A program made the position numbers and the translations under genes. DNA of 64,000 bases, taken from the NCBI GenBank assembly GCA_035533755.1, contig DATLTC010000060.1:62001-126000 (forward strand), given 5' to 3'. The notes beneath the pieces were generated by a model. The model worked only from the letters and a program-made list of their open reading frames with translations, was not told where the DNA came from and did no database searches. This document shows, piece after piece, positions 1 to 64,000 of the stretch; positions within the stretch are counted from its first letter, which is position 1, and each line of letters opens with the position of its first letter. The DNA is from Gemmatimonadaceae bacterium (lineage in GTDB: Bacteria > Gemmatimonadota > Gemmatimonadetes > Gemmatimonadales > Gemmatimonadaceae).

Positions 1-1101
1 CCTGGCGTGGTGAACGTCGCGCTCACGCGCGCCGCGAGCCCGCACGGCCTGCACTACGCGCCCGATCCGTCCAGCCAGGCGGCGTGCACGATCGGGGGCA
101 ACGTGGCCGAGAACGCCGGCGGTCCGCACTGCCTCAAGTACGGCGTGACCACCAACCACGTCGTGGCGCTCACCGTGGTGCTGGCCGACGGACGGATCGT
201 GCACCTCGGCAACGCCGACGGGGAAGCCGACGGCTACGACCTGGTCGGGGCGTTCGTGGGATCGGAGGGATGCTTCGGCGTCGCGCTCGACATCACCGTG
301 CGCCTCACGCCCGACCCCGAAGCGGTGCGCACGCTGCTCGTCGACTTCACGAGCCTCGACGCCGCGGCACGCGCGGTGTCGGCGATCGTCGCGAGCGGGA
401 TCGTGCCCGCCGCCCTCGAGATGCTCGACGCGCCCACCATCCGGATGGTCGAGGCGTCGATCTACGCCGCCGGCTATCCGGTGGACGCCGCCGCCGTGCT
501 GCTCATCGAACTCGACGGCGCGCTGGCCGGTCTCGAAGCCGACGTGACGGCGGTGGACGCGATGTGCCGCGCCGAGGGCGCGCGCGCGGTGCGCATTGCC
601 CGCGACGAGCCCGAGCGCGCGCGCCTCTGGCAGGGACGCAAGAAGGCGTTCGGCGCGATGGGCCGGTTGTCGCCCCACCTCGTGGTGCAGGACGCGGTGG
701 TGCCGCGCACGCAGCTGCCGCGGGTGCTGGCGGAGATCCAGGCGATCGCGATCCGCCGGCGGGTGACGGTGTGCAACGTGTTCCACGCCGGCGACGGCAA
801 CGTGCACCCCAACGTGGCCTACAACGCCAACGACCCCGACGAGACGGCCCGGGTGCACGCGGCGATGCGGGACATCATGCAGGCGTGCATCGCGGCTGGC
901 GGCACGATCACCGGCGAACACGGCGTGGGCCTCGACAAGCTGCCCTACATGGACGCGATCTTCTCCGCCGAGTCGCTGCGCGCGATGTGCGATCTGCGCG
1001 ACGTGTGGGATCCGGCGCGGCGCCTGAATCCGGGCAAGGTGGTGCCCGTGCACAGTTGCCGTGAATGGCACGCGGCGCCGAACGCGCGAGGCGGACGGTG
1101 A
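1..1101 (+). CDS. glcD: Glycolate oxidase subunit GlcD (FAD-linked), 5' truncated
   Basis: FAD-binding catalytic subunit of glycolate oxidase, oxidising glycolate (or a related 2-hydroxy acid such as D-lactate) to the keto acid. The frame is open from the first base, so the start and roughly the first 110-130 residues lie outside the window. Visible are the FAD-binding stretch with ACTIGGNVAENAGG and the C-terminal FAD-oxidase domain with HAGDGNVHPN and GEHGVGLDK, both typical of GlcD and D-lactate dehydrogenases. The stop overlaps the glcE start, and glcE and glcF follow, which favours glycolate oxidase over a lone D-lactate dehydrogenase. The substrate cannot be fixed from sequence. Confidence 0.93.
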   Translation, partial: PGVVNVALTRAASPHGLHYAPDPSSQAACTIGGNVAENAGGPHCLKYGVTTNHVVALTVVLADGRIVHLGNADGEADGYDLVGAFVGSEGCFGVALDITVRLTPDPEAVRTLLVDFTSLDAAARAVSAIVASGIVPAALEMLDAPTIRMVEASIYAAGYPVDAAAVLLIELDGALAGLEADVTAVDAMCRAEGARAVRIARDEPERARLWQGRKKAFGAMGRLSPHLVVQDAVVPRTQLPRVLAEIQAIAIRRRVTVCNVFHAGDGNVHPNVAYNANDPDETARVHAAMRDIMQACIAAGGTITGEHGVGLDKLPYMDAIFSAESLRAMCDLRDVWDPARRLNPGKVVPVHSCREWHAAPNARGGR

Positions 1102-2246
1102 CCGCGGCCACGCGCGACATTGCCGCGCGCGTGCGCGAAGCCGCCGCCGCGGGCACGCGGCTGCGCGTGACCGGGCGCGGCACCTGGTCCGCCGCCAATC
1201 GGCCGGTGATGGCCGACGCCCTGCTCTCGGTTGCCGAGTGCGCCGGGATCGTGGACTACGTGCCGGGCGACCTCACGCTCACGGCCCGCGCGGGCACGCC
1301 GCTCGCCGACATCGCGCGGGCCACGCGCGCCCACGGCCAGTGGCTGGCGCTCGATCCCTATGGCGGCGACGCGGGAAGCATCGGCGCCACCGTGGCCACG
1401 GCGTCGGCGGGGCCGCACGCCACGGCGTTCGGCACGCCGCGCGATCTGCTGCTCGGCGTCGAGTTCGTCACCGGCGCGGGCGACATCGTGCGCGGCGGCG
1501 GGCGCGTGGTGAAGAACGTGGCGGGCTTCGACCTCGTGCGCCTGACGGCGGGCGCGTGGGGAACGCTGGGCGTGATTACCGAGGTCACGGTGCGGCTGCG
1601 CGCCCTGCCCGAAACGCACGAGACGCTCGCGCTGGGCGCCGCCGACGACCCGGCGGCGCTCGATGCGCTCGCCACCGGATTGCGCGCGCTCACCACCGTG
1701 CCATTCGCGTGCGAACTGGTGAGCGGCGCGTTGGCGGCTCGGCTCGGGCTGCCGGGAGCACCGGCGCTCATGGTGCGCATTGCTGGCAACGCGGACTCGC
1801 TGCGCGCCCAGCGCGACGGGCTGGCGCGCCTCGGCGCCGGCGCCTTCCGGCCGGCGGACGACGCGGTGTGGTCCGCGCTGCGCGGCGCCGAGTCGCCCGA
1901 CTGCGCCGTGTGGCGGATGTCGCAGCGGCCGTCGCGGTTCGCGGCCACGTGGGGGGCGGCGCGACAGGCGGTGGCCCCACTCGACGGCGCGTGGATGCAC
2001 GGGAGCCCGCTGCGCGGCGTGGTGCGCTGCGTGGCGCCGGCAACGCTCACCGACCCGGAGGCCGTGCGTCGCGTGCGCCAGGCGCTGGCCGCGCCATTCG
2101 ACGGCATGCGCATCGGCGAGGTGTTGCCGGGCCCCGCGTGGTCGGCGCTTCGGCCGGCGGCAGCGGATCACCTGTCGCGCGGCATCCGCGCCGCGTTCGA
2201 CCCACGGCGCATCCTCAATCCGGGCATCATGGGAGACGTGGCATGA
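1098..2246 (+). CDS. glcE: Glycolate oxidase FAD-binding subunit GlcE
   Basis: Second flavin-binding subunit of the GlcDEF complex, about 382 residues. It carries the N-terminal FAD_binding_4 fold (about residues 20-170, including GTPLADIARATRAHGQWLA and GGRVVKNVAGFDLVRL) but a short, divergent C-terminal half, as expected for GlcE rather than GlcD. I chose the GTG at 1098 because it overlaps the glcD stop as GTGA and has a GAGG-like site just upstream. An in-frame ATG at 1065 would add 11 residues inside glcD and has no clear ribosome site. The gene ends in an ATGA overlap with glcF. Confidence 0.9.
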   Translation: MTAATRDIAARVREAAAAGTRLRVTGRGTWSAANRPVMADALLSVAECAGIVDYVPGDLTLTARAGTPLADIARATRAHGQWLALDPYGGDAGSIGATVATASAGPHATAFGTPRDLLLGVEFVTGAGDIVRGGGRVVKNVAGFDLVRLTAGAWGTLGVITEVTVRLRALPETHETLALGAADDPAALDALATGLRALTTVPFACELVSGALAARLGLPGAPALMVRIAGNADSLRAQRDGLARLGAGAFRPADDAVWSALRGAESPDCAVWRMSQRPSRFAATWGAARQAVAPLDGAWMHGSPLRGVVRCVAPATLTDPEAVRRVRQALAAPFDGMRIGEVLPGPAWSALRPAAADHLSRGIRAAFDPRRILNPGIMGDVA

Positions 2247-3577
2247 GCGGCGCCACCGGGTCGCCCCCCGCCTGCGCGCTTCCCGGCACACCACTGGCCG
2301 GCGCGCGCGCGGGGATCGACGCGTGCGTGCACTGCGGCTTCTGCCTGCAGAGCTGTCCCACGTATCTGGCGCTGGAGGACGAGAACGACAGCCCGCGCGG
2401 GCGCGTGGTGCTCATGCGCGGCCTGCTCGAGGGTACGCTGATGCCGCAGGACCCGGACGTGCGGTCGCATATCGACCGCTGCCTGGGCTGCCGCGCCTGC
2501 GAGACGGCGTGTCCGTCGGGCGTCCCCTATGGCGACCTGCTCGAGGCCACGCGCGCCACGCTCGTCGAGCAACGGCCGCTGCCACTCGCGGCGCGGGCGA
2601 TGCTGGCGGTGTTCGCGCGCCGCGCGCCGTTGCGCGCGGCGATGGGCATGGCGCGCGCGCTGCGGGCCACGCGCCTGGCGAGCCTCCTGTCGCGGCTTCC
2701 GGGGCGCGCGGGGTTCGCGTTCGCGATGCTCGACGCCACCCGCCGTCCGGTGGCCGCCCCGGCGTATCCCGTTCCGGCCAGCGACGCCCGCGGCACGGTG
2801 GCGTTGCTCGACGGATGCGTGATGGAGGGGCTGTTTGCCGGGACCAATCGCGCCACGGCGCGCGTGCTCGCGGTGAACGGTTTCGGCGTGGTGCCGGCGC
2901 CGGGCCAGCAGTGTTGCGGCGCGCTGCACGCCCACGCCGGCGATCTGGCCGGCGCGCGCGCGCTGGCCCGCGCCAACATCACCGCCTTCGAGCGCGCGGG
3001 GACCGACCTCGTGGCCGTCAACTCGGCCGGATGCGGCGCGATGTGCAAGTCGTACGGCCATCTGCTGGCCGACGATCCGGAATGGGCGGCTCGGGCGGCG
3101 GCGATGGCCGCGCGCGTGCGCGACGTGAGCGAGCTGCTGGCCGAGGCGGGGCCCACGACGGCCCGGGGCGCGGCGCGGCGCGTGACCTACGACGCGCCCT
3201 GTCATCTGCTGCACGCGCAGCGGGTGAGCGATCCGCCGCGCCGCGTGTTGGCTGCGGTGGGCGGATTGGACGTGGTGCCGCTGGCCGACGCCGACCAGTG
3301 CTGCGGCGGCGCCGGCATGTACGGTCTCCTCGAGCCGGCGATCTCGGCGGCCGTGCTCGCCCCCAAGCTGCGCAACATCTCGGATACGGGGGCGGCCTAC
3401 GTGGCCACCGGAAATCCCGGATGCCTGATGCAGATCGGCGCCGGGATGAAGCGCGCCGGGATGTCGGCGCGGGCCATTCACCCCGTGGACCTGCTCGACG
3501 CGGCGTACGCGGCCGACGTGGCGGTCGGCGGCGCGCGGGTGTTACTTACGAGTCATGCTCGACGCCCTGCTTCTTGA
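2243..3577 (+). CDS. glcF: Glycolate oxidase iron-sulfur subunit GlcF
   Basis: Electron-transfer subunit of glycolate oxidase, 444 residues. Two ferredoxin-type 4Fe-4S motifs lie near the N-terminus (CVHCGFCLQSCP and CLGCRACETACP, about residues 30-95). Two CCG domains follow, seen at QQCCGALHAHAGD and DQCCGGAGMYG, as in heterodisulfide-reductase-type subunits. It starts at an ATG whose ATGA overlaps the glcE stop, so translation is probably coupled. The last 23 bases overlap the next gene. The fused-cluster layout matches GlcF and lactate-utilisation LutA-like proteins; the glcD-glcE context decides for GlcF. Confidence 0.93.
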   Translation: MSGATGSPPACALPGTPLAGARAGIDACVHCGFCLQSCPTYLALEDENDSPRGRVVLMRGLLEGTLMPQDPDVRSHIDRCLGCRACETACPSGVPYGDLLEATRATLVEQRPLPLAARAMLAVFARRAPLRAAMGMARALRATRLASLLSRLPGRAGFAFAMLDATRRPVAAPAYPVPASDARGTVALLDGCVMEGLFAGTNRATARVLAVNGFGVVPAPGQQCCGALHAHAGDLAGARALARANITAFERAGTDLVAVNSAGCGAMCKSYGHLLADDPEWAARAAAMAARVRDVSELLAEAGPTTARGAARRVTYDAPCHLLHAQRVSDPPRRVLAAVGGLDVVPLADADQCCGGAGMYGLLEPAISAAVLAPKLRNISDTGAAYVATGNPGCLMQIGAGMKRAGMSARAIHPVDLLDAAYAADVAVGGARVLLTSHARRPAS

Positions 3578-4244
3578 ATTGGAGGGGGTTGTGGTCGAAA
3601 CGCGCGCCGCTCGTTTCGACGCTCTCTCCCGCGCGCTGGCCGACGAAGGGGTGGTGGCGCTGCCCCCCGGCGCATCCGACGTGGTGCTCGGCGTTCCCTC
3701 TCGCACCGCGGCGGCGGTGGCCGTGAAACTGATGGGGCTCACGCGCGACCCCACCGCGCTCGACCTGATCAGCCTGCGCGCCGAGCGGTATTTCACCGAG
3801 CGCGCGAGCCGCGGGATCACGCTGCGCGAAGGCGCGCGGGTGATGATCACGATCGCCCAGGCACGGTCGCGCCTGGCGCTGGTGACGCGCGCCAGCCGGT
3901 CCACGGTGGACTTCGTGCTCGGGCTGTCGGGGTTGCACGACGCGTTCGAGGTGATCGTGTGCGCCGACGACGTGCTGGACAACAAGCCGGCGCCGGAGAG
4001 CTACGCGCGCGCGCTGGCGCGTCTCCAGAGTCGCCGCCCGCTGGCGCGCGACCGCGTGCTGGCCCTCGAGGACGCGCTGCCCGGCATCCTCGCGGCGCGG
4101 GCCGCGGGCGTGCGTTGCCTCGCGGTGGGCGACGTGCCGGCCCATCAGGCCGTGGAGGCGGACGGACTCGTGCCGTCGCTGGCCGACGCCGGCCACGACG
4201 TGCTCTCCGAACTCGAACGGTGGGCGCACGAGGCGGCCTCGTGA
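3555..4244 (+). CDS. HAD-superfamily hydrolase homologue with Glu in place of the Asp nucleophile
   Basis: A 229-residue protein of the phosphoglycolate phosphatase/beta-phosphoglucomutase HAD class. Motif II (LVTRAS), the motif III lysine (NKPAPESYARAL) and motif IV (LALEDALPGILAARAAGV) are present. Motif I, normally DxDG, reads LLLELEGVVVET, so both aspartates (residues 8 and 10) are glutamates. The first is the phosphoryl-accepting nucleophile in known HAD phosphatases, so activity may be lost or altered. It overlaps the end of glcF by 23 bases and the next gene by GTGA. Placement after glcDEF would suit a phosphatase making glycolate from 2-phosphoglycolate; that role is inference and sits uneasily with the altered motif. 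Confidence 0.85.
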   Translation: MLDALLLELEGVVVETRAARFDALSRALADEGVVALPPGASDVVLGVPSRTAAAVAVKLMGLTRDPTALDLISLRAERYFTERASRGITLREGARVMITIAQARSRLALVTRASRSTVDFVLGLSGLHDAFEVIVCADDVLDNKPAPESYARALARLQSRRPLARDRVLALEDALPGILAARAAGVRCLAVGDVPAHQAVEADGLVPSLADAGHDVLSELERWAHEAAS

Positions 4245-5320
4245 GCGAACTCGTGGCCGGAACGATCACGCCCGCCGCGCCGTCATACGCCACGATCGCC
4301 GGCGCGAACGTGGTGATGGCCTACACGAACGCGGCCGCCGAATACGGCGCGCTGCGGCAGCGCGCCGTGGTCGTGGACCGCAGCCATCGCGTGCGGCTGC
4401 GCGTGAGCGGCGCCAAGGCCGCCGAGATGATCGCCGGTCTCGTGACCAACGACACGCAGGCGCTGCAGCCCGGACAGGGGCAGTACGCGGCAGCGCTGTC
4501 GCCCAAGGGAAAGATCATCGCCGACGTGCGGATCTTCGTGGACGAGGGGAGCGTGCTCACCGACACGGGGCCGCGGGCGGGCGAGGGATGGCGCGAGATG
4601 ATCCGGAAGTACGTGAATCCGCGGCTCGCGCCGCATGCCGACGAGACCGCCGGCCTGCGCACGATCGGCGTGTACGGGCCCACGGCGCGCCACGTGGTGG
4701 AGGCGATGACGGGCGTGAACAGCAGCGCGCTCGCCCTGCTCCCGCCGTACGCGCACGTTCGCGCGATGGTGGACGGCGTGCCGGTGCTGGTGGCGCGCAC
4801 CCCGGAGCTCGCCGCGGACGGGTACGAACTGTTCGCGCCCACGCCGGCGTTCGCGGCGCTCTGGCAACGCGCCACCAAGGCCGGCGCGACGGCGTGCGGC
4901 CTGGCGGCGTGGGAGATCGCGCGCGTCGAGGCCGGGCGCCCCGAGTGGGGGCTCGACATGGACGACACGACGCTGGTCCAGGAAGCGAACCTCGACGAGC
5001 TGCACGCGATCAGCTACACCAAGGGTTGCTACGTGGGACAGGAGATCGTGGCCCGGGTGCACTTCAAGGGCCACGTGAACCGGCATCTGCGCGGGCTGCG
5101 CGCGCCCGGCGCGGGGGGGGCGCCGAGCGGCGCCGTGCTAGTGGACGACGCGGGCAAGGAGGTGGGCGACGTGCGAACGTCGGTCACGTCGCCGCGCCTG
5201 GGCGCGATCGCGCTGGGCATGGTGCGGCGCGAGATCGAACCGGGCACGACGCTCACCGCCCGGTGGGACGGCGGCGAAGGGCGCGTGGACGTGTGCGCCC
5301 TCCCTTTCGCCGGCGAATAA
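4241..5320 (+). CDS. ygfZ: YgfZ/GcvT-family folate-binding protein
   Basis: A 359-residue member of the folate-binding YgfZ/GcvT-like family; E. coli YgfZ helps build and repair Fe-S clusters with tetrahydrofolate. The family signature KGCYVGQE is present around residues 261-268 with Cys263, and the N-terminal half shows the GcvT-like fold (VVDRSHRVRLRVSG, GLVTNDTQAL, SPKGKIIADVRIF). The start is the GTG at 4241, overlapping the upstream stop as GTGA. The longer upstream reading frame only shadows the HAD gene. Co-transcription with the Fe-S protein GlcF would suit a cluster-maintenance role, an inference from position. Confidence 0.9.
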   Translation: MSELVAGTITPAAPSYATIAGANVVMAYTNAAAEYGALRQRAVVVDRSHRVRLRVSGAKAAEMIAGLVTNDTQALQPGQGQYAAALSPKGKIIADVRIFVDEGSVLTDTGPRAGEGWREMIRKYVNPRLAPHADETAGLRTIGVYGPTARHVVEAMTGVNSSALALLPPYAHVRAMVDGVPVLVARTPELAADGYELFAPTPAFAALWQRATKAGATACGLAAWEIARVEAGRPEWGLDMDDTTLVQEANLDELHAISYTKGCYVGQEIVARVHFKGHVNRHLRGLRAPGAGGAPSGAVLVDDAGKEVGDVRTSVTSPRLGAIALGMVRREIEPGTTLTARWDGGEGRVDVCALPFAGE

Positions 5321-6336
5321 TGCGCGCGCTCGTCACCGGCGCCACCGGGATGGTGGGCTGGCACATCGTCGAGCGCCTGCAGGCCGACGGGTGGACGGTG
5401 CGCGCCCTGGTGCGCGACCCGTCGCGGGCGCAGGAGCTGGCCGCGCTCGGCGTGGAGCTCCGCCGCGGCGACGTGCTCGACCAACCGTCGTTCGCCGCCG
5501 CGGCCGTGGGGTGCGACGTGATCTTCCACGCCGCGGCCGAGATCATGACCCGCGGCTGGGAAGCGTATCGCACGGTGAATGTGGACGGCACCCGCAACGC
5601 GATCTCGGCGGCGGCCTCGGCGGGCGCGCGCCTGATGCAGGTGAGCAGCGTGGCCGTGTACGGATCGGAAACGCGGTACCTGGGCGAGCGGCAGGGCACG
5701 AAGACGAGCGAGGATCTACCCCTGCTGCCGCTGCACGAGCGCGCGTACTACGCGCGCTCCAAGCGGGAGTCCGAGGAGTTGGTGATGGCGGCGCACCGCG
5801 AGGGGCGCATCTGGGCCACGGCGATTCGCCCCGACGTGGTGTACGGACGACGCGACCGGCAGTTCGTGCCGCGGCTCGCGCCGCTGCTGCGGTTCGGTGT
5901 CGTGCCGTTGATCGCCGGCGGGCGGAGCACACTCGCCGTGGTGCACGCGGCGAACGTGGCCGACGGCGCGGTGCGCGCGGCCACGAGCGACGTGGCCGGC
6001 GGGCGGGCCTACAATCTGGCCAACGACTATGACGTGACGGTGCGCGAGTTCTTCGCGTACGGCGCGCGCGGCCTCGGGCGCACGGCGCACTTCGTCCCGA
6101 TTCCGCTCGGGATGGCGCACGGCGCGCTGCGCGCCGCCAAGACGGGCGTGCGGGCCCTGTCGCTGGGACGGCTGCGGGTGGGCGGCGCGACGGCGGTGGA
6201 TTTTCTCACCCGCGACAATCCGTTCACGTCGGAGCGCGCCCGGCGGGAACTCGGGTGGACCCCCGCCGTGCGCCCGGCCGACGGCGTGCGCGACGCCTTC
6301 GCCTGGTGGCGCGCGCGGTCACGGGATGCGCGGTAA
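5320..6336 (+). CDS. NAD(P)-dependent sugar/steroid epimerase-type SDR
   Basis: A 338-residue extended short-chain dehydrogenase/reductase. The Rossmann motif GATGMVG is at residues 7-13, and the catalytic tyrosine-lysine pair appears in YYARSKRESEELV (YxxxK). The family includes nucleotide-sugar epimerases, dihydroflavonol reductases and hydroxysteroid dehydrogenases; the substrate cannot be assigned. The ATG shares its A with the upstream TAA (TAATG), so it is the last coupled gene of the operon. A strong hairpin follows six bases after its stop. Confidence 0.88.
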   Translation: MRALVTGATGMVGWHIVERLQADGWTVRALVRDPSRAQELAALGVELRRGDVLDQPSFAAAAVGCDVIFHAAAEIMTRGWEAYRTVNVDGTRNAISAAASAGARLMQVSSVAVYGSETRYLGERQGTKTSEDLPLLPLHERAYYARSKRESEELVMAAHREGRIWATAIRPDVVYGRRDRQFVPRLAPLLRFGVVPLIAGGRSTLAVVHAANVADGAVRAATSDVAGGRAYNLANDYDVTVREFFAYGARGLGRTAHFVPIPLGMAHGALRAAKTGVRALSLGRLRVGGATAVDFLTRDNPFTSERARRELGWTPAVRPADGVRDAFAWWRARSRDAR

Positions 6337-6341
6337 CGCAA

Positions 6342-6369
6342 ACGGGCGCGACCTTGCGGTCGCGCCCGT
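6342..6369. terminator. Hairpin terminator between convergent genes
   Basis: A perfect 12-bp inverted repeat (arms 6342-6353 and 6358-6369) with a TTGC loop separates the epimerase gene from the reverse-strand lipoprotein gene. No long T run follows on either strand, but position and symmetry suit a bidirectional terminator. Confidence 0.75.
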
Positions 6370-6394
6370 TCGGCGGTCTTGAAATACCCTGCAG

Positions 6395-6646
6395 TTACGG
6401 CTTCTTGACCGGAACGGCCTTCTTCGTCGTCGTCGACGTGGTCGTGGTCGTGGTCGTCGTCTTCGTCGAGTCCTTCTTCACCGTCGTGTCCTTCTTGGTC
6501 GAGTCCATGTTCATCGCCGACGAATCGGCGGGCGCAGCCGCCGGAGCAGCGGCGGGCGCCGCGGCAGCCGTGTCAGCGGCGGGTTTGGACTGCGACGAGC
6601 ATGCGGCAACCGCGAATACAGCGGCAACGAGGGCCAAGCGCTTCAT
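6395..6646 (-). CDS. Small low-complexity lipoprotein
   Basis: An 83-residue predicted lipoprotein. The signal peptide starts MKRLALVAAVFAVAAC, with the lipobox cysteine at residue 16. An Ala/Pro-rich stretch, a Met-Asn-Met patch and a Lys/Thr-rich tail with a run of threonines follow. The ATG at 6646 was chosen over a frame start 18 codons upstream because AGGAG stands seven bases before it and the signal peptide begins there. No domain is recognised; it is probably anchored in the outer membrane or periplasm. The basic tail could contact the envelope or peptidoglycan, which is a guess. A promoter candidate lies about 90-115 bases upstream. Confidence 0.72.
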   Translation of the reverse strand: MKRLALVAAVFAVAACSSQSKPAADTAAAAPAAAPAAAPADSSAMNMDSTKKDTTVKKDSTKTTTTTTTTSTTTKKAVPVKKP

Positions 6647-7009
6647 GGAAATCTCCTGGGAAAATCGGGGGTGGCTGAGAGCCGCGTAGCACCGCTGCAC
6701 ACAACGGAAGGTGCCCGAGCATCTGCGGCACGTAACTTACCGACCCGGGCGTAGGTGTCAAGAGTCACAATCTGCGCCAAGTGCGTGTGGCGCAACAGCT
6801 TCCTCCACCACCCGACGATGCGCCGGAGCGCGTGCTCGCCAATTGCATGGGAGCGCAATGTCTTGAGGCGTGGTACGGTAACTCGTTTGTTTGAAATCGA
6901 TTACCTACACTAGGAAACCTTAACCAGCGGCGGGAATGTGCGCCGCGACCGGCGTTGCGCCGCCAACCAGCGCGCCTAGGTTAGGAACCCACGCCCGCGA
7001 CGAGACCAG
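6647..7009. other. Intergenic region between divergent genes
   Basis: This 363-base gap separates the reverse lipoprotein gene from the forward molybdopterin oxidoreductase. It contains the lipoprotein promoter candidate. A less G+C-rich patch at 6880-6925 with TACACT could hold the -10 of the forward gene, but no convincing -35 stands at the right distance. I see no further gene or RNA. Confidence 0.5.
6734..6761 (-). promoter_or_regulatory. Candidate sigma-70 promoter for the small lipoprotein
   Basis: On the reverse strand a perfect TTGACA (6756-6761) is followed after 16 bases by TAAGTT (6734-6739). It points at the lipoprotein gene and would give a 5' leader of about 80 bases. The -10 element is only a 3 of 6 match. 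Confidence 0.5.
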
Positions 7010-9121
7010 ATGCCGCCGTCTTCCCACCCGCGCCCCACCACCGAAATCGTGCAATCCGGTGTGGTGCGGGCCGCCTGTCCACACGACTGCCCTGATACGT
7101 GCGCGATGCTGGTCACGGTCGAGAACGGACGCGCGACGCGCGTCGTGGGCGACCCCGCGCATCCGTTCACGAACGGCTTCCTCTGCGCCAAGGTGAATCG
7201 CTACATCGAGCGCACGTATCACCGCGATCGCCTGCTGCAGCCGCTGCGGCGGGTGGGCCCCAAGGGGCGGGGACAGTTCGAACCGGTGTCGTGGGACGAC
7301 GCGTTGCGCGACATCGCGGCGCGCCTGACCGCCGTGGCGCAGTCGAGCGACGGGCCGCAGGCGATCCTGCCCTACTCATACGCGGGGACGATGGGCCTGG
7401 TGCAGGGCGCGTCGATGGACCGCCGCTTCTTCCACCATCTCGGCGCGTCGAAGCTCGACCGCACGATCTGCTCCATGGCCGGCACGATGGGCATGCGGAT
7501 GACGGTGGGCGCCAACGTCGGGGCCGACGCCGAGGGCCTCCCGGACAGCGATCTCGTGCTGCTGTGGGGCACCAACACGCTGACGTCGAATCCGCATCTC
7601 TGGCCGTTCGTGCTGCGGGCGCGGGAACGGGGGGCGCGCGTGATCGCGATCGACCCCATCTGCACGCGCACGGCGGCGCAGTGCGACGAATGGATCGGCA
7701 TCCGCCCCGGCGCCGACGCGGCGCTGGCGTTGGGGATGATGCACGTGATGTTCGCGAGCGGGCTCGAGGATCGCGACTACCTGGCGCGCCACGCGCTGGG
7801 CGAGGCGGCGCTGCGCGAGCGCGCCGGGGAGTATCCGCCGGACCGCGTGGCGGCGATCACGGGAATCGACGCCGACGTGGTGGCGCGATTGGGCGAGGAG
7901 TTCGGCCGGGCCCGGGCCGCGTTCATTCGCGTGAACTACGGGTTGCAGCGGCACGCCGGCGGCGGGATGGCGGTGCGCACCATCGCCTGTCTGCCCGCCG
8001 TGGCCGGGCACTGGCGCCGGCCCGGCGGAGGCGTGCAGCTCTCGACGAGCGCCAACTTCCGGTTCAACACGCAGGCGTTGGAGCGTCCCGATCTCTCGCC
8101 GCCGGTGCGCACCATCAACATGATCCGCCTGGGCGAGGCGCTCGCGCAGCCCGACGCGGGGGTGGGCGGGCCGCCGGTGAAGGCGCTGGTGGTGTACAAC
8201 TCCAATCCGGCGGCGGTGGCGCCCGACCGCAACGCCGTGCTCCGGGGGCTGGCGCGCGACGATCTGTTCACGGTGGTGCTGGAGCACTTCCAGACCGACA
8301 CCGCCGACTGGGCCGACTACGTGCTCCCCGCCACGACGCAACTGGAGCACTGGGACGTGCATCTGGCGTACGGCCACCATTACGTGACGCTCAACCGGCC
8401 GTCGATCGCGCCGCTCGGGGCGTGCAAGCCGAACACCGAGATCTTCCGTCTGCTCGCGGCGCGCATGGGCCTGGCGCACGAGGCGTTCGGCGACGACGAT
8501 CTGACGCTCATCCGGCAGGCCCTGGACACGCGGAGCGAGGCGCTGCGCGGCGTGACGTTCCAGGCGTTGCTGGAACGCGGCTGGATGCGGCTCGACGTGC
8601 CGACGCCGTACCTCCCGTTCGCCGACGGCGGGTTCCCCACGCCGAGCGGCAAGTGCGAGCTGTACTCGGCGCGGATGCTGGAGATGGGACTCGATCCGCT
8701 GCCGGCGTACACGCCGCCGTACGAAGGGCCGGAGCTCGCCCCCGAACTGGCGGCGCGATTTCCGCTCGTCCTCATCTCGTCGCCGGCGCACCAATTTCTC
8801 AATTCCACGTTCGTGAACGTGGACGCCCTGCGCCGCGCGGCGCGGGAGCCCGAGTGCGTGCTCCACCCGCGGGACGCCGAGCGCCGCGGCATCGCGCCCG
8901 GCATGCGCGTGGCCATCCACAACGACCGCGGCGCGTTCACGGCGCTGGCCCGCGTGGAGGACACGATCCGCGAGGGCGTGGTGTGGGCGCCGTCGATCTG
9001 GTGGGGCAAGCTGGCGTCCGACGGCGCCAACGCCAATCAGACCACGTCGCAGCGCGAGACGGACATGGGCCATGGACCCGTGTTCTACGACAATCGCGTA
9101 GAGATTTCGCTCGCCGACTGA
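7010..9121 (+). CDS. Molybdopterin-dependent oxidoreductase (formate dehydrogenase/DMSO reductase superfamily)
   Basis: A 703-residue molybdenum or tungsten bis-MGD oxidoreductase. The N-terminal 4Fe-4S ligands are C23, C27, C31 (CPHDCPDTC) and C59 (GFLCAKVNRY). The large molybdopterin domain follows (DSDLVLLWGTNTLTSNPHLW, YNSNPAAVAPDRN), then the C-terminal molydop-binding domain (LISSPAHQFLNSTF onward). Cys154 in DRTICSMAG lies about where the family carries its Ser/Cys/Sec metal ligand, so cysteine ligation is likely; this is inferred without an alignment. No Tat signal is visible, so it is probably cytoplasmic. No ferredoxin or membrane-anchor subunit is adjacent, and the substrate is unknown. 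Confidence 0.88.
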   Translation: MPPSSHPRPTTEIVQSGVVRAACPHDCPDTCAMLVTVENGRATRVVGDPAHPFTNGFLCAKVNRYIERTYHRDRLLQPLRRVGPKGRGQFEPVSWDDALRDIAARLTAVAQSSDGPQAILPYSYAGTMGLVQGASMDRRFFHHLGASKLDRTICSMAGTMGMRMTVGANVGADAEGLPDSDLVLLWGTNTLTSNPHLWPFVLRARERGARVIAIDPICTRTAAQCDEWIGIRPGADAALALGMMHVMFASGLEDRDYLARHALGEAALRERAGEYPPDRVAAITGIDADVVARLGEEFGRARAAFIRVNYGLQRHAGGGMAVRTIACLPAVAGHWRRPGGGVQLSTSANFRFNTQALERPDLSPPVRTINMIRLGEALAQPDAGVGGPPVKALVVYNSNPAAVAPDRNAVLRGLARDDLFTVVLEHFQTDTADWADYVLPATTQLEHWDVHLAYGHHYVTLNRPSIAPLGACKPNTEIFRLLAARMGLAHEAFGDDDLTLIRQALDTRSEALRGVTFQALLERGWMRLDVPTPYLPFADGGFPTPSGKCELYSARMLEMGLDPLPAYTPPYEGPELAPELAARFPLVLISSPAHQFLNSTFVNVDALRRAAREPECVLHPRDAERRGIAPGMRVAIHNDRGAFTALARVEDTIREGVVWAPSIWWGKLASDGANANQTTSQRETDMGHGPVFYDNRVEISLAD

Positions 9122-9182
9122 GCGGCCCCTTGCGCCTCGCGGCATGGCTTAGCTGATTCCGCGTATCACCTCGGAGCAGCCC

Positions 9183-10652
9183 GTGACGCACTTTCCAGAA
9201 ACCCTCGGCGCTCTCAAGCGCTCACCGTTCGGCGTCCCCGAGCGGGCCATGCGTTCCGTGAAGGACGAGATGCGCCAGAACCTGCTGGCGCGCCTGTGCA
9301 CCGACGGGCCGTTGTTCGACGGAGTGCTCGGCTACGAGGACACCGTGATGCCGCAGATCGTGAACGCGATCCTGTCGCGGCACAACTTCATCCTGCTCGG
9401 GCTGCGCGGGCAGGCCAAGTCGCGCATCCTGCGAGCGCTCACGACGCTGCTCGACGACGCGATGCCGATCGTGGCCGGGAGCGAGGTGAACGACAATCCG
9501 TTCGCGCCGATCTCCAAGTTCGGCCGTACGCTGATCACCGAAGCGGGCGACGACACGCCGATCGCCTGGGTGGGACGCGAGCACCGGTACGTGGAGAAGC
9601 TGGCCACGCCCGACGTGACGATCGCCGACCTGATCGGCGATCTCGATCCGATCAAGGCGGCGCGCGGCGGGCACGTGCTGTCGGACGAACTCACCATCCA
9701 CTACGGCATGCTGCCGCGCGCCAACCGCGGCATCTTCGCGCTCAACGAACTGCCCGACCTGGCCGGCAAGGTGCAGGTGGGGTTGTTCAACGTGATGCAG
9801 GAAGGCGACGTGCAGATCAAGGGGTATCCGGTGCGCCTGTCGCTGGACGTGCAGCTGTGCTTCACGGCGAACCCCGAAGACTACACGGCGCGCGGCAAGA
9901 TCATCACGCCGCTCAAGGACCGCATCGGCAGCGAGATCATGACGCACTACCCGGAGACGGTGGAGCTGGGCATGGCGATCACGCAGCAGGAAGCGTGGAC
10001 GGCGCGCGGGCATCGGCCGGTGCGCATTCCCGACTTCATCGCCGAGTTGGTGGAGCGGGTGGCGTTCGCGGCGCGCGTCGACCGGCGCGTGGACAAGCGC
10101 TCGGGCGTGTCGCAGCGGATGCCGATCAGCGTGACCGAGAACGTGGTGTCGAACGCCGAGCGGCGCGCCGTGGCCACGGGCGACGCGGAGATCGTGCCGC
10201 GGGTGTCGGATCTCTACGCGGCGCTCCCCGCGATCACGGGCAAGCTCGAACTGGAGTACGAGGGGGAGCTGGTGGGCGGCGCGACGATCGCCCGCGAGTT
10301 GATTCGCAAGGCGGCCGACGAGACCTTCGAGGAGCGGGCTGGGGGCGTGAACGTGGACGAGATCGTGATGTGGTTCGACGAGGGCGGCGCGCTCCAGGTG
10401 GCCGACGACGCCAAGGCCGACGTGGTCCTGCAGGGGTTCGACGTCGTGCCCGACCTGCTCCGCATCGTGCACAACACGGGTCTGGCGCGGGAGGACGATG
10501 CGCCGCAAGCCGTGGCGGGGTGCGAGCTGGTGCTCGAAGCGCTGGTCGCGCGCCGGCGCATCTCGCGCAGCGACGGCGGCCGGTACACGCGCGCCGTGGC
10601 CGAGCCGCGCCGGCGTCCCAATCAGGATTACTTCGGCGGCGGGCTCGGGTAG
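9183..10652 (+). CDS. MoxR/ChlI-like AAA+ ATPase
   Basis: A 489-residue AAA+ ATPase of the magnesium-chelatase subunit I/MoxR branch. Walker A is GLRGQAKSR (residues 73-81), the Walker B region GIFALNELPDL, and sensor 1 lies in LCFTANPEDYTARGK. Such ATPases usually work with a VWA-domain partner to insert metals or remodel proteins. A matching VWA gene sits about 3.7 kb downstream on the same strand. The GTG start is preceded by GGAG seven bases upstream. No cobalt/magnesium chelatase large subunit is nearby, so a chlorophyll or cobalamin role is not supported. Confidence 0.85.
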   Translation: MTHFPETLGALKRSPFGVPERAMRSVKDEMRQNLLARLCTDGPLFDGVLGYEDTVMPQIVNAILSRHNFILLGLRGQAKSRILRALTTLLDDAMPIVAGSEVNDNPFAPISKFGRTLITEAGDDTPIAWVGREHRYVEKLATPDVTIADLIGDLDPIKAARGGHVLSDELTIHYGMLPRANRGIFALNELPDLAGKVQVGLFNVMQEGDVQIKGYPVRLSLDVQLCFTANPEDYTARGKIITPLKDRIGSEIMTHYPETVELGMAITQQEAWTARGHRPVRIPDFIAELVERVAFAARVDRRVDKRSGVSQRMPISVTENVVSNAERRAVATGDAEIVPRVSDLYAALPAITGKLELEYEGELVGGATIARELIRKAADETFEERAGGVNVDEIVMWFDEGGALQVADDAKADVVLQGFDVVPDLLRIVHNTGLAREDDAPQAVAGCELVLEALVARRRISRSDGGRYTRAVAEPRRRPNQDYFGGGLG

Positions 10653-10662
10653 CGCGCCGGTG

Positions 10663-11187
10663 ATGCACGCCACGGACGCGGCACGCGCGATGGCGCCGGC
10701 CCGGGTGGCCGGGCTCGTCGTGCGCGAAGCCACGGCGGGCGACGTGGATGCGGTGGTCGCGCTGCGCCTGGCACTGCTGCGGGAGTTCGCCGGGCATCCG
10801 GTGTACGGGCGGCTGCATCCCGACGCCGAGGACCGCGCCCCCGCGATGTGCGCGGAACAGATCGCGTCGGCGCACGACGTGTTCCTGCTGGCGGTGCTCG
10901 GCGGCGGCGTGGTGGGCCTGCTGCGGTGCACCGAATCGCACGCCTCGCCGCTGCTGTTGCCCGAGCATTTCGCGTACGTCTCGTCGGCCTACGTGGTGCC
11001 GGCGCTGCGCCGCCGCGGCGTGCTGCGCGCGCTGCTCGACGAGGCGGACCGCTGGTGCGCGGCCCGCGGGCTGGACGAGATGCGGCTGCACAACGTGCCC
11101 GGCGAGACGGCCGGCGCCGCCGCGTGGGCGTCGCTCGGATTCGGGGTGGTGGAGGAAGTGCGGATCCGCCGGCTCCGGCGCGGGTGA
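10663..11187 (+). CDS. GNAT-family N-acetyltransferase
   Basis: A 174-residue GNAT fold. It opens with GLVVREATAGDVDAVVALR, has a central strand HDVFLLAVLGGGVVGLL, and an acetyl-CoA-binding motif A at SSAYVVPALRRRGVLRALL. The C-terminal AAWASLGFGVVEEVRIRR is also typical. The ATG at 10663 follows the AAA+ stop by ten bases (a GTG directly before it is an alternative), so the genes are probably co-transcribed. The substrate is unknown. Confidence 0.85.
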   Translation: MHATDAARAMAPARVAGLVVREATAGDVDAVVALRLALLREFAGHPVYGRLHPDAEDRAPAMCAEQIASAHDVFLLAVLGGGVVGLLRCTESHASPLLLPEHFAYVSSAYVVPALRRRGVLRALLDEADRWCAARGLDEMRLHNVPGETAGAAAWASLGFGVVEEVRIRRLRRG

Positions 11188-11191
11188 CGCG

Positions 11192-11812
11192 ATGGCCATC
11201 GTGACGATCTCGCGCATGTTCGGCTCGGGCGGTTCGCTGGTGGCGGAGCGCGTGGCCGAGTCGCTGGGCTGGGATCTGCTGGACAACCGCGTCGTGGACG
11301 CGGTGGCGGAGCGGTTGGGCGTCTCGCGCGCCGAGGTATCGGCGCACGAGGAGCGCGTGCCGTCGCTGGTCGAGCGCATCGCGGCCGCGCTCACGCTGAG
11401 CGCCCCCGAGATGCTGCCCGTGGCCGACTCGTCGCTCCCGCCGACCGAGGAACGCATCGTCGCCGTGACCCGGGTGGTGATCGAGGAAGCGGTGCAGGCC
11501 GGCCCCGCCGTGCTCGTGGGGCGCGGCGCACAGTGCGTGCTCGCCAACCGGCCCGACGCGCTGCACGTATTCTGTTATGCGCCGCGCCCGGCGCTGGCGG
11601 CGTCCGTGAGCACCGAACGCGGCGTGTCGCAGGACGAAGCCCTGCGGATCGTGGACCAGATGAACCGCCAGCGCGAACGCTACGTGAACCAGCACTGGCA
11701 CCGCGACTGGCGGGCCGTCGAGAACTACGATCTGTGCGTGAACACGGCGACGCTGGGCATCGAGGGCGCGGCGCAGATCGTGCTGGAGTTGGCGCGCGAG
11801 CGGTTCGGGTAG
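11192..11812 (+). CDS. Cytidylate kinase-like family protein
   Basis: A 206-residue protein of the cytidylate-kinase-like family (Cytidylate_kin2 type). It begins MAIVTISRMFGSGGSLVAE, a glycine-rich P-loop variant characteristic of that family, followed by WDLLDNRVVDAVAERLGV and a central VLVGRGAQCVLANRP. Members resemble CMP kinase but their reaction is often unproven. It starts four bases after the GNAT stop and probably forms one unit with it and the AAA+ gene. The convergent gene's stop lies 13 bases downstream. Confidence 0.85.
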   Translation: MAIVTISRMFGSGGSLVAERVAESLGWDLLDNRVVDAVAERLGVSRAEVSAHEERVPSLVERIAAALTLSAPEMLPVADSSLPPTEERIVAVTRVVIEEAVQAGPAVLVGRGAQCVLANRPDALHVFCYAPRPALAASVSTERGVSQDEALRIVDQMNRQRERYVNQHWHRDWRAVENYDLCVNTATLGIEGAAQIVLELARERFG

Positions 11813-11824
11813 ATCGCCCGCGGC

Positions 11825-12925
11825 TCAGAGCTTCCGCTTGAGCCGGGCCAGCCAGCCCTCCACCTCGGCCGGCAGGAGCAGATTGTCGGAGATGCCGGCA
11901 ATCTCCTCGGCCTCCTTCCACGCCGCTTCGAGCATTGCCAGCTCGCCTTCGAGGGCGCGCCGCTCCGCGTCCTCGTGCGCGGTCATCTCGAGCGCCAGGC
12001 GGATGGGTTTGGGGATGTCCTTGAGCATGCGGCCCTTGGCGGCCAGCGTGGCGGAGCCGGCGATGGTGCGATGGGTCTGCGCGGCGAAGAACCGGCGCGG
12101 GTCGGCGTCGTTCTCGATCAGTCGCACGGCGCGCTGCACGTCGTCCTTGCCGGCGCCCCTGACGTTGATCTTGGGCAGGATCTTGCCGGCCACGCGGATG
12201 GCCTCGTCGCCGGTGAACAGGGCGCGCGACTTGCGCGGGGTATCGAACACTACCCGCGGCAGCGGCGGGTCGCCCAGGCGGCGGGGCGCGTCGGGCAGGC
12301 CGATCTTCTTGTACGAGATGGGTACGCTGAGCGCCCAGCCGAGGTCGTTGTCGTCGGGCACGAGATTGACCTTGGCCACCTGGTCGGGCTGGAGCACGAT
12401 CGCCTTGTCCATCCACGGGACGGGCAGCTTTACGCGGCCGAACAGACGGCGGTGCGCCTGCACGAACAGTTGTGGGGTCTGGCCGAGAAACCCCATGCCG
12501 CCGATGGCGTAGAGCCCGAGCGCCGGCCCCACCACGTAGACGCCCGCGATCGCGGTGACGCCGAGGCCGGCGTAGGTGTAGTAGCGCCGACGCCGCCGGC
12601 CGAACTGGTCGCCATAGCGCCAGGCGGCCATCTCCGGGCGCTGCGGTTGGCCGATGCGCACGAGTTCCAGCCCTTCGCTCACGCGGGCCAGCCCGACGTT
12701 GTCGGTGGAGACGCGGAGCTTGGTGTCGCGGAACAGGCGCTCGCACTCCTCGATCGCTTCCCAGCGCTCCTCGAGCGGACTCAGGTTCCACCGCTCGCAC
12801 TTGCGGCACACCGCCCACAACCGGCCCTTCACCGGATCGAACGCCAGGCGGCGGCCGATCGGGAAGTGCTCGATCACCTCGTTGGCGCCGAGGCTGGAGT
12901 TGCAGAACAGGCAGGTGGAATACAT
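11825..12925 (-). CDS. Zinc-ribbon membrane protein of unknown function
   Basis: A 366-residue protein I do not recognise. The N-terminus has two CxxC knuckles (C5/C8 and C40/C43), suggesting a bound zinc. A basic patch FGRRRRRYY is followed by a glycine-rich hydrophobic region around residues 115-150 that could make one or two membrane segments. The C-terminal half is mixed alpha/beta, ending in a charged helix (ALEGELAMLEAAWKEAEEI). It lies 21 bases after the MFS gene on the same strand, so they may be co-transcribed. No enzymatic motif is visible. Confidence 0.7.
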   Translation of the reverse strand: MYSTCLFCNSSLGANEVIEHFPIGRRLAFDPVKGRLWAVCRKCERWNLSPLEERWEAIEECERLFRDTKLRVSTDNVGLARVSEGLELVRIGQPQRPEMAAWRYGDQFGRRRRRYYTYAGLGVTAIAGVYVVGPALGLYAIGGMGFLGQTPQLFVQAHRRLFGRVKLPVPWMDKAIVLQPDQVAKVNLVPDDNDLGWALSVPISYKKIGLPDAPRRLGDPPLPRVVFDTPRKSRALFTGDEAIRVAGKILPKINVRGAGKDDVQRAVRLIENDADPRRFFAAQTHRTIAGSATLAAKGRMLKDIPKPIRLALEMTAHEDAERRALEGELAMLEAAWKEAEEIAGISDNLLLPAEVEGWLARLKRKL

Positions 12926-12946
12926 GGATCGGTGAACGGCGGGCCA

Positions 12947-14206
12947 CTACCCGCGCGCCGCGGCCATGGGGTGAACGTTCACGTCGGCTTCCGGGTCTCG
13001 CAGTTCGGGACTCTTCCGGAACGCCCACATAGTATACGCGAGGATGATCGCGGCGGTGCCGGCGATGGCCCATTGGTCGCCGAAGTGTTCGGCGACGGTC
13101 CCGCCGATGAGGGAGCCCACCGCTTGCGACAGGCCGACCGCCACGAACGAGTAGGCGGCCATGAGGCGGCCGCGCATCTCGTCGGGCACGATGGTCTGCA
13201 GGATGGAGTTGGCGAGCGCCCCGCTCACGATCATTGCGAAGCCCACGACGAGCAGCGACGAATAGGCGAGGATGGCGTTGGGGACGAGCCCGAAGACGAT
13301 CAGGAGGAGCGCGAAGGCGCGCGTGGACTGCTCCCAGAGCCGGCCGCGGGGCCGCTGGCCGCCGACGGCGGCCAGCCAGAGCGCGCCGCCCAGCCCACCC
13401 ACCCCCACGCACGCGAGCAGCAGGCCGTAGCCGCCGGCGCCCATGTGCAGGCGGTCGCGCGCCACGACCGGCATCAGGGTCAGGAACGGGATGCCGAGCA
13501 CCGAGTACACGAGCACCACCTTCATCATCGCGGCCACGACCTTGGTGTCGCGCACGTAGCGCACGCCGTCGAGGGCGCTGGCCCACGACGAACGGGCGAT
13601 CGCCGTCGGCTGCCATTCGGGAACGCGCATCATGTAGAGCCCGATGAGGACGGCCACGTAGCTCAGCGCGTTGAGGCCGAAGCACCACGACATGCCGAGC
13701 CGGGCGATGGCCACGGCGCCGATGGCCGGCCCGACGATGCGCGCCAGATTGAATCCGCTGGAGTTGAGGGCGATCGCGTCGCCGAGGTCTTCGCGGCCGA
13801 CCAGTTCGACCATGAGCGACTGACGGGCCGGGATCTCCAGCGTATTGATGAGGCCGTTGGCGAACGAGAGCACGACCAGCCACCAGATGGTGGCGTTCCC
13901 CGACCAGGCGATCCACCAGAGGACGGCCGCCTGCACGAGCAGGAGGGCCTGGCCCAGTTTCACGAGGCGCAGCCTGTCGCCCCGGTCGACGAGGACCCCG
14001 GCGAAGAACGAGAACCCGACCACGGGCCACGAGATGGCGGAGGCGACGAGGCCGACGAGGAACGGGCTATTGGTGAGTTGGAGGGCGAGCCAGCCCATCG
14101 CCATCGTCTGCATCCACGTGCCGATCAGCGACAGCGTCTGCCCGAACCAGAACAGCCGGAAGTTGCGGTGTCTGACGAGGGTGCGGAATGGATTCGCCGT
14201 CGGCAT
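12947..14206 (-). CDS. MFS transporter (EntS/MFS_3-like)
   Basis: A 419-residue major facilitator of the EntS-like exporter group with about 12 membrane segments. The opening FRTLVRHRNFRLFWFGQTLS followed by GTWMQTMAMGWLALQLTNSP is a hallmark of this subfamily. The cytoplasmic loop after helix 2 reads FAGVLVDRGDRLRLV, a variant of the MFS A motif. The ATG at 14206 was chosen because the conserved start begins there; an ATG 23 codons upstream adds unlike sequence. The substrate is unknown; relatives export siderophores or drugs. Confidence 0.87.
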   Translation of the reverse strand: MPTANPFRTLVRHRNFRLFWFGQTLSLIGTWMQTMAMGWLALQLTNSPFLVGLVASAISWPVVGFSFFAGVLVDRGDRLRLVKLGQALLLVQAAVLWWIAWSGNATIWWLVVLSFANGLINTLEIPARQSLMVELVGREDLGDAIALNSSGFNLARIVGPAIGAVAIARLGMSWCFGLNALSYVAVLIGLYMMRVPEWQPTAIARSSWASALDGVRYVRDTKVVAAMMKVVLVYSVLGIPFLTLMPVVARDRLHMGAGGYGLLLACVGVGGLGGALWLAAVGGQRPRGRLWEQSTRAFALLLIVFGLVPNAILAYSSLLVVGFAMIVSGALANSILQTIVPDEMRGRLMAAYSFVAVGLSQAVGSLIGGTVAEHFGDQWAIAGTAAIILAYTMWAFRKSPELRDPEADVNVHPMAAARG

Positions 14207-14318
14207 CCGAACAATATACCAGAGATTCTGCGCCGGCCCGTCGCGCCCGAGCGCGATCCCGGGCGCGATTGGCACACACCGCCGGCCCGGGGTATTCTTC
14301 GGAACGGAGGGGGGCCGG

Positions 14319-15599
14319 ATGCGCTTTCACACGTACACCAAGTTCAGCCCGCAGGCCGCCGACCAGGTGGACCTGCAGTCGCTGCTGGACAAGCTCGCGG
14401 ACTTCCTGCTGCAATCCGGCTTTGCCGGGGGCAACCTGCCCGCGCAGGGCGACTTCGATTTCAACGACGCGCACGACCGCTCGCTGGACGCGCTGCGCCA
14501 GGCCATCATCGACGCGCTCATCGAGAGCGGCCAGTTCACGCCCGAGATGCTCGAAGCGCTGCGCGGCGAGGGCGACGACGAGGGGCAGGCCAAGCTCGCC
14601 AAGCTCCTCGACGACCTCGTGCAGCGCCTGATCGACGAGGGCTTCCTCAACCTCGAGGCCCCGCCGCAGATGCCGGGCGGCCATCAGCCCATGGAAGGAC
14701 CGGGCAGCCTCGCGCGGGCCGCGGCGCGCGACGTCCAGTTCAACCTCACCGAGAAGGGCGTCGACTTCCTGGGCTACAAGACGCTGCGCAACCTGCTCGG
14801 TTCGCTCGGCAAGTCCAGCGCCGGCAGCCACGAGACGCCGCACCTGGCCACGGGCATCGAAGCCGACGGGTGGAGCAAGCCGTACGAATTCGGCGACGTG
14901 CTGAACCTCGACGTCAACGAGACGCTGAAGAACGCGCTCGTGCGCAACGGCACCCTCGACGTCCCGATCGATCTCGACTACGGCGACCTGATGGTGCGCC
15001 AGGCCGAGTACCGCTCGTCGTGCGCCACCGTGCTGATGCTCGACTGCTCGCACTCGATGATCCTGTACGGCGAGGACCGGTTCACGCCGGCCAAGAAGGT
15101 GGCGCTGGCGCTCACGCATCTCATCCGCACGCAATTTCCCGGCGACACGCTCAAGGTCGTGCTCTTCCACGACTCCGCCGAGGAGATCCCGCTCGGCGCC
15201 CTCGCCTCGGCGCAGGTGGGCCCGTATCACACGAACACCGCCGAGGGGCTCAAGCTGGCGCGCCGGCTGCTCATGGCGCAGAAGAAGGACATGCGCCAGA
15301 TCATCATGATCACCGACGGCAAGCCGAGCGCGCTCACGATGCCCAACGGGCAGATCTACAAGAACGCGTTCGGGCTCGACCTCACGGTGATCGCCGAGAC
15401 GCTCAAGGAAGTGGCGCGCTGCCGGCAGAGCGGGATCATGATCAACACGTTCATGCTGGCGCGCGATCGCGCGCTGGTGGAGTTCGTGAAGCGCGTGTCG
15501 GAGATCAGCCGCGGCAAGGCCTACTTCACGACGACGATGACGTTGGGGCAGTTCATCCTCATGGACTTCCTCAAGCGGAAGACCCGGAAAGTGTCCTAG
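14319..15599 (+). CDS. VWA-domain protein, probable partner of the AAA+ ATPase
   Basis: A 426-residue protein with a C-terminal von Willebrand A domain. The MIDAS motif DxSxS is D242-C-S244-H-S246, with the downstream [11 protein letters not shown]. The N-terminal 220 residues are acidic and helical and hold no motif I recognise. A strong GGAGGGGG site precedes the ATG. VWA proteins of this kind pair with MoxR/ChlI ATPases, and one is encoded at 9183-10652 on the same strand. The pairing is inference because two opposed genes intervene. The mutY start follows the stop by one base. Confidence 0.85.
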
Positions 15600-15600
15600 G

Positions 15601-16362
15601 GTGACGCGCCGGCCGCGTCCCGCCGGACCATCCCAGGCCACCGCTCCGCGCCCCGCCCGCCCGAGGGGCCGCGCCGCGCCGGCGCCGCGCGTGGATGCGG
15701 CGACGGCGGCGGAGTTCTCGCGCCGGCTCCGGGCCTGGTTCCGCCGCCACCACCGCGACCTCCCGTGGCGCCGCACCCGCGATCCATATCACGTGCTGGT
15801 GTCGGAGCTGATGCTGCAGCAGACGCAGGTGTCGCGCGTGCTCGAGTTCTACCCGCGGTTCCTGTCCCGCTTCCCCACCGTGCACCATCTGGCCAACGCC
15901 ACCCCCAAACGGGTGCGCGAGGCCTGGGACGGACTGGGCTACTACGCGCGGGCGCGGAATCTGCACGCACTGGCCAAGCACATCTCCAAGGACGGCACCG
16001 ACGGCGTGTTGCCCGAGCACCCGCACGAGCTGCGCGCGCTGCCCGGCGTGGGCGCGTACACGGCCGGCGCCGTGGCGAGTTTTGCCTACGAGCGGCGCGC
16101 CGCCGCGGTGGACACCAACGTGGCCCGCGTGCTCACGCGCGCCTTCGCGCCCACGCTCGATCCCAAACGTGGGCGCGATCTCACCAGGTTGTGGGCGATC
16201 GCCGAACGCGTGCTGCCGAGGACGGGCAAAGCCACCTGGGTGCACAACCAGGCGCTGATGGAACTCGGCGCCCTGGTGTGCACGGCGCGCGTGATGCGCT
16301 GCGGCGAGTGTCCGGTGCGGACCCTCTGCCGGACCGGCGCGCGGCGGCTCGAGACGCCCTGA
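15601..16362 (+). CDS. mutY: A/G-specific adenine glycosylase MutY, short form
   Basis: Base-excision glycosylase removing adenine mispaired with 8-oxoguanine. Motifs are LPWRRTRDPYHVLVSELM then LQQTQV with the catalytic Glu, the helix-hairpin-helix LPGVGAYTAGAV, the catalytic Asp in VDTNVARV, and 4Fe-4S ligands C227, C234, C237 and C243 spaced C-x6-C-x2-C-x5-C. At 253 residues it stops ten residues after the last cysteine, so the C-terminal NUDIX-like domain that reads 8-oxoguanine in E. coli MutY is absent. The N-terminal 30 residues are Pro/Arg/Ala-rich. The GTG start lies just after the VWA stop, so co-transcription is likely. Confidence 0.9.
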   Translation: MTRRPRPAGPSQATAPRPARPRGRAAPAPRVDAATAAEFSRRLRAWFRRHHRDLPWRRTRDPYHVLVSELMLQQTQVSRVLEFYPRFLSRFPTVHHLANATPKRVREAWDGLGYYARARNLHALAKHISKDGTDGVLPEHPHELRALPGVGAYTAGAVASFAYERRAAAVDTNVARVLTRAFAPTLDPKRGRDLTRLWAIAERVLPRTGKATWVHNQALMELGALVCTARVMRCGECPVRTLCRTGARRLETP

Positions 16363-16528
16363 GCCAGGCCGCGCCGGGACGGGAACGGCGGCAGCGCGGA
16401 CGGGGCCGGCCCCCGAACGGGCCCGGGAGCGCCGAACACCTTATCTTTCGGATGCCGCACGACGCGGATTCCGAGCCTCCATCCCCATCGTCTACCCTGG
16501 CCGGTACGACTCACCCGGGTGCATCCAT

Positions 16529-16693
16529 ATGGCCAAGAAACCGAATTATGGATTCGAGAAGCGCATGAAGGAGATGGCGCGCAAGCAGAAGAAGGAAGAG
16601 AAGCAGCGCCTCCGGCGCGAGCTCGCCGACGAGAAGCGCAACGAACCGGGCGCCGAGCCCGTGGACGGCGAGCCGGACACGGCGCAGGAGTAG
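16529..16693 (+). CDS. Small highly charged conserved protein (MAKKPNYGFEKR type)
   Basis: A 54-residue protein beginning MAKKPNYGFEKRMKEMARKQ and continuing as a Lys/Glu/Arg-rich helix with an acidic tail ending DTAQE. From memory, short proteins with this KPNYGFEKR opening recur in many bacteria as uncharacterised charged proteins. Codon use is normal for the window and the ATG stands alone with no longer frame. It lies 30 bases before the ABC-F gene and may be co-transcribed with it. A ribosome or nucleic-acid association would suit the composition but is a guess. Confidence 0.7.
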   Translation: MAKKPNYGFEKRMKEMARKQKKEEKQRLRRELADEKRNEPGAEPVDGEPDTAQE

Positions 16694-16722
16694 GCCGCCG
16701 CCGTCCTGCCGCGCTCACCGCG

Positions 16723-18687
16723 ATGACACTCATCTCATTTTCCGGCGTCGGCGTCGATTTCGGCGCGTCGACGCTGTTCTCCGACGTCACGTTCACGGTC
16801 GGCGCGCGGGATCGGTGGGGCATCGTGGGCCGCAACGGCACCGGCAAGACCACGCTCTTCCGGCTGCTCACCGGCGAGATGCAGCCCACGCGCGGATCGA
16901 TCGCCCGGCAGCCGGGCACGCGCGTCTCGCTGCTGGAGCAGCACCGCGACTTCGGCGACGCCACCATGGTGTGGGAGGCCGCGGCCGGCGAGCTGCGGGC
17001 GCTGCTCACCCTGGAGCAGTCGCTGGTGGAACAGGCCGCGGCCCTCGCCCACGATTCGTCGCCGGCGGCGCTCGATCGCTACGGCCGCGACCTCGAACGG
17101 TTCGAGCACGAGGGCGGCTACGAGGTCACCTCGCGCATCGACGCCGTGCTCCACGGACTGGGCTTCGATCCGGCCGCGGCGCGCACCACGCCCGTGGGCG
17201 TGCTGAGCGGCGGCGAGCGCGGCCGCCTGGGGCTGGCCCGCCAGCTCATGAGCACCGCCGAGGTGCTGCTCCTCGACGAACCCACCAACCATCTGGACCT
17301 CGAAACCACGCAGTGGCTGGAGCAGTACCTCAAGGAGATCGACAAGACGGTCTTGCTGGTGAGCCACGACCGCGCGTTCCTGGCCGGCACCGTGGACCAC
17401 ATCCTGCACTTCGAGGGCGGTGGCGCCACGCCGTACACGGGCGGGTATCAGGCATTCGTCGCGCAGCGCACCGAGCGCCGGCTCACGCAGCAACGGGCGT
17501 TCGACCAGCAGCAGCGGGTGGTGGCGCAGGAGAGCGACTACATCGCGCGCAACCTCGCCGGCCAGAACAGCCGCCAGGCCAAGGGGCGTCGCAAGCGTCT
17601 GGAGCGGATGCCACGACTCAGCGCGCCCATCGGGGGCGACGACGCGATGGCCCTGCGGTTCGACGTCTACCAGCGCGGCGGCGACCGCGTGGTGGCGGCG
17701 ACGAACGCGACGGTGAAGGTGGGCGACCGCGTGCTCGTGGACCACTTCAACGGCACGCTGATGCGCGGCGACGTGCTCGGCCTCGTGGGGCCCAATGGCG
17801 CCGGCAAATCCACGCTGATCCGGGCGCTGTTCGGCGAGCACCCGCTGGCCGGCGGCGAACTGCGGTTGGGCGCGTCGATCGACGCCGGCTACTACCGCCA
17901 GGACCTGTCGCAGGTGCCGCTCGACGAAACGATCTACGGCGCGATCGAGCAGCTGCGGCCGATGTGGGAACGCCGGTTCATCCAGGGGCATCTGGGTCGG
18001 TTCGGCTTCTCAGGCGACGAGGTTCAGCGGCGGGTGGAGACCCTGTCCGGCGGCGAGCGGGCGCGCGTGGCGCTGGCCATGCTGATGCTGTCGCGCGCCA
18101 ACCTGCTGGTGCTCGACGAGCCCACCAACCACCTCGACGTGGAGTCCATCGAGGCGCTCGAAGACGCCATCGATGCCTACGACGGCACCGTGATCCTGGT
18201 GAGCCACGACCGCGAGCTGCTCCGCGCGCTCACGACCAAGGTGTGGGTGCTGCACGACCGGCACATCACGGAGTTCAACGACGGATTCGCCGACTGGGAA
18301 GTGGTGAGCGCCGAACGCGCGCACGCGGCGTCGGTGCGGGCCTCCGAGGAGGAGGCGCTGCGCCGCGTCCACGAGCGCAAGCGCGTGGCGTCCACCGCCC
18401 GGCGCGATCAGGAAGTCCGCGCGCGCGCCACCCCCCGCTCGGCGCTGCGGGCCGCCGAGCGCGAGATGCAGGGCGCGGAAGCGGTGGTGGCCCGGCTCGA
18501 GTCCGCCGTGGCGGCGCTCACCTCGGCCCTGGACGATCCCGCGCTGTACACGCGGCCCGACGGCGTGGGCGAGGCCAAGCGCCTGGGCGCCGAACTCGAA
18601 GCGCGCCGGCGCGAGTTGGACGCGGCGCTGGAACGGTGGAGCGCGGCCAGCGAGCAGTTGGAATCGCTCGCCGTCAGCGAACCGTGA
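16723..18687 (+). CDS. ABC-F family ATPase (Uup/EttA-like)
   Basis: A 654-residue soluble protein with two ABC ATPase domains and no membrane part. Walker A motifs are GRNGTGKTT (residues 36-44) and GPNGAGKST. Signatures are LSGGERGRLGLARQ and LSGGERARVALA. Walker B regions LLDEPTNHLD and VLDEPTNHLD are each followed by an H-loop VSHDR. The linker between domains holds the basic NSRQAKGRRKRLERMPR typical of ABC-F, and a C-terminal charged coiled coil of about 90 residues resembles Uup. ABC-F proteins act on ribosomes in translation or antibiotic protection; which applies here is unclear. The 3' end overlaps the convergent GH3 gene by 14 bases. Confidence 0.92.
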   Translation: MTLISFSGVGVDFGASTLFSDVTFTVGARDRWGIVGRNGTGKTTLFRLLTGEMQPTRGSIARQPGTRVSLLEQHRDFGDATMVWEAAAGELRALLTLEQSLVEQAAALAHDSSPAALDRYGRDLERFEHEGGYEVTSRIDAVLHGLGFDPAAARTTPVGVLSGGERGRLGLARQLMSTAEVLLLDEPTNHLDLETTQWLEQYLKEIDKTVLLVSHDRAFLAGTVDHILHFEGGGATPYTGGYQAFVAQRTERRLTQQRAFDQQQRVVAQESDYIARNLAGQNSRQAKGRRKRLERMPRLSAPIGGDDAMALRFDVYQRGGDRVVAATNATVKVGDRVLVDHFNGTLMRGDVLGLVGPNGAGKSTLIRALFGEHPLAGGELRLGASIDAGYYRQDLSQVPLDETIYGAIEQLRPMWERRFIQGHLGRFGFSGDEVQRRVETLSGGERARVALAMLMLSRANLLVLDEPTNHLDVESIEALEDAIDAYDGTVILVSHDRELLRALTTKVWVLHDRHITEFNDGFADWEVVSAERAHAASVRASEEEALRRVHERKRVASTARRDQEVRARATPRSALRAAEREMQGAEAVVARLESAVAALTSALDDPALYTRPDGVGEAKRLGAELEARRRELDAALERWSAASEQLESLAVSEP

Positions 18688-21337
18688 GCGTGCCCCGCAG
18701 GCGGATGTCCTTGGAGCTGGCGCCCACCATCACGCGGATCTGACCGGGCTCCACCACCCAGTGCAGGTTGCCGTCGAGCATGTGCAGCTCGGCCGACGAC
18801 AGGGGGAACGTCACGGTGCGCGCCTGGCCGGGGTCGAGATGGACGCGCTGGAATCCCTCGAGCTGCATCACCGGCCGCGCCACCGAGGCGAGGATGTCGT
18901 GGAGGTAGAGCTGCACCACCTCCTCGCCCGCCCGTGAGCCCGTGTTCCGGACCGTGCAACGCACGGTCGCCGTTCCATCCCGGGCGATCGCGGCGGGCGT
19001 GATCGCGAGATCGGAATACTCGAATGTCGTGTAGCTCAGGCCGAAGCCGAACGGGAACAGCGGCTGCCCCGTGAGATCCACGTAATCGTCGCCGCGGCCG
19101 GTGGGCTTGTGGTCGTACACCAGGGGGAGTTGGCCCTCGGCCATCGGGAAGGTGATCGGCAGCCGGCCCGCCGGGTCGGCGTCGCCGAACAGCACGTCGG
19201 CCACCGCGGGGCCGCCCTGCTCGCCCGGATACCAGGCGTCGAGCACGCCGTCCACGCGATCGAGCCATGACGACATCGTGATCGCGCTGCCGCCGATGAG
19301 CACGACGATCGTCGGCTTGCCCGTGGCCGCCACGGCGTCGATCAGCGCCTCCTGATGGCCCGGCAGTCCCAGCAGCGCGCGGTCGGCGAACTCGCCCTCG
19401 TCGATGCCGGCCACCACGATGGCGACGTCGCTGGCGCGGGCGGCGGCCACGGCGCTGTCGATCCGGGCGCGCCAGTCGTCGGCCACCCCGGCGTCCCACA
19501 CCAATTTGAGCCGCGCGTTGCCGGTGCTCTCGAAATACTCCAGGCGAATGGCGTGCGCGCTGCCCGGCGCGAGCGTGACGTCGGCCATCCGCGTGCCGTA
19601 CGACCGCTTGGTCCAGTCGTCGATCACCAGCCGGCCGTCGAGGTACAGCCGGTAGCCGTCGTTGCCCTCGACGCCGATGCGGTGCAGGCCCGACGCGGGG
19701 ACGGTGAGCGTGCCCGTCCAGCGCGCGGAGTACCAGTCGAAGGGGAGGCCCGGTCCCGGCGAGTTGAGCGTCCAGCGAAAGTCCACCTGCGGATCGGTGC
19801 GCACGAACACCGGCGGGCCGGCCAGCCGGTTGTTGGCGAAGTACTCGCCGTGGAGCCCGGGCACCGCGCGGCCGCTGTCCACCGACGAGAGGTCCGCCGC
19901 CGGCACCGCCACGTGCTCCACGGCGGCGCGGCCCGGCCCCGGGGCGTAGCGCACGGCGGAGGGCGCGCCCAGCCGCTGCCGAATGCCGTCGAGGATGGAC
20001 ACGCTGCGCAGGCCGGGCCCGCTGTAGTCGCCCAGCCGCGCCTCGGCGGCGTCCACGCCGATCACCGCCACCGACCGCACGGACGGCGCCAGCGGGAGCA
20101 CCCCATGATCGTTCTTCAATAGAACGATCGACTCGCGGGCCGCCTGGCGCGCCAGCGCGACGTGGGCCGGACTGCCGTTCCAATAGGCGGCGCTGTCGGG
20201 GTCCACGAACGGGTGGTCGAACAGACCGAGCGCGAACTTGACGCGGAGCACGCGCGCCACGGCGGAATCGATCACCGGGCCGGGCACGAGGCCGCGCGCG
20301 AACGCGGCCAGATATGGACGGTATTGGGGATATGACGATTGGAATACCACGTCGAGCCCGGCATCGAAGGCGTCGCGGGTGGCGGTGGCCGTGCTCGCCT
20401 CAGTGTGGTGCAGCACCGTCGCTCCCCCCGTGGCGGCGGCATCGGAGATCACGAAGCCGGTGAATCCCCAATCGCGGACGAGCTTGTCGGTGAGCAGGGC
20501 GCGGTTCTGCGTGGCCGGCCGGCCGTCCACCGAGTTGTAGGCGCTCATCACCGAACGCGCGTGGGCCTGCTGGATGGCGGCCTTGAACGGCGGGAAGAAG
20601 TACTCGGCGAGCGTGCGCTCGTCCCAGTCGATGGGATAGCTGTCGCGTCCGCCTTCACCGACGTTGGCGATGAAGTGCTTGGGGGTGGTGACCACGCCCA
20701 ACTGCTCGAACGGCGCGATGAAGTGGCGCCCCATGACGGAGGCGAGATACGGGTCCTCGCCGTAGGTCTCCTCCACGCGTCCCCAGCGCACGTCGCTGGC
20801 GATGTTGAGCACGGGCGACAGCACCTGCCGCACGCCGCGGCTGCGCGTCTCGTGGGCGATGGCGGTGGCCACGCTGTCCATGAGCGTGGTGTCGAAGGTG
20901 GCCGCGAGGGCGATGGCCTGTGGGAAGACGGTGGCCCCCTCGCGCACGAGCCCGTGCACCGCCTCGTCGAACGGGATGATCGGGATGCCGAGTTTCGTAC
21001 TGTCGGTGAAGAACCGCTGGATGGCGTTGATGCGCTCGGCGTGCCGGCGGGCGGCGTCGGCGAGCGGCACGCTATCGCCGTGGGGCGATTCGGAGATCTG
21101 GAGGCCGAAGATGCCGTGCGAGTAGTCATCCGCCGGGTTGTCGCGATCGCCCGGGATCATGAACAGCTGCCAGAACTTGTCCTCGAGGGTCATCCGGCCC
21201 ATGAGGTCGTGGACGCGCGCGCTGATCGGCGCCCGGGGGTCCCGGTAGAGGGGCCGGGCGGCGGGGGCGGGATGTTGGGCGGCCGCCGAGCCGGCCGCGA
21301 AGATCAGGCCGGCGGCTGCGAGGAGAGGATGGCGCAT
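18674..21337 (-). CDS. Secreted GH3 beta-glycosidase with PA14 domain
   Basis: An 887-residue glycoside hydrolase family 3 enzyme with an N-terminal signal peptide (first about 20 residues, ending AGSAAAQ). The catalytic barrel includes TTPKHFIANVGEGGRDSYP and the nucleophile D299 in GFVISDAAATG. A PA14 carbohydrate-contact domain is inserted at about residues 494-615 (GLHGEYFANNRLAG to LKLVWDAG). A fibronectin-III-like domain closes the protein. This layout matches beta-glucosidases and xylosidases of the BglX type; the linkage specificity is open. It is divergent from the S9 peptidase gene. Confidence 0.92.
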   Translation of the reverse strand: MRHPLLAAAGLIFAAGSAAAQHPAPAARPLYRDPRAPISARVHDLMGRMTLEDKFWQLFMIPGDRDNPADDYSHGIFGLQISESPHGDSVPLADAARRHAERINAIQRFFTDSTKLGIPIIPFDEAVHGLVREGATVFPQAIALAATFDTTLMDSVATAIAHETRSRGVRQVLSPVLNIASDVRWGRVEETYGEDPYLASVMGRHFIAPFEQLGVVTTPKHFIANVGEGGRDSYPIDWDERTLAEYFFPPFKAAIQQAHARSVMSAYNSVDGRPATQNRALLTDKLVRDWGFTGFVISDAAATGGATVLHHTEASTATATRDAFDAGLDVVFQSSYPQYRPYLAAFARGLVPGPVIDSAVARVLRVKFALGLFDHPFVDPDSAAYWNGSPAHVALARQAARESIVLLKNDHGVLPLAPSVRSVAVIGVDAAEARLGDYSGPGLRSVSILDGIRQRLGAPSAVRYAPGPGRAAVEHVAVPAADLSSVDSGRAVPGLHGEYFANNRLAGPPVFVRTDPQVDFRWTLNSPGPGLPFDWYSARWTGTLTVPASGLHRIGVEGNDGYRLYLDGRLVIDDWTKRSYGTRMADVTLAPGSAHAIRLEYFESTGNARLKLVWDAGVADDWRARIDSAVAAARASDVAIVVAGIDEGEFADRALLGLPGHQEALIDAVAATGKPTIVVLIGGSAITMSSWLDRVDGVLDAWYPGEQGGPAVADVLFGDADPAGRLPITFPMAEGQLPLVYDHKPTGRGDDYVDLTGQPLFPFGFGLSYTTFEYSDLAITPAAIARDGTATVRCTVRNTGSRAGEEVVQLYLHDILASVARPVMQLEGFQRVHLDPGQARTVTFPLSSAELHMLDGNLHWVVEPGQIRVMVGASSKDIRLRGTLTVR

Positions 21338-21529
21338 GGCGAGGGGGTGATGCTATCACGGCGCGCGCGTGGTCGCCAGCCGAACGGGCGGATCGCGGCG
21401 AGGCCGGCAGCCAGGACTGGGGGCCGCCGAGGGGCCGGCATCTTTGTGAATTCTTTGTCTTAACGTTTTCCCACAGTGTAACGGCGCATTTCTTCGCGTT
21501 AAAGGGGGGGAGGTAGGCGCGGGGGCCCC

Positions 21530-21558
21530 TTGCCGGTTGGCCCGGATTGGAAAAGAAT
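21530..21558 (+). promoter_or_regulatory. Candidate promoter of the DPP4-type peptidase gene
   Basis: TTGCCG (21530-21535), a 17-base spacer and AAGAAT (21553-21558) form a -35/-10 pair. They lie in the less G+C-rich part of the divergent intergenic region, about 30 bases before the GTG start. The metH candidate has the same -35 and spacing. Confidence 0.45.
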
Positions 21559-21593
21559 AGTTTATCCAATCCCCGCCTTGGAGAATCTCGACC

Positions 21594-23969
21594 GTGTTCA
21601 CCGGCTTTGCCCCCAATGCGTTTGTGCGCGTGAAGCCGTTGGTCGTGGTGTCGCTTGCCGCCGCGTTGGCGCCGCTGGCTGCCGCGCACGCGCAGGTGGA
21701 CTACCATCGCGCCGAGCAGTCGCTCACCTGGAACGAGTTGCGTCTGGTGTACGGCGACTACATCGCCCCCCATTGGATGCCGGGCGGCACGCGGTTCTGG
21801 TATCGCGTCACGACGCCGCGGGGCGCCGAGTTCATCGTCGACGATCCGGCGCGCGTGCAGCGCGCGCCGTTGTTCGACAACGCGAAGCTCGCCGCGGCGC
21901 TGTCGCTCGCGGCCGACACGAGCTACGACCCCACGCAGCTGCCGTTCACCACGTTCCGGTTCGGCGATGACGGGCGCGACGAGCAGCACATCGCGTTCAA
22001 TGCTCACGCCAGGCGGTTCGTGTGCGACATCGCGCGATACGCCTGCACGATGGGCGACACGCTCCCGAGCCCGGTGCCGTACGTGCGCTCGCCCGACGGC
22101 AAGTGGGACGCGTTCGTGAGCGGCCACAACGTGTACGTGCGCGCCGTGGGCAGCGTCGATTCGACGGCGCTGACCACCGACGGCGCGCCGCTGGACGGCT
22201 ACGGCCAGGACGCGCGCCGGCCCACGCAGGTCATCCATCCGACGCCGGTGCGACCCACGCTGCAGTGGTCGCCGGACTCCCGGAAGATCGCCGTGCCGCA
22301 GTTCGACGAGCGGCACGTGCTCACGATGCCGCTCATCTCGATGACGTCGCAGCGGCCCAAGCTGTACACCTATCCCTACGCGCTGCCCGGCGACTCGATC
22401 ATCCCGCGGTTCGACATCCACATCCTGGACGTCGCGGCCCGCACCAACGTCCGCGTGGACGCGCCGCCGCAGAACGCGCAGGACAACGGACTCACGGGGA
22501 TGCAGGATTCCTCGTGGAGCAGCGTGAAGTGGGGCGACCGGTCGCAGCACCTGTACTTCACCTACGGCGACCGCGGCCCGAAGCACGTGCAGCTCATGGA
22601 GGCCGACGCGGCCACGGGGCGCGCGGCCACGATCGTGGCCGACTCGAGCCGCACCTTCGTCGAGTTGAATCTCGAATCCGGCGGCGCGCCCGACTGGCAG
22701 CCGGTGGCCGACGGCGCCGACGTCGTCTGGTTCTCGGAGCGCGACGGCTGGGGCCACCTGTACCTGTTCAGCCACGCCGGCGCGCTCGTCGATCAGATCA
22801 CCAAGGGCCCGTGGACGGTGGGCGATCTGGTGCACGTGGATCCGGTGGGGCGCTGGGTGTACTTCACGGCCCGGGGCCGCGAGGCGGGCGATCCCTACTA
22901 TGCGCGGCTCTACCGCGCGCACCTCGACGGCACGGGCCTCGAACTGCTCACGCCCGAGGCGGCGGAGCACACGATCCGCATGACGCCGTCGGGCCAGTAC
23001 ATCATCGATACCTACTCCACCGTGCAGTCGCCGCCGGTGACGGTGGTGCGTACGCCCGACGGCCACGTGGTGCAGACGCTGGAGAAGGCGGACGTCAGCG
23101 CGCTCCTCGCCAGCGGGTGGCGATATCCGGTGCCGTTCCGCGTGAAGGCGCGCGACGGGGTGACGGATCTCTACGGCGTGATGTTCCTGCCCGCGCACTT
23201 CGATTCGACCCGCAAGTACCCGGTGATCGACCACATCTATCCCGGTCCGCAGATCATCGCCGCGCCCAAGAGCTTCTACCCCACCAGCTCGCCGGCGCTC
23301 GAGTATTCGACGATGGGCCAGGTGGAAGCGTTGGCCCAACTGGGGTTCGTCGTGGTGGAAGTGGATGCGATGGGGACGAATCTGCGGTCGAAGGCATTCC
23401 ACGACGCCTGGTACGGCAACATGCACGACAACGGGATCCCGGATCACGTGACCGCGATCAAGCAGCTCGCGGCGCGCTACGGCTTTCTCGATCTCGACCG
23501 GGTGGGGATCTACGGGCACTCGGGCGGCGGATTCGCGTCCACCGACGCGATGCTCAGCTACCCCGACTTCTACAAGGTGGCGGTGTCGAGCTCGGGCAAT
23601 CACGACAACCGCAGCTATTACTACGGGTGGGCCGAGCGCTATCAGGGGCTGCTCACCCGCGACGCGGCGCGCGGCACCGACAACTACGCGAGCGCCGCCA
23701 ACAAGACCTATGTGTCGCACCTCAAGGGCAAGCTGTTCCTCATCCATGGCGACATGGACGACAACGTGCATCCGGCGAACACCATCCAGATGGTGGATGC
23801 GTTGATCAAGGCCAACAAGTCGTTCGACCTGCTCATCTACCCCGACCGGAATCACGAGATCACGCAGGAGCCGTATCTGATCCGGCGCACGTGGGACTAC
23901 TTCGTACAGAACCTGCTCGGCGTGACGCCGCCCAAGGACTATGCCATCACGCCGCCGCCGGCGCGCTGA
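21594..23969 (+). CDS. Secreted DPP4-type S9 family peptidase
   Basis: A 791-residue prolyl-oligopeptidase-family serine peptidase. A signal peptide ends near AAAHAQ (about residue 34). A DPP4 N-terminal beta-propeller region follows (RSPDGKWDAFVSGHNVYVR, WFSERDGWGHLYLF). The C-terminal alpha/beta hydrolase has the nucleophile S643 in YGHSGGGF, Asp in HGDMDDNVHP and His in DRNHEI. It would release dipeptides or cleave after proline from imported or extracellular peptides. GTG at 21594 has GGAG ten bases upstream; an in-frame GTG at 21630 would give a tighter signal peptide but lacks a ribosome site. It is a close paralogue of the gene at 32180. Confidence 0.9.
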   Translation: MFTGFAPNAFVRVKPLVVVSLAAALAPLAAAHAQVDYHRAEQSLTWNELRLVYGDYIAPHWMPGGTRFWYRVTTPRGAEFIVDDPARVQRAPLFDNAKLAAALSLAADTSYDPTQLPFTTFRFGDDGRDEQHIAFNAHARRFVCDIARYACTMGDTLPSPVPYVRSPDGKWDAFVSGHNVYVRAVGSVDSTALTTDGAPLDGYGQDARRPTQVIHPTPVRPTLQWSPDSRKIAVPQFDERHVLTMPLISMTSQRPKLYTYPYALPGDSIIPRFDIHILDVAARTNVRVDAPPQNAQDNGLTGMQDSSWSSVKWGDRSQHLYFTYGDRGPKHVQLMEADAATGRAATIVADSSRTFVELNLESGGAPDWQPVADGADVVWFSERDGWGHLYLFSHAGALVDQITKGPWTVGDLVHVDPVGRWVYFTARGREAGDPYYARLYRAHLDGTGLELLTPEAAEHTIRMTPSGQYIIDTYSTVQSPPVTVVRTPDGHVVQTLEKADVSALLASGWRYPVPFRVKARDGVTDLYGVMFLPAHFDSTRKYPVIDHIYPGPQIIAAPKSFYPTSSPALEYSTMGQVEALAQLGFVVVEVDAMGTNLRSKAFHDAWYGNMHDNGIPDHVTAIKQLAARYGFLDLDRVGIYGHSGGGFASTDAMLSYPDFYKVAVSSSGNHDNRSYYYGWAERYQGLLTRDAARGTDNYASAANKTYVSHLKGKLFLIHGDMDDNVHPANTIQMVDALIKANKSFDLLIYPDRNHEITQEPYLIRRTWDYFVQNLLGVTPPKDYAITPPPAR

Positions 23970-24307
23970 TCCGGTGGTCCAACCTCACGACTAGAGAAAT
24001 TTCATCCGGACTCCGGCCCGCGGCGTGACGCCGCCGCATGGTCGGTGAGTTGAGAAATTGAAGGACCGGTGAACGTCGCCCCCGCGGACCCACCCGATCG
24101 ATCTCCGCTGCGGTGAGCGCGCGTCGAGTATCTGCAGTGCCCTTCCTCCTTCCCCACCCCGGCATCGAGCGCTGGCGTACGAGCCGCTGATTGCCGGTTT
24201 CCTTCCCGATTGGGCTTCCTGGACGCGCGCGCGTGCGCCGTCCATGCAGACGCGGCCCCTCGCCGCAGCAGTGTTCCCTTTCTCACCACCCTCCTCCGGG
24301 GGACCCC
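23970..24307. other. Intergenic leader before the SusC gene
   Basis: These 338 bases between the peptidase and SusC genes hold no gene I can support. A short hairpin (24020-24025 with 24029-24034, loop TGA) lies near the start and may be a weak terminator. Two GAGAAATT copies at about 23994 and 24050 form an imperfect direct repeat. No clear -35/-10 pair was found. A GGGGGA patch just before 24308 is the likely SusC ribosome site. Confidence 0.4.
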
Positions 24308-27223
24308 ATGGAGCGATTCCGCAGTTTCCTGCGGCTGCGCCTGGTGCCGGCAGTGCTGGCCCTGGCGAGCGTCGTCGTGACGCTCACAGCCGTTCCACTC
24401 GCCGCCGCGCAGGCCCAGTCGGGCCTCGTCGAAGGCACCGTCCGTGACCGCGTGTCGCAGCAACCCATCGAGGGTGCGCTGGTGTCGATCGTCGGCACGA
24501 AGCTCGGCGGCACCACGGACGGCCGTGGCCACTACGTCATCCGCGGCGCGAGCGGCGCGGTGTCGGTGCACGTGCAGCGCATCGGCTACCGGCCCTTGAC
24601 CAAGAACGTGACCGTCCCCTCCGAGGGCATGGTGACCGCCGATTTCGTGCTCAACGTGAGCGCGGTGGAACTCAACGAGGTCGTGACCACGGGCACGGGC
24701 GGGGCGGTGTCCAAGCGCGAGCTCGGGGCGCCCCTGGCCATCGTGAACGTGGCGCAGGTGCAGGCCCTCAAGCCGTCCAACGACATGACGCAACTGTTGG
24801 AAGGCCAGGTGGCCGGCCTGCGCTCGGTGAGCGTGGGCGGCGGCGTGGGCGGCGCGATGGATCTGCGCATCCGCGGCGCGTCGAGTTTCGCGCTCGACCA
24901 GCGCCCCGTGGTCTACATCGACGGCGTCAAGGTCGACACGCGCGCCACCGACTGGACCGCCAGCCTGGGCAACCAGGGCTGCTGCAACTTCAACGGCGGC
25001 GTGGCGGAAGATCGCCTGTCGGACATCAACCCCGACGACATCGATCACATCGAGATCCTCAAGGGCGCCGCGGCCGCCACGCTGTACGGCTCGGAGGCCA
25101 GCAACGGCGTGATCCAGATCTTCACCAAGAAGGGCAAGACCGACAGCCCGCCGCAGTGGACCGTCGAAGCCGGCACGGGCTTCGACCGCCAGCGCCCCAA
25201 CTATCCCACCAAGCTCTATCCCAACTTCGTGGGCAAGGACGGCACGCGCGCGCTCGACATGAACAAGACGCTCATCGGCAACGGCCCGTACGGCGAGTAC
25301 AACGTCGAGGTGCAGGGCGGCGCGCAGAAGGCCACCTACTTCGTGTCGGGCGGCTACACCGACGAGGTGGGCAGCCTCCAGCCCAACGACGAGAAGCGCG
25401 GCAACCTGCGCATGAACGTGACGTGGGACGCGGCCGACAAGTGGTCGTTCGCCGTGCGCTCGGCGTTCGATCACAACTTCATCGACGCCCTGCAGTCGGG
25501 CAACAACTGGACGACGCTGACCGGCAACGCCTCGAACGGCGATCCCCGCCAGGCCACGGCGCTCCGCCCGTACGGCGAAGCCTGGGTCTCGGTGGCCGAC
25601 ATCCAGCGCATGACGTCGTACAACTCCGCCAACCACTGGACCGGCGGCATGACCATCAACTACCAGACCACGCCCAACTTCCAGAACCGCCTGACCGTGG
25701 GCAGCGATCTGGTGGGCGAGGCGAAGGTCCGCTTCTTCCCCCCCGACGGCAACTACGGCGCCGCGTACGTGAACAACGGCGAGAAGGACGACGACTTCCG
25801 CAACCAGTCCACGTACACCGCCGACTACCTGGGACAGGTCACCTTCAAGCTGCCGTTCGGCATCGGGTCCAACCTGTCGTTCGGCGGCCAGGGCTACTAC
25901 ACCACCGAGTGGCTGAGCGCCGCGATCGGCAAGGTGTTCGCCGGACCGGGCGTCTCCACCGTGTCGTCGGCGTCGCAGACGTACGGCGGCGAGATCTACA
26001 CGCACCAGGTGAACCTGGGCGGCCTGGTGCAGGATCGCTTCTCGTTCGGCGATCGCCTGTACAGCACGGTCGGGCTGCGCATCGACGGCAACAGCGCGTT
26101 CGGCAAGAACTACGGCTTCCAGAAGTATCCCAAGATCGACGTGGCGTACAACCTCGACGGATATTCCTGGCTGCCCTCGTTCATCAACAGCTTCAAGCTG
26201 CGCGGCGCCATCGGCAAGGCCGGCAAGGCCCCCGGACCGTACGATTCGTTCCTGACGCTGGCGCCGGGCGCCGTGTTCGTGAACACGCCGTCGCTGGTGC
26301 CGAACAGCCCCGGCAACCTGAACCTGCAGCCCGAGGTCACCACCGAGTTCGACGCCGGGTTCGACGCCGGGTTCTTCCACGACCGCCTCGGCGTGTCGGG
26401 CTCGGTCTTCACGTCGGGCACGCACGACGCGATTCTCGCCATCCCGCTGCCGCCCAGCGCGGGCTTCAACAACGCGCAGCAGCAGAACGTGGGCGGCATC
26501 GTGAACCACGGCTGGGACCTGAGCTTCAACTGGGTCACGATCGAGAAGGGCGATTTCGAATTCCACAACGACATCAAGTTCGACGGCAACCACAACAAGA
26601 TCACGAGCCTCGGCACGGCGACGCCCACGACCACGGTACGCGTCGGCTACCCGGTAGGCGGGGTCTGGGCCGTGGCGCCCAAGGCGTACAATTCCACCAC
26701 CAAGACCTGGACGTCCACCGACACCGCGGTGTTCTTCGGGCCGCCGATGCCCACGTTCAACATGTCGTACAGCCCCACGGTGCGGTGGCAGCGCTTCCAG
26801 GCCTACGTGCTGTTCACCATGGCCCAGGGCGCGGTGTTCAACAACGGCGACCGGCCGTACCGGTTCCGCCAGCACGCGGGTGACGAATACCTGGCGCTGC
26901 TCGGCCCCGGTGGGGTGGACACGCCGGCGGCCGACTCGGCCGTGGCCCTCTGGTCGCGGTTCACGGACATCAGGTCGCGCGACAACGTGGAGCTGCGCGA
27001 GATCTCGCTGGCCTGGCAGGTGCCGCAGGCGCTGTCGTCGATGGCCCGGCTCGGCCAGACCACGCTCACGCTCTCGGCGCACAACATCATGTGGTGGGAC
27101 CACTGCGCCTGTCAGGATCCGTACACCAACTGGGCCGGGGCTTCCGCGTTCAACGTGGCGTCGGCGTTCCTCACCGATCCGGCACCGCGTCAGTTCCGCA
27201 TCACCGTTCGCAGTCGATACTAG
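24308..27223 (+). CDS. SusC/RagA-family TonB-dependent outer-membrane transporter
   Basis: A 971-residue outer-membrane receptor. A signal peptide (about 1-36, ending AAAQAQ) is followed by a carboxypeptidase-regulatory-like domain (about 40-118). The TonB plug includes RGASSFALDQRPVVYIDGVK and ILKGAAAATLYGSEASNGV, and a long beta-barrel ends in the aromatic residue of FRITVRSRY. This is the SusC layout; such proteins import large nutrients with a SusD lipoprotein lid, and SusD follows directly. The ATG at 24308 opens the signal peptide and has a purine-rich ribosome site. Neighbouring peptidases suggest peptide rather than glycan cargo, which is inference. Confidence 0.93.
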   Translation: MERFRSFLRLRLVPAVLALASVVVTLTAVPLAAAQAQSGLVEGTVRDRVSQQPIEGALVSIVGTKLGGTTDGRGHYVIRGASGAVSVHVQRIGYRPLTKNVTVPSEGMVTADFVLNVSAVELNEVVTTGTGGAVSKRELGAPLAIVNVAQVQALKPSNDMTQLLEGQVAGLRSVSVGGGVGGAMDLRIRGASSFALDQRPVVYIDGVKVDTRATDWTASLGNQGCCNFNGGVAEDRLSDINPDDIDHIEILKGAAAATLYGSEASNGVIQIFTKKGKTDSPPQWTVEAGTGFDRQRPNYPTKLYPNFVGKDGTRALDMNKTLIGNGPYGEYNVEVQGGAQKATYFVSGGYTDEVGSLQPNDEKRGNLRMNVTWDAADKWSFAVRSAFDHNFIDALQSGNNWTTLTGNASNGDPRQATALRPYGEAWVSVADIQRMTSYNSANHWTGGMTINYQTTPNFQNRLTVGSDLVGEAKVRFFPPDGNYGAAYVNNGEKDDDFRNQSTYTADYLGQVTFKLPFGIGSNLSFGGQGYYTTEWLSAAIGKVFAGPGVSTVSSASQTYGGEIYTHQVNLGGLVQDRFSFGDRLYSTVGLRIDGNSAFGKNYGFQKYPKIDVAYNLDGYSWLPSFINSFKLRGAIGKAGKAPGPYDSFLTLAPGAVFVNTPSLVPNSPGNLNLQPEVTTEFDAGFDAGFFHDRLGVSGSVFTSGTHDAILAIPLPPSAGFNNAQQQNVGGIVNHGWDLSFNWVTIEKGDFEFHNDIKFDGNHNKITSLGTATPTTTVRVGYPVGGVWAVAPKAYNSTTKTWTSTDTAVFFGPPMPTFNMSYSPTVRWQRFQAYVLFTMAQGAVFNNGDRPYRFRQHAGDEYLALLGPGGVDTPAADSAVALWSRFTDIRSRDNVELREISLAWQVPQALSSMARLGQTTLTLSAHNIMWWDHCACQDPYTNWAGASAFNVASAFLTDPAPRQFRITVRSRY

Positions 27224-27234
27224 CATCGCGTGAA

Positions 27235-27259
27235 CCGGCCGCGTGTATCACGCGGCCGG
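27235..27259 (+). terminator. Hairpin in the susC-susD gap
   Basis: A perfect 11-bp stem (27235-27245 with 27249-27259) and a three-base TAT loop start 12 bases after the SusC stop. No T run follows, so it may be a 3'-end stabiliser or partial terminator that lowers SusD expression relative to SusC. Confidence 0.5.
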
Positions 27260-27292
27260 CCAGCGCGGACTTCTCACTTGGAGATACCGATC

Positions 27293-28636
27293 ATGCGTGA
27301 TCTGTTCAACCGCGGGGCTCGAGTGGCGGGATGCGCTCTGGCGGCGGTGTCGGTGGTGCTGGTAACGGCATGCCACGACATCCTGCAGGTACAGAACCCC
27401 CAAGCATTCACCAACGCAGCCGCGAACAGCGCCAGACTGCTGCCCGCCGTGGCGGCCGGCGCCGAGGGCAACTTCCAGTTGTCGATGGCGTACCTGTCGA
27501 TCATGACGGGCATGCTGTCGGACGAATTGCAGAACTCCAGCACCTGGATCGCCTGGAAACAAGTCTCCGACGGCGTCGTCGTCGCGAACTGGCCTGGCGG
27601 AGGCAACGATTACACCACGCCGGACGACCAATTGCTGCGGGCACGCTACGACGCCATTTCGGCCGCGCAGCGGTTCGAGAGCGTGATGGGCGATTCAGCC
27701 CATACCAGTCCCCTGTTCATCCAGGTGGAAATCACGAGGGCCTGGGCGGACCTCGAACTGGCAATGGGTTTCTGCGAATCCCCGCCAGCGCCCGGCCTCG
27801 CCGCCGTGTCCGATACCGCGATGTTCAAGCAGGCGGTGGACAGCCTGAAGGCGCTGCTCCCGCTCATCCAGAATGCCCACTTCTCGCCCGCGTCCGCCCG
27901 CCAGGCGCGGCTCGACCTGGCCAATGCCGGCATTGCCCGGGCCAGCTTGATGCTCGGCAACTATGCCGATGCGCTGACCTACGCCAAGGCGGTGTCGCCG
28001 GGATTCGAATACGACGCCATCTTCTCCACCAACAGCGGATCCCAGAACAACGCGATGACGGTTCAAGGTACCTTCACCAATAACCGCTCCTACACCATCC
28101 GCAACACGTGGGATCAGTACGTGGACACGCTCAACGGGTACATGCGCGATCCGCTCAGCGGCCAGGACGATCCGCGCATTCCGCTGGGCCACGATAACAA
28201 CAACGGTCACGGCTATTGGTACGGTGCCGACGGCGTCTCGCCGTTCTACAGCATGAGCAAGTACCTCAGCCTGGCCTCGCCGATCCCGATCACCAACTCG
28301 GCCGAGATGAACCTGATCCAGGCCGAGGTGGCGTGGCACGCCGGCGACTACAACACGGCGATTGCCGAAATGAACGTCAATCGCCTCGCGGTCGGGCTGC
28401 CGGCGCTGAGCGTGCCCGGCGCCAATCCGCAGACGGGTGTGTTCAACATGCTGTTGCAGGAGCGGTTCGCGCAGATGTTCGCGCAGGGCGATCGCCTTGA
28501 AGACCTCAGTCGGTTTGGTCTCATGAAATCACGCGTCGGACCGGGCCGAGCCCTCAAACTGCCACTCTCCTACAACGAGGTACAGAACAATCGCGCCATC
28601 GGACCCGGCGGAGGTAAGTGCCCCGGTCTGAGTTGA
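27293..28636 (+). CDS. SusD/RagB-family nutrient-binding lipoprotein
   Basis: A 447-residue lipoprotein paired with the upstream SusC transporter. The signal peptide ends at the lipobox VLVTAC with Cys27, followed by HDILQVQNPQAF, a typical start of mature SusD proteins. The helical body carries SusD-like features (NLIQAEVAWHAGDYNTAIAE and the C-terminal ERFAQMFAQGDRLEDLSRFG). ATG 27293 was chosen for GGAG ten bases upstream and the signal peptide beginning there; an earlier in-frame ATG at 27230 lies before the hairpin. The ligand is not evident from sequence. Confidence 0.9.
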   Translation: MRDLFNRGARVAGCALAAVSVVLVTACHDILQVQNPQAFTNAAANSARLLPAVAAGAEGNFQLSMAYLSIMTGMLSDELQNSSTWIAWKQVSDGVVVANWPGGGNDYTTPDDQLLRARYDAISAAQRFESVMGDSAHTSPLFIQVEITRAWADLELAMGFCESPPAPGLAAVSDTAMFKQAVDSLKALLPLIQNAHFSPASARQARLDLANAGIARASLMLGNYADALTYAKAVSPGFEYDAIFSTNSGSQNNAMTVQGTFTNNRSYTIRNTWDQYVDTLNGYMRDPLSGQDDPRIPLGHDNNNGHGYWYGADGVSPFYSMSKYLSLASPIPITNSAEMNLIQAEVAWHAGDYNTAIAEMNVNRLAVGLPALSVPGANPQTGVFNMLLQERFAQMFAQGDRLEDLSRFGLMKSRVGPGRALKLPLSYNEVQNNRAIGPGGGKCPGLS

Positions 28637-28664
28637 GCGGTGCGCCGCATGTCGTACGCTGCAA

Positions 28665-28699
28665 ACAGCCGGGGTGGGCAGATGGCCCACCCCGGCTGT
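28665..28699 (+). terminator. Strong hairpin terminator after SusD
   Basis: A perfect 15-bp G+C-rich inverted repeat (28665-28679 with 28685-28699) and a five-base AGATG loop lie 28 bases after the SusD stop. It probably ends the SusC-SusD transcript before the cupredoxin gene. Confidence 0.8.
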
Positions 28700-28742
28700 G
28701 CCCCATTCCCGCCCGATGGCGGTCCTTCCAGGAAGGCGTGTC

Positions 28743-29471
28743 ATGAGTCGTCACACCCCGCGCGATAACGCGACGCCCGGAACGCCGCCGAGCGTCACCC
28801 GCCGAGAGTTCCTCGCCACGGTCGGCTCGGCGGCCGCGCTGTTCTCCGCCACGGCGCTGCTCGGCGATTGCGCCGGCGGCACGAGCACGGCGCCCGCGGC
28901 CAACCCCACGGGCACCGTGAGCGGCACGGTGGCCGATCTGCAGGGAAAGCCGCAGGCCGTGGGTCGCATCTATCTGCTCACGAATGCCGGACTCAACCAG
29001 GACGTCTACGCGGACGTCGACGCCGCCGGCAACTTCACTCTAGGAAGTATCGACGTTGGCCCGTATCAACTCCGCTTCTGGGGCGGCAATCTGGCCGACG
29101 TGCCCGAGACGTTTGACAATCCGGTGCGAATCACCGTGGCGGCCAATCAGGCCACCGTGGTGCACTTCCAGATCCAGCTCGGCGGCCTCGGCGCCATCGA
29201 CCGCGAGATCTACGCCGGCGACTTCTTCTACCAGGAGCAGCCGTACGGGCTGCCCAACGCCACCGTCGTCGTGCCGCTCGGCACGGGCGTGTGCTGGTAC
29301 AACGTGGGCAAGCACACGCACACGGTGACCGGAGGCCCGTGGGGAGACTCCGGAGACATCCCGCCCGTCGGCAACTTCATGTGGACCGCCAATCAGGTGG
29401 GGACCTTCCCATACCGCTGCACCTATCACAGCCCGGACATGCAGGCGGTGCTCCAGGTCGTTCCGGCCTGA
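28743..29471 (+). CDS. Tat-exported cupredoxin with carboxypeptidase-like Ig domain
   Basis: A 242-residue exported protein. The N-terminus has a Tat-like TRREFLATVGSAAALF followed by LLGDC, an atypical lipobox because Asp precedes Cys. A carboxypeptidase-regulatory-like beta-sandwich spans about residues 55-150 (GTVSGTVADLQGKP). A plastocyanin-like domain closes the protein. Probable type-1 copper ligands are a histidine in KHTHTV (H191 or H193), C226 and H229 in CTYHSPDM, and M233. Such proteins carry electrons or hold copper at the cell surface. AGGAAGG precedes the ATG. The link to the neighbouring peptidases is unclear. Confidence 0.85.
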   Translation: MSRHTPRDNATPGTPPSVTRREFLATVGSAAALFSATALLGDCAGGTSTAPAANPTGTVSGTVADLQGKPQAVGRIYLLTNAGLNQDVYADVDAAGNFTLGSIDVGPYQLRFWGGNLADVPETFDNPVRITVAANQATVVHFQIQLGGLGAIDREIYAGDFFYQEQPYGLPNATVVVPLGTGVCWYNVGKHTHTVTGGPWGDSGDIPPVGNFMWTANQVGTFPYRCTYHSPDMQAVLQVVPA

Positions 29472-29538
29472 ACGCGGGCGCCGCAGCGCCCTGCCCGCCA
29501 TATCCGGAATCATTCCCGCCGCTCGGAGGAGCGTGATC

Positions 29539-32157
29539 ATGACACGTCCTGGATTCACCGCGAACGTCCGCCTGTGGGCCGGCGCGCTCGTCGTCGCTGC
29601 CGCGCACGGCGGCGGCCGCCCGGCCAACGTCGCCCGATGGGTCGTGCTCGGCCCGGTGCCGGCGGTGGCGCCCGCCTTCGGCGCCGCGAGCGACTCGGCG
29701 CTCCTCGCGTCGGGCCACGTCTCGCTCGCCCACGCATGGCCGGCGGCCGGCGACGCCGAGGCGTGGATTGACGGCACGACGGCGCGATGGCAGGCGCGCA
29801 CCGAGACTGGCGGTACCCTGCAACTCGAGGCCGCGGCGCCCTCGCTCGCCTTCGCGGCAACGTACCTCGACGCCGATCGGTGGACGCGGGCGCGCGTCAC
29901 CGTGTCCGGCGGCAGCGCGCGCGTGGTCTCGATGGACGGAGCGCCCGTGCACGGAGAGACCGTCGCCCTCGAACGCGGCAAGCACGTGCTGCTCGTGGAG
30001 GCGGTGGTGCGCCCGGGCGCCGGAATGGCGCTGACGGCGTCGGTGGAGCCCCTCACGCCCGGCGCGACGATCACGTCGAGCAGCGATCCGCGGCACGCCG
30101 CGTCGCTGGCCGAGTTGATGGCCACGACCGACGTGAACGGCATCGCCATCGACGCGCCGGGGAACCGCGTGGCCTGGGTGGCGCGCCGCGTCGACGACAC
30201 CAACGACGACTTCGCCACCGTGCTCGAGATCCACGATCTCACCAGCGGCAAGCTGTTGGCGCAGATCCGCGGCCCTGGCATCGGGGCCCCGCGGTGGTCG
30301 CGCGACGGGAGCGCGCTCGCATACGAGACCGCCACCGACGAGAAGGGCGCGCCCGGCCGCGATCTCTGGATCTGGGATCCGGCCACGGGCGCGAGCCGGC
30401 GCCTGCTGCGCGGCGAGCGCGGGCTCGGCGCCGTGGATTGGTCGCCCGACGGGCGGTGGATCTACTACACCGCCGCCAAGCACATCGGAGAAGCCGAGAG
30501 CTACAAGCCCGGCGACCTGCAGCGGCTGTCCGACGTGTGGGACCGCTGGTCGTTCTATCCCGAGAAGGCGCAGCTGTTCGCGCTCGACGTGGCGCAGGGC
30601 ACGCGCGTGCAACTGCTGGCCGACACGCTCACCTCCGCCGAAGCGCCCACCGTGTCGCCCGACGGACGGGAGATCGTGTTCGCGCGCAGCGTGCGCACCG
30701 ACTCGGCGCCCCCCTGGGTGCGCGCCGAGATCTGGATGCTCGACCTGCGCGACCGCAGCGTGCACAAGCTGCTCGATCTGCCGCGCGAGGCCTTCGGCGC
30801 GCCCACGGCGTTCGCCTGGTCGCCCGACGGCAAGGCGGTGGCGTTCTGCGCCAGCGCCGAGGAGCTGCAGCCGCATCCGGCGCCCACGTTCAGCGTGTAC
30901 GAGAACGAGCTGTATGCCACCACGGTGGACCGGCCGTCGCTGGTGCATCTGAGCGCCGGATTCGTTCCCGCGGTGGCGTGCAGCAAGCCGCTGTACTGGA
31001 GCAAGGCCGACGGGCGCATCTACGTCACGGCGGACGAGGGCGCGCAGACCATTCCGGCGCGCACGTCGGGCCCGGTGCCGAGTTCGCTGGCCCAGCGTCC
31101 CCGGCTCGAAGCCGTGGCCATGCCCGGCAACAACATCACGGCGTACGACTTTGCCGGGACGACGATGGTGGCGGCCATCCAGACGCCCGTGTCTCCCGCC
31201 GTGGTGTACCGCATTCCGTTGGACGGCGGCGCGGCCGTGTCGCTCGAGCGCCCCTCGGACGGCGTGCTGACGTCGGCCGTGGAGTTGCCCACCTGGCGGC
31301 CGTGGAGCTTCACCGACAGCCGCGGCGCGAAGATCGAGAGTTGGTACTGGCTGCCGCCGGGATTCGACTCCACCAGGACGTACCCGATGATCGTGCACTA
31401 CTACGGCGGCACGCTGCCCATGAAGGAGACGTTCGACCCACGGCTGGTCTGGTTCGCCGACAATGGCTACGTGATCTGGATGTGCAATCCCGCCGGCGCG
31501 CCCGGCTACGGCCAGGCGTTCGCCGACCTGCACATCAACGACTGGGGCTACCCGGCCGGCACCGACATCATCGAGGGCGTGCAGCAATTCGAGAAGACGC
31601 ACGCGTTCGTGGATGCCGCGCGGGTGGGCAACTTCGGCCACTCGTACGGCGGCTTCATGACCATGCACATGGCCACGCGCACGTCCATCTTCCATACGTC
31701 GATCGAGATCTCGGGCATCAGCAACATCGCCGACTACTGGGGCGTGGGCTGGACGGGCTACAGCTACACCGAAGGCACCTGTCCGTCGTGCTATCCCTGG
31801 AACCGCCGCGACGTGTACGTGGACCGGTCGCCGTTGTTCAGCGCCGACAAGATCCACACCCCGATGCTGCTCATCCACGGGACCTCGGACACCAACGTGC
31901 CGGAGAACGAGAGCGAGCAGATGTTCACGGCGCTCCGCATGCTGGGCCGCGACGCCGAACTCGTGCGCGTGTACGGCGAGAATCACGGGATCAATTCCAA
32001 GCCGTCGATCTCGCGCCACCTGTGGGGCGTGATGCTCGACTGGTACGATCGCTATCTGCGCGGGGAGCCGGCCGCGTGGACGGCCCGTTGGCAGGACGGC
32101 GACCGCGTGGCAGCCACTCCGGCGGGCGCGCATGCGCCCGCGCCCACCATTCACTGA
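29539..32157 (+). CDS. Secreted S9 family peptidase (acylaminoacyl peptidase/DPP-like)
   Basis: An 872-residue secreted serine peptidase. A signal-like N-terminus is followed by about 170 residues of beta-rich sequence, then propeller blades of TolB/WD type (GAPRWSRDGSALAYET, DWSPDGRWIYYTAAK). The C-terminal S9 hydrolase has S702 in GHSYGGF, Asp in HGTSDTNVPENE and His in YGENHGINSK. ATG 29539 was preferred to GTG 29533 because GGAGGA stands eight bases before the ATG but only two before the GTG. It differs from the flanking DPP4-like paralogues in the GHSYGG motif. Its end precedes the next start by 22 bases. Confidence 0.9.
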   Translation: MTRPGFTANVRLWAGALVVAAAHGGGRPANVARWVVLGPVPAVAPAFGAASDSALLASGHVSLAHAWPAAGDAEAWIDGTTARWQARTETGGTLQLEAAAPSLAFAATYLDADRWTRARVTVSGGSARVVSMDGAPVHGETVALERGKHVLLVEAVVRPGAGMALTASVEPLTPGATITSSSDPRHAASLAELMATTDVNGIAIDAPGNRVAWVARRVDDTNDDFATVLEIHDLTSGKLLAQIRGPGIGAPRWSRDGSALAYETATDEKGAPGRDLWIWDPATGASRRLLRGERGLGAVDWSPDGRWIYYTAAKHIGEAESYKPGDLQRLSDVWDRWSFYPEKAQLFALDVAQGTRVQLLADTLTSAEAPTVSPDGREIVFARSVRTDSAPPWVRAEIWMLDLRDRSVHKLLDLPREAFGAPTAFAWSPDGKAVAFCASAEELQPHPAPTFSVYENELYATTVDRPSLVHLSAGFVPAVACSKPLYWSKADGRIYVTADEGAQTIPARTSGPVPSSLAQRPRLEAVAMPGNNITAYDFAGTTMVAAIQTPVSPAVVYRIPLDGGAAVSLERPSDGVLTSAVELPTWRPWSFTDSRGAKIESWYWLPPGFDSTRTYPMIVHYYGGTLPMKETFDPRLVWFADNGYVIWMCNPAGAPGYGQAFADLHINDWGYPAGTDIIEGVQQFEKTHAFVDAARVGNFGHSYGGFMTMHMATRTSIFHTSIEISGISNIADYWGVGWTGYSYTEGTCPSCYPWNRRDVYVDRSPLFSADKIHTPMLLIHGTSDTNVPENESEQMFTALRMLGRDAELVRVYGENHGINSKPSISRHLWGVMLDWYDRYLRGEPAAWTARWQDGDRVAATPAGAHAPAPTIH

Positions 32158-32179
32158 CGCTCATCGGAGACACCCCGAC

Positions 32180-34564
32180 ATGTCGTCGTCTCGCAGGACG
32201 TCCTCGTCCCCCGCTCATCGTCTCGCGCTCGCCGCCGCGGGCGCGCTCCTCGCGGTCTCGCTGCATCCGGCGGCGAGCGCCGCGCAGGGCACGCGCGACG
32301 ACTACGCGCGCGCCGAGCAGTTTCTCGGGCCCAACGCGCAGGAGTTGGTCATCGACGATGCCGTGCAGCCGCACTGGATGAGCGCCGACCGGTTCTGGTA
32401 TCGCAACCGGTCGGCGCAGGGCTACGCATTCATGATGGTGGATGCCACCACCGGCATCCGGCAGCCGGCGTTCGACCAGGCGCGGCTCGCCGCGGCGCTG
32501 TCGGTGGCGGCCGACACCGCGTACGACCCGCGCGCCCTGCCGTTCCGCGAGATCCGGTTCGTGGACGGCGACCGGAGCGTCCGGTTCTCCGTGGGCAAGA
32601 ACCGCCAGTGGACGTGCAGCATCGTCAGCTACTCGTGCGCGGGGCCCGACACGATGCCGCTCGATCGCGTGACCGAGGTCGCGTCGCCCGACGGCAAGTG
32701 GGTGGCGTTCACGCGCCAGGACAACCTCTGGGTGCGCGACGTGGCCACGGGGCACGAGGTGCAGCTCACGAACGACGCCGGCCCCGACGACGGATACGCC
32801 AAGCCCACCGGCTGCTGCGCGCAGGTGACCACCGTCGTGCGCCACCTGCCGCAGCGGCCGGTGCTCGCATGGTCGCCCAACTCCAAATACATCGCCACCT
32901 ACAAGATGGACGAGCGCGGCGTGCGCCGCATGTACCTGCTCGAGACCAAGAGCCCGGCGTTCGTGCTGCACACGTATCCCTACGCGCTGCCCGGCGACTC
33001 CGTGATCCCGACCTACGACATGTACGTGTTCGACGTGGCGGCGGGCCGCGGGGTGAAGGTGGACCGTCCGCCGCAGCCGGCGGTGAACACCACGTGCTGC
33101 TGGCTCACCACGCAGGACAGCGTGTTCAAGGACGTGAAGTGGGATCCCACGAGCGAGCACCTGTTCATGACCTACGGCCACCGCGGGTATCACGCGCTCG
33201 ATCTGCTGGACGTGGATCCGGGCACCGGCCACGCGCGCACGGTGCTCACCGAGCGGAGCAAGACGTTCGTGGAGACCAACCTCGCCTCGGGGGGCGTGCC
33301 AGACTGGCGGCCGCTGAGCCACGGCCGCGAGGTGATCTGGTTCTCCGAGCGCGACGGGTGGGCGCACCTCTATCTGTACAATGCGCGGACCGGCGCGCTG
33401 GAACACCGCATCACGGGCGGCGACTGGACGGTGGGCGACGTGCTGCGCGTGGACGAGACCGGCGGCTGGGTGTATTTCACGGCGCGGGGGCGGGAGCCGG
33501 GCCGCGATCCGTACTTCCGGTTTCTCTATCGCGTGAAGCTCGACGGCACGGGCATGCAACTGCTCACGCCGGAGAACGCCGACCACGACGTGTCGTTCGC
33601 GCCGTCCGGCAACGAGTTCCTGGACAACTATTCGCGGCTCGACGCCACCCCGGTCACGGTAGTGCGCCGCGCCGACGGCACCCTCGTCCACGAGGTGCAG
33701 CGGGCCGACGCCAGCCGCCTGTTCGCCACCGGTTGGAAGTACCCCACCCCGATCACGGTCAAGGCCCGCGACGGCATCACCGACCTGTACGGGGTGCTCT
33801 ACCGTCCGTCCACCTTCGATTCCACCAAGCACTACCCGATCATCGACTACATCTACCCCGGTCCGCAGGTCGGCCCGATCGGGGACCGCACGTTCGCCTC
33901 GGCGCTGCGCAGCAGCAACGCGGCGATGGCCGAATTGGGGTTCTTCGTGGTGGAGATCGACGCCATGGGAACGCCGTTCCGCTCCAAGGCGTTCCACGAC
34001 ACGTACTACGGCAACATGGGCGACAACGGGATTCCCGATCTCGTCACCGGCATCGAGCAACTCGCCGTGCGGTACCCGCAGATCGACCTCAACCGGGTGG
34101 GGATCTACGGCCACTCGGGCGGCGGGTTCTCATCCACCGACGCGATGCTGCGCTATCCGGATTTCTTCAAGGTGGCCGTGTCGCGGGCCGGCAACCACGA
34201 CAACCGCAGTTACGACTACACGTGGGGGGAGAAGTACCAGGGCCTCCTCGTGAAGACCAGCGACAGCACCGACAACTACGACCGCCAGGCCAACCAGCGG
34301 CTGGCCGCCAATCTCAAGGGCAAGCTGCTGATCATGTACGGCACGATGGACGACAACGTGAGCCCGGTGAACTCCCTGCTCCTGATCAATGCCCTGATCA
34401 AGGCCAACAAGAATTTCGACCTGCTCGTACTGCCCAATCGCAACCATGGGTTCGGGTCGGAGCCGTACGTGACCCGGCGCACGTGGGATTACTTCGTGCA
34501 GAACCTCCTCGGCGTGACGCCGCCCGAGGGGATCGAGCTGCACCTGCCGGCGCCCACGCCCTGA
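32180..34564 (+). CDS. Secreted DPP4-type S9 family peptidase (paralogue)
   Basis: A 794-residue paralogue of the peptidase at 21594. Shared blocks include the PHWM...RFWYR opening, WFSERDGWAHLYLY and the nucleophile region IYGHSGGGFSSTDAML with S646. Asp is in GTMDDNVSPVNS and His in PNRNHGF. A signal peptide ends near SAAQG. It follows the upstream peptidase by 22 bases, so they are probably co-transcribed. The duplication suggests a split of substrate preference; extra cysteine pairs (GCC, TTCCW) are found here and not in the first copy. Confidence 0.9.
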   Translation: MSSSRRTSSSPAHRLALAAAGALLAVSLHPAASAAQGTRDDYARAEQFLGPNAQELVIDDAVQPHWMSADRFWYRNRSAQGYAFMMVDATTGIRQPAFDQARLAAALSVAADTAYDPRALPFREIRFVDGDRSVRFSVGKNRQWTCSIVSYSCAGPDTMPLDRVTEVASPDGKWVAFTRQDNLWVRDVATGHEVQLTNDAGPDDGYAKPTGCCAQVTTVVRHLPQRPVLAWSPNSKYIATYKMDERGVRRMYLLETKSPAFVLHTYPYALPGDSVIPTYDMYVFDVAAGRGVKVDRPPQPAVNTTCCWLTTQDSVFKDVKWDPTSEHLFMTYGHRGYHALDLLDVDPGTGHARTVLTERSKTFVETNLASGGVPDWRPLSHGREVIWFSERDGWAHLYLYNARTGALEHRITGGDWTVGDVLRVDETGGWVYFTARGREPGRDPYFRFLYRVKLDGTGMQLLTPENADHDVSFAPSGNEFLDNYSRLDATPVTVVRRADGTLVHEVQRADASRLFATGWKYPTPITVKARDGITDLYGVLYRPSTFDSTKHYPIIDYIYPGPQVGPIGDRTFASALRSSNAAMAELGFFVVEIDAMGTPFRSKAFHDTYYGNMGDNGIPDLVTGIEQLAVRYPQIDLNRVGIYGHSGGGFSSTDAMLRYPDFFKVAVSRAGNHDNRSYDYTWGEKYQGLLVKTSDSTDNYDRQANQRLAANLKGKLLIMYGTMDDNVSPVNSLLLINALIKANKNFDLLVLPNRNHGFGSEPYVTRRTWDYFVQNLLGVTPPEGIELHLPAPTP

Positions 34565-34670
34565 GCGCCGGCGCGGCAGGCCGGAGGGGGTTGGGGGGTG
34601 AGGACCGGAGCGCGGAACGCTATGTTACGGCACGAGCGCTTCCGGCCCGCCCACCCCTTGCCCTCTGCCG

Positions 34671-35126
34671 ATGGTGAAGAAGCAGCCGTCAGGCCGCCGC
34701 AGGAGCCCGCGCCGCGGACGTGGACGCGGTCCGGCGCAACAGGACACCTCGCTGCCCACGACGCGCGCTGCGTACACCGAGACGCGCCGCTGGCTGCTGG
34801 CGCGCCACGGTCCGGTGTGCGCCTACTGCGAGCGGCGCATCGATCCCGACCTCATCACGCTGGACCACGTGACGCCGCGCCGCGGCAAGACGGCCTACGA
34901 CCGGCGCGACAACCTGCTGCTCTGCTGCCCCGAGTGCAACGGGAAGAAGAAGGACCAGTCGTTCCTCGCGTTCCTGCTCGGACGGCGCGAGCGCGCGGCG
35001 AGCGTGCTGCGCTACGGACAGCATCTGAGCCCGCTGCTGCTGCATCACGCCAAGGACATCGCCGGCCCGGACGCCACGGCGCGGGCGGAACGATTGGCGG
35101 ATCCTGACTATCCGTACAAGGACTGA
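34671..35126 (+). CDS. HNH endonuclease-family protein
   Basis: A 151-residue HNH nuclease. The core has CAYCERRID, the metal-binding LDHVTPRRGK (DH) and RDNLLLCCPECNGKKKDQ, so two CxxC pairs frame the beta-beta-alpha-metal fold. The N-terminal 30 residues are Arg/Lys-rich and would bind DNA or RNA. No mobile-element or restriction partners are adjacent, so it may be a stand-alone housekeeping nuclease of the type common in environmental genomes. The cellular target is unknown. Confidence 0.82.
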   Translation: MVKKQPSGRRRSPRRGRGRGPAQQDTSLPTTRAAYTETRRWLLARHGPVCAYCERRIDPDLITLDHVTPRRGKTAYDRRDNLLLCCPECNGKKKDQSFLAFLLGRRERAASVLRYGQHLSPLLLHHAKDIAGPDATARAERLADPDYPYKD

Positions 35127-35232
35127 TCCACCGCTACGACGCAGGGCCGCAGCCTGGCGGGGCCCATGCGGCGCACACGCTGTGCGCGAGCGCCTGGGTG
35201 CGGCGCCCTAGCGCCGAGGCGCGGCCGTCTCC

Positions 35233-35739
35233 ATGATTTCGGACCCCCTTTCACCCGCACCGGGCCCCGTCCTGCAATACACACTCTGGAGTCACGACGA
35301 ATTGCTCGGCTACACCGATCTCGGTGCGCCCGGCGACGATTCGGATCAGCAGACCGGTGTGTTCCAACCCGAACCGCCCTTCGAGCGGATCGAGCCCATC
35401 CTTTCCGCGCTGCAGTCGGCAATGAGCGAATTCGTGACCGACGCGCCGCTCCCCGCGCCCGACGAGCTGGCCGGCATCCCGAAGGCCGAACAGCTCCGGC
35501 TGCTCCGGCAGGCGCTCGGGCGGAACTCGACGGTGCGCCGGGTGGTAGAAACCCAACGCGCCGTGGATGCCTTCGCGCTCCATCTCCGCGACGAGCACGA
35601 TCGCGAAGTGCCCACGCAGTTCATCACGATCCACCGGCTGCCCGCGGACGTGGCCGTGGACGGCGGCCACGCGCCCGGACAGCCTTCCGCCGCGCGCTAT
35701 GTGATCGTGGCGCGGATGGACGCGGAGTCCACCCGCTGA
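35233..35739 (+). CDS. Hypothetical protein
   Basis: A 168-residue acidic soluble protein I do not recognise. It starts MISDPLSPAPGPVLQYTLWS, contains ELLGYTDLGAP, and a helical middle (PDELAGIPKAEQLRLLRQAL) before a C-terminal strand pattern ending RYVIVARMDAE. No signal peptide, membrane segment or catalytic motif is visible. It stands between the HNH and methyltransferase genes on the same strand. The regular codon pattern supports a real gene, but the function is open. Confidence 0.65.
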   Translation: MISDPLSPAPGPVLQYTLWSHDELLGYTDLGAPGDDSDQQTGVFQPEPPFERIEPILSALQSAMSEFVTDAPLPAPDELAGIPKAEQLRLLRQALGRNSTVRRVVETQRAVDAFALHLRDEHDREVPTQFITIHRLPADVAVDGGHAPGQPSAARYVIVARMDAESTR

Positions 35740-35776
35740 CGCTGCCCGTGGTCTCCCGTTCCAACGCCACATCGCC

Positions 35777-36388
35777 ATGACTGACTGGGACGTTCGATAT
35801 TCTGAACCCGACTACGCGTACGGCACCGAGCCCAACGCGTTCCTCGCCGCCGTCGCCTGCCAGATCCCGTCGGGCCCGGTCCTCTGCCTCGCCGAAGGAC
35901 AGGGGCGCAACGCCGCGCATCTGGCCAGGCTCGGCTACCGGGTCACGGCCGTGGATCAGTCCGCGGTGGGGATGGCGCGGGCCGGCGAACTCGCCGAGCG
36001 CAGCGGCGTGCACGTCGAGTGCGTCGTGACCGACCTCGCGCACTACGTGATCGAGCCCGGCGCATGGGCGGGGATCGTCTCGATCTTCGTGCACCTGCCC
36101 GCCGCGCTGCGCGCGCAGGTCCACCAACGCGTGGTCGCCGGCCTCCGGCCCGGCGGCGTATTCGTGCTCGAGGCCTACACGCCGCGCCAGCTCACGTTCG
36201 GAACGGGCGGCCCCCGCGCCGTGGAGTTGCTGGTCCCGCGCTCCGCGCTGGAAGACGAACTCTCGGGACTGCACTTCGTGCTGGCGCAGGACGCCGAGCG
36301 GGAAGTGGCGGAGGGCAAGTACCACCGCGGGCCGTCGGCCGTGGTCCAGGTGCTGGCCCGCAAGCCGGACCCGGCGAGCCACTCGTGA
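35777..36388 (+). CDS. Class I SAM-dependent methyltransferase
   Basis: A 203-residue methyltransferase. It opens WDVRYSEPDYAYGTEPN, a start shared with TehB/thiol-methyltransferase-like proteins. Motif I is VLCLAEGQGRNAAHLARLG, motif II VTAVDQS, and the later strand is LRPGGVFVLEAYTP. The acceptor substrate is not evident; relatives methylate tellurite, thiols or small metabolites. Its stop overlaps the glutathione peroxidase start as GTGA, suggesting co-expression of two stress-related enzymes, an inference. Confidence 0.85.
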   Translation: MTDWDVRYSEPDYAYGTEPNAFLAAVACQIPSGPVLCLAEGQGRNAAHLARLGYRVTAVDQSAVGMARAGELAERSGVHVECVVTDLAHYVIEPGAWAGIVSIFVHLPAALRAQVHQRVVAGLRPGGVFVLEAYTPRQLTFGTGGPRAVELLVPRSALEDELSGLHFVLAQDAEREVAEGKYHRGPSAVVQVLARKPDPASHS

Positions 36389-36873
36389 ACATCCACGACG
36401 TCGCGGTCACGACCATCGACGGGCGCGAGGAGACGCTGGCCGCGTATCGCGACCGCGTGCTGCTCGTGGTGAACGTGGCCAGCAAGTGCGGGTTCACGCC
36501 GCAGTACACGGGACTCGAAGCGCTGTATCGGAAGTACAAGAAGCTCGGGTTCGTGATCCTCGGATTCCCCTGCGACCAGTTCGGCCACCAGGAGCCCGGC
36601 GACGAGGCCGAGATCCAGCGCTTCTGCTCCACCACGTACGACGTCACGTTCCCGATGTTCGCCAAGATCGACGTCAACGGCCCCCGGGTGCATCCGCTGT
36701 ACCGCCATCTCAAGGCGGAGGCCACCGGCGTACTCGGCAGCGAAGCCATCAAGTGGAACTTCACGAAGTTCCTCGTCGGGCGGGACGGCGCGGTGCTCCG
36801 GCGCTACGCGCCGTCCGACACCCCCGAGCGCATCGAGAAGGATCTGCAGGCGCTGCTCGCGTCGCCGGCGTAG
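36385..36873 (+). CDS. Glutathione peroxidase-family thiol peroxidase
   Basis: A 162-residue peroxidase with the family blocks VNVASKCGFTPQY (peroxidatic Cys35), FPCDQFGHQEPGD (catalytic Gln) and KWNFTKFLV (catalytic Trp and Asn). Bacterial members with Cys instead of Sec usually use thioredoxin to reduce hydroperoxides. The GTG start overlaps the methyltransferase stop. No export signal is present. The fucosidase gene follows after one base, so three genes may share a transcript. Confidence 0.9.
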   Translation: MNIHDVAVTTIDGREETLAAYRDRVLLVVNVASKCGFTPQYTGLEALYRKYKKLGFVILGFPCDQFGHQEPGDEAEIQRFCSTTYDVTFPMFAKIDVNGPRVHPLYRHLKAEATGVLGSEAIKWNFTKFLVGRDGAVLRRYAPSDTPERIEKDLQALLASPA

Positions 36874-36874
36874 G

Positions 36875-38245
36875 ATGGACCGCCGCTCGTTCGTGCTCTC
36901 GGGCGCGGCGGCCCTGGCCGGGTGCTGGCTGCCGCATCGCGGCGCGTGGGCACCGGCGCCGGCCCTGGGCCGGCCGCATCCGTCGCCGTCGCAGCTCGCC
37001 TGGCAGCGCGACGAACTGGCCATGTTCTGCCACTTCGGGGTGAACACGTTCACCGACCGCGAGTGGGGCGACGGCCATGAGGATCCGGCGATCTTCAATC
37101 CGGCGCACTGCGACCCGCGGCAGTGGGCGCGCGCCGCGCGCGCCGCGGGATTCCGCGCCATGATCCTCACCGCCAAGCACCACGACGGATTCTGTCTCTG
37201 GCCCACCGCCACCACCAGGCATTCCGTGGCATCCAGCCCATGGCGCGACGGCCATGGCGACGTGGTGCGGGAATTCGTGGACGCGTGCCGCGCCGAGGGA
37301 TTGCGCCCCGGACTCTATCTGTCGCCCTGGGACCGCAACAACCCCGCGTACGGCGACTCGCCGCGCTACAACGATCTCTACTGCGACCAGCTCACCGAAC
37401 TGCTCACGCACTACGGGACGATCGCCGAAGTGTGGTTCGACGGCGCCAACGGCGAGGGGCCCAACGGGAGGAAGCAGACGTACGACTGGCCGCGGTTCTG
37501 GGGGCTGGTGCGCCGGCTGCAGCCCGGGGCGGTCATGTTCTCCGATGCCGGCCCCGACATACGGTGGTGCGGCAACGAGCGCGGCGTGGCCGGCGACCCG
37601 AACTGGTCCACGGTCGATCCTGGCGCCGTGCCCTACCCCGGCGCCAGCGGGCCCGGCGTCACGCCCGCTCTGCAGCACGGCGATCCCGCCGGTCCGGTAT
37701 GGCGCCCTGCCGAAGCCGATGTGTCGATCCGGCCGGGCTGGTTCTACCACGCCGCGGAGGACCGCCGCGTGCGGAGCGTGGAATCGTTGATCGAGCTGTA
37801 CTTCAGCTCGGTGGGCCGCAATTCCAAGCTGCTGCTCAACGTGCCCCCCACACGCGAGGGCCTGCTGCACGACGTCGACGTGGCGCGGCTTCGCGAGTTC
37901 CGCGATCGGCGCGACACCCTGTTCGGCCACGATCTCGCCTCGGGGGCACGCGCGTCCTGGCGCGCCACCGGCCCGCGGTCCGCGGAGTTGGAGGTGGCGC
38001 TCGATGGCGCGGCGCGCGTGGGCATCGCGCGCCTGGAAGAACGCATCGAGGGCGGACAGGCCGTGGCGGGCTACACGCTGTACGGCGCCGACGGCGGTGA
38101 CTGGCGCGTGCTCTCTCGCGGGACGACCATCGGCTACGCCAAGCTCGATCGCCTCGAGCCGGTCATGGTCTCGCGCGTGCGCCTCACAATCGACGACGCC
38201 GTGGCGCCGCCCCAGCCGCTCACGATCCGGCTATACTCAGTCTAG
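36875..38245 (+). CDS. GH29-type alpha-L-fucosidase, exported lipoprotein
   Basis: A 456-residue GH29 family hydrolase removing alpha-L-fucose. The N-terminus is a Tat-like lipoprotein signal (DRRSFVLSGAAALAGC). The barrel shows FCHFGVNTFTDREWG, ILTAKHHDGFCLWPT and the nucleophile D189 in EVWFDGANGEG. LLLNVPPTREGL and a C-terminal beta-sandwich follow. It probably works on glycans at the cell surface, with GH38, DUF1080 and M14 genes further downstream. The start follows the peroxidase stop by one base. Confidence 0.9.
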   Translation: MDRRSFVLSGAAALAGCWLPHRGAWAPAPALGRPHPSPSQLAWQRDELAMFCHFGVNTFTDREWGDGHEDPAIFNPAHCDPRQWARAARAAGFRAMILTAKHHDGFCLWPTATTRHSVASSPWRDGHGDVVREFVDACRAEGLRPGLYLSPWDRNNPAYGDSPRYNDLYCDQLTELLTHYGTIAEVWFDGANGEGPNGRKQTYDWPRFWGLVRRLQPGAVMFSDAGPDIRWCGNERGVAGDPNWSTVDPGAVPYPGASGPGVTPALQHGDPAGPVWRPAEADVSIRPGWFYHAAEDRRVRSVESLIELYFSSVGRNSKLLLNVPPTREGLLHDVDVARLREFRDRRDTLFGHDLASGARASWRATGPRSAELEVALDGAARVGIARLEERIEGGQAVAGYTLYGADGGDWRVLSRGTTIGYAKLDRLEPVMVSRVRLTIDDAVAPPQPLTIRLYSV

Positions 38246-38310
38246 ACGGCGCCCGATCGCGCAGGCCGCGTCGAGGGCGGGCCGTTCGCTCATCTCCACC
38301 GGGAAGGCTG

Positions 38311-38712
38311 GTGCTCACCACTGCCGCAGCGCGCGAGACCCTGGTCCGGAACCTCGTCACGGATGCCGACGCGCACGACGCCGGCCGCTACGACGAGATC
38401 GGCCGGCGGTTCGACAGCTTCGAGCACGCGTTCCCGTTGGGCGATGCCGGCGAGCTCACGGAGTTGCGCATCGCGCTCACCTTCTGGGACTCGTGGATCG
38501 ACGCCCGGAACCACGGATGGCAGCCCACGGCGGGCATCCAGCCCCAGGAGTGGCCGGGGCTGGCGCGCGACATCGCCGCCGATCTCGCCGCGCTCCGCCC
38601 CATCGCCAGCGAGCGGATGCGAAAGTTGTTCGACGCCGACCTGCAGTCCGGGTTGGGAGACCGCGTGCACATTCTCGCCGACCGCCTGCGCGAACGCGCG
38701 CGGCGGGTCTAG
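38311..38712 (+). CDS. Hypothetical protein
   Basis: A 133-residue soluble, mostly helical protein with no recognised domain. Notable segments are RYDEIGRRFDSFEHAFPLGD and ALTFWDSWIDARNHGW, rich in aromatic and acidic residues. The GTG start has a GGGAAGG ribosome site. It lies 65 bases after the fucosidase gene and ends 15 bases before a convergent gene. Function is unknown. Confidence 0.62.
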   Translation: MLTTAAARETLVRNLVTDADAHDAGRYDEIGRRFDSFEHAFPLGDAGELTELRIALTFWDSWIDARNHGWQPTAGIQPQEWPGLARDIAADLAALRPIASERMRKLFDADLQSGLGDRVHILADRLRERARRV

Positions 38713-38727
38713 GCGAACGCCGCGGAC

Positions 38728-39138
38728 CTACTTGGCAGGGCGAGCCTTGGCTTTGGCGGCCACGCCCTTGGCCACCGCACCCTTGGCGGCCACGCCTTTC
38801 GCGGCCACGCCCTTGGCGACCGGCACGGGCACCTCGACCGGCACCTCGACAGCGGGCGCTGCCGCGGCGGCCGGCTGGCCACCCTGCCCCGGTCCGCGAC
38901 GCCAGTACGGCGTGGGCGGGGCGGCGCGGCGCACCAGGAGGTCGTCGTAATACGCCACAATCCGTGCCCGCACGGACTTCTGGGTGTCACGCGCGCTGGC
39001 CCGGAAGGGCGCATACCGCTGCCGATCATCGGTGGAAACGCGGAACCACCACCACGCTTCGTTTCCCGGCGTCCGCGCTTCTTCCACCGTGCACGTGAAG
39101 GTGCGGTCCTGATCGACAAACTCGAATGCTTCGATCAC
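38728..39138 (-). CDS. Hypothetical protein with Lys/Ala repeat tail
   Basis: A 136-residue protein. The first 75 residues form a compact acidic/aromatic domain (EAFEFVDQDRTFTCTVEEA, EAWWWFRVSTDDRQRYAPFR, ARIVAYYDDLL). A Pro/Gln/Ala linker and a Val/Glu/Pro stretch lead to a tail with repeated VAAKG units, ending in KAKARPAK. The tail resembles histone-H1-like DNA-binding tails, suggesting nucleoid or RNA contact; this is inference. I chose GTG 39138 because AGGAAGAG stands just upstream. The frame stays open 59 codons further, but that stretch is biased and lacks a ribosome site. Confidence 0.65.
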   Translation of the reverse strand: MIEAFEFVDQDRTFTCTVEEARTPGNEAWWWFRVSTDDRQRYAPFRASARDTQKSVRARIVAYYDDLLVRRAAPPTPYWRRGPGQGGQPAAAAAPAVEVPVEVPVPVAKGVAAKGVAAKGAVAKGVAAKAKARPAK

Positions 39139-39350
39139 GTCTCTTCCTGTTAGGCTGTCTTTCAATCTAGTCGAATGCAGCGTTTCATGCCGCTTTTCGC
39201 CCTGATTTTGGCCATTCCGGGCCCCGGCGGACGCCCCGGAGCCCCACGACCCCGGCCATCCGCCCCCCCGGGCAACCGGCCGGCGAGATTGACCTCGTGG
39301 TGCCGCCGGGTGCACTCTAATGCGACTATAACAAACCGGAGATCGGTCCC

Positions 39351-40928
39351 ATGTCCCGAAAGAAAGTCACGCGCCGCGAATTCGTTTCCGACGCGAGCAA
39401 GCTGGCGCTCGGCGCCCTCGTGTTGCCCCACGGATTTCCCACCATCGTCCCGCGCCACGTGCTGGGAGGGCCCGGCTACGTTGCCCCGAGCGACCAGCTC
39501 CAGGTGGCCATCGCCGGATTCGGCGGCATGGGATCGGTGAACGCGCTCGAGCTGTCGAAAACCGAGCGCATCGTGGCCGTCTGCGACGTGGATCTCGCGT
39601 ATTCCGGCCGCAACCTCGCCGCCAAGCTCAAGAACCGCGACGGCACCCCCCGCCCCGACGGGCTCAAGCTCCAGGAGCAGTTCGACGCCGCCGCCAAGTA
39701 CACCGATTGGCGCGAGATGCTGGAGAAGCAGAAGGACATCGAGGGCGTGGTGGTGGCCACCCCCGACCACAACCACGCGGTGATCGCCAACGCGGCGATG
39801 CTCGCCGGCAAGCACGTGTACGTGCAGAAGCCCCTCACCTATTCGGTGTACGAGGCGCGGGTGCTGCGGGCCACGGCGGCCAAGACGGGCGTGAAGACGC
39901 AGATGGGCAATCAGGGCCACTCCGGCGACGGGGCGCGCCTGATCAACGAATGGATCCAGGCCGGCGTCATCGGCACCGTGCGTGAGGCCCACGTGTGGAC
40001 CAACCGCCCCTGGGGGTACTGGCCGCAGGGCATTCCGCGTCCGGCCAAGGCCACGCCCGAACAGGCGGCGCGCTTTGGCACGAGTTGGGGCCAGGCCGCG
40101 GTGGACAACTTGCTGGCCAACGCCATGGCCGGCGACTATCCCATGCCCCCGGGCCTGCGCTGGGATATGTACCTGGGTCCGGTGGCGGAGGACGTGGCGT
40201 ATCACCCCATCTACCACCCGTTCAACTGGCGCGGGTGGACGGATTTCGGCATCGGCGCGCTGGGCGACATGGGCGCGCACCTGATCGATCAACCGTACTG
40301 GGCGCTGGGGCTCACGCAGCCCACGAGCATCGAAGCCACATCCACGCCCTGGGGCACGAGCGTGGTGCAGCCGGTGGCCGGCGCGATGGGCCCCGACGGG
40401 AAGCCGGCGCATCCGTACCGGGTGCCGGTGACGTATCCGCTGGCCACGACCGTGCACTACCAGTTCGCGGCGCGGGGTTCGCAGCCGCCGGTCAAGCTCT
40501 TCTGGTACGACGGTGGGCTCTTCCCGCCGCGCCCCGACGTGCTGCCCGACGACGTGACGCTCCAGAGTGACGGCGGGGTCCTGTTCATCGGCGACAAGGG
40601 CGTGCTCCACAACGACACGTACGGCGAGAATCCGCACTGCTACCCGGAGTCGCTGATGGACGTGGCGCGCGCGGTGCCGAAGACGATCCCGCGGATCACG
40701 GTGAGCCACGAGCGGAACTGGGCGCTGGCGTGCAAGGGACTGGCCGAGGAGAGTTCGCCGATCTCGTACGCGTCGCAGCTCACCGAGACGATGCTGCTCG
40801 GCGTCGTGGCGGTGCGGGCGGGCCAGGGCAAGAAGATCTATTATGATGCCGAGCACATGCAGGTGACCAACATGCCCGAGCTGAACCAGTACCTGAAGCG
40901 GGAGTTCCGCGACGGGTGGGCGATCTGA
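39351..40928 (+). CDS. Tat-exported Gfo/Idh/MocA-family oxidoreductase
   Basis: A 525-residue NAD(P)-dependent sugar oxidoreductase homologue. A Tat-type signal ([20 protein letters not shown]) precedes the Rossmann core [17 protein letters not shown]. Next come [14 protein letters not shown] and [18 protein letters not shown], where the usual EKP is QKP, as in the long exported subfamily. The C-terminal domain includes [20 protein letters not shown]. Such enzymes are linked to 3-keto-sugar formation. The DUF1080 gene follows 26 bases later, a recurrent partner, so the two may act on 3-keto-glycosides in the periplasm. Confidence 0.9.
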
Positions 40929-40954
40929 CCAATGCACATTCCGAGGACTCCCTG

Positions 40955-41668
40955 ATGAAGCATTCTCTGGCAGCACGTGCGGCCGTGTTGGTGTCCGTCG
41001 TCTCGCTCGCGGCGGCGGCGAGCGCCGGCGCCCAGGCTACCACCAACACCCTCACCGCCGCCCAACGCGCCGAGGGCTGGCATCTGCTCTTCGACGGCCA
41101 CTCCATGGACCAGTGGCGCGCCTACAAGGGCCAGTCCATGGACGGATGGCACGTCGTGGACGGCACCATGACCAAGAGCAAACCCACGGGCGACATCGTC
41201 TCCAAGTCCAAGTACGCCAACTTCGAACTCGAGATCGACTGGAAGATCGGCACGGCCGGCAACAGCGGCATCTTCTACCGCGGCACCGAGGAGTACGACC
41301 ACATCTACTGGAGCGCGCCGGAGTACCAGCTCCTCGATGACGCCAATGCCCCCGACGGCAAGCAGCGCATCACCTCCGCCGGCTCCGACTACGCCGTCTA
41401 TCCGTCCCCCGCCGGCTACCTGCACCCCGCCGGCGAGTGGAACTCCACGCGCATCATCGTGAACGGCAACCACGTGGAGCACTGGCTCAACGGCCACAAG
41501 CTGCTCGCGTACGAGTTGGGCGGCCCCGATTGGACGGCCCGCGTCAAGGCGAGCAAGTTCCACGCCTTTCCGGATTACGGAAAGGCGGCCACGGGCTACA
41601 TCGGCATCCAGGGCGACCACGAAGGCGATTTGTCGCTGCGCAACATCAGGATCCGGGAGCTGCACTAG
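40955..41668 (+). CDS. DUF1080 protein (3-keto-disaccharide hydrolase family)
   Basis: A 237-residue secreted protein with a signal peptide (MKHSLAARAAVLVSVVSLAA) and one concanavalin-like DUF1080 domain. Typical blocks are GWHLLFDGHSMDQWRAYKG, FELEIDWKIGTAGNSGIFYR and APEYQLLDD. Family members cleave 3-keto-glycosides or bind glycans. The ATG at 40955 was preferred over an upstream in-frame ATG inside the preceding gene because it begins the signal peptide. It is placed directly after the Gfo/Idh/MocA oxidoreductase. Confidence 0.9.
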   Translation: MKHSLAARAAVLVSVVSLAAAASAGAQATTNTLTAAQRAEGWHLLFDGHSMDQWRAYKGQSMDGWHVVDGTMTKSKPTGDIVSKSKYANFELEIDWKIGTAGNSGIFYRGTEEYDHIYWSAPEYQLLDDANAPDGKQRITSAGSDYAVYPSPAGYLHPAGEWNSTRIIVNGNHVEHWLNGHKLLAYELGGPDWTARVKASKFHAFPDYGKAATGYIGIQGDHEGDLSLRNIRIRELH

Positions 41669-41670
41669 CG

Positions 41671-41949
41671 ATGGCAAACACCGTCGGCCTGGTGATTCTC
41701 CTCGCGTTTCCCCTCGGCGTCGCCATCGCCGCCGTGCGCGCCGCCATCCGGTGGAAGGGCGGCTGGCGCACGGCGGCCATCCTGCCACTGGTCGGCATCG
41801 GCGGCGATCTACTGTTCTCGTATTACAGCGGCCGCGTGGATCCGGCCACGCACCATCTGTGGCCGTTCGAACTGATGACGGTGAGCGCGATCTGCGCGGT
41901 GTTCCTCATGGCCGCCGCGTCGCTGCGTAAGGGGACGCAGCACACGTAG
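41671..41949 (+). CDS. Small membrane protein
   Basis: A 92-residue protein with about three hydrophobic segments (VGLVILLAFPLGVAIAAV, TAAILPLVGIGGDLLF, ELMTVSAICAVFLMAA). It starts two bases after the DUF1080 stop, so co-transcription is likely. I recognise no family and see no catalytic motif. Confidence 0.62.
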   Translation: MANTVGLVILLAFPLGVAIAAVRAAIRWKGGWRTAAILPLVGIGGDLLFSYYSGRVDPATHHLWPFELMTVSAICAVFLMAAASLRKGTQHT

Positions 41950-41957
41950 CAACGCAC

Positions 41958-42488
41958 ATGCCGCACCGCCCCCCCAGCGGCAGCCGCAAGCCTCCGACCT
42001 TCGGCCAATGGCTGATGCTCGGCATCCTCGTGTTCCTGGTGGTCGTGCTCGCCCTCCAGGACACGCGGTATGCGATCATCGTCAGCAAGCACACCGCGGC
42101 CCTCTGGGCGTCGGTGCTGAGCGCCCTCGCCGGCGTGATCATTCTCCGGTCGGGGTGGGGCGCGAGCGAGGAGCGCACCGACAAGCAGCTCGAGTTCGGG
42201 ACGGTGGAGAACAGCTTCTACGAACCGCGGCGCCACGGGCTCGTGCAGGGGGGCGCCGTGCTCGGGGGCGTGGCCGGCGCGCTCTGGTGGGGCATGCAGT
42301 CGTGGTTGCTGCTGTTCGCGGGCATGCGGCGGCATCAGGCCACGCGCGGACTGCTCGACTTCGAACTCTCGGTGCTGGTGGGCGCGCTCGCCGGCGGCGT
42401 CGTGGGCGCCACGCTGGGGCTCGTCGTCGGACAGGTCTGGGAGCAGCGGCACCGGCGCAAGCGCCGCGAACGCGCGTCCGCGAAGTAG
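41958..42488 (+). CDS. Membrane protein of unknown function
   Basis: A 176-residue protein with four likely membrane segments: LMLGILVFLVVVLAL, HTAALWASVLSALAGVIIL, GAVLGGVAGALWWGM and VLVGALAGGVVGATLGLVV. Between the second and third lies a charged cytoplasmic or periplasmic loop of about 30 residues (GASEERTDKQLEF). The tail is very basic (EQRHRRKRRERASAK), placing the C-terminus in the cytoplasm by the positive-inside rule. It follows the previous gene by eight bases. No family is recognised. Confidence 0.65.
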   Translation: MPHRPPSGSRKPPTFGQWLMLGILVFLVVVLALQDTRYAIIVSKHTAALWASVLSALAGVIILRSGWGASEERTDKQLEFGTVENSFYEPRRHGLVQGGAVLGGVAGALWWGMQSWLLLFAGMRRHQATRGLLDFELSVLVGALAGGVVGATLGLVVGQVWEQRHRRKRRERASAK

Positions 42489-42593
42489 ACGGCCCGCTGG
42501 TAAGACGCCGCGCGAAGCGACATCTTCCACAGCGGCGAGATGTTCCCGTCGTGGGCCCGAGTCCGTCTGCTCATCTTCCCGAGACCGCCTGAC

Positions 42594-45500
42594 ATGTCCG
42601 TTCGCACGCTTCGCCACGCCGCCGCGTGGCTCGCTCTCTTCGCGGTCGGCGCCGCGGCCCCGTCGGCGCGCGCCCAGACCGCCAACGCCGCGTCCCGCAT
42701 CTGCGACCGGCCGGTCGTCCCCTGGCTGCTCATCGGACCCTTCCCCGTGGACACGGGCGCCCTGCGCCTCGACAAGCAGGACATCGGCGACCCCGCCACC
42801 CTCATCGCGCGCGCCGGCCAGGCCGCTAGCGGCCACGTCTGGCAACCCGTCGCCATGGACGAGTTGGGGCAGTTCGACTTCTTCAAGGCCTTCGCCGCCA
42901 CCACGCTCGACAACGTGGCGGCATACGCCGAGACCTATCTCGCCAGCCCCGACGACCGCACGGTGAAGCTCGGCGTCGAGAGCGACGACGATGTGATCGT
43001 GTGGCTCGACGGCGCGCTGCTCGAACGCCGCGACATCGCGCGCGGCGTGGGCACGGGCACCGATACCCTCACGCTGCATCTGCATCGGGGCGTGAATCGT
43101 CTTGTGTACAAGGTGGTGAATCGCGGCGGCGGCATGGGGATGGGCGCGCGCTTCCTGGCCGACAGCCCCGATCCGGTGGGCGACATCGTCGCTTCCGATT
43201 CGCCGGACGTGACCGTTCCGACGGGCGCGGCCGCGTCGCGGTTCCGCGTGGGCCCGGTGGCGGCGCCGAGCACGGCCCGTCTCGCCGACGGAGTGCTCAC
43301 CGTGCCGCTGCTGGTCTGCGCCGAGCGCGGTGAATCGGCGGAGTCGGCCGCGCGGTTCGAGTTGGGATCCTCGCACACCACGACCACCATCGCCGCCGGC
43401 GGCTCGCACCCCGCCGCCACGCTCAACGCCCCCTGGGGCGAGCTGGCGCGCGGCGCGCTGGGCGGCGGCGCGGAGCTTCGCGCCGCGCTGTTCCCCGCGG
43501 GCGCCGAGGGAGCGCTCGATTCCGTTCCCGCCGGCCGCCGCGGCTCGGCCACCGTTCCGGTGAGCCTCACCGCGCTCCTCGACATGCTGTCGCGCCCCAT
43601 CGGCATGACCATCTGGAAGCAGGCGCCCAACGCCGCCGACGCGATGCGGCCGTCCACCGACTGGGCGCCGCTCGATACGATCCTCGCCGACTCGACCGTG
43701 CGACGGTCCATGGCGGCGATCGGCTTCTCCGCCCGCGTGCCCGTGGAACTGGGCGGACTCACGCTGCAACTGCACGCCGGCGAGTTCATGCCCGGCGGCA
43801 CGTACACCGTGAACGGCGCCGCCGTCTCCGCCGATTCGCTGGGCCGCGTCACGCTCTGCGCGCCGTGCACCGCCGGCGCCACGCTCGACGTGGTCGTCCA
43901 TCCCAACGGCGGCACCTGGTGGGATCCGCCGGTTCTCCGCGTGGCCGACCTCGGCTGGCACGAGATCCACGACGGCGCGCAGTGGGCGCGCTTCTTCACG
44001 CGCGACAGCACCATCGCGGTGCCCGGCGATGACGTGGCCCGGCAGATGGCCGCCGCCGTGCTGCAGCCGGACAAGGTTCGGTACCATGCCATCGTCCAGC
44101 AGTGGCTGACGACCCTGGCGCCGGCCATCGCCCAGGTGCGGCGCGACACGATCGATATCGTGGGCAATTCGCACATCGACGCCGCGTGGCTCTGGCGGTG
44201 GCGCGAGACCGAAGGCGTGGTGGACGCCACATGGGCCACGGCCACGAAGCTCATGGCCAAGTACCCGGACATGCACTTCGCGGCGTCGGCGGCCGTGTAC
44301 TACGACGTGGTGCAGCAACGCGACCCCGCGATCCTGGCGCGCATGCAGCGGCTCGAGAAGGAGGGCCGCTGGAACCTGGTCGGCGGGTGGTGGCTCGAAC
44401 CCGACGTCAACATGCCGTCGGGCGAGTCGCTCGTGCGCCAGGGGCTGTACGGCCAGCGCACGTTCATCAAGCTGTTCGGCCATCCGGCGCGCGTGGCCTG
44501 GATTCCCGACACCTTCGGCTATCCGTGGTCGCTGCCGCAGATCTTCCTCAAGAGCGGGCTCGACTTCTTCGTCACGCAGAAGCTGCGCTGGAACGACACC
44601 GACAAGTGGCCGGCGCGGTTGAACCAGTTCTACTGGCAAGGCCCCGACGGCTCGAAGATCTTCTCGTACATCCCCTACGGCTACGACAGCGATCTCGATC
44701 CCCACGCGCTGGCCACGCAGGAGCGTGCGACGATCGATTCCAGCGCCGTGCCACAGATGCTCACGCTCTACGGCGTGGGCGATCACGGCGGCGGCCCCAC
44801 CATGCAGATGCTCGAGCGCTCGCACGATCTCAAGCGCATCCCCGCGTTCCCGGTCATCCGCGACGACAGCCCCACCGCCGCGCTCGCGCGCATGCGCTCC
44901 GAATTCCCCAAGAGCGGCCCGGTGGTGCGCGACGAACTCTACCTGGAATACCACCGCGGCGTGTTCACCACACAGGCCGAGATGAAGTGGTGGAACCGTC
45001 ACATGGAAGGCCTGCTCGGCGGCGCCGAAGCCGCGGCCACCGTGGCCCCGGCGCCCTACCCGCGCGATGCCCTCACCCGGGCCTGGGAAGCCACGCTGTT
45101 CAATCAGTTCCACGATCTGCTCGCCGGTTCCGGCATCGATTCCATCTACCAGGATGCGACGGCCGATTACCGGCAGGCCGGCGCGCTGGCCACGGGCGCG
45201 CTCGATGCGTCTGTGCGGGCCATCGCCGCGCCGCTCGACACGCGGCCGCTTGCCCGGGGCGACGTGCCGATGGCGGCGTTCAACCCCAGCGGCGTGGCGC
45301 GCACCGGCGTCGTGGACATCCAGCCGCCGGCCACGGCCGACGACGCCGGTTCGGCGGCCGACTGGACCGCCGTCGACGCACGCGGCCGCGTGCTCCCCAG
45401 CGAGCGCGGCGACTCCGGCCGCATCCGCGTGCGCGTGGGCCCGGTGCCGGCGCTCGGGACGAGCATCTTCTTCCTTCGCCCCGGCCGGCCGCGCGCCGCG

Positions 45501-46568
45501 GCCGCCGTGGACGGATGGACGCTCGAGAATCGCTATCTGCGCGTCACGATCGACTCCACCACCGGCGGCATCGCCCGCATGTACGACAAGGTCCGTCGCC
45601 GCGACGTGCTCGCCCGCGGGCCATACGCCAACGGCCTCGTGCTGATGGTGGACGATCCCAAGGACTACGACGCGTGGAACATCGACAACCTGAACGGGGC
45701 CCGCACCTGGCTCACGGCGCGCGCCGGCGGCGCGCGGCCGGCCGTCACCCGCGACGCGTTCGGCACCTCGATCACCGTGTATCGCGGCCAGGACCGGTCG
45801 CTCGTCACGCAGCGCTACGAACTGCCGGCGGACGCCGACCGGCTCGACATCGAGACCAAGGTGGACTGGCACCAGTCGCATCAACTGATGAAGGCGGTGA
45901 TCCCGCTCGCGTTCCACATCGACAGCACGCACGCCGAGATCCCGTACGCCGTGATCGGCCGCACCACCCGGCCGCGCACGCGCCAGGACAGCGCGCGGTT
46001 CGAGACGCCGATGCTGCGCTTCGTGGACGGATCGGCCACCACGGGCGATTACGGCGTGGCGGTGGTCAACGCCGGCAAATACGGCTACAGCGCCAGCGGC
46101 GACACGATCTTCCTCACGCTGCTCCGCTCGCCCAAGTCCCCCGACCCCCGCGCCGACATGGGCGTGCAGCACTTCGAGTACAGCATCGTCCCGCACGCCG
46201 GCGACTGGCGCTCACCCGCCGTGCGCGTGGCGGCCCGCGCGCTCAACGAACCGCTGCGCGCCGTGCGCGTGGACCCGCACGCCGGCACGGGACGCGCCAC
46301 CGCCAGCCCGCTCACGATCACCGGCGGCACCGTGGAACTGGGCGCGCTCAAGCGCGCCGAGGACAGCGACGCCTGGGTGGTGCGCCTGGTGGAGACCACC
46401 GGCAAGCCGACCACGGCCACGCTGCGGTTTGCGCATCCCGTGACCGCCCGGGAAACCGATCTCCTCGAGCGGCCCACCGGCAAGACCTTCACGTCGCGCG
46501 GCAACGTGCTGTCGGTGCCGATGGGACCGTGGGATATCGAGACCGTGCTGATTCCCAAGACTCCCTGA
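42594..46568 (+). CDS. Secreted GH38 alpha-mannosidase, large
   Basis: A 1324-residue GH38 enzyme. A signal peptide (to about residue 28, ending SARAQ) precedes roughly 490 residues of non-catalytic sequence, including a PA14-like segment (VKLGVESDDDVIVWLDGALL). The catalytic domain begins with zinc ligands H527 and D529 (NSHIDAAWLWRWRE), and the nucleophile is D639 in WIPDTFGYPWSLPQI. C-terminal beta-sandwich domains follow. It would trim alpha-mannose from N-glycans or other mannosides in the periplasm or outside. The size is about 300 residues above common bacterial members because of the N-terminal part. ATG 42594 opens the signal peptide. Confidence 0.92.
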   Translation: MSVRTLRHAAAWLALFAVGAAAPSARAQTANAASRICDRPVVPWLLIGPFPVDTGALRLDKQDIGDPATLIARAGQAASGHVWQPVAMDELGQFDFFKAFAATTLDNVAAYAETYLASPDDRTVKLGVESDDDVIVWLDGALLERRDIARGVGTGTDTLTLHLHRGVNRLVYKVVNRGGGMGMGARFLADSPDPVGDIVASDSPDVTVPTGAAASRFRVGPVAAPSTARLADGVLTVPLLVCAERGESAESAARFELGSSHTTTTIAAGGSHPAATLNAPWGELARGALGGGAELRAALFPAGAEGALDSVPAGRRGSATVPVSLTALLDMLSRPIGMTIWKQAPNAADAMRPSTDWAPLDTILADSTVRRSMAAIGFSARVPVELGGLTLQLHAGEFMPGGTYTVNGAAVSADSLGRVTLCAPCTAGATLDVVVHPNGGTWWDPPVLRVADLGWHEIHDGAQWARFFTRDSTIAVPGDDVARQMAAAVLQPDKVRYHAIVQQWLTTLAPAIAQVRRDTIDIVGNSHIDAAWLWRWRETEGVVDATWATATKLMAKYPDMHFAASAAVYYDVVQQRDPAILARMQRLEKEGRWNLVGGWWLEPDVNMPSGESLVRQGLYGQRTFIKLFGHPARVAWIPDTFGYPWSLPQIFLKSGLDFFVTQKLRWNDTDKWPARLNQFYWQGPDGSKIFSYIPYGYDSDLDPHALATQERATIDSSAVPQMLTLYGVGDHGGGPTMQMLERSHDLKRIPAFPVIRDDSPTAALARMRSEFPKSGPVVRDELYLEYHRGVFTTQAEMKWWNRHMEGLLGGAEAAATVAPAPYPRDALTRAWEATLFNQFHDLLAGSGIDSIYQDATADYRQAGALATGALDASVRAIAAPLDTRPLARGDVPMAAFNPSGVARTGVVDIQPPATADDAGSAADWTAVDARGRVLPSERGDSGRIRVRVGPVPALGTSIFFLRPGRPRAAAAVDGWTLENRYLRVTIDSTTGGIARMYDKVRRRDVLARGPYANGLVLMVDDPKDYDAWNIDNLNGARTWLTARAGGARPAVTRDAFGTSITVYRGQDRSLVTQRYELPADADRLDIETKVDWHQSHQLMKAVIPLAFHIDSTHAEIPYAVIGRTTRPRTRQDSARFETPMLRFVDGSATTGDYGVAVVNAGKYGYSASGDTIFLTLLRSPKSPDPRADMGVQHFEYSIVPHAGDWRSPAVRVAARALNEPLRAVRVDPHAGTGRATASPLTITGGTVELGALKRAEDSDAWVVRLVETTGKPTTATLRFAHPVTARETDLLERPTGKTFTSRGNVLSVPMGPWDIETVLIPKTP

Positions 46569-46578
46569 CCCCGCCGCC

Positions 46579-46914
46579 ATGACGCTGCGCGACATTCTCT
46601 CTCCCAACCCTCGCCTCTCGCGCGAGGAATATGAGCTGGCGGCGTCCATCGGCCGCCGCCGGTACGCCGTGCGGGGCGCCCTGCGCATGGCCCGCTGGCT
46701 GGCGCTGCTGAGCGTGGTCATCTTCGGCTTCCGCGGCACGAGCGGCGAAGGATGGGCCCAGTTGATCACGCTGCGGGTGGGGTTCGAGGTGCTCGCCCTC
46801 ATCGTGGCGTGCTCGGCGTTCGTGGGCTACACCACCTACGCGCTCACCTGGCGCGCGCTGCACCGGATGTACGCCCGCGGCGACGGCACCGACGGCCGCG
46901 ACAGCACGGAATGA
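46579..46914 (+). CDS. Small membrane protein
   Basis: A 111-residue protein with two hydrophobic segments (WLALLSVVIFGF and VLALIVACSAFVGYTTYAL) and charged ends. The N-terminal region RLSREEYELAASIGRRRYAV is likely cytoplasmic. It follows the mannosidase stop by ten bases. I recognise no family. Confidence 0.6.
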   Translation: MTLRDILSPNPRLSREEYELAASIGRRRYAVRGALRMARWLALLSVVIFGFRGTSGEGWAQLITLRVGFEVLALIVACSAFVGYTTYALTWRALHRMYARGDGTDGRDSTE

Positions 46915-46996
46915 TCTGGTGAGCCCGGGAGACGGGCCGTAAGTTCGACGCGACGCAGGCTCCGCCCGCCGCCCTTCTCCCGCCGCAGGATCGCCG

Positions 46997-49900
46997 ATGA
47001 TCGACCGCCTCTCCCGGGCCGCGCTGCTGCGCGCCCTCTACCTCACGGCGCTCGCCGCGCTCCCCGCGCTCCCCGCCACGACGCCGGCACAGACGCCCGC
47101 CATCGCCCGCACGGATTCGGCCCGCGACCTGCGCGATATCTTCGCGCCCGGCTACATCCTGCAGGACCGCAATCACGATGGCGTCATCGACTTCCTGAAC
47201 GCGAAGATCGTACGGCCGGCCTCGCCGAGTGAAGCCGACGTCGCGGCGGCGGCGAACGTCGCCGCCAGGCTCGGCTACGAGACCTCGGCCGCCGACCTCG
47301 ACCTCACGACGGCCGATGCGGCCACGACCGCGGCGTACGACGTGCCGGTGATTCTCATCGGCCGCGGCAATGCGCTCATCGCCCGGGCCGCTCCCTCGGT
47401 GGCGCGGGCCCTGGACGACCTCGCTCCGGGCCAGGGCGCCGCCGTGCTCATCCCGCCCAACGATTTCTTCCGAGAGGGTGGCGTGCTCCTGGCCGGCGAG
47501 GACGGCTCGGGCCTGATCGCGATCGCCGACTACTTCTCCAGCCGCTATCCGAGCATCTGGGCGCTGCACGGCGATTCGTACGGCGACATCGATAGCAGGC
47601 TCTCCGCCTTTCTTGCCGCCGGCGGAGCCGCGCCGCGCACCGTGTCGCTCGACCGCATCGTGATCGACGCGGGGCACGCCGGCGTGAACCGCGCGCAGCT
47701 CGCGGTCCGCCTGCCCGATAGCGCCGCGTACGCCCGCGCGGTGGCCGCGCTCGAGGCCCCCGACACCGGCGCCGCCCACGCCGGCGCGCGCGGCGCCAGG
47801 CCCGGCGGCCGCCCGCGCCGCGCCGACCTCGACTTCGCCGATCTCGACCGCCTGGACGTCATGGTGAGCGACGGCACCCAGCGCCGCACCCTGCGTCTCC
47901 TGCCGGCGCACCCCTGGCAGACCAAGCCGGACGCCGAGTACGCAGTCCGCGACAACCCCGACTTCACGCTCTCGGATCTCTACACGATCAGGGGACTATT
48001 CCGCGATTCGAATCAGGATCTCGTGCCCGATCGCACCGACGCCTATGTCTCGCTGCACGGCACGCAGGCGCCCGATGCGCTCGCCGCGTTCAGCGCCCGC
48101 GTGGGGCTCGAGACCCCCGGCATGCGCTTGCCCTTCGTGCAGGTGAGCGGACAGAACGATCACCCCGAGACCGCCGGATTCCCGATCATGTTCGGCGTCG
48201 GCCATTATCAGACCGAGCGGCTGCGCGAAGCCGGGAAGCTCGTGGGCGACACGACCGCTCCGGCCGAGGGCTCGATGCGGTTCGTGAAGGGCGCATTCGG
48301 CGGCAAGAACGGAATGGTCATCGACGCCGCCGACCGGGCGGGGCTCGACGCGATCACCGACTACGCGGCCACGCGCATGCCGTATCTCTGGGAGTACGGC
48401 AAGGGCAACTACCAGCTCTCCGACGTCGAGACCCAAGTGCGCCGCTTCTTCCAGGCCAGGGAAGCGCCGGGCCAGACGGCGCTCGCCGTGGTCAAGCTCG
48501 GCCAATGGCTCGACCGGCTGAAGGGCAAGGCGGTGGATTCCATCGGCGTCGAGATCGCCGCCAAGGATCGCTACGCGGGGCTGGACCGCTACGCCGAACA
48601 GATGGTGCACGCGCGCTTTCCCGACGCCAAGGTCACCGTGCTCACGCAGCAGACCGGATTCGGCGTCGGCAAGATGATCTTCACCCAGGAGGCCACACTG
48701 CCCTGGGAGGTGAACACCTTCTGGAAGGACTTCCGCGAGCAGGCGCTGCCCAAGCTCACGGCGGCGAGCCGCGGGCGGATCGAGGTGCGGCTGAGCGAAT
48801 CGCCCGCCGAACGCGCGAAGATCGCCGAGCAGATTCGCCGCGAACTGGCGGCCCGCGGCGTCGCCAGCGATGCGTTCGACGTCCAGGTGCTGAGCGCCTA
48901 CAAGCAGGGCTACAGCTGGCTCCACGACGAGATACTGCCGCAGCTCCTGGGCAAGCGCGTGGGAAGGATCGAGATCACCTACCGCACGCTCAAGGATTCC
49001 AAGGAAGTCAAGTGGAGCACCGTGGAGTCCGACACGCGTTGGCTGCAGGAGCTCTACCCGATCGACGACGTGATGGCCAGAACGCTCGGCATCTCCGACT
49101 CGGCCATCACGTTCACGCCCACGCAGCACGGCGACTCCATCTACACGGTGCGCGCCCTGGCGCCCGATGGCCGCGAGATCGTCGCGGCATCGTTCAGCCC
49201 ACGGTATGTCATCCGGCCGATGTTCGACCTCTTCCCGGCATACGAACACGTGCGCGTGACCACCGGATGGGTGCACGTGGTGGACAACGGGCGCACCGTG
49301 CTCGACCAGCGCGTCGAGACCGATCCCGAGACCTTCTGGGACTATTTCCAGCAGAAGACGTATCCGCGCATCGCCGACTATTTCATGGACGTGCAGCACG
49401 GCCGGCCGTCGCAGAGCTACGCGCCCTACTTCGACGAGCTGAACGTCGACCTCGCGATGAGCGAACCCAGCTACCGCATCGGGATCGACGAGGAACAGAT
49501 CTCGTCGCTCGAGGCCATCCACGAAGACATCTACTTCGAGACGCTCACCCTGTTCGATCTGCTGGGCGGCCGGTGGGGCATCGGCAGCGTCAATTACCCG
49601 GGGCGCATCATCCCGCACATCGCACCGCCCGTGGACGGCCAACCCCCGCACCTCAAGATCACCTTCACCGGCAAGGACAACGCGGTGCCGCGGCTGGTGA
49701 TGGCGTATCGCGAGCATGGCCGCGACCCCGTGCGCGACCGGTACGACCTGAGCCCGCTGCCCGTGGAAACGCCGCCGCTGCGCGGCATCTCGGTGCGCGC
49801 CGGCGCGTCGGGCGTGGCGCAGCTCACGTTCCACGTCACCGCGCTCGATTCGTCCTACCGCTGGGACGACTACCGGCTGCGCGGCACCGAGGAGAGCGTG

Positions 49901-51310
49901 GACCGCCAGCTGCTGCCGGCCACCCTCCTCGCCGGCATGGTGCGCGCCATGGCCGACCTCCACGCCCACGGCGTGGCCGAGCGCGCGATGAGCTTCGACC
50001 GCGTGGGCAACCTGCTGTTTCACGTCACCCTGCAGGACACCACCGCGCGCTTCGCGACCCTCGCGTCGCTACCGCGCGGCGCGCACCCGATGTCCACGGC
50101 GCGCCCCGTGCTCCTGGCCCGGAATTTCAGGTACACCGGGCAGCGGCTCGTACAATGGAACAATCCCATCCCGCCGCCGGAGAGCGATTCGGTGCTCGCC
50201 GAACTCGCGACCTTCCCCGGCGTTCACCCCTACTGGGTGGGCCGGTCGTTCCTCGGCAAGGACATCTTCGCCGCCGACTTCCTGCCGCCCATGGAGTCGC
50301 GATTCGTATCGCAGGCCAAGCTCGACGCACTCAAGCCCACGCTGCTGCTGTCGGGCCGCCAGCACGCCAACGAGGTGTCGAGCACCAGCTACATCCTGCG
50401 CCTGGGCGAGCTGCTCGCCACCGACACCAACTACTCCAGGCTCCTGCGCAAGGTGAACGTCGTGCTCCACCCGATCATGAACGCCGACGGCGCCCAACTG
50501 GCCTACGATCTGCAGAAGGTGACCCCGGACTTCATGGTTCATGCGGGCTACCTCGGCGCGCTCGGCGTGGACGCCACCACGGGCGCCGGCACCGAGGACC
50601 CCGTGTACCCCGAGTCGAACGTGCGGCCGCTGCTGCAGCAGACGTGGCTCCCCGACATCTACATGAACCTCCACGGCTACCCGAGTCATGAGTGGGTGCA
50701 GCTCTTTGCCGGCTACTCGGCGTGGGTGCGCGGGCGCACCGGAGAGCAGCGCCAATGGTGGTCGCCCCGCGGGTGGTTCGTGCCGGGCTTCACCTACGTG
50801 GACGATCCCGCGCATCCGCAGTTCGAGCGGGCCCAATTCGCGATTCTCGATTCGGTGGCGGCGGCGATCACGGGCGATTCAGCCGTGAACGCCATGGACC
50901 AGCGGCTCTACGCGCGCTACCGGAAGTACGGCGAGCAGGACACCGAGAATTTCCGCCAGTACTTCAACCACGGCATTCTCGTGTATCAGGCGCTGCGCGG
51001 GCGGCCGCTCGACGGCGGCGGTCGGGGCGGGCGCGGAGGCCCGCCGCCCGGCGGCGCCGCGGCCGCGGCGCTCAACAGCCCCCGCATCAGCTACTTCTCG
51101 CTCGTCACCGAAGCCCCCGACGAGACGGCGCACGGCGCCTGGCTCCATCTCGTGGCGGGCGCCGGGCTCACGGAGACGTCGGCGTTGCTGCGCTATCTGG
51201 CCGAGGGCGTGAACGAGATCCGGCGCGACAACACGGCGTACGCCGGATTCGTGAATCGCGCCGAGTTCCGCGTGAAGCCGGTGCTGCCGAGGGACAGTAC
51301 CGCGCACTAG
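46997..51310 (+). CDS. Giant secreted M14-family metallopeptidase with duplicated N-terminal domain
   Basis: A 1437-residue exported protein. A signal peptide (to about residue 32) is followed by a duplicated domain. Copy 1 (about 53-205) starts with D57RNHDGVID and copy 2 (about 333-495) with D337SNQDLVPD; both are calcium-loop-like and share later blocks. A long middle region (about 500-1080) has no motif I recognise. The C-terminal M14 zinc carboxypeptidase domain has HxxE at H1123-E1126 (GRQHANEVSS) and the third ligand probably H1226 in NLHGYPSHEW. A Gly/Pro-rich insert near residue 1345 interrupts the domain end. It would cleave peptides from the C-terminus; the repeats may bind a polymer. 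Confidence 0.85.
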   Translation: MIDRLSRAALLRALYLTALAALPALPATTPAQTPAIARTDSARDLRDIFAPGYILQDRNHDGVIDFLNAKIVRPASPSEADVAAAANVAARLGYETSAADLDLTTADAATTAAYDVPVILIGRGNALIARAAPSVARALDDLAPGQGAAVLIPPNDFFREGGVLLAGEDGSGLIAIADYFSSRYPSIWALHGDSYGDIDSRLSAFLAAGGAAPRTVSLDRIVIDAGHAGVNRAQLAVRLPDSAAYARAVAALEAPDTGAAHAGARGARPGGRPRRADLDFADLDRLDVMVSDGTQRRTLRLLPAHPWQTKPDAEYAVRDNPDFTLSDLYTIRGLFRDSNQDLVPDRTDAYVSLHGTQAPDALAAFSARVGLETPGMRLPFVQVSGQNDHPETAGFPIMFGVGHYQTERLREAGKLVGDTTAPAEGSMRFVKGAFGGKNGMVIDAADRAGLDAITDYAATRMPYLWEYGKGNYQLSDVETQVRRFFQAREAPGQTALAVVKLGQWLDRLKGKAVDSIGVEIAAKDRYAGLDRYAEQMVHARFPDAKVTVLTQQTGFGVGKMIFTQEATLPWEVNTFWKDFREQALPKLTAASRGRIEVRLSESPAERAKIAEQIRRELAARGVASDAFDVQVLSAYKQGYSWLHDEILPQLLGKRVGRIEITYRTLKDSKEVKWSTVESDTRWLQELYPIDDVMARTLGISDSAITFTPTQHGDSIYTVRALAPDGREIVAASFSPRYVIRPMFDLFPAYEHVRVTTGWVHVVDNGRTVLDQRVETDPETFWDYFQQKTYPRIADYFMDVQHGRPSQSYAPYFDELNVDLAMSEPSYRIGIDEEQISSLEAIHEDIYFETLTLFDLLGGRWGIGSVNYPGRIIPHIAPPVDGQPPHLKITFTGKDNAVPRLVMAYREHGRDPVRDRYDLSPLPVETPPLRGISVRAGASGVAQLTFHVTALDSSYRWDDYRLRGTEESVDRQLLPATLLAGMVRAMADLHAHGVAERAMSFDRVGNLLFHVTLQDTTARFATLASLPRGAHPMSTARPVLLARNFRYTGQRLVQWNNPIPPPESDSVLAELATFPGVHPYWVGRSFLGKDIFAADFLPPMESRFVSQAKLDALKPTLLLSGRQHANEVSSTSYILRLGELLATDTNYSRLLRKVNVVLHPIMNADGAQLAYDLQKVTPDFMVHAGYLGALGVDATTGAGTEDPVYPESNVRPLLQQTWLPDIYMNLHGYPSHEWVQLFAGYSAWVRGRTGEQRQWWSPRGWFVPGFTYVDDPAHPQFERAQFAILDSVAAAITGDSAVNAMDQRLYARYRKYGEQDTENFRQYFNHGILVYQALRGRPLDGGGRGGRGGPPPGGAAAAALNSPRISYFSLVTEAPDETAHGAWLHLVAGAGLTETSALLRYLAEGVNEIRRDNTAYAGFVNRAEFRVKPVLPRDSTAH

Positions 51311-51321
51311 GGCATCTCGAC

Positions 51322-51342
51322 GGGCGGCGGGCGGCGGGCGGC
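51322..51342. repeat. Three tandem GGGCGGC heptamers
   Basis: Exact copies lie at 51322-51328, 51329-51335 and 51336-51342, with a partial fourth. They sit in the gap between the M14 gene and a membrane protein gene. Confidence 0.8.
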
Positions 51343-51405
51343 GGCGTGGAGGCTCGCCCGACCGTCCGGTGGCCCCTCGCCCCGGCGCCGGGTCTATCCT
51401 GCGGG

Positions 51406-51411
51406 TATAAT
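51406..51411 (+). promoter_or_regulatory. Candidate -10 element TATAAT
   Basis: A perfect TATAAT lies 53 bases before the ATG at 51465, in an otherwise very G+C-rich gap. No good -35 hexamer is seen 16-18 bases upstream, so an activator or another sigma factor may be involved. Confidence 0.45.
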
Positions 51412-51464
51412 GCCCTGACGACCGCGCGGCTCGACTGGCCGCGCCACCCTTTGGAGGCCCGAGC

Positions 51465-51830
51465 ATGCGATTGACCGCGAAGATCGTGCAGATGCTGATC
51501 CGACTCTGCTTTGTCGTTCTCCTCGTCCTCGGCGTGCTTTTCTGGTCCGGACGCGCGCTGGACCTGGTGAATGTGCACATGCTGATCGGGACGATCCTGG
51601 TCCTCGGCTTGTGGGTCTTGGCCATCCTCGGCATCCGCGCGCGCGCGGGCTGGGGACTCATCGCCATGGCGGTGATCGGCGGCCTCGTCGTCATGGGCCT
51701 CGGCATGGCCCAGACCCAGCTCGTCCCGGGCGACCTCCACTGGACGGTCCGCGTGGTCCACCTGCTCGTGGGCGTGGCCGCGATCGGGCTCGCCGAGCAG
51801 CTCGCCGCGCGCATCAGCCGGGCCACCTGA
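51465..51830 (+). CDS. Four-helix membrane protein
   Basis: A 121-residue membrane protein with four predicted helices (LIRLCFVVLLVLGVLFW, VHMLIGTILVLGLWVLAIL, WGLIAMAVIGGLVVMGLGM, VVHLLVGVAAIGLAEQ). Conserved-looking histidines lie in VNVHMLIG, DLHWTVRVVH, so heme binding is conceivable but unproven. GGAGG stands eight bases before the ATG. It appears to be a single-gene unit with a TATAAT upstream and a hairpin directly after the stop. Confidence 0.7.
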   Translation: MRLTAKIVQMLIRLCFVVLLVLGVLFWSGRALDLVNVHMLIGTILVLGLWVLAILGIRARAGWGLIAMAVIGGLVVMGLGMAQTQLVPGDLHWTVRVVHLLVGVAAIGLAEQLAARISRAT

Positions 51831-51848
51831 CCGACGCCGCGGCGTCGG
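51831..51848 (+). terminator. Palindrome after the membrane protein gene
   Basis: A perfect 18-base palindrome starts immediately after the TGA stop and is followed by TTAAG. It can fold as a tight hairpin and may end transcription or protect the 3' end. Confidence 0.5.
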
Positions 51849-51877
51849 TTAAGCAAATCCTCATCTTGAGTTAATCC

Positions 51878-51904
51878 GGCCGCCCTTTCGCGGCCCGGGC
51901 TTTT
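51878..51904 (+). terminator. Candidate intrinsic terminator
   Basis: A six-base stem (51878-51883 with 51890-51895) is followed by CGGGC and then TTTT at 51901-51904, just before the next gene. The stem is short and G+C-rich. Confidence 0.4.
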
Positions 51905-51920
51905 GCATACCGTAGAGTCC

Positions 51921-52589
51921 ATGTCCCTCCCGACATGGATCCGCTCCTGCGTCCGCGCCGCCGTGCCCGGCCTCGCCCTCGCCGCCGGCGCGTGCGTCCG
52001 TGCGCCCGGGGCGGCCCCGTTGCCCGAGCGGTCGCGTGACGCACTGGCCGTCTACCGGACGATCGCCGAATCGGTCTATGTGCGCACGGCCGGCCGCTCA
52101 GTGGCGATCGTCACCGCGGGCCTGGACACCGCGTGCGGCGGCGCCGCGTGCCGTCCCCTGCTCGCGCGCTGGGGCCTGGATCCGCTCTGGTGGGCCCGGG
52201 GCGATTCGTCGTCCGCCCGCGAGGCGCGGTCCGACCTCCTCTCGCGTTCCGCCTCGCCACTCGTGCTCGCCCAGGTGCCCGAGGGACAGCGGCTGCTGCA
52301 GTCCATGGCGCCCGACTCGGCGGCCGCCGTCCTGGCCGCGCCCGATACGGCCCACTGGCAGGCATTCAAGGAGGCCCACGGCGGGGCCGCCGGGTTCCTC
52401 CGGTTCTCGTCCGTGGGATTCGACCGGTCGCGTGATGCGGCGATCGTGCTCGTGGAGTGGGAGTGCGGCCCCGCGTGCGGCCACGTCGTCGCCGTGGCGC
52501 TCGGCGCCAACGGCGCCGGGGCCTGGCGCATCGACGACATGCTGCTGGTGTCGTCGCGCGCGCCCAGGCCCGGGATCGGTAACCCCTGA
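51921..52589 (+). CDS. Putative lipoprotein of unknown function
   Basis: A 222-residue exported protein with a signal peptide and lipobox-like LALAAGAC (Cys25). The mature part contains cysteine pairs (DTACGGAACRPLL and EWECGPACGHVVAV) that could form disulfides. The C-terminal strands (FLRFSSVGFDRSRDAAIVLV) describe a compact domain, but I do not recognise the family. It precedes the DDAH-like gene by 11 bases and may be co-transcribed with it. Confidence 0.65.
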   Translation: MSLPTWIRSCVRAAVPGLALAAGACVRAPGAAPLPERSRDALAVYRTIAESVYVRTAGRSVAIVTAGLDTACGGAACRPLLARWGLDPLWWARGDSSSAREARSDLLSRSASPLVLAQVPEGQRLLQSMAPDSAAAVLAAPDTAHWQAFKEAHGGAAGFLRFSSVGFDRSRDAAIVLVEWECGPACGHVVAVALGANGAGAWRIDDMLLVSSRAPRPGIGNP

Positions 52590-52600
52590 GCCCGCCGCCG

Positions 52601-53392
52601 ATGGCCGATCGGGCGACGGCCGCCGACACCCTCGTCGCGCTCACCCGCGACGTGGCCGACGCGATCGTCGACTGCGAGCTCACGCACCGCGCGCGGGCCG
52701 CCATCGACGTCGCGGTGGCCCGCGCGCAGCACGCCGCGTACGAGGCCCGGCTGCGCGCCGCGGGCTGCCAGGTGGTGCGCGCCGCGCCGGCCCCGCATCT
52801 GCCCGACTCGGTGTTCATCGAAGACACCGCCGTCGTGCTCAACGAGGTGGCGGTCGTCACGCGGCCCGGAGCCGCCTCGCGCCGCGCCGAGATCTCCGCC
52901 GTCGAGGCGGCATTGGCGCCGTTCCGCGTGGTGGAGCGCATCGAGCCGCCCGGCACGCTCGACGGCGGTGACGTGCTGGTGGTGGGGCAGCAGGTGTTCG
53001 TGGGCTGGTCGTCCCGCACCAACGACGACGGCATCGAGCAACTGCGCGCCCTCGTGACGCCGCACGGCTACACGGTGCAGCCGGTGCCGGTGCACGGGTG
53101 TCTGCACCTCAAGTCGGCGGTGACCGCGCTCAGCGACGAGACGCTCCTCATCAACCGCGCCTGGACGCACGTCGAGTCGTTCCGCCGGTTCGACCTGCTC
53201 GACGTGCACCCGTTCGAGCCGTTCGCGGCCAACGCGCTCCGCGTGGGCGGCCAGGTGATCGCCGCCGCCGAGTTCCCGCGCACCATCGAGCGCATGGCGC
53301 GCCGCGGCATCGCGCCGCTCACGGTGCCGGCGAGCGAGTTGGCCAAGGCCGAGGGCGGGGTGACCTGCTGCAGCCTGGTGTTCCGGCAGTAG
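52601..53392 (+). CDS. Dimethylarginine dimethylaminohydrolase-like (DDAH) amidinohydrolase
   Basis: A 263-residue guanidino-modifying enzyme. Family motifs are LPDSVFIEDTAVV, GTLDGGDVLVV, the catalytic His in GCLHLKSAVT and the catalytic Cys in GGVTCCSLVF (Cys256 most likely). DDAH hydrolyses methylated arginines to citrulline and amine, but close relatives act on arginine or other guanidines. The protein is cytoplasmic. RidA follows 39 bases downstream, a plausible partner because amino-acid breakdown makes reactive imines. Confidence 0.85.
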   Translation: MADRATAADTLVALTRDVADAIVDCELTHRARAAIDVAVARAQHAAYEARLRAAGCQVVRAAPAPHLPDSVFIEDTAVVLNEVAVVTRPGAASRRAEISAVEAALAPFRVVERIEPPGTLDGGDVLVVGQQVFVGWSSRTNDDGIEQLRALVTPHGYTVQPVPVHGCLHLKSAVTALSDETLLINRAWTHVESFRRFDLLDVHPFEPFAANALRVGGQVIAAAEFPRTIERMARRGIAPLTVPASELAKAEGGVTCCSLVFRQ

Positions 53393-53431
53393 ACTTCCGG
53401 TGGTCGTCCTCCCGTCCTCCCGGCACACCCC

Positions 53432-53815
53432 ATGCACCCCATCACGACGCCCCACGCCCCCCGCCCCGCGGGCCACTACAGCCAGGCCATCGTGCACGAC
53501 GGCCTGGTCTACGTGGCCGGACAGCTCCCGCTCGATCCCTCCACGGGCGAACTCGTGGGCCCCGCGGACATCGAGGCGCAGACGGAGCGGACGCTGCGCA
53601 ACGTCGACGCCATTCTGCGGGCCGCCGACAGCGGGCTCGACCGCCTGCTGTCGGTGACCATCTTCGTCACCGACCGTGCGCTGTGGGCCCCGGTCAATCA
53701 GGTCTACGCCCGCATGCTGGGCGCCCACCGCCCGGCGCGGGCGATCGTGCCGGTGGGCGAGCTGAAGCCCGGATGCCTGATCGAGATCCAGGCGATCGCC
53801 GCGCAGTCCCCCTGA
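53432..53815 (+). CDS. ridA: RidA-family enamine/imine deaminase
   Basis: A 127-residue YjgF/YER057c/UK114-family protein. Signature blocks are GHYSQAIVHDGLVYVAGQ, the PADIEAQTERTLRNVDAIL helix, and the C-terminal ARAIVPVGELKPGCLIEIQA with the substrate-binding Arg and Glu. RidA hydrolyses reactive 2-aminoacrylate-type enamines, protecting PLP enzymes. It ends in front of a strong hairpin shared with the convergent citrate synthase gene. Confidence 0.9.
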   Translation: MHPITTPHAPRPAGHYSQAIVHDGLVYVAGQLPLDPSTGELVGPADIEAQTERTLRNVDAILRAADSGLDRLLSVTIFVTDRALWAPVNQVYARMLGAHRPARAIVPVGELKPGCLIEIQAIAAQSP

Positions 53816-53846
53816 TCGGCCGCGCACCGCCGCGCCATGGCAGCAA

Positions 53847-53885
53847 AACGGACAGCCAACGATCGCTGACCGTTGGCTGTCCGTT
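53847..53885. terminator. Bidirectional hairpin terminator
   Basis: A perfect 15-bp inverted repeat (53847-53861 with 53871-53885) and a nine-base loop lie between the convergent ridA and citrate synthase genes. AAAA before the left arm gives a short T run on the reverse strand, so it can terminate citrate synthase transcripts as well as ridA. Confidence 0.85.
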
Positions 53886-53911
53886 GCACACCCCGAACTG
53901 CTGACTGCGCG

Positions 53912-55300
53912 TTATTTCAATTTGCTCTTGTATGCCCGCTCGCCCGGTCCGATGTAGATCTGCCTCGGCCGCGCGATCTTCTGTTCCTTGTCGTTGAGCA
54001 TCTCTTCCCACTGCGCCAGCCAGCCGGCCGTGCGCGCCACCGCGAACAGCACGGTGAAGAAATCCGTGGGGAAGGCCATCGACCGGTAGATCAACCCCGT
54101 GTAGAAGTCCACGTTGGGGTAGAGCTTGCGCGACACGAAGTAGTCGTCGGACAGCGCGATGCGCTCCAGCTCCAGCGCGATCTCGAGGTCCTTGTCCACG
54201 CCCACCTGCGCGAACACGTCGTACGCCAGCTTCTTCACGATCTTGGCCCGCGGATCGTAGCTCTTGTACACGCGGTGGCCGAACCCCATGAGCCGGCCGC
54301 TGCCGCCCTTCACGGCTTCGATGAAGGCCGGCACGTTCTTCTTGTGGCCGATCTCCTTGATCATCAGCAGCACCTGCTCGTTGGCGCCGCCGTGCAGCGG
54401 GCCGAACAGCGCCGCGATGCCGGCCGCCACGGCCGAGAACGGATCGACGTGCGACGAACCCACCGCCCGCACCGCGTTGGTGGAGCAGTTCTGCTCGTGG
54501 TCGGCATGGAGGATGAACAGCACCTCGAGCGCCTTCACGAACACCGGATTGGCCTCGTATTTGGGCTCCGACATCCGCGCCACCATCGACAGGAAGTTCT
54601 CGACGTAGCCCAGATTGTTGTCCGGATAGATGAACGGCATGCCCTTGACGTGCCGGTACGCGAACGCGGCCAGCGTCGGCACCTTGGCCAGCAGACGGAT
54701 GATCGAGATGTTCCGCTGCTCCGGATCGGCGATGTTCTTGGCGTCCGGATAGAACGACGACAGCGCCGCCACCGTGCTGCACAGCATCGACATCGGATGC
54801 GCGTCGTAGCGGAACCCCTGCAGGAAGCTCTTGATGTTCTCGTGCACGTACGTGTGGAACGTGATGTCGTGCACCCACTGCTTGTATTCGTCCTTGTTGG
54901 GCAGCTCGCCATGACGCAGCAGCCACGCGACTTCCAGGAACGACGCGCTCTCGGCCAGCTGCTCGATGGGATATCCGCGGTAGCGCAGGATGCCCTTGTC
55001 GCCGTCGATGAACGTGATCGCGCTCTTGCACGACGCCGTGTTCATGAACGCCGGGTCGTACGTCATCAGGCCGAACTCGTCGGGCTTGGTCTTGATCTTG
55101 CGCAGATCCATGGCCCGGATGGTGGTGTCGCCCTCCACCCCCTCCACCAGGATCGGCACCGAGTAGTTCGCGCCCGTGCGCGTGTCCTTGATTTCAAGCG
55201 CCGGGGCAGCTGCCCCCGCGGCGCCGATGGGTTTGTCATTCATCTCGAGCGTCGCGGCAGCTGCCCCTGCGGCGCCAGACTCTCTCTCTGTCTTGGCCAT
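53912..55300 (-). CDS. gltA: Type II citrate synthase with repeated N-terminal extension
   Basis: A 462-residue citrate synthase joining acetyl-CoA and oxaloacetate at the entry of the TCA cycle. Catalytic-site blocks are LHADHEQNCSTNAVR, FGPLHGGANEQVL, GFGHRVYKSYDPRAKIV and DFYTGLIYRSM. The core starts near residue 36 (LEIKDTRTGANYSVPI). Before it lies an Ala/Gly-rich extension made of two copies of a 14-residue unit. The ATG at 55300 has GGAG ten bases upstream; an internal ATG at 55243 would drop the first copy. It appears to be a single gene. Confidence 0.95.
   Translation of the reverse strand: MAKTERESGAAGAAAATLEMNDKPIGAAGAAAPALEIKDTRTGANYSVPILVEGVEGDTTIRAMDLRKIKTKPDEFGLMTYDPAFMNTASCKSAITFIDGDKGILRYRGYPIEQLAESASFLEVAWLLRHGELPNKDEYKQWVHDITFHTYVHENIKSFLQGFRYDAHPMSMLCSTVAALSSFYPDAKNIADPEQRNISIIRLLAKVPTLAAFAYRHVKGMPFIYPDNNLGYVENFLSMVARMSEPKYEANPVFVKALEVLFILHADHEQNCSTNAVRAVGSSHVDPFSAVAAGIAALFGPLHGGANEQVLLMIKEIGHKKNVPAFIEAVKGGSGRLMGFGHRVYKSYDPRAKIVKKLAYDVFAQVGVDKDLEIALELERIALSDDYFVSRKLYPNVDFYTGLIYRSMAFPTDFFTVLFAVARTAGWLAQWEEMLNDKEQKIARPRQIYIGPGERAYKSKLK
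55184..55276 (-). repeat. Tandem repeat in the 5' end of the citrate synthase gene
   Basis: Copy 1 (55235-55276) encodes GAAGAAAATLEMND and copy 2 (55184-55225) encodes GAAGAAAPALEIKD, with a period of 51 bases. Ten of 14 residues agree. Confidence 0.8.
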
Positions 55301-55461
55301 GCTACGTTCTCCGTAGGTGTATTCAGGCTGGCCGAGTGCCTCCGGCCGCGTCCAATCAATCTATGAGAGCGCGCACCGGAACGGCATTGCCGTGACTGTC
55401 AGGAGAGTGTTGCTTCCGCAGCGCTGCAATCCCCGACATTCTTTCCGTAGGAACGCCGACA

Positions 55462-56316
55462 CTGCTCCTCCTGCACCCCCTGCTCGCCCCTTCCCCCGCC
55501 CTCCCCCTTCCGTCGGCCGTCCGGCTGGCCCTCGTCGTCGTCGTCTCCGCCCTGGGCGGCGGCGTCAACGCCATCGCCGGCGGCGGCACGCTGCTCACCT
55601 TCCCGGCCCTCATCGGCCTCGGGATCCCCCCCATCCTCGCCAATGCCACGAGCACCGTCGCCCTCTGGCCCGGGTCGGTGGGCGGCGTCTGGGGGTACCG
55701 GGAAGAACTCGCCGGGGCCCGACGCTGGGCCGCGGGCTTCGCCGTGCCCAGCCTCGTGGGCGGCGGAATCGGGGCCATTCTGCTGCTGCGCACGCCGCCC
55801 GCGCGCTTCGATGCGCTCGTCCCCTGGCTCGTCCTCGGCGCCACCGCCCTGTTCATCGCGCAGGGACCGGTCCTGAAGGCGGTGCGGCGCCGCCGCGGCG
55901 CGGCACTCTCCGCGCCGGAGAGCGACGCGCAGCGCACGGCCCGCGCCCCGACGGCCGGCGTGCTCGTCGCCCAGTTCCTGATCGCCCTGTATGGCGGCTA
56001 CTTCGGCGCCGGAATCGGCATCCTGATGCTCGCCGCGCTCGGCCTCATGGGGCTCGCCAATATCCACCGCATGAACGGGCTCAAGAACTGGGGCGGACTG
56101 TGCATCAACGCGGTGGCCGCCACCATCTTCGCCTTCACCGGGCTCGTGAGTTGGCGCATCGCCCTCGCCATGGCCGCGGGCTCGATCGCCGGCGGATATG
56201 GCACGGCACGCATCGCCCAGCGGGTGCCGCAGGGCTGGGTGCGTGGATCCGTGATCGTCGTCGGCCTGGCCAGCGGCATCTGGCTCTTCATCGCCCAGCG
56301 CCGCGGACTCCTCTGA
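55462..56316 (+). CDS. TauE/SafE-family membrane transporter, start codon unusual
   Basis: An integral membrane protein of the TauE/SafE (sulfite exporter/TSUP) family, about 284 residues from the proposed start. Family features are GGGVNAIAGGGTLLTFPAL at the N-terminus and YGGYFGAGIGILMLAALGL at the second repeat, with about eight helices. The N-terminal block begins upstream of any in-frame ATG, GTG or TTG; the first such codon is GTG 55678, after the conserved region. I propose CTG 55462, nine bases after AGGA, with low confidence. A stop at 55393 bounds the frame. A base error near the start is an alternative. Confidence 0.72.
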   Translation: MLLLHPLLAPSPALPLPSAVRLALVVVVSALGGGVNAIAGGGTLLTFPALIGLGIPPILANATSTVALWPGSVGGVWGYREELAGARRWAAGFAVPSLVGGGIGAILLLRTPPARFDALVPWLVLGATALFIAQGPVLKAVRRRRGAALSAPESDAQRTARAPTAGVLVAQFLIALYGGYFGAGIGILMLAALGLMGLANIHRMNGLKNWGGLCINAVAATIFAFTGLVSWRIALAMAAGSIAGGYGTARIAQRVPQGWVRGSVIVVGLASGIWLFIAQRRGLL

Positions 56317-56799
56317 TCAGACCTTCGCCGGCGCACCCAACCGCCGCACGATCTCGAACTCCGCCGCCGTCACCGGCTGCACACTGAGCCGGCTGCCGCG
56401 CTGCAGCAACGCCATCCGCGCCAGCTCCGGCTGGTCGCGCAGTTCGGTGAGCGTCACCGGGCGCGTGAATCGCTCCGCGGCCCGGAGACCCACCATCATC
56501 CAGGTGGGCGCGTCGCGCCGCGACTTCGGATCGTAATGCGGGTCGTTGGCGTCGAACGCGGTGTGATCGGCGTACGCCTCGCGCACCACCTGCGCCACCC
56601 CCATCACCGCCATCGGCTCGGCGTTGCTGTGGTAGAACAGCACGAGGTCCCCCTGCTTCATGCCGTCGCGCATGAAGTTCCGCGCCTGGTAGTTCCGCAC
56701 GCCGTCCCAGCAGGTCGTCTTGCGCGGGCTGCCCACGAGGTCGTCGAACGAGAACGCGCCGGGCTCGGACTTCACGAGCCAGTAGTGGCGATCGGTCAT
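56317..56799 (-). CDS. EVE-domain protein
   Basis: A 160-residue EVE (PUA-like) domain protein. Typical blocks are YWLVKSEPGAFSFDDLV, TCWDGVRNYQARNFMRD, GDLVLFYHSNAEPMAVMGVA and HYDPKSRRDAPTWMMVG. EVE domains bind modified nucleobases in DNA or RNA; stand-alone bacterial members may act in RNA metabolism. Its stop touches the convergent TauE/SafE stop without a gap, so no terminator separates the two genes. Confidence 0.9.
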   Translation of the reverse strand: MTDRHYWLVKSEPGAFSFDDLVGSPRKTTCWDGVRNYQARNFMRDGMKQGDLVLFYHSNAEPMAVMGVAQVVREAYADHTAFDANDPHYDPKSRRDAPTWMMVGLRAAERFTRPVTLTELRDQPELARMALLQRGSRLSVQPVTAAEFEIVRRLGAPAKV

Positions 56800-56913
56800 G
56801 CGGGAAATCTACCGCGCCCTTGCTCCACCCGCGGCCCGCCGCCCTCCCTCAACACCCCGACGTGCCCGCGGGACAATCCCCACTTACCACCCCGCCAGGC
56901 CCGGCCCACGTTA

Positions 56914-56928
56914 TACGGTGATACCGTA
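56914..56928. promoter_or_regulatory. Inverted repeat before the aldehyde dehydrogenase gene
   Basis: TACGGT-GAT-ACCGTA forms a perfect 6-bp inverted repeat 32 bases before the ATG. It is flanked by an A+T-richer TTATAC and resembles a dimeric repressor operator overlapping a promoter. The regulator is unknown. Confidence 0.45.
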
Positions 56929-56960
56929 CTACTATCCTGCTATCCCGTCCCACCGTCCCA

Positions 56961-58520
56961 ATGTCATCGCCCACCGTCCCCGACCCCCACGCCGTCGAGT
57001 CCCGCGACCCGGCCACCGGCGAGGTCTGGCGCCGCTTCGACAGCACGTCGCCCGACCACGTCGCGGCGGCCATCGTCGCCGCGCGCCGCGCGCAGGCCGC
57101 GTGGCACGCCCGCCCACTCCGCGAGCGCGCGCGCCATCTCGAAGCGTTCCGCCGCGCCCTCTTCGCGCGACGGGACGAGGTGGCCGACACGATCGCCCGC
57201 GAGAATGGCAAACCGCCGGTCGAAGCGCTGGCCGAGGTGATGGTCACGCTGGATTTCGCGCGCTACTACTCCCGGCATCGGGTGCTTCGCGTGCTCGCCG
57301 AACGGCGCCACGTGGCCACCGGCCCCGCGATGTGGCGCAAGCGCGTGGCCGTGACCCGCGAGCCGTATGGGGTGGTGGGCGTGATCTCGCCCTGGAACTA
57401 CCCGTTCATGCTCCCCACGTCGATCGTGCTCCCGGCGCTCGTGGCGGGCAACGCGGTGCTGCTCAAGCCGTCCGAGTTCACCACGCAGACGGGATTGCTG
57501 ATCGCCGAGTTGCTGTACGAGGCCGGCGTGCCGCGCGACCTCGTGCGCGCGCTGCCGGGCGCTCGCGCCACCGGCGCCGCGCTCATCGAACGCGGGTGCG
57601 ACAAGATCTTCTTCACGGGCAGCGAGGCCACCGGCCGCGTGGTGGCCGTGGAGTGCGGCGCCCGCCTCATTCCCTGCGTCCTCGAGCTGGGCGGCAGCGA
57701 CGCCGCGCTCGTGCTCGATGACGCCGACCTCGAGCGCGCCGCCGACGGGATCGCCTGGGGCCGCTTCTCCAACAGCGGCCAGACCTGCGTCGCGCCCAAG
57801 CGCCTGTTCGTGGAAGACGCGGTCTACGACCGGTTCGCGGCGCTGCTCACGGCGCGCGTGGCCGGCATCCACGCCACGGTGGACCGTGCCGCGAGCGAAC
57901 TGGGACCGCTCATCCGCCCCTCGCAGACGGCGCGCCTCGAAGCGCAGTACCAGGACGCGCTCGCCGCCGGCGCCACGGTGGCCGCGCGCGCCGAGCGCGT
58001 GACCGGCGACCTGTTCGCGCCCGTGCTGCTCACCGGCGTCACGCCCGAGATGCGCGTGCTCCGCGAAGAGACCTTCGGTCCGCTGCTGCCCATGGTCCGC
58101 GTGCGCGACGATGCCGAGGCCGTGGCCCGCGCCAACGACTCGGCCTACGGGTTGAGCGCCAGCGTGTGGAGCCGCGATGCGCGCCGGGCGCGCGCCGTGG
58201 CGGCGCGCCTGGACGTGGGCAGCGCCGTGATCAACGACTCGGTGATCGTGGCCGGAATGGCCGACGTGCCGCATGGCGGCGTGAAGGCCAGCGGCACGGG
58301 CCGTTCGCACGGCGTGGAAGGGCTGCTCGAGTGCGTGCACACCAAAGCCCTGGTCATCGAGCGCATTCCGCGCTTGCCGCAGCTGTGGTGGTTCCCCTAC
58401 CGCGCCGGCCTGCGCGACGCGCTCGACGGCGCCGTGATCGCCCTGCACGCGCCCGGACTGGGCGCGCGACTGCGCGGCGCGTGGCGCGCGCGCCGGCTGC
58501 TGCGCCGGCCGCGCCCTTGA
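56961..58520 (+). CDS. NAD(P)-dependent aldehyde dehydrogenase
   Basis: A 519-residue aldehyde dehydrogenase oxidising an aldehyde to the acid. Motifs are GVVGVISPWNYPFMLPTS, the catalytic Glu in LELGGSDAALV, the nucleophilic Cys in FSNSGQTCVAPKRLFVE and EETFGPLLPMVRV. The C-terminus extends about 45 residues beyond the usual end with a basic, Pro/Arg-rich stretch. Relatives include succinate-semialdehyde and coniferyl-aldehyde dehydrogenases; the substrate is open. An inverted repeat upstream may serve as operator. Confidence 0.92.
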   Translation: MSSPTVPDPHAVESRDPATGEVWRRFDSTSPDHVAAAIVAARRAQAAWHARPLRERARHLEAFRRALFARRDEVADTIARENGKPPVEALAEVMVTLDFARYYSRHRVLRVLAERRHVATGPAMWRKRVAVTREPYGVVGVISPWNYPFMLPTSIVLPALVAGNAVLLKPSEFTTQTGLLIAELLYEAGVPRDLVRALPGARATGAALIERGCDKIFFTGSEATGRVVAVECGARLIPCVLELGGSDAALVLDDADLERAADGIAWGRFSNSGQTCVAPKRLFVEDAVYDRFAALLTARVAGIHATVDRAASELGPLIRPSQTARLEAQYQDALAAGATVAARAERVTGDLFAPVLLTGVTPEMRVLREETFGPLLPMVRVRDDAEAVARANDSAYGLSASVWSRDARRARAVAARLDVGSAVINDSVIVAGMADVPHGGVKASGTGRSHGVEGLLECVHTKALVIERIPRLPQLWWFPYRAGLRDALDGAVIALHAPGLGARLRGAWRARRLLRRPRP

Positions 58521-58551
58521 TGCGCCGCCCCCCGTCGTCGACCTTTCGTCC

Positions 58552-59136
58552 ATGACGGAGACACTCGGCGGTTACGCGCTGTTCGTGGCGGTGCTGCGCG
58601 GCATACTCCTCGGCGCGGCGCTGGTGGCCACGGCGGCGGCGGCCGTCGCCTGGGGCGTGCGCACGCGGCGGCTCGGTCCGTTCTCCGCCGCCGGCCGGTT
58701 CTCGAGACGGTGGGTGGACCCCGCGCTGATGCCGGTGGAGCGCGTGCTCCTGCGCGCCGGCGGCCGCGGCGCCACGGCGCCCTGGTGGGGGTTGGTCATC
58801 CTGCTCGTCGCCGGCGCCCTCGTGCTCACCACGGTCGAAGCCATCGCCGGCGTGGTGCTCCAGATCGCGTGGGCCGTGCAGCACCCGGCGGTGCTGCCCG
58901 TCCTCCTGCTCTCGTGGGCGTTCACGGTCGTGCGGGTGGCGCTGATGGTGCGGGTGATCGCGTCGTGGCTGCCCGTTCCCACGTACTCGCGCTGGATCCA
59001 CTGGACGTATCCGCTCACCGAATGGATTCTCCGGCCGCTCCGGTCCTTCGTGCCGCCGCTCGGCGCCATCGACATCACCCCGGTGCTGGCTTACTTCGCG
59101 CTCTGGCTGCTGCAGAGCCTGCTGCACATCCCCTGA
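58552..59136 (+). CDS. YggT-family membrane protein
   Basis: A 194-residue membrane protein. The second half carries the YggT signature VRVIASWLPVPTYSRWIHWT, then PLTEWILRPLRSFVPPLG and TPVLAYFALWLLQSLL. The first half adds a helix pair (YALFVAVLRGILLGAALVA) and a basic loop. YggT proteins are linked to osmotic tolerance and cell-envelope processes but lack a defined biochemical activity. Its stop overlaps the DUF167 start, a gene pair that recurs in bacteria. Confidence 0.85.
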   Translation: MTETLGGYALFVAVLRGILLGAALVATAAAAVAWGVRTRRLGPFSAAGRFSRRWVDPALMPVERVLLRAGGRGATAPWWGLVILLVAGALVLTTVEAIAGVVLQIAWAVQHPAVLPVLLLSWAFTVVRVALMVRVIASWLPVPTYSRWIHWTYPLTEWILRPLRSFVPPLGAIDITPVLAYFALWLLQSLLHIP

Positions 59137-59429
59137 TGGCGCTCGACGTGCGCGCGCGCGCCGGCGGCGTGCGGCTGAGCGTGCACGTGCAACCGCGCGC
59201 CGCGCGCAGCGAGATCGCCGGGGTGCACGGCCAGGCGCTCAAGGTGCGGCTCCACGCGCCGCCCGTGGACGGCGCCGCCAACGAGGCGCTGGTCGCGTTC
59301 CTGGCCGAGACGTTCGCGCTCCCGCGCCGCGCGGTGCGCATCGTGAGCGGTCACACGGGGCGCGCCAAGATCGTGGAGCTGGACGGCATCGAACCCGACG
59401 CCGTCCGCCGCGCGGTGGGCGAGGGTTAG
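59136..59429 (+). CDS. DUF167 (YggU-like) protein
   Basis: A 97-residue DUF167 protein with the family blocks LSVHVQPRAARSEIAGVHG, LKVRLHAPPVDGAANEALV and VRIVSGHTGRAKIVEL. Function is unknown in the family. The ATG overlaps the YggT stop as TGATG, so translation is coupled. The 3' end overlaps the convergent kinase gene by four bases. Confidence 0.9.
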   Translation: MALDVRARAGGVRLSVHVQPRAARSEIAGVHGQALKVRLHAPPVDGAANEALVAFLAETFALPRRAVRIVSGHTGRAKIVELDGIEPDAVRRAVGEG

Positions 59430-61066
59430 CCCTCGACCACCGCCATCGCCGCCTGCATCGCCTCTTCCAGCCCTTCCATGCTGAACGGCTTGGCCAGGAA
59501 GGGCGTGTTGGCGTCGCTCAACTCCCGCCGCGTGAATTCGTCGGCGTGCCCGGACATGAACAGCACGTGCATGTTGGGCCGATCGGCCACGAGGAGATCG
59601 CGAAGCTCCAGGCCCGTCATGCCCGGCATGCGGATGTCCGTGATCAGCAGATCGATGTGCTCGCCGAACGCGCGGCTCACGCGCAGCGCCTCCTCGCCCG
59701 ACGGCGCGTCGAGCACCGTGTAGCGTCGTCGCGAGAGCGCCCGGCGCAGCACGTCGCGCACCGCCGCCTCGTCGTCCACCACCAGCACCGTCGTGCGACC
59801 CGAGATCACCCGCGTGCGCGACGGCGCCGTCGGCGTCCGCGGCACGAGCGTCAGCCGCGGCTCGCCGTGCGGCTCCTCGTCGGCCTCGACCGCCGACGGC
59901 GACGAAGTCGGCGCCGGCAACGGCAGCACCGGCGCGTCTTTGGCCCGCGGCAGATACACCGAGAACGTCGTCCCCTTGCCGGGTACCGTGGCAGGCCACA
60001 CGTATCCGCCGCTCTGCTTGACGATCCCGAACACCGTGGCCAGACCCAACCCCGTGCCCGTGTCCTTGGTGGTGTAGAACGGGTCGAAGGCCCGGGCCAC
60101 GGTGAGCGGATCCATCCCCACCCCCGTGTCGATCACGTCGAGGCGCACGTACGGACCGGGCTTCGGCGTCACCCCCCAGCGCCCGAACTCGGCGTCGAGG
60201 GTCACGGGGCGCGTCCGGATCGTGATCCGGCCCCGGTCCTCGATGGCGTCGCGCGCGTTCATCACGAGGTTCAGGACCACCTGTTCGAATTGCACCGGGT
60301 CGGCCAGCACCGGATCGATCGGCTCCTCGAGGTCCAGCGTGAGTTCGATCGTGCTCGCGGCGAGCACGCGCAGCATCGGCTGCATCTGGCGGATGCGCTT
60401 GTTCAGATCCAGGACTTCGGGGCGCAGCAGCTGGCGCCGGCTGAACGCCAGCAGCTGCCCGGTGAGCCCCGCCGCGCGCTCCGACGCCCGCACGATCTCA
60501 TCCACGCACTCGTGGGCCGCCTGGTTGTCGCCCACCGCTTCGAGCAGCAACGCCGAGAATCCCTTGATGGCGGTGAGGAGATTGTTGAAGTCGTGCGCCA
60601 CGCCCCCGGCCAGGAGACCCACCGCCTCCATCTTCTGCGCGTTGCGCAGGCGCATCTCGATCTGCCGCCGCTCCGTGACGTCCACGAACATCCCCATGAT
60701 CCCCACCACCCGGCCGCTCCGGTCGCGGAGCGCCGCCGTGTGGAACAGCGCGTTCACCCGCGTGCCGTCGCGTCGCAGACGCACCACCTCGCCGGCCCGC
60801 AGCGGATGGCCCTCAGCGGCGTTCCGGATGTGATCCATCATGGCCGGGAAGGCGTCGGGCGGCACGTGGGGCGGCTGCCGCCCGATCACATCCTCCGCCT
60901 TCCATCCGAACAGCCGCTCGGCCTCCGGATTCCACATCAGCACTCGCGCGTCGAGGCCCACCACGGTGATCGCCAGCGGCGACTGGTTCAGAACTTCGCG
61001 AAACGGCTCGAGGTCCTGATCGCCCGCCGGCTTGCCGCGCGAAGATTGGTCGATCGGAGTGGACAT
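59426..61066 (-). CDS. Hybrid sensor histidine kinase (PAS-HisKA-HATPase-REC)
   Basis: A 546-residue soluble hybrid kinase. A PAS domain spans about 20-135 (ITVVGLDARVLMWNPEAERL, followed by a PAC-like MFVDVTERRQ). The phosphoacceptor H158 is in GGVAHDFNNLL. The HATPase domain has NLVMNARDAIEDRG, DTGVGMDP and the G2 box TGLGLATVFGIVKQSGG. A Pro/Ser linker leads to a receiver domain with acidic DD, phosphoacceptor D477 (LLITDIRMPGM) and K526 (FLAKPFS). There are no membrane segments, so it senses a cytoplasmic cue. No separate DNA-binding regulator is adjacent; output may go through phosphotransfer. Confidence 0.92.
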   Translation of the reverse strand: MSTPIDQSSRGKPAGDQDLEPFREVLNQSPLAITVVGLDARVLMWNPEAERLFGWKAEDVIGRQPPHVPPDAFPAMMDHIRNAAEGHPLRAGEVVRLRRDGTRVNALFHTAALRDRSGRVVGIMGMFVDVTERRQIEMRLRNAQKMEAVGLLAGGVAHDFNNLLTAIKGFSALLLEAVGDNQAAHECVDEIVRASERAAGLTGQLLAFSRRQLLRPEVLDLNKRIRQMQPMLRVLAASTIELTLDLEEPIDPVLADPVQFEQVVLNLVMNARDAIEDRGRITIRTRPVTLDAEFGRWGVTPKPGPYVRLDVIDTGVGMDPLTVARAFDPFYTTKDTGTGLGLATVFGIVKQSGGYVWPATVPGKGTTFSVYLPRAKDAPVLPLPAPTSSPSAVEADEEPHGEPRLTLVPRTPTAPSRTRVISGRTTVLVVDDEAAVRDVLRRALSRRRYTVLDAPSGEEALRVSRAFGEHIDLLITDIRMPGMTGLELRDLLVADRPNMHVLFMSGHADEFTRRELSDANTPFLAKPFSMEGLEEAMQAAMAVVEG

Positions 61067-61107
61067 CGTCGGATGAGTCTCGAGAGAATGGCCTGGGGCC
61101 CGGTCGC

Positions 61108-61136
61108 TTGCCGCTCCCCGCCCCGCCCTTTAATAT
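61108..61136 (+). promoter_or_regulatory. Candidate promoter of metH
   Basis: TTGCCG (61108-61113), a 17-base spacer and TAATAT (61131-61136) form a good sigma-70-like pair in the gap between the divergent kinase and metH genes. Transcription would start near 61143, giving a leader of about 110 bases. Confidence 0.5.
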
Positions 61137-61142
61137 GCGCAG

Positions 61143-61253
61143 GGACAACCGTCCGTGGCGATTTTCGGCAAATTGCGGCCACGTTAAACAATCGCTAAAG
61201 CGCCTGGCTCGGCGCTCCCTGCTCCGGGCCCTTTTCGTTTTCCACCACTCGCG
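61143..61253 (+). promoter_or_regulatory. Structured metH leader
   Basis: Inverted repeats at 61154-61159/61178-61183 (CGTGGC/GCCACG) and 61158-61163/61190-61195 (GCGATT/AATCGC) share bases, so the two stems exclude each other. A further hairpin lies at 61199-61204/61211-61216, followed by a GGGCCCTTTT stretch. No Shine-Dalgarno sequence is evident before the ATG. I cannot match it to a known riboswitch class. Confidence 0.4.
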
Positions 61254-64000
61254 ATGCCCAGCACCTTGCCCCCGGGCCAGTACCTCGCTGAACTGTCACG
61301 TCGCGTCCTCGTCTTCGATGGCGCGATGGGCACCAATATCCAGCGCTACCATCTCACGGCGGAAGACTTCGGCGGAACGCGCCTCGAAGGCTGCAACGAT
61401 CACCTCGTGCTCACCCGCCCCGACGTGATCCGGGAAATCCACGAATCGTTCCTCGCCGTGGGCTGCGACGTCGTGGAAACCTGCACCTTCCAGTCCACCC
61501 CCCGCCGCCTGCGCGAGTGGGGAATCGAGCCCGAGACGCACGCGCTGAACGTGGCCGCGGCACGCCTCGCCCGCGCCGCGTGCGACCGCTATTCCACCCC
61601 CGGCAACCCTCGCTTTGTGGCCGGGTCGATCGGCCCCACCGGCATGCTCCCGTCGAGCAGCGACCCGACCCTCTCCAACGTCACGTTCGCCGAGCTGGCC
61701 GAGAACTACCATGCCCAGGCCAGGGCCCTCGTCGAGGGCGGCGTCGATCTCCTCCTCGTCGAGACGGCCCAGGACATCCTCGAGGTCAAGGCGGCCATGG
61801 CCGGCTTCGAGCGGCTGTTCGCCGAGCTCGGCTACCGCGTGCCCGTGCAGACGCAGATCACGCTCGACGTCAGCGGCCGCATGCTCCTCGGCACCGACGT
61901 CGCCAGCGCGCTCACCACGCTGGAATCGCTGCGCGTGGACGTGATCGGCCTCAATTGCTCCACGGGCCCCGAGCACATGCGCGAGCCCATCCGGTACCTC
62001 GCCGAGAACGCTACGCGCCCGGTGTCGTGCATCCCCAACGCCGGCCTGCCGCTCAACACCGGCACCGGCGACGCCGTGTATCCGCTCCAACCGGAGCCGA
62101 TGGCCGCCATGCTCGGCGAATTCGTGGAGCAGTTCGGCGTGCGGATCGTGGGCGGCTGCTGCGGCACCACCCCCGAGCACCTCGACGCGATCGTCCGCGC
62201 CGTGCGCGCCACCCACCGCGCCGCCTCGCCGTGGGAATCGCGGATCGCCCACGTGCCGCGCGTGTCGTCGGCCATGCGCGCCACGACGCTCGAACAGCAG
62301 CCGCCGCCGCTGCTCATCGGCGAGCGCGTCAATGCCCAGGGCTCGCGCAAGGTCAAGCAGCTGCTGCTGGCCGACGACTATGAAGGCATCGTCGAGGTCG
62401 CGCGCCAGCAGCAGGAAGCCGGCGCCCACGTGCTCGACGTCTGCGTGGCCGTCACCGAACGCGCCGACGAAGCCGAACAGATGGCCACGCTCGTCAAGCT
62501 CCTCTCGATGAGCGTCGAACTGCCGCTGATGATCGACTCCACCGAGCCGGCGGTGATCGAAGCGGCCCTCCAGCACGTGCCCGGCCGCGCCATCGTCAAC
62601 TCCATCAACATGGAGAACGGCCGCGCGCGCATCGACGCCGTGGTGCCGATCGCGCGCCGCCACGGCGCCGCGCTGGTCGCGCTCACGATCGACGAAGCGG
62701 GCATGGCCAAGACGCGCGAGCGCAAGCTCGAGGTGGCGCGCCGGATCTACGACATCGTCGTCGACGAGTACGGCCTCGCCCCGGAAGACCTGATCTACGA
62801 CGCCCTCACCTTCACGCTCGCCACCGGCGACGCCGAGTGGATCGACTCCGCCTGGGAAACACTCGAAGGCATCCGGCTCATCAAGCGCGAGCTGCCCGGC
62901 GTGTACACCTCGCTCGGCGTGTCGAACGTGAGCTTCGGGCTGGCGCCGGCGGCGCGCGCCGTGCTCAACTCCGTGTTCCTGCACCACGGCGTGGAAGCGG
63001 GACTCGACATGGCGATCGTGAACCCGGCCCACATCGTCCCCTACGCCGAGATCTCCGATACGGTGCGCGCGCTGGCCGACGACCTCGTGTTCAATCGGAA
63101 TCCGGACGCGCTGCAGCACTTCATCGATCACTTCAGCGCCGGCGCCGCCGGGCCGGCCACCGCCTCCGGCGCGCCGATCGCCGACCCGACCTCGGCCATG
63201 ACGCCGGACGAGAAGGCGCGGTGGATGGTGGTCCACCGCAAGAAGGACGGCATCGAAGCCGTGCTCGACGCCGCTGGCGTGCGCACCAACCCGGTGCGCG
63301 TGCTCAACGACGTGCTCCTGCCCGCCATGAAGGAGGTGGGCGACCGGTTCGGCGCCGGGGACCTCATCCTGCCGTTCGTGCTCCAGTCGGCCGAGGTGAT
63401 GAAGAAGGCGGTCAAGCACCTCGAGCAGTTCCTCGAGAAAGCCGAGGGCTACACCAAGGGACGCGTCGTTCTCGCCACCGTGTACGGCGACGTCCATGAC
63501 ATCGGCAAGTCGCTCGTCAACACGATCCTCTCCAACAACGGCTATACCGTGTTCGACCTCGGCAAGCAGGTGCCCGTGAACACGATCCTCGAGAAGGCGC
63601 AGGAGGTGAACGCCGACGCCATCGGCCTCTCGGCATTGCTCGTCTCCACCTCCAAGCAGATGCCGTTGTGCGTGCAGGAGCTGGACAAGCGCGGCATGCG
63701 CATTCCGGTGCTCATCGGCGGCGCGGCGATCAACCGCCGGTTCGGCCGCCGCGCCATGTTCGTGGACGGCGAACGCGCGTACGAGCCCGGCGTGTTCTAC
63801 TGCAAGGACGCGTTCGAGGGGCTGGAGACGATGGAGGCGCTGCAGAACCCCGACCGGCGCGCCGCCGTCACCCGCCAGCTGCACGACGACGCGCGCAACG
63901 ACGTCTTCCTCCACTCCGCGGCCGGCAAGGACATCCGCGCCGGTACCGACGACGAGCGGCGCAGCGGCGTCCGCGCCGATCACCCGGTGCCCGCCGCGCC
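61254..64000 (+). CDS. metH: Cobalamin-dependent methionine synthase MetH, 3' truncated by window
   Basis: B12-dependent methionine synthase making methionine from homocysteine and methyltetrahydrofolate. About 915 residues are visible and the frame is open at the window end. Domains in order are the homocysteine-binding module (VFDGAMGTNIQRYHLTAEDF; zinc ligands C235, C302, C303), the pterin-binding barrel (IGERVNAQGSRKVKQLL onward, about 345-620), the cap helices, and the cobalamin domain with D746-V-H748-D-I-G751. The SAM-activation domain would lie beyond the edge. The ATG at 61254 opens the conserved N-terminus. Confidence 0.95.
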   Translation, partial: MPSTLPPGQYLAELSRRVLVFDGAMGTNIQRYHLTAEDFGGTRLEGCNDHLVLTRPDVIREIHESFLAVGCDVVETCTFQSTPRRLREWGIEPETHALNVAAARLARAACDRYSTPGNPRFVAGSIGPTGMLPSSSDPTLSNVTFAELAENYHAQARALVEGGVDLLLVETAQDILEVKAAMAGFERLFAELGYRVPVQTQITLDVSGRMLLGTDVASALTTLESLRVDVIGLNCSTGPEHMREPIRYLAENATRPVSCIPNAGLPLNTGTGDAVYPLQPEPMAAMLGEFVEQFGVRIVGGCCGTTPEHLDAIVRAVRATHRAASPWESRIAHVPRVSSAMRATTLEQQPPPLLIGERVNAQGSRKVKQLLLADDYEGIVEVARQQQEAGAHVLDVCVAVTERADEAEQMATLVKLLSMSVELPLMIDSTEPAVIEAALQHVPGRAIVNSINMENGRARIDAVVPIARRHGAALVALTIDEAGMAKTRERKLEVARRIYDIVVDEYGLAPEDLIYDALTFTLATGDAEWIDSAWETLEGIRLIKRELPGVYTSLGVSNVSFGLAPAARAVLNSVFLHHGVEAGLDMAIVNPAHIVPYAEISDTVRALADDLVFNRNPDALQHFIDHFSAGAAGPATASGAPIADPTSAMTPDEKARWMVVHRKKDGIEAVLDAAGVRTNPVRVLNDVLLPAMKEVGDRFGAGDLILPFVLQSAEVMKKAVKHLEQFLEKAEGYTKGRVVLATVYGDVHDIGKSLVNTILSNNGYTVFDLGKQVPVNTILEKAQEVNADAIGLSALLVSTSKQMPLCVQELDKRGMRIPVLIGGAAINRRFGRRAMFVDGERAYEPGVFYCKDAFEGLETMEALQNPDRRAAVTRQLHDDARNDVFLHSAAGKDIRAGTDDERRSGVRADHPVPAA

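Follow-up and report, generated by a model that had tools for sequence, protein, structure and literature searches.

A predicted SAM-II riboswitch upstream of metH in Gemmatimonadota and its conserved, mutually exclusive downstream pairings

The metH locus

The stretch of DNA analysed, 64 kb from a Gemmatimonadaceae bacterium and hereafter called the window, ends within metH (61254-64000, plus strand, continuing past the window), the gene for cobalamin-dependent methionine synthase. The full protein is 1173 aa long (locus L234, 755-4276) and scores 1120.5 bits against TIGR02082, above the cut-off of 1010.85; it contains the S-methyl_trans and Pterin_bind domains, both B12-binding domains and Met_synt_B12. 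As judged by these matches, the window's gene is a true metH, whose product has B12-binding and activation domains, and the nearest named relatives of the protein (85-86% identical) are from Gemmatimonadota genomes. The genome, which is 98% complete, yielded no MetE catalytic domain, and the riboswitch proposed below may therefore control the sole methionine synthase.

The metH leader is flanked by the metH ATG at 61254 and by a divergent ORF (59426-61066, minus strand, 546 aa), whose product, by eye, resembles a fusion of a sensor histidine kinase and a receiver domain. The first-pass annotation had placed in the leader two alternative stems, a third hairpin and a T-rich stretch, and had seen no ribosome site. 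All four elements lie at the positions given for them, and by eye there is no purine-rich site upstream of the metH ATG. Folding energy is uninformative as evidence for the leader, since its value is unremarkable (z -0.92) and 34 of 200 shuffled sequences fold equally well.

Assignment of the leader to SAM-II

When the entire window was compared with all Rfam families, positions 61145-61218 of the plus strand matched RF00521 (SAM_alpha, that is, SAM-II) at 40.1 bits (cut-off 36) and an E value of 1.5e-05, the match covering model positions 1-79 of 79. This is the sole Rfam 15 family above its cut-off within the 64-kb window; no further Rfam 15 riboswitch family for SAM, SAH or cobalamin reached its cut-off there, and no SAM-I riboswitch was found in the genome. 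The leader is not a member of RF01726 (SAM-II long loop), for which it scores 18.6 bits against a cut-off of 44, and the core words shared by the two (GAUUU, AUUGC and GCUAAA) align. The core words of the Rfam consensus line, GAUUU, UUGC, GUUAAA and GCUAAA, are all present in the window, and the match lies upstream of a gene for methionine or SAM synthesis, as is expected of a SAM-II riboswitch, metH being assigned over the TIGR02082 cut-off. Judged by its sequence, the metH leader is a copy of the SAM-II riboswitch, a known class, and it would bind SAM and terminate transcription before metH. The leader had earlier been put forward as a new regulatory RNA matching no known class, and a new riboswitch class has to be rejected because the curated RF00521 cut-off is exceeded. 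The broader proposal, a cis-regulatory RNA with alternative pairings upstream of metH, is borne out by the same match together with the conserved competing pairings described below, and SAM, one of the ligands proposed, fits the SAM-II assignment, the ligand following from the class. The finding is thereby placed in a known class with a predictable ligand, and the class is common in the Gemmatimonadota sample.

RF00521 matches were present in 170 of 249 genomes sampled from Gemmatimonadota (a phylum label that rests on named relatives), over the cut-off in 147, and in 0 of 14 control genomes. SAM-II seems widespread in this sample and poorly documented in the phylum; no report of SAM-II in Gemmatimonadota was found in the open-licence literature, and the RF00521 member list may include the phylum. 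In a second, named set (n = 80, up to 700 bases upstream, less at contig ends), in which loci were labelled by record title, the motif occurred in 27 of 42 Gemmatimonadota-type loci and in one 'unidentified' locus, and in none of the 26 Chloroflexi-type loci. The Gemmatimonadota-type loci L203, L206, L207, L225 and L227 fit only a looser pattern.

For comparison of the leaders we used 152 loci, namely the strongest 150 matches among the phylum genomes and two more from the genome under study. Of these, 150 could be parsed; L047 and L082, which by eye are SAM-II-like, did not fit the parsing scheme and are absent from the counts. The parsing pattern fixes TTGC, GCTAA and parts of P1, and leaves P2b and the downstream hairpins free. 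Counting identical aptamers once gave 134 distinct aptamers from the 150 loci, and removal of duplicates gave 55 unique leaders (37 of 42 metH and 18 of 20 metF-metH leaders).

The aptamer

All elements of the aptamer are on the plus strand. Stem P1 consists of six pairs (CGTGGC 61154-61159 with GCCACG 61178-61183) and is part of the RF00521 model as a paired region. Each of its positions is paired in 133-134 of the 134 distinct aptamers, a figure that is partly a matter of construction since the parsing pattern fixes some of the letters. Loop L1, GATTT at 61160-61164, is conserved as GATTT in 123 of the 134; in the solved SAM-II RNA, according to an excerpt of PMC5352136, L1 makes a triplex with P2b. 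The pseudoknot is formed by P2a (TTGC 61173-61176 with GCTA 61194-61197, with a U-U at the third position) and by the three pairs of P2b (GGC 61167-61169 with GCC 61202-61204). P2a, like P1, is almost invariant among the 134 aptamers, partly because the parsing pattern demands both.

RF00521 models P1 only and the parsing pattern leaves P2b free, so that covariation in P2b is not built in. The outer P2b pair does covary: it is paired in 94 of the 134 distinct aptamers against a mean of 59.6 after re-dealing of partners, a level reached by 0 of 500 shuffles, and it occurs as G-C in 54 aptamers and as C-G in 32 (these, like all counts of conservation and covariation given here, ignore the relatedness of the sequences). 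Among the metH and metF-metH leaders all three P2b pairs are kept in 52 of 55 and broken in three.

Promoter and conserved 5' element

A promoter-like pair upstream of the aptamer (TTGCCG 61108-61113, a spacing of 17 bases, TAATAT 61131-61136, plus strand), with 8 of 12 consensus matches, would place the start of transcription near 61142-61145, just before P1. The scanner, the threshold of which is 9/12, does not report this pair; pairs with at least 8/12 matches are found in 50 of 132 related leaders, against 3.4 in shuffles. The scanner's own promoter-like site (61060-61089; 9/12 matches, 0.1 expected) lies further upstream, and a start from there would likewise take the aptamer into the transcript.

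Shortly before P1, ACAACCGT (61145-61152, plus strand) is the local form of a conserved element, ACAAYYGA, and lies at the likely 5' end of the transcript. In the RF00521 consensus the corresponding positions are in lower case, whereas ACAA stands 6-22 bases 5' of P1 in 98 of the 132 leaders used for the upstream counts, against 5.6 in shuffles. The octamer ACAAYYGA is not common elsewhere in the window (one match, 3.07 expected). A search for a pairing partner, based on the 104 leaders with ACAA and keyed on a longer stretch, gave no convincing candidate among 132 column pairs.

Predicted competing hairpins downstream of the aptamer

Two further hairpins can form on the plus strand. The third hairpin, AGCGCC 61199-61204 with GGCGCT 61211-61216 (-10.1 kcal/mol), is the proposed antiterminator, and the terminator-like hairpin, GGCTCGG 61206-61212 with CCGGGCC 61224-61230 (-15.8 kcal/mol), is followed directly on its 3' side by the T-rich stretch CTTTTCGTTTT (61231-61241). 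The third hairpin shares its 5' arm with P2b, and its 3' arm overlaps the 5' arm of the terminator; P2, the third hairpin and the terminator would therefore compete with one another. A simple scanner that considers only loops of 3-8 detected no terminator in the metH leader, and the U-tract is interrupted by CG. Among the parsed leaders, terminator-like hairpins lie 3' of the aptamer in 121 of 150, against 48.4 in shuffles.

The five-pair core of the third hairpin is present in 46 of the 55 unique metH or metF-metH leaders, where chance would give 4.8 (shuffles) or 6.9 (local shuffles). In one leader, L186, the first pair is exchanged from G-C to C-G; five leaders carry a joint change, from G/C/G to A/T/A, of the bases in the pseudoknot, in the shared strand and in the hairpin; and the fifth pair is replaced by C-A in four leaders and by A-G in one. 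Re-dealing the hairpin 5-mers among the leaders still yields 43.3 of 55, and a value as high as 46 arises in 123 of 2000 deals, so that the covariation apparent within the metH/metF-metH group is weak. When the antiterminator was assessed leader by leader, the window alone gave a non-significant p of 0.17, and p was at most 0.05 in 28% of 121 leaders. The antiterminator signal, as these sequences present it, is in the conservation across leaders.

A second form appears in other families of the phylum, in which GCUAAA and the bases that follow it pair with a complementary stretch of the terminator (38 of 150 leaders, 3.3 expected). Among 15 distinct helices of this type, base-pair exchanges are seen at the 7th and 8th pairs.

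Proposed mechanism and alternatives

Comparison of the leaders shows an aptamer (P1, L1, P2, L3) accompanied by a conserved downstream hairpin that is predicted to overlap both P2 and the terminator-like hairpin. On this evidence we estimate at roughly 75% the probability that the metH leader works as a SAM-II switch which turns methionine synthase off by transcription termination. RNA polymerase would start immediately 5' of the aptamer. Plentiful S-adenosylmethionine would stabilise P2 and sequester GCUAAAGCGCC (61194-61204); with the AGCGCC/GGCGCU pairing thus blocked, GGCUCGG would pair with CCGGGCC and transcription would stop at the U-tract, short of metH. At low SAM levels, AGCGCC would capture the nascent GGCGCU before the 3' arm of the terminator (61224-61230) exists, and polymerase would read through into metH. 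The computed energies favour the terminator over the antiterminator (-15.8 vs -10.1 kcal/mol), so the model needs this folding order; that is, the antiterminator must win by forming first. Antiterminator logic is usual for OFF switches according to an excerpt of PMC2258182, which in 2007 described termination by the SAM-II pseudoknot as not experimentally established. The compact and conserved expression platform found here could serve as a model for a SAM-II pseudoknot that drives termination.

The alternative that fares best retains the same aptamer and has it act on translation, P2 blocking the access of ribosomes to metH, as it does in the Sargasso metX RNA. There are precedents for SAM-II switches that act on translation (a form reviewed in PMC10907184, and metA in PMC9373788, both in excerpt), and in 5 of the 150 loci (L007, L009, L010, L012 and L025) an ATG directly follows P2. 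In the metH leader, however, P2 ends at 61204 and the ATG stands at 61254, with the terminator-like hairpin and U-tract between them, and P2 contains no ribosome site, which makes translational control unlikely at this locus.

The first-pass annotation had taken P1 and a second, overlapping stem, GCGATT 61158-61163 with AATCGC 61190-61195 (plus strand), for the two states of the switch. Both stems can form in this sequence, and the second belongs to the computed ligand-free, pseudoknot-free fold and recurs in L153 and L154, the two closest named relatives. Yet it is weaker than P1 (-6.4 vs -8.7), and its four L1/L3 pairs occur together in only 20 of the 134 aptamers, each column being paired no better than shuffled; the stem is present in 8 of the 37 closest metH leaders and in 0 of 18 metF-metH leaders. 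Such a switch appears improbable. As far as sequence comparison can tell, GCGATT/AATCGC is a local possibility of this leader and not a conserved switch, the conserved competition being instead that among P2, the third hairpin and the terminator. The covariation among relatives that had been suggested as a check is thus seen for the outer P2b pair but not for the L1/L3 pairs of GCGATT/AATCGC (134 distinct aptamers).

That the leader is a SAM-II relic which has lost its switching might be suspected from its interrupted U-tract and from its 40.1 bits, the lowest score of the genome's three copies over the cut-off, but its core letters and all three pairs of P2b are preserved, and L153 and L154 keep the aptamer, the third hairpin and both arms of the terminator-like hairpin; we give a relic little credence. 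A new class with SAH, cobalamin or methionine as its ligand, as had also been proposed, is hardly credible, its sole support being the metH context, whereas RF00521 is over its cut-off, no SAH or cobalamin family is so in the window, and the one cobalamin match in the genome is on a different contig, which likewise led us to reject cobalamin control.

Comparison with known SAM-II systems

Returning to the SAM-II OFF switch, the closest likeness is with the metA element of Alphaproteobacteria, a member of RF00521 for which an excerpt of PMC1273637 describes SAM binding, promoters placed shortly before P1 and terminators downstream of P2; the same excerpt reports no response of the A. tumefaciens SAM-II RNA to 1 mM SAH or methionine. 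The metA element and the metH leader share P1, L1, P2a, P2b and L3, and in addition a promoter-like site before P1, a terminator-like hairpin after P2 and a downstream methionine gene. A SAM-dependent terminator after the aptamer is likewise predicted for the SAM-II element of Sinorhizobium meliloti metZ (PMC9373788, in excerpt); the gene there is a different one. The SAM_alpha targets in Proteobacteria named in an excerpt of PMC4239095 are metY, hom, metA, metX, metC and metW, whereas here the target is metH and the host belongs to Gemmatimonadota. What is new here is modest, namely the metH target, the two putative antiterminator forms and the conserved 5' ACAAYYGA element.

SAM-II copies and their target genes in Gemmatimonadota

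Of the 150 parsed leaders, 95 have, no more than 1.7 kb downstream, a sequence resembling the N-terminal portion (homocysteine methyltransferase) of the window's MetH, which lies within 450 bases in 75 cases and at about 1 kb in 20. In L030, the only one of the 20 to be scanned, the first gene encodes MTHFR, and at least one of the 75 near cases (L007) is a bifunctional homocysteine methyltransferase/MTHFR and not MetH. The other downstream clusters among the 150 leaders take their names in each case from a single scanned member and comprise metY (10), threonine synthase (9), metX (8), a weakly RimK-like protein (5; 52.5 bits, under the cut-off), aspartokinase (5) and panB (4).

On balance we lean slightly towards a SAM-II regulon of Gemmatimonadota that has methionine synthase at its centre, in which two different conserved antiterminators, one using the P2b strand (GCGCY/RGYGC, the form of the metH leader) and the other the GCUAAA of the ligand core, would compete with the ligand-bound pseudoknot, and in which, in a few species, the start codon would abut P2 and be masked directly. 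If this is true, the ligand-binding strand would at the same time be an antiterminator arm, and a single sequence would be under double constraint.

In the five loci with an ATG directly after P2, the ATG lies 8 bases after GCTAAA with no terminator between, and any ribosome site would have to fall within P2. In these loci the start codon may itself be covered by the pseudoknot. Another side observation concerns L147 (G199:C27:7808-7882), where a SAM-II match precedes the SAM synthetase gene metK (490.8 bits against TIGR01034, above the cut-off); it is the single metK case among the 150 parsed leaders.

The genome under study carries four matches to RF00521. Three exceed the cut-off (60.6, 54.7 and 40.1 bits, the metH leader being the lowest of them) and one falls just short of it (35.5 bits). 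The genome's only cobalamin riboswitch match, in L235 (G000:C53:74377-74489, minus strand), covers model positions 47-167 of 189. The 54.7-bit SAM-II copy (L002 1501-1575; G000:C16:7718-7792) is accompanied by a terminator-like hairpin and has a gene of the threonine synthase cluster downstream. On another contig, two SAM-II matches lie back to back (G000:C13:14227-14302, minus, and 14510-14583, plus; L233, about 6200-6600). The 60.6-bit copy of this pair precedes panB (TIGR00222, over the cut-off), and the 35.5-bit copy precedes a gene without a family match, which is followed by a gene for a luciferase-like monooxygenase. The best-scoring model for this monooxygenase is that of SfnG, a dimethylsulfone monooxygenase, with a score under the cut-off.
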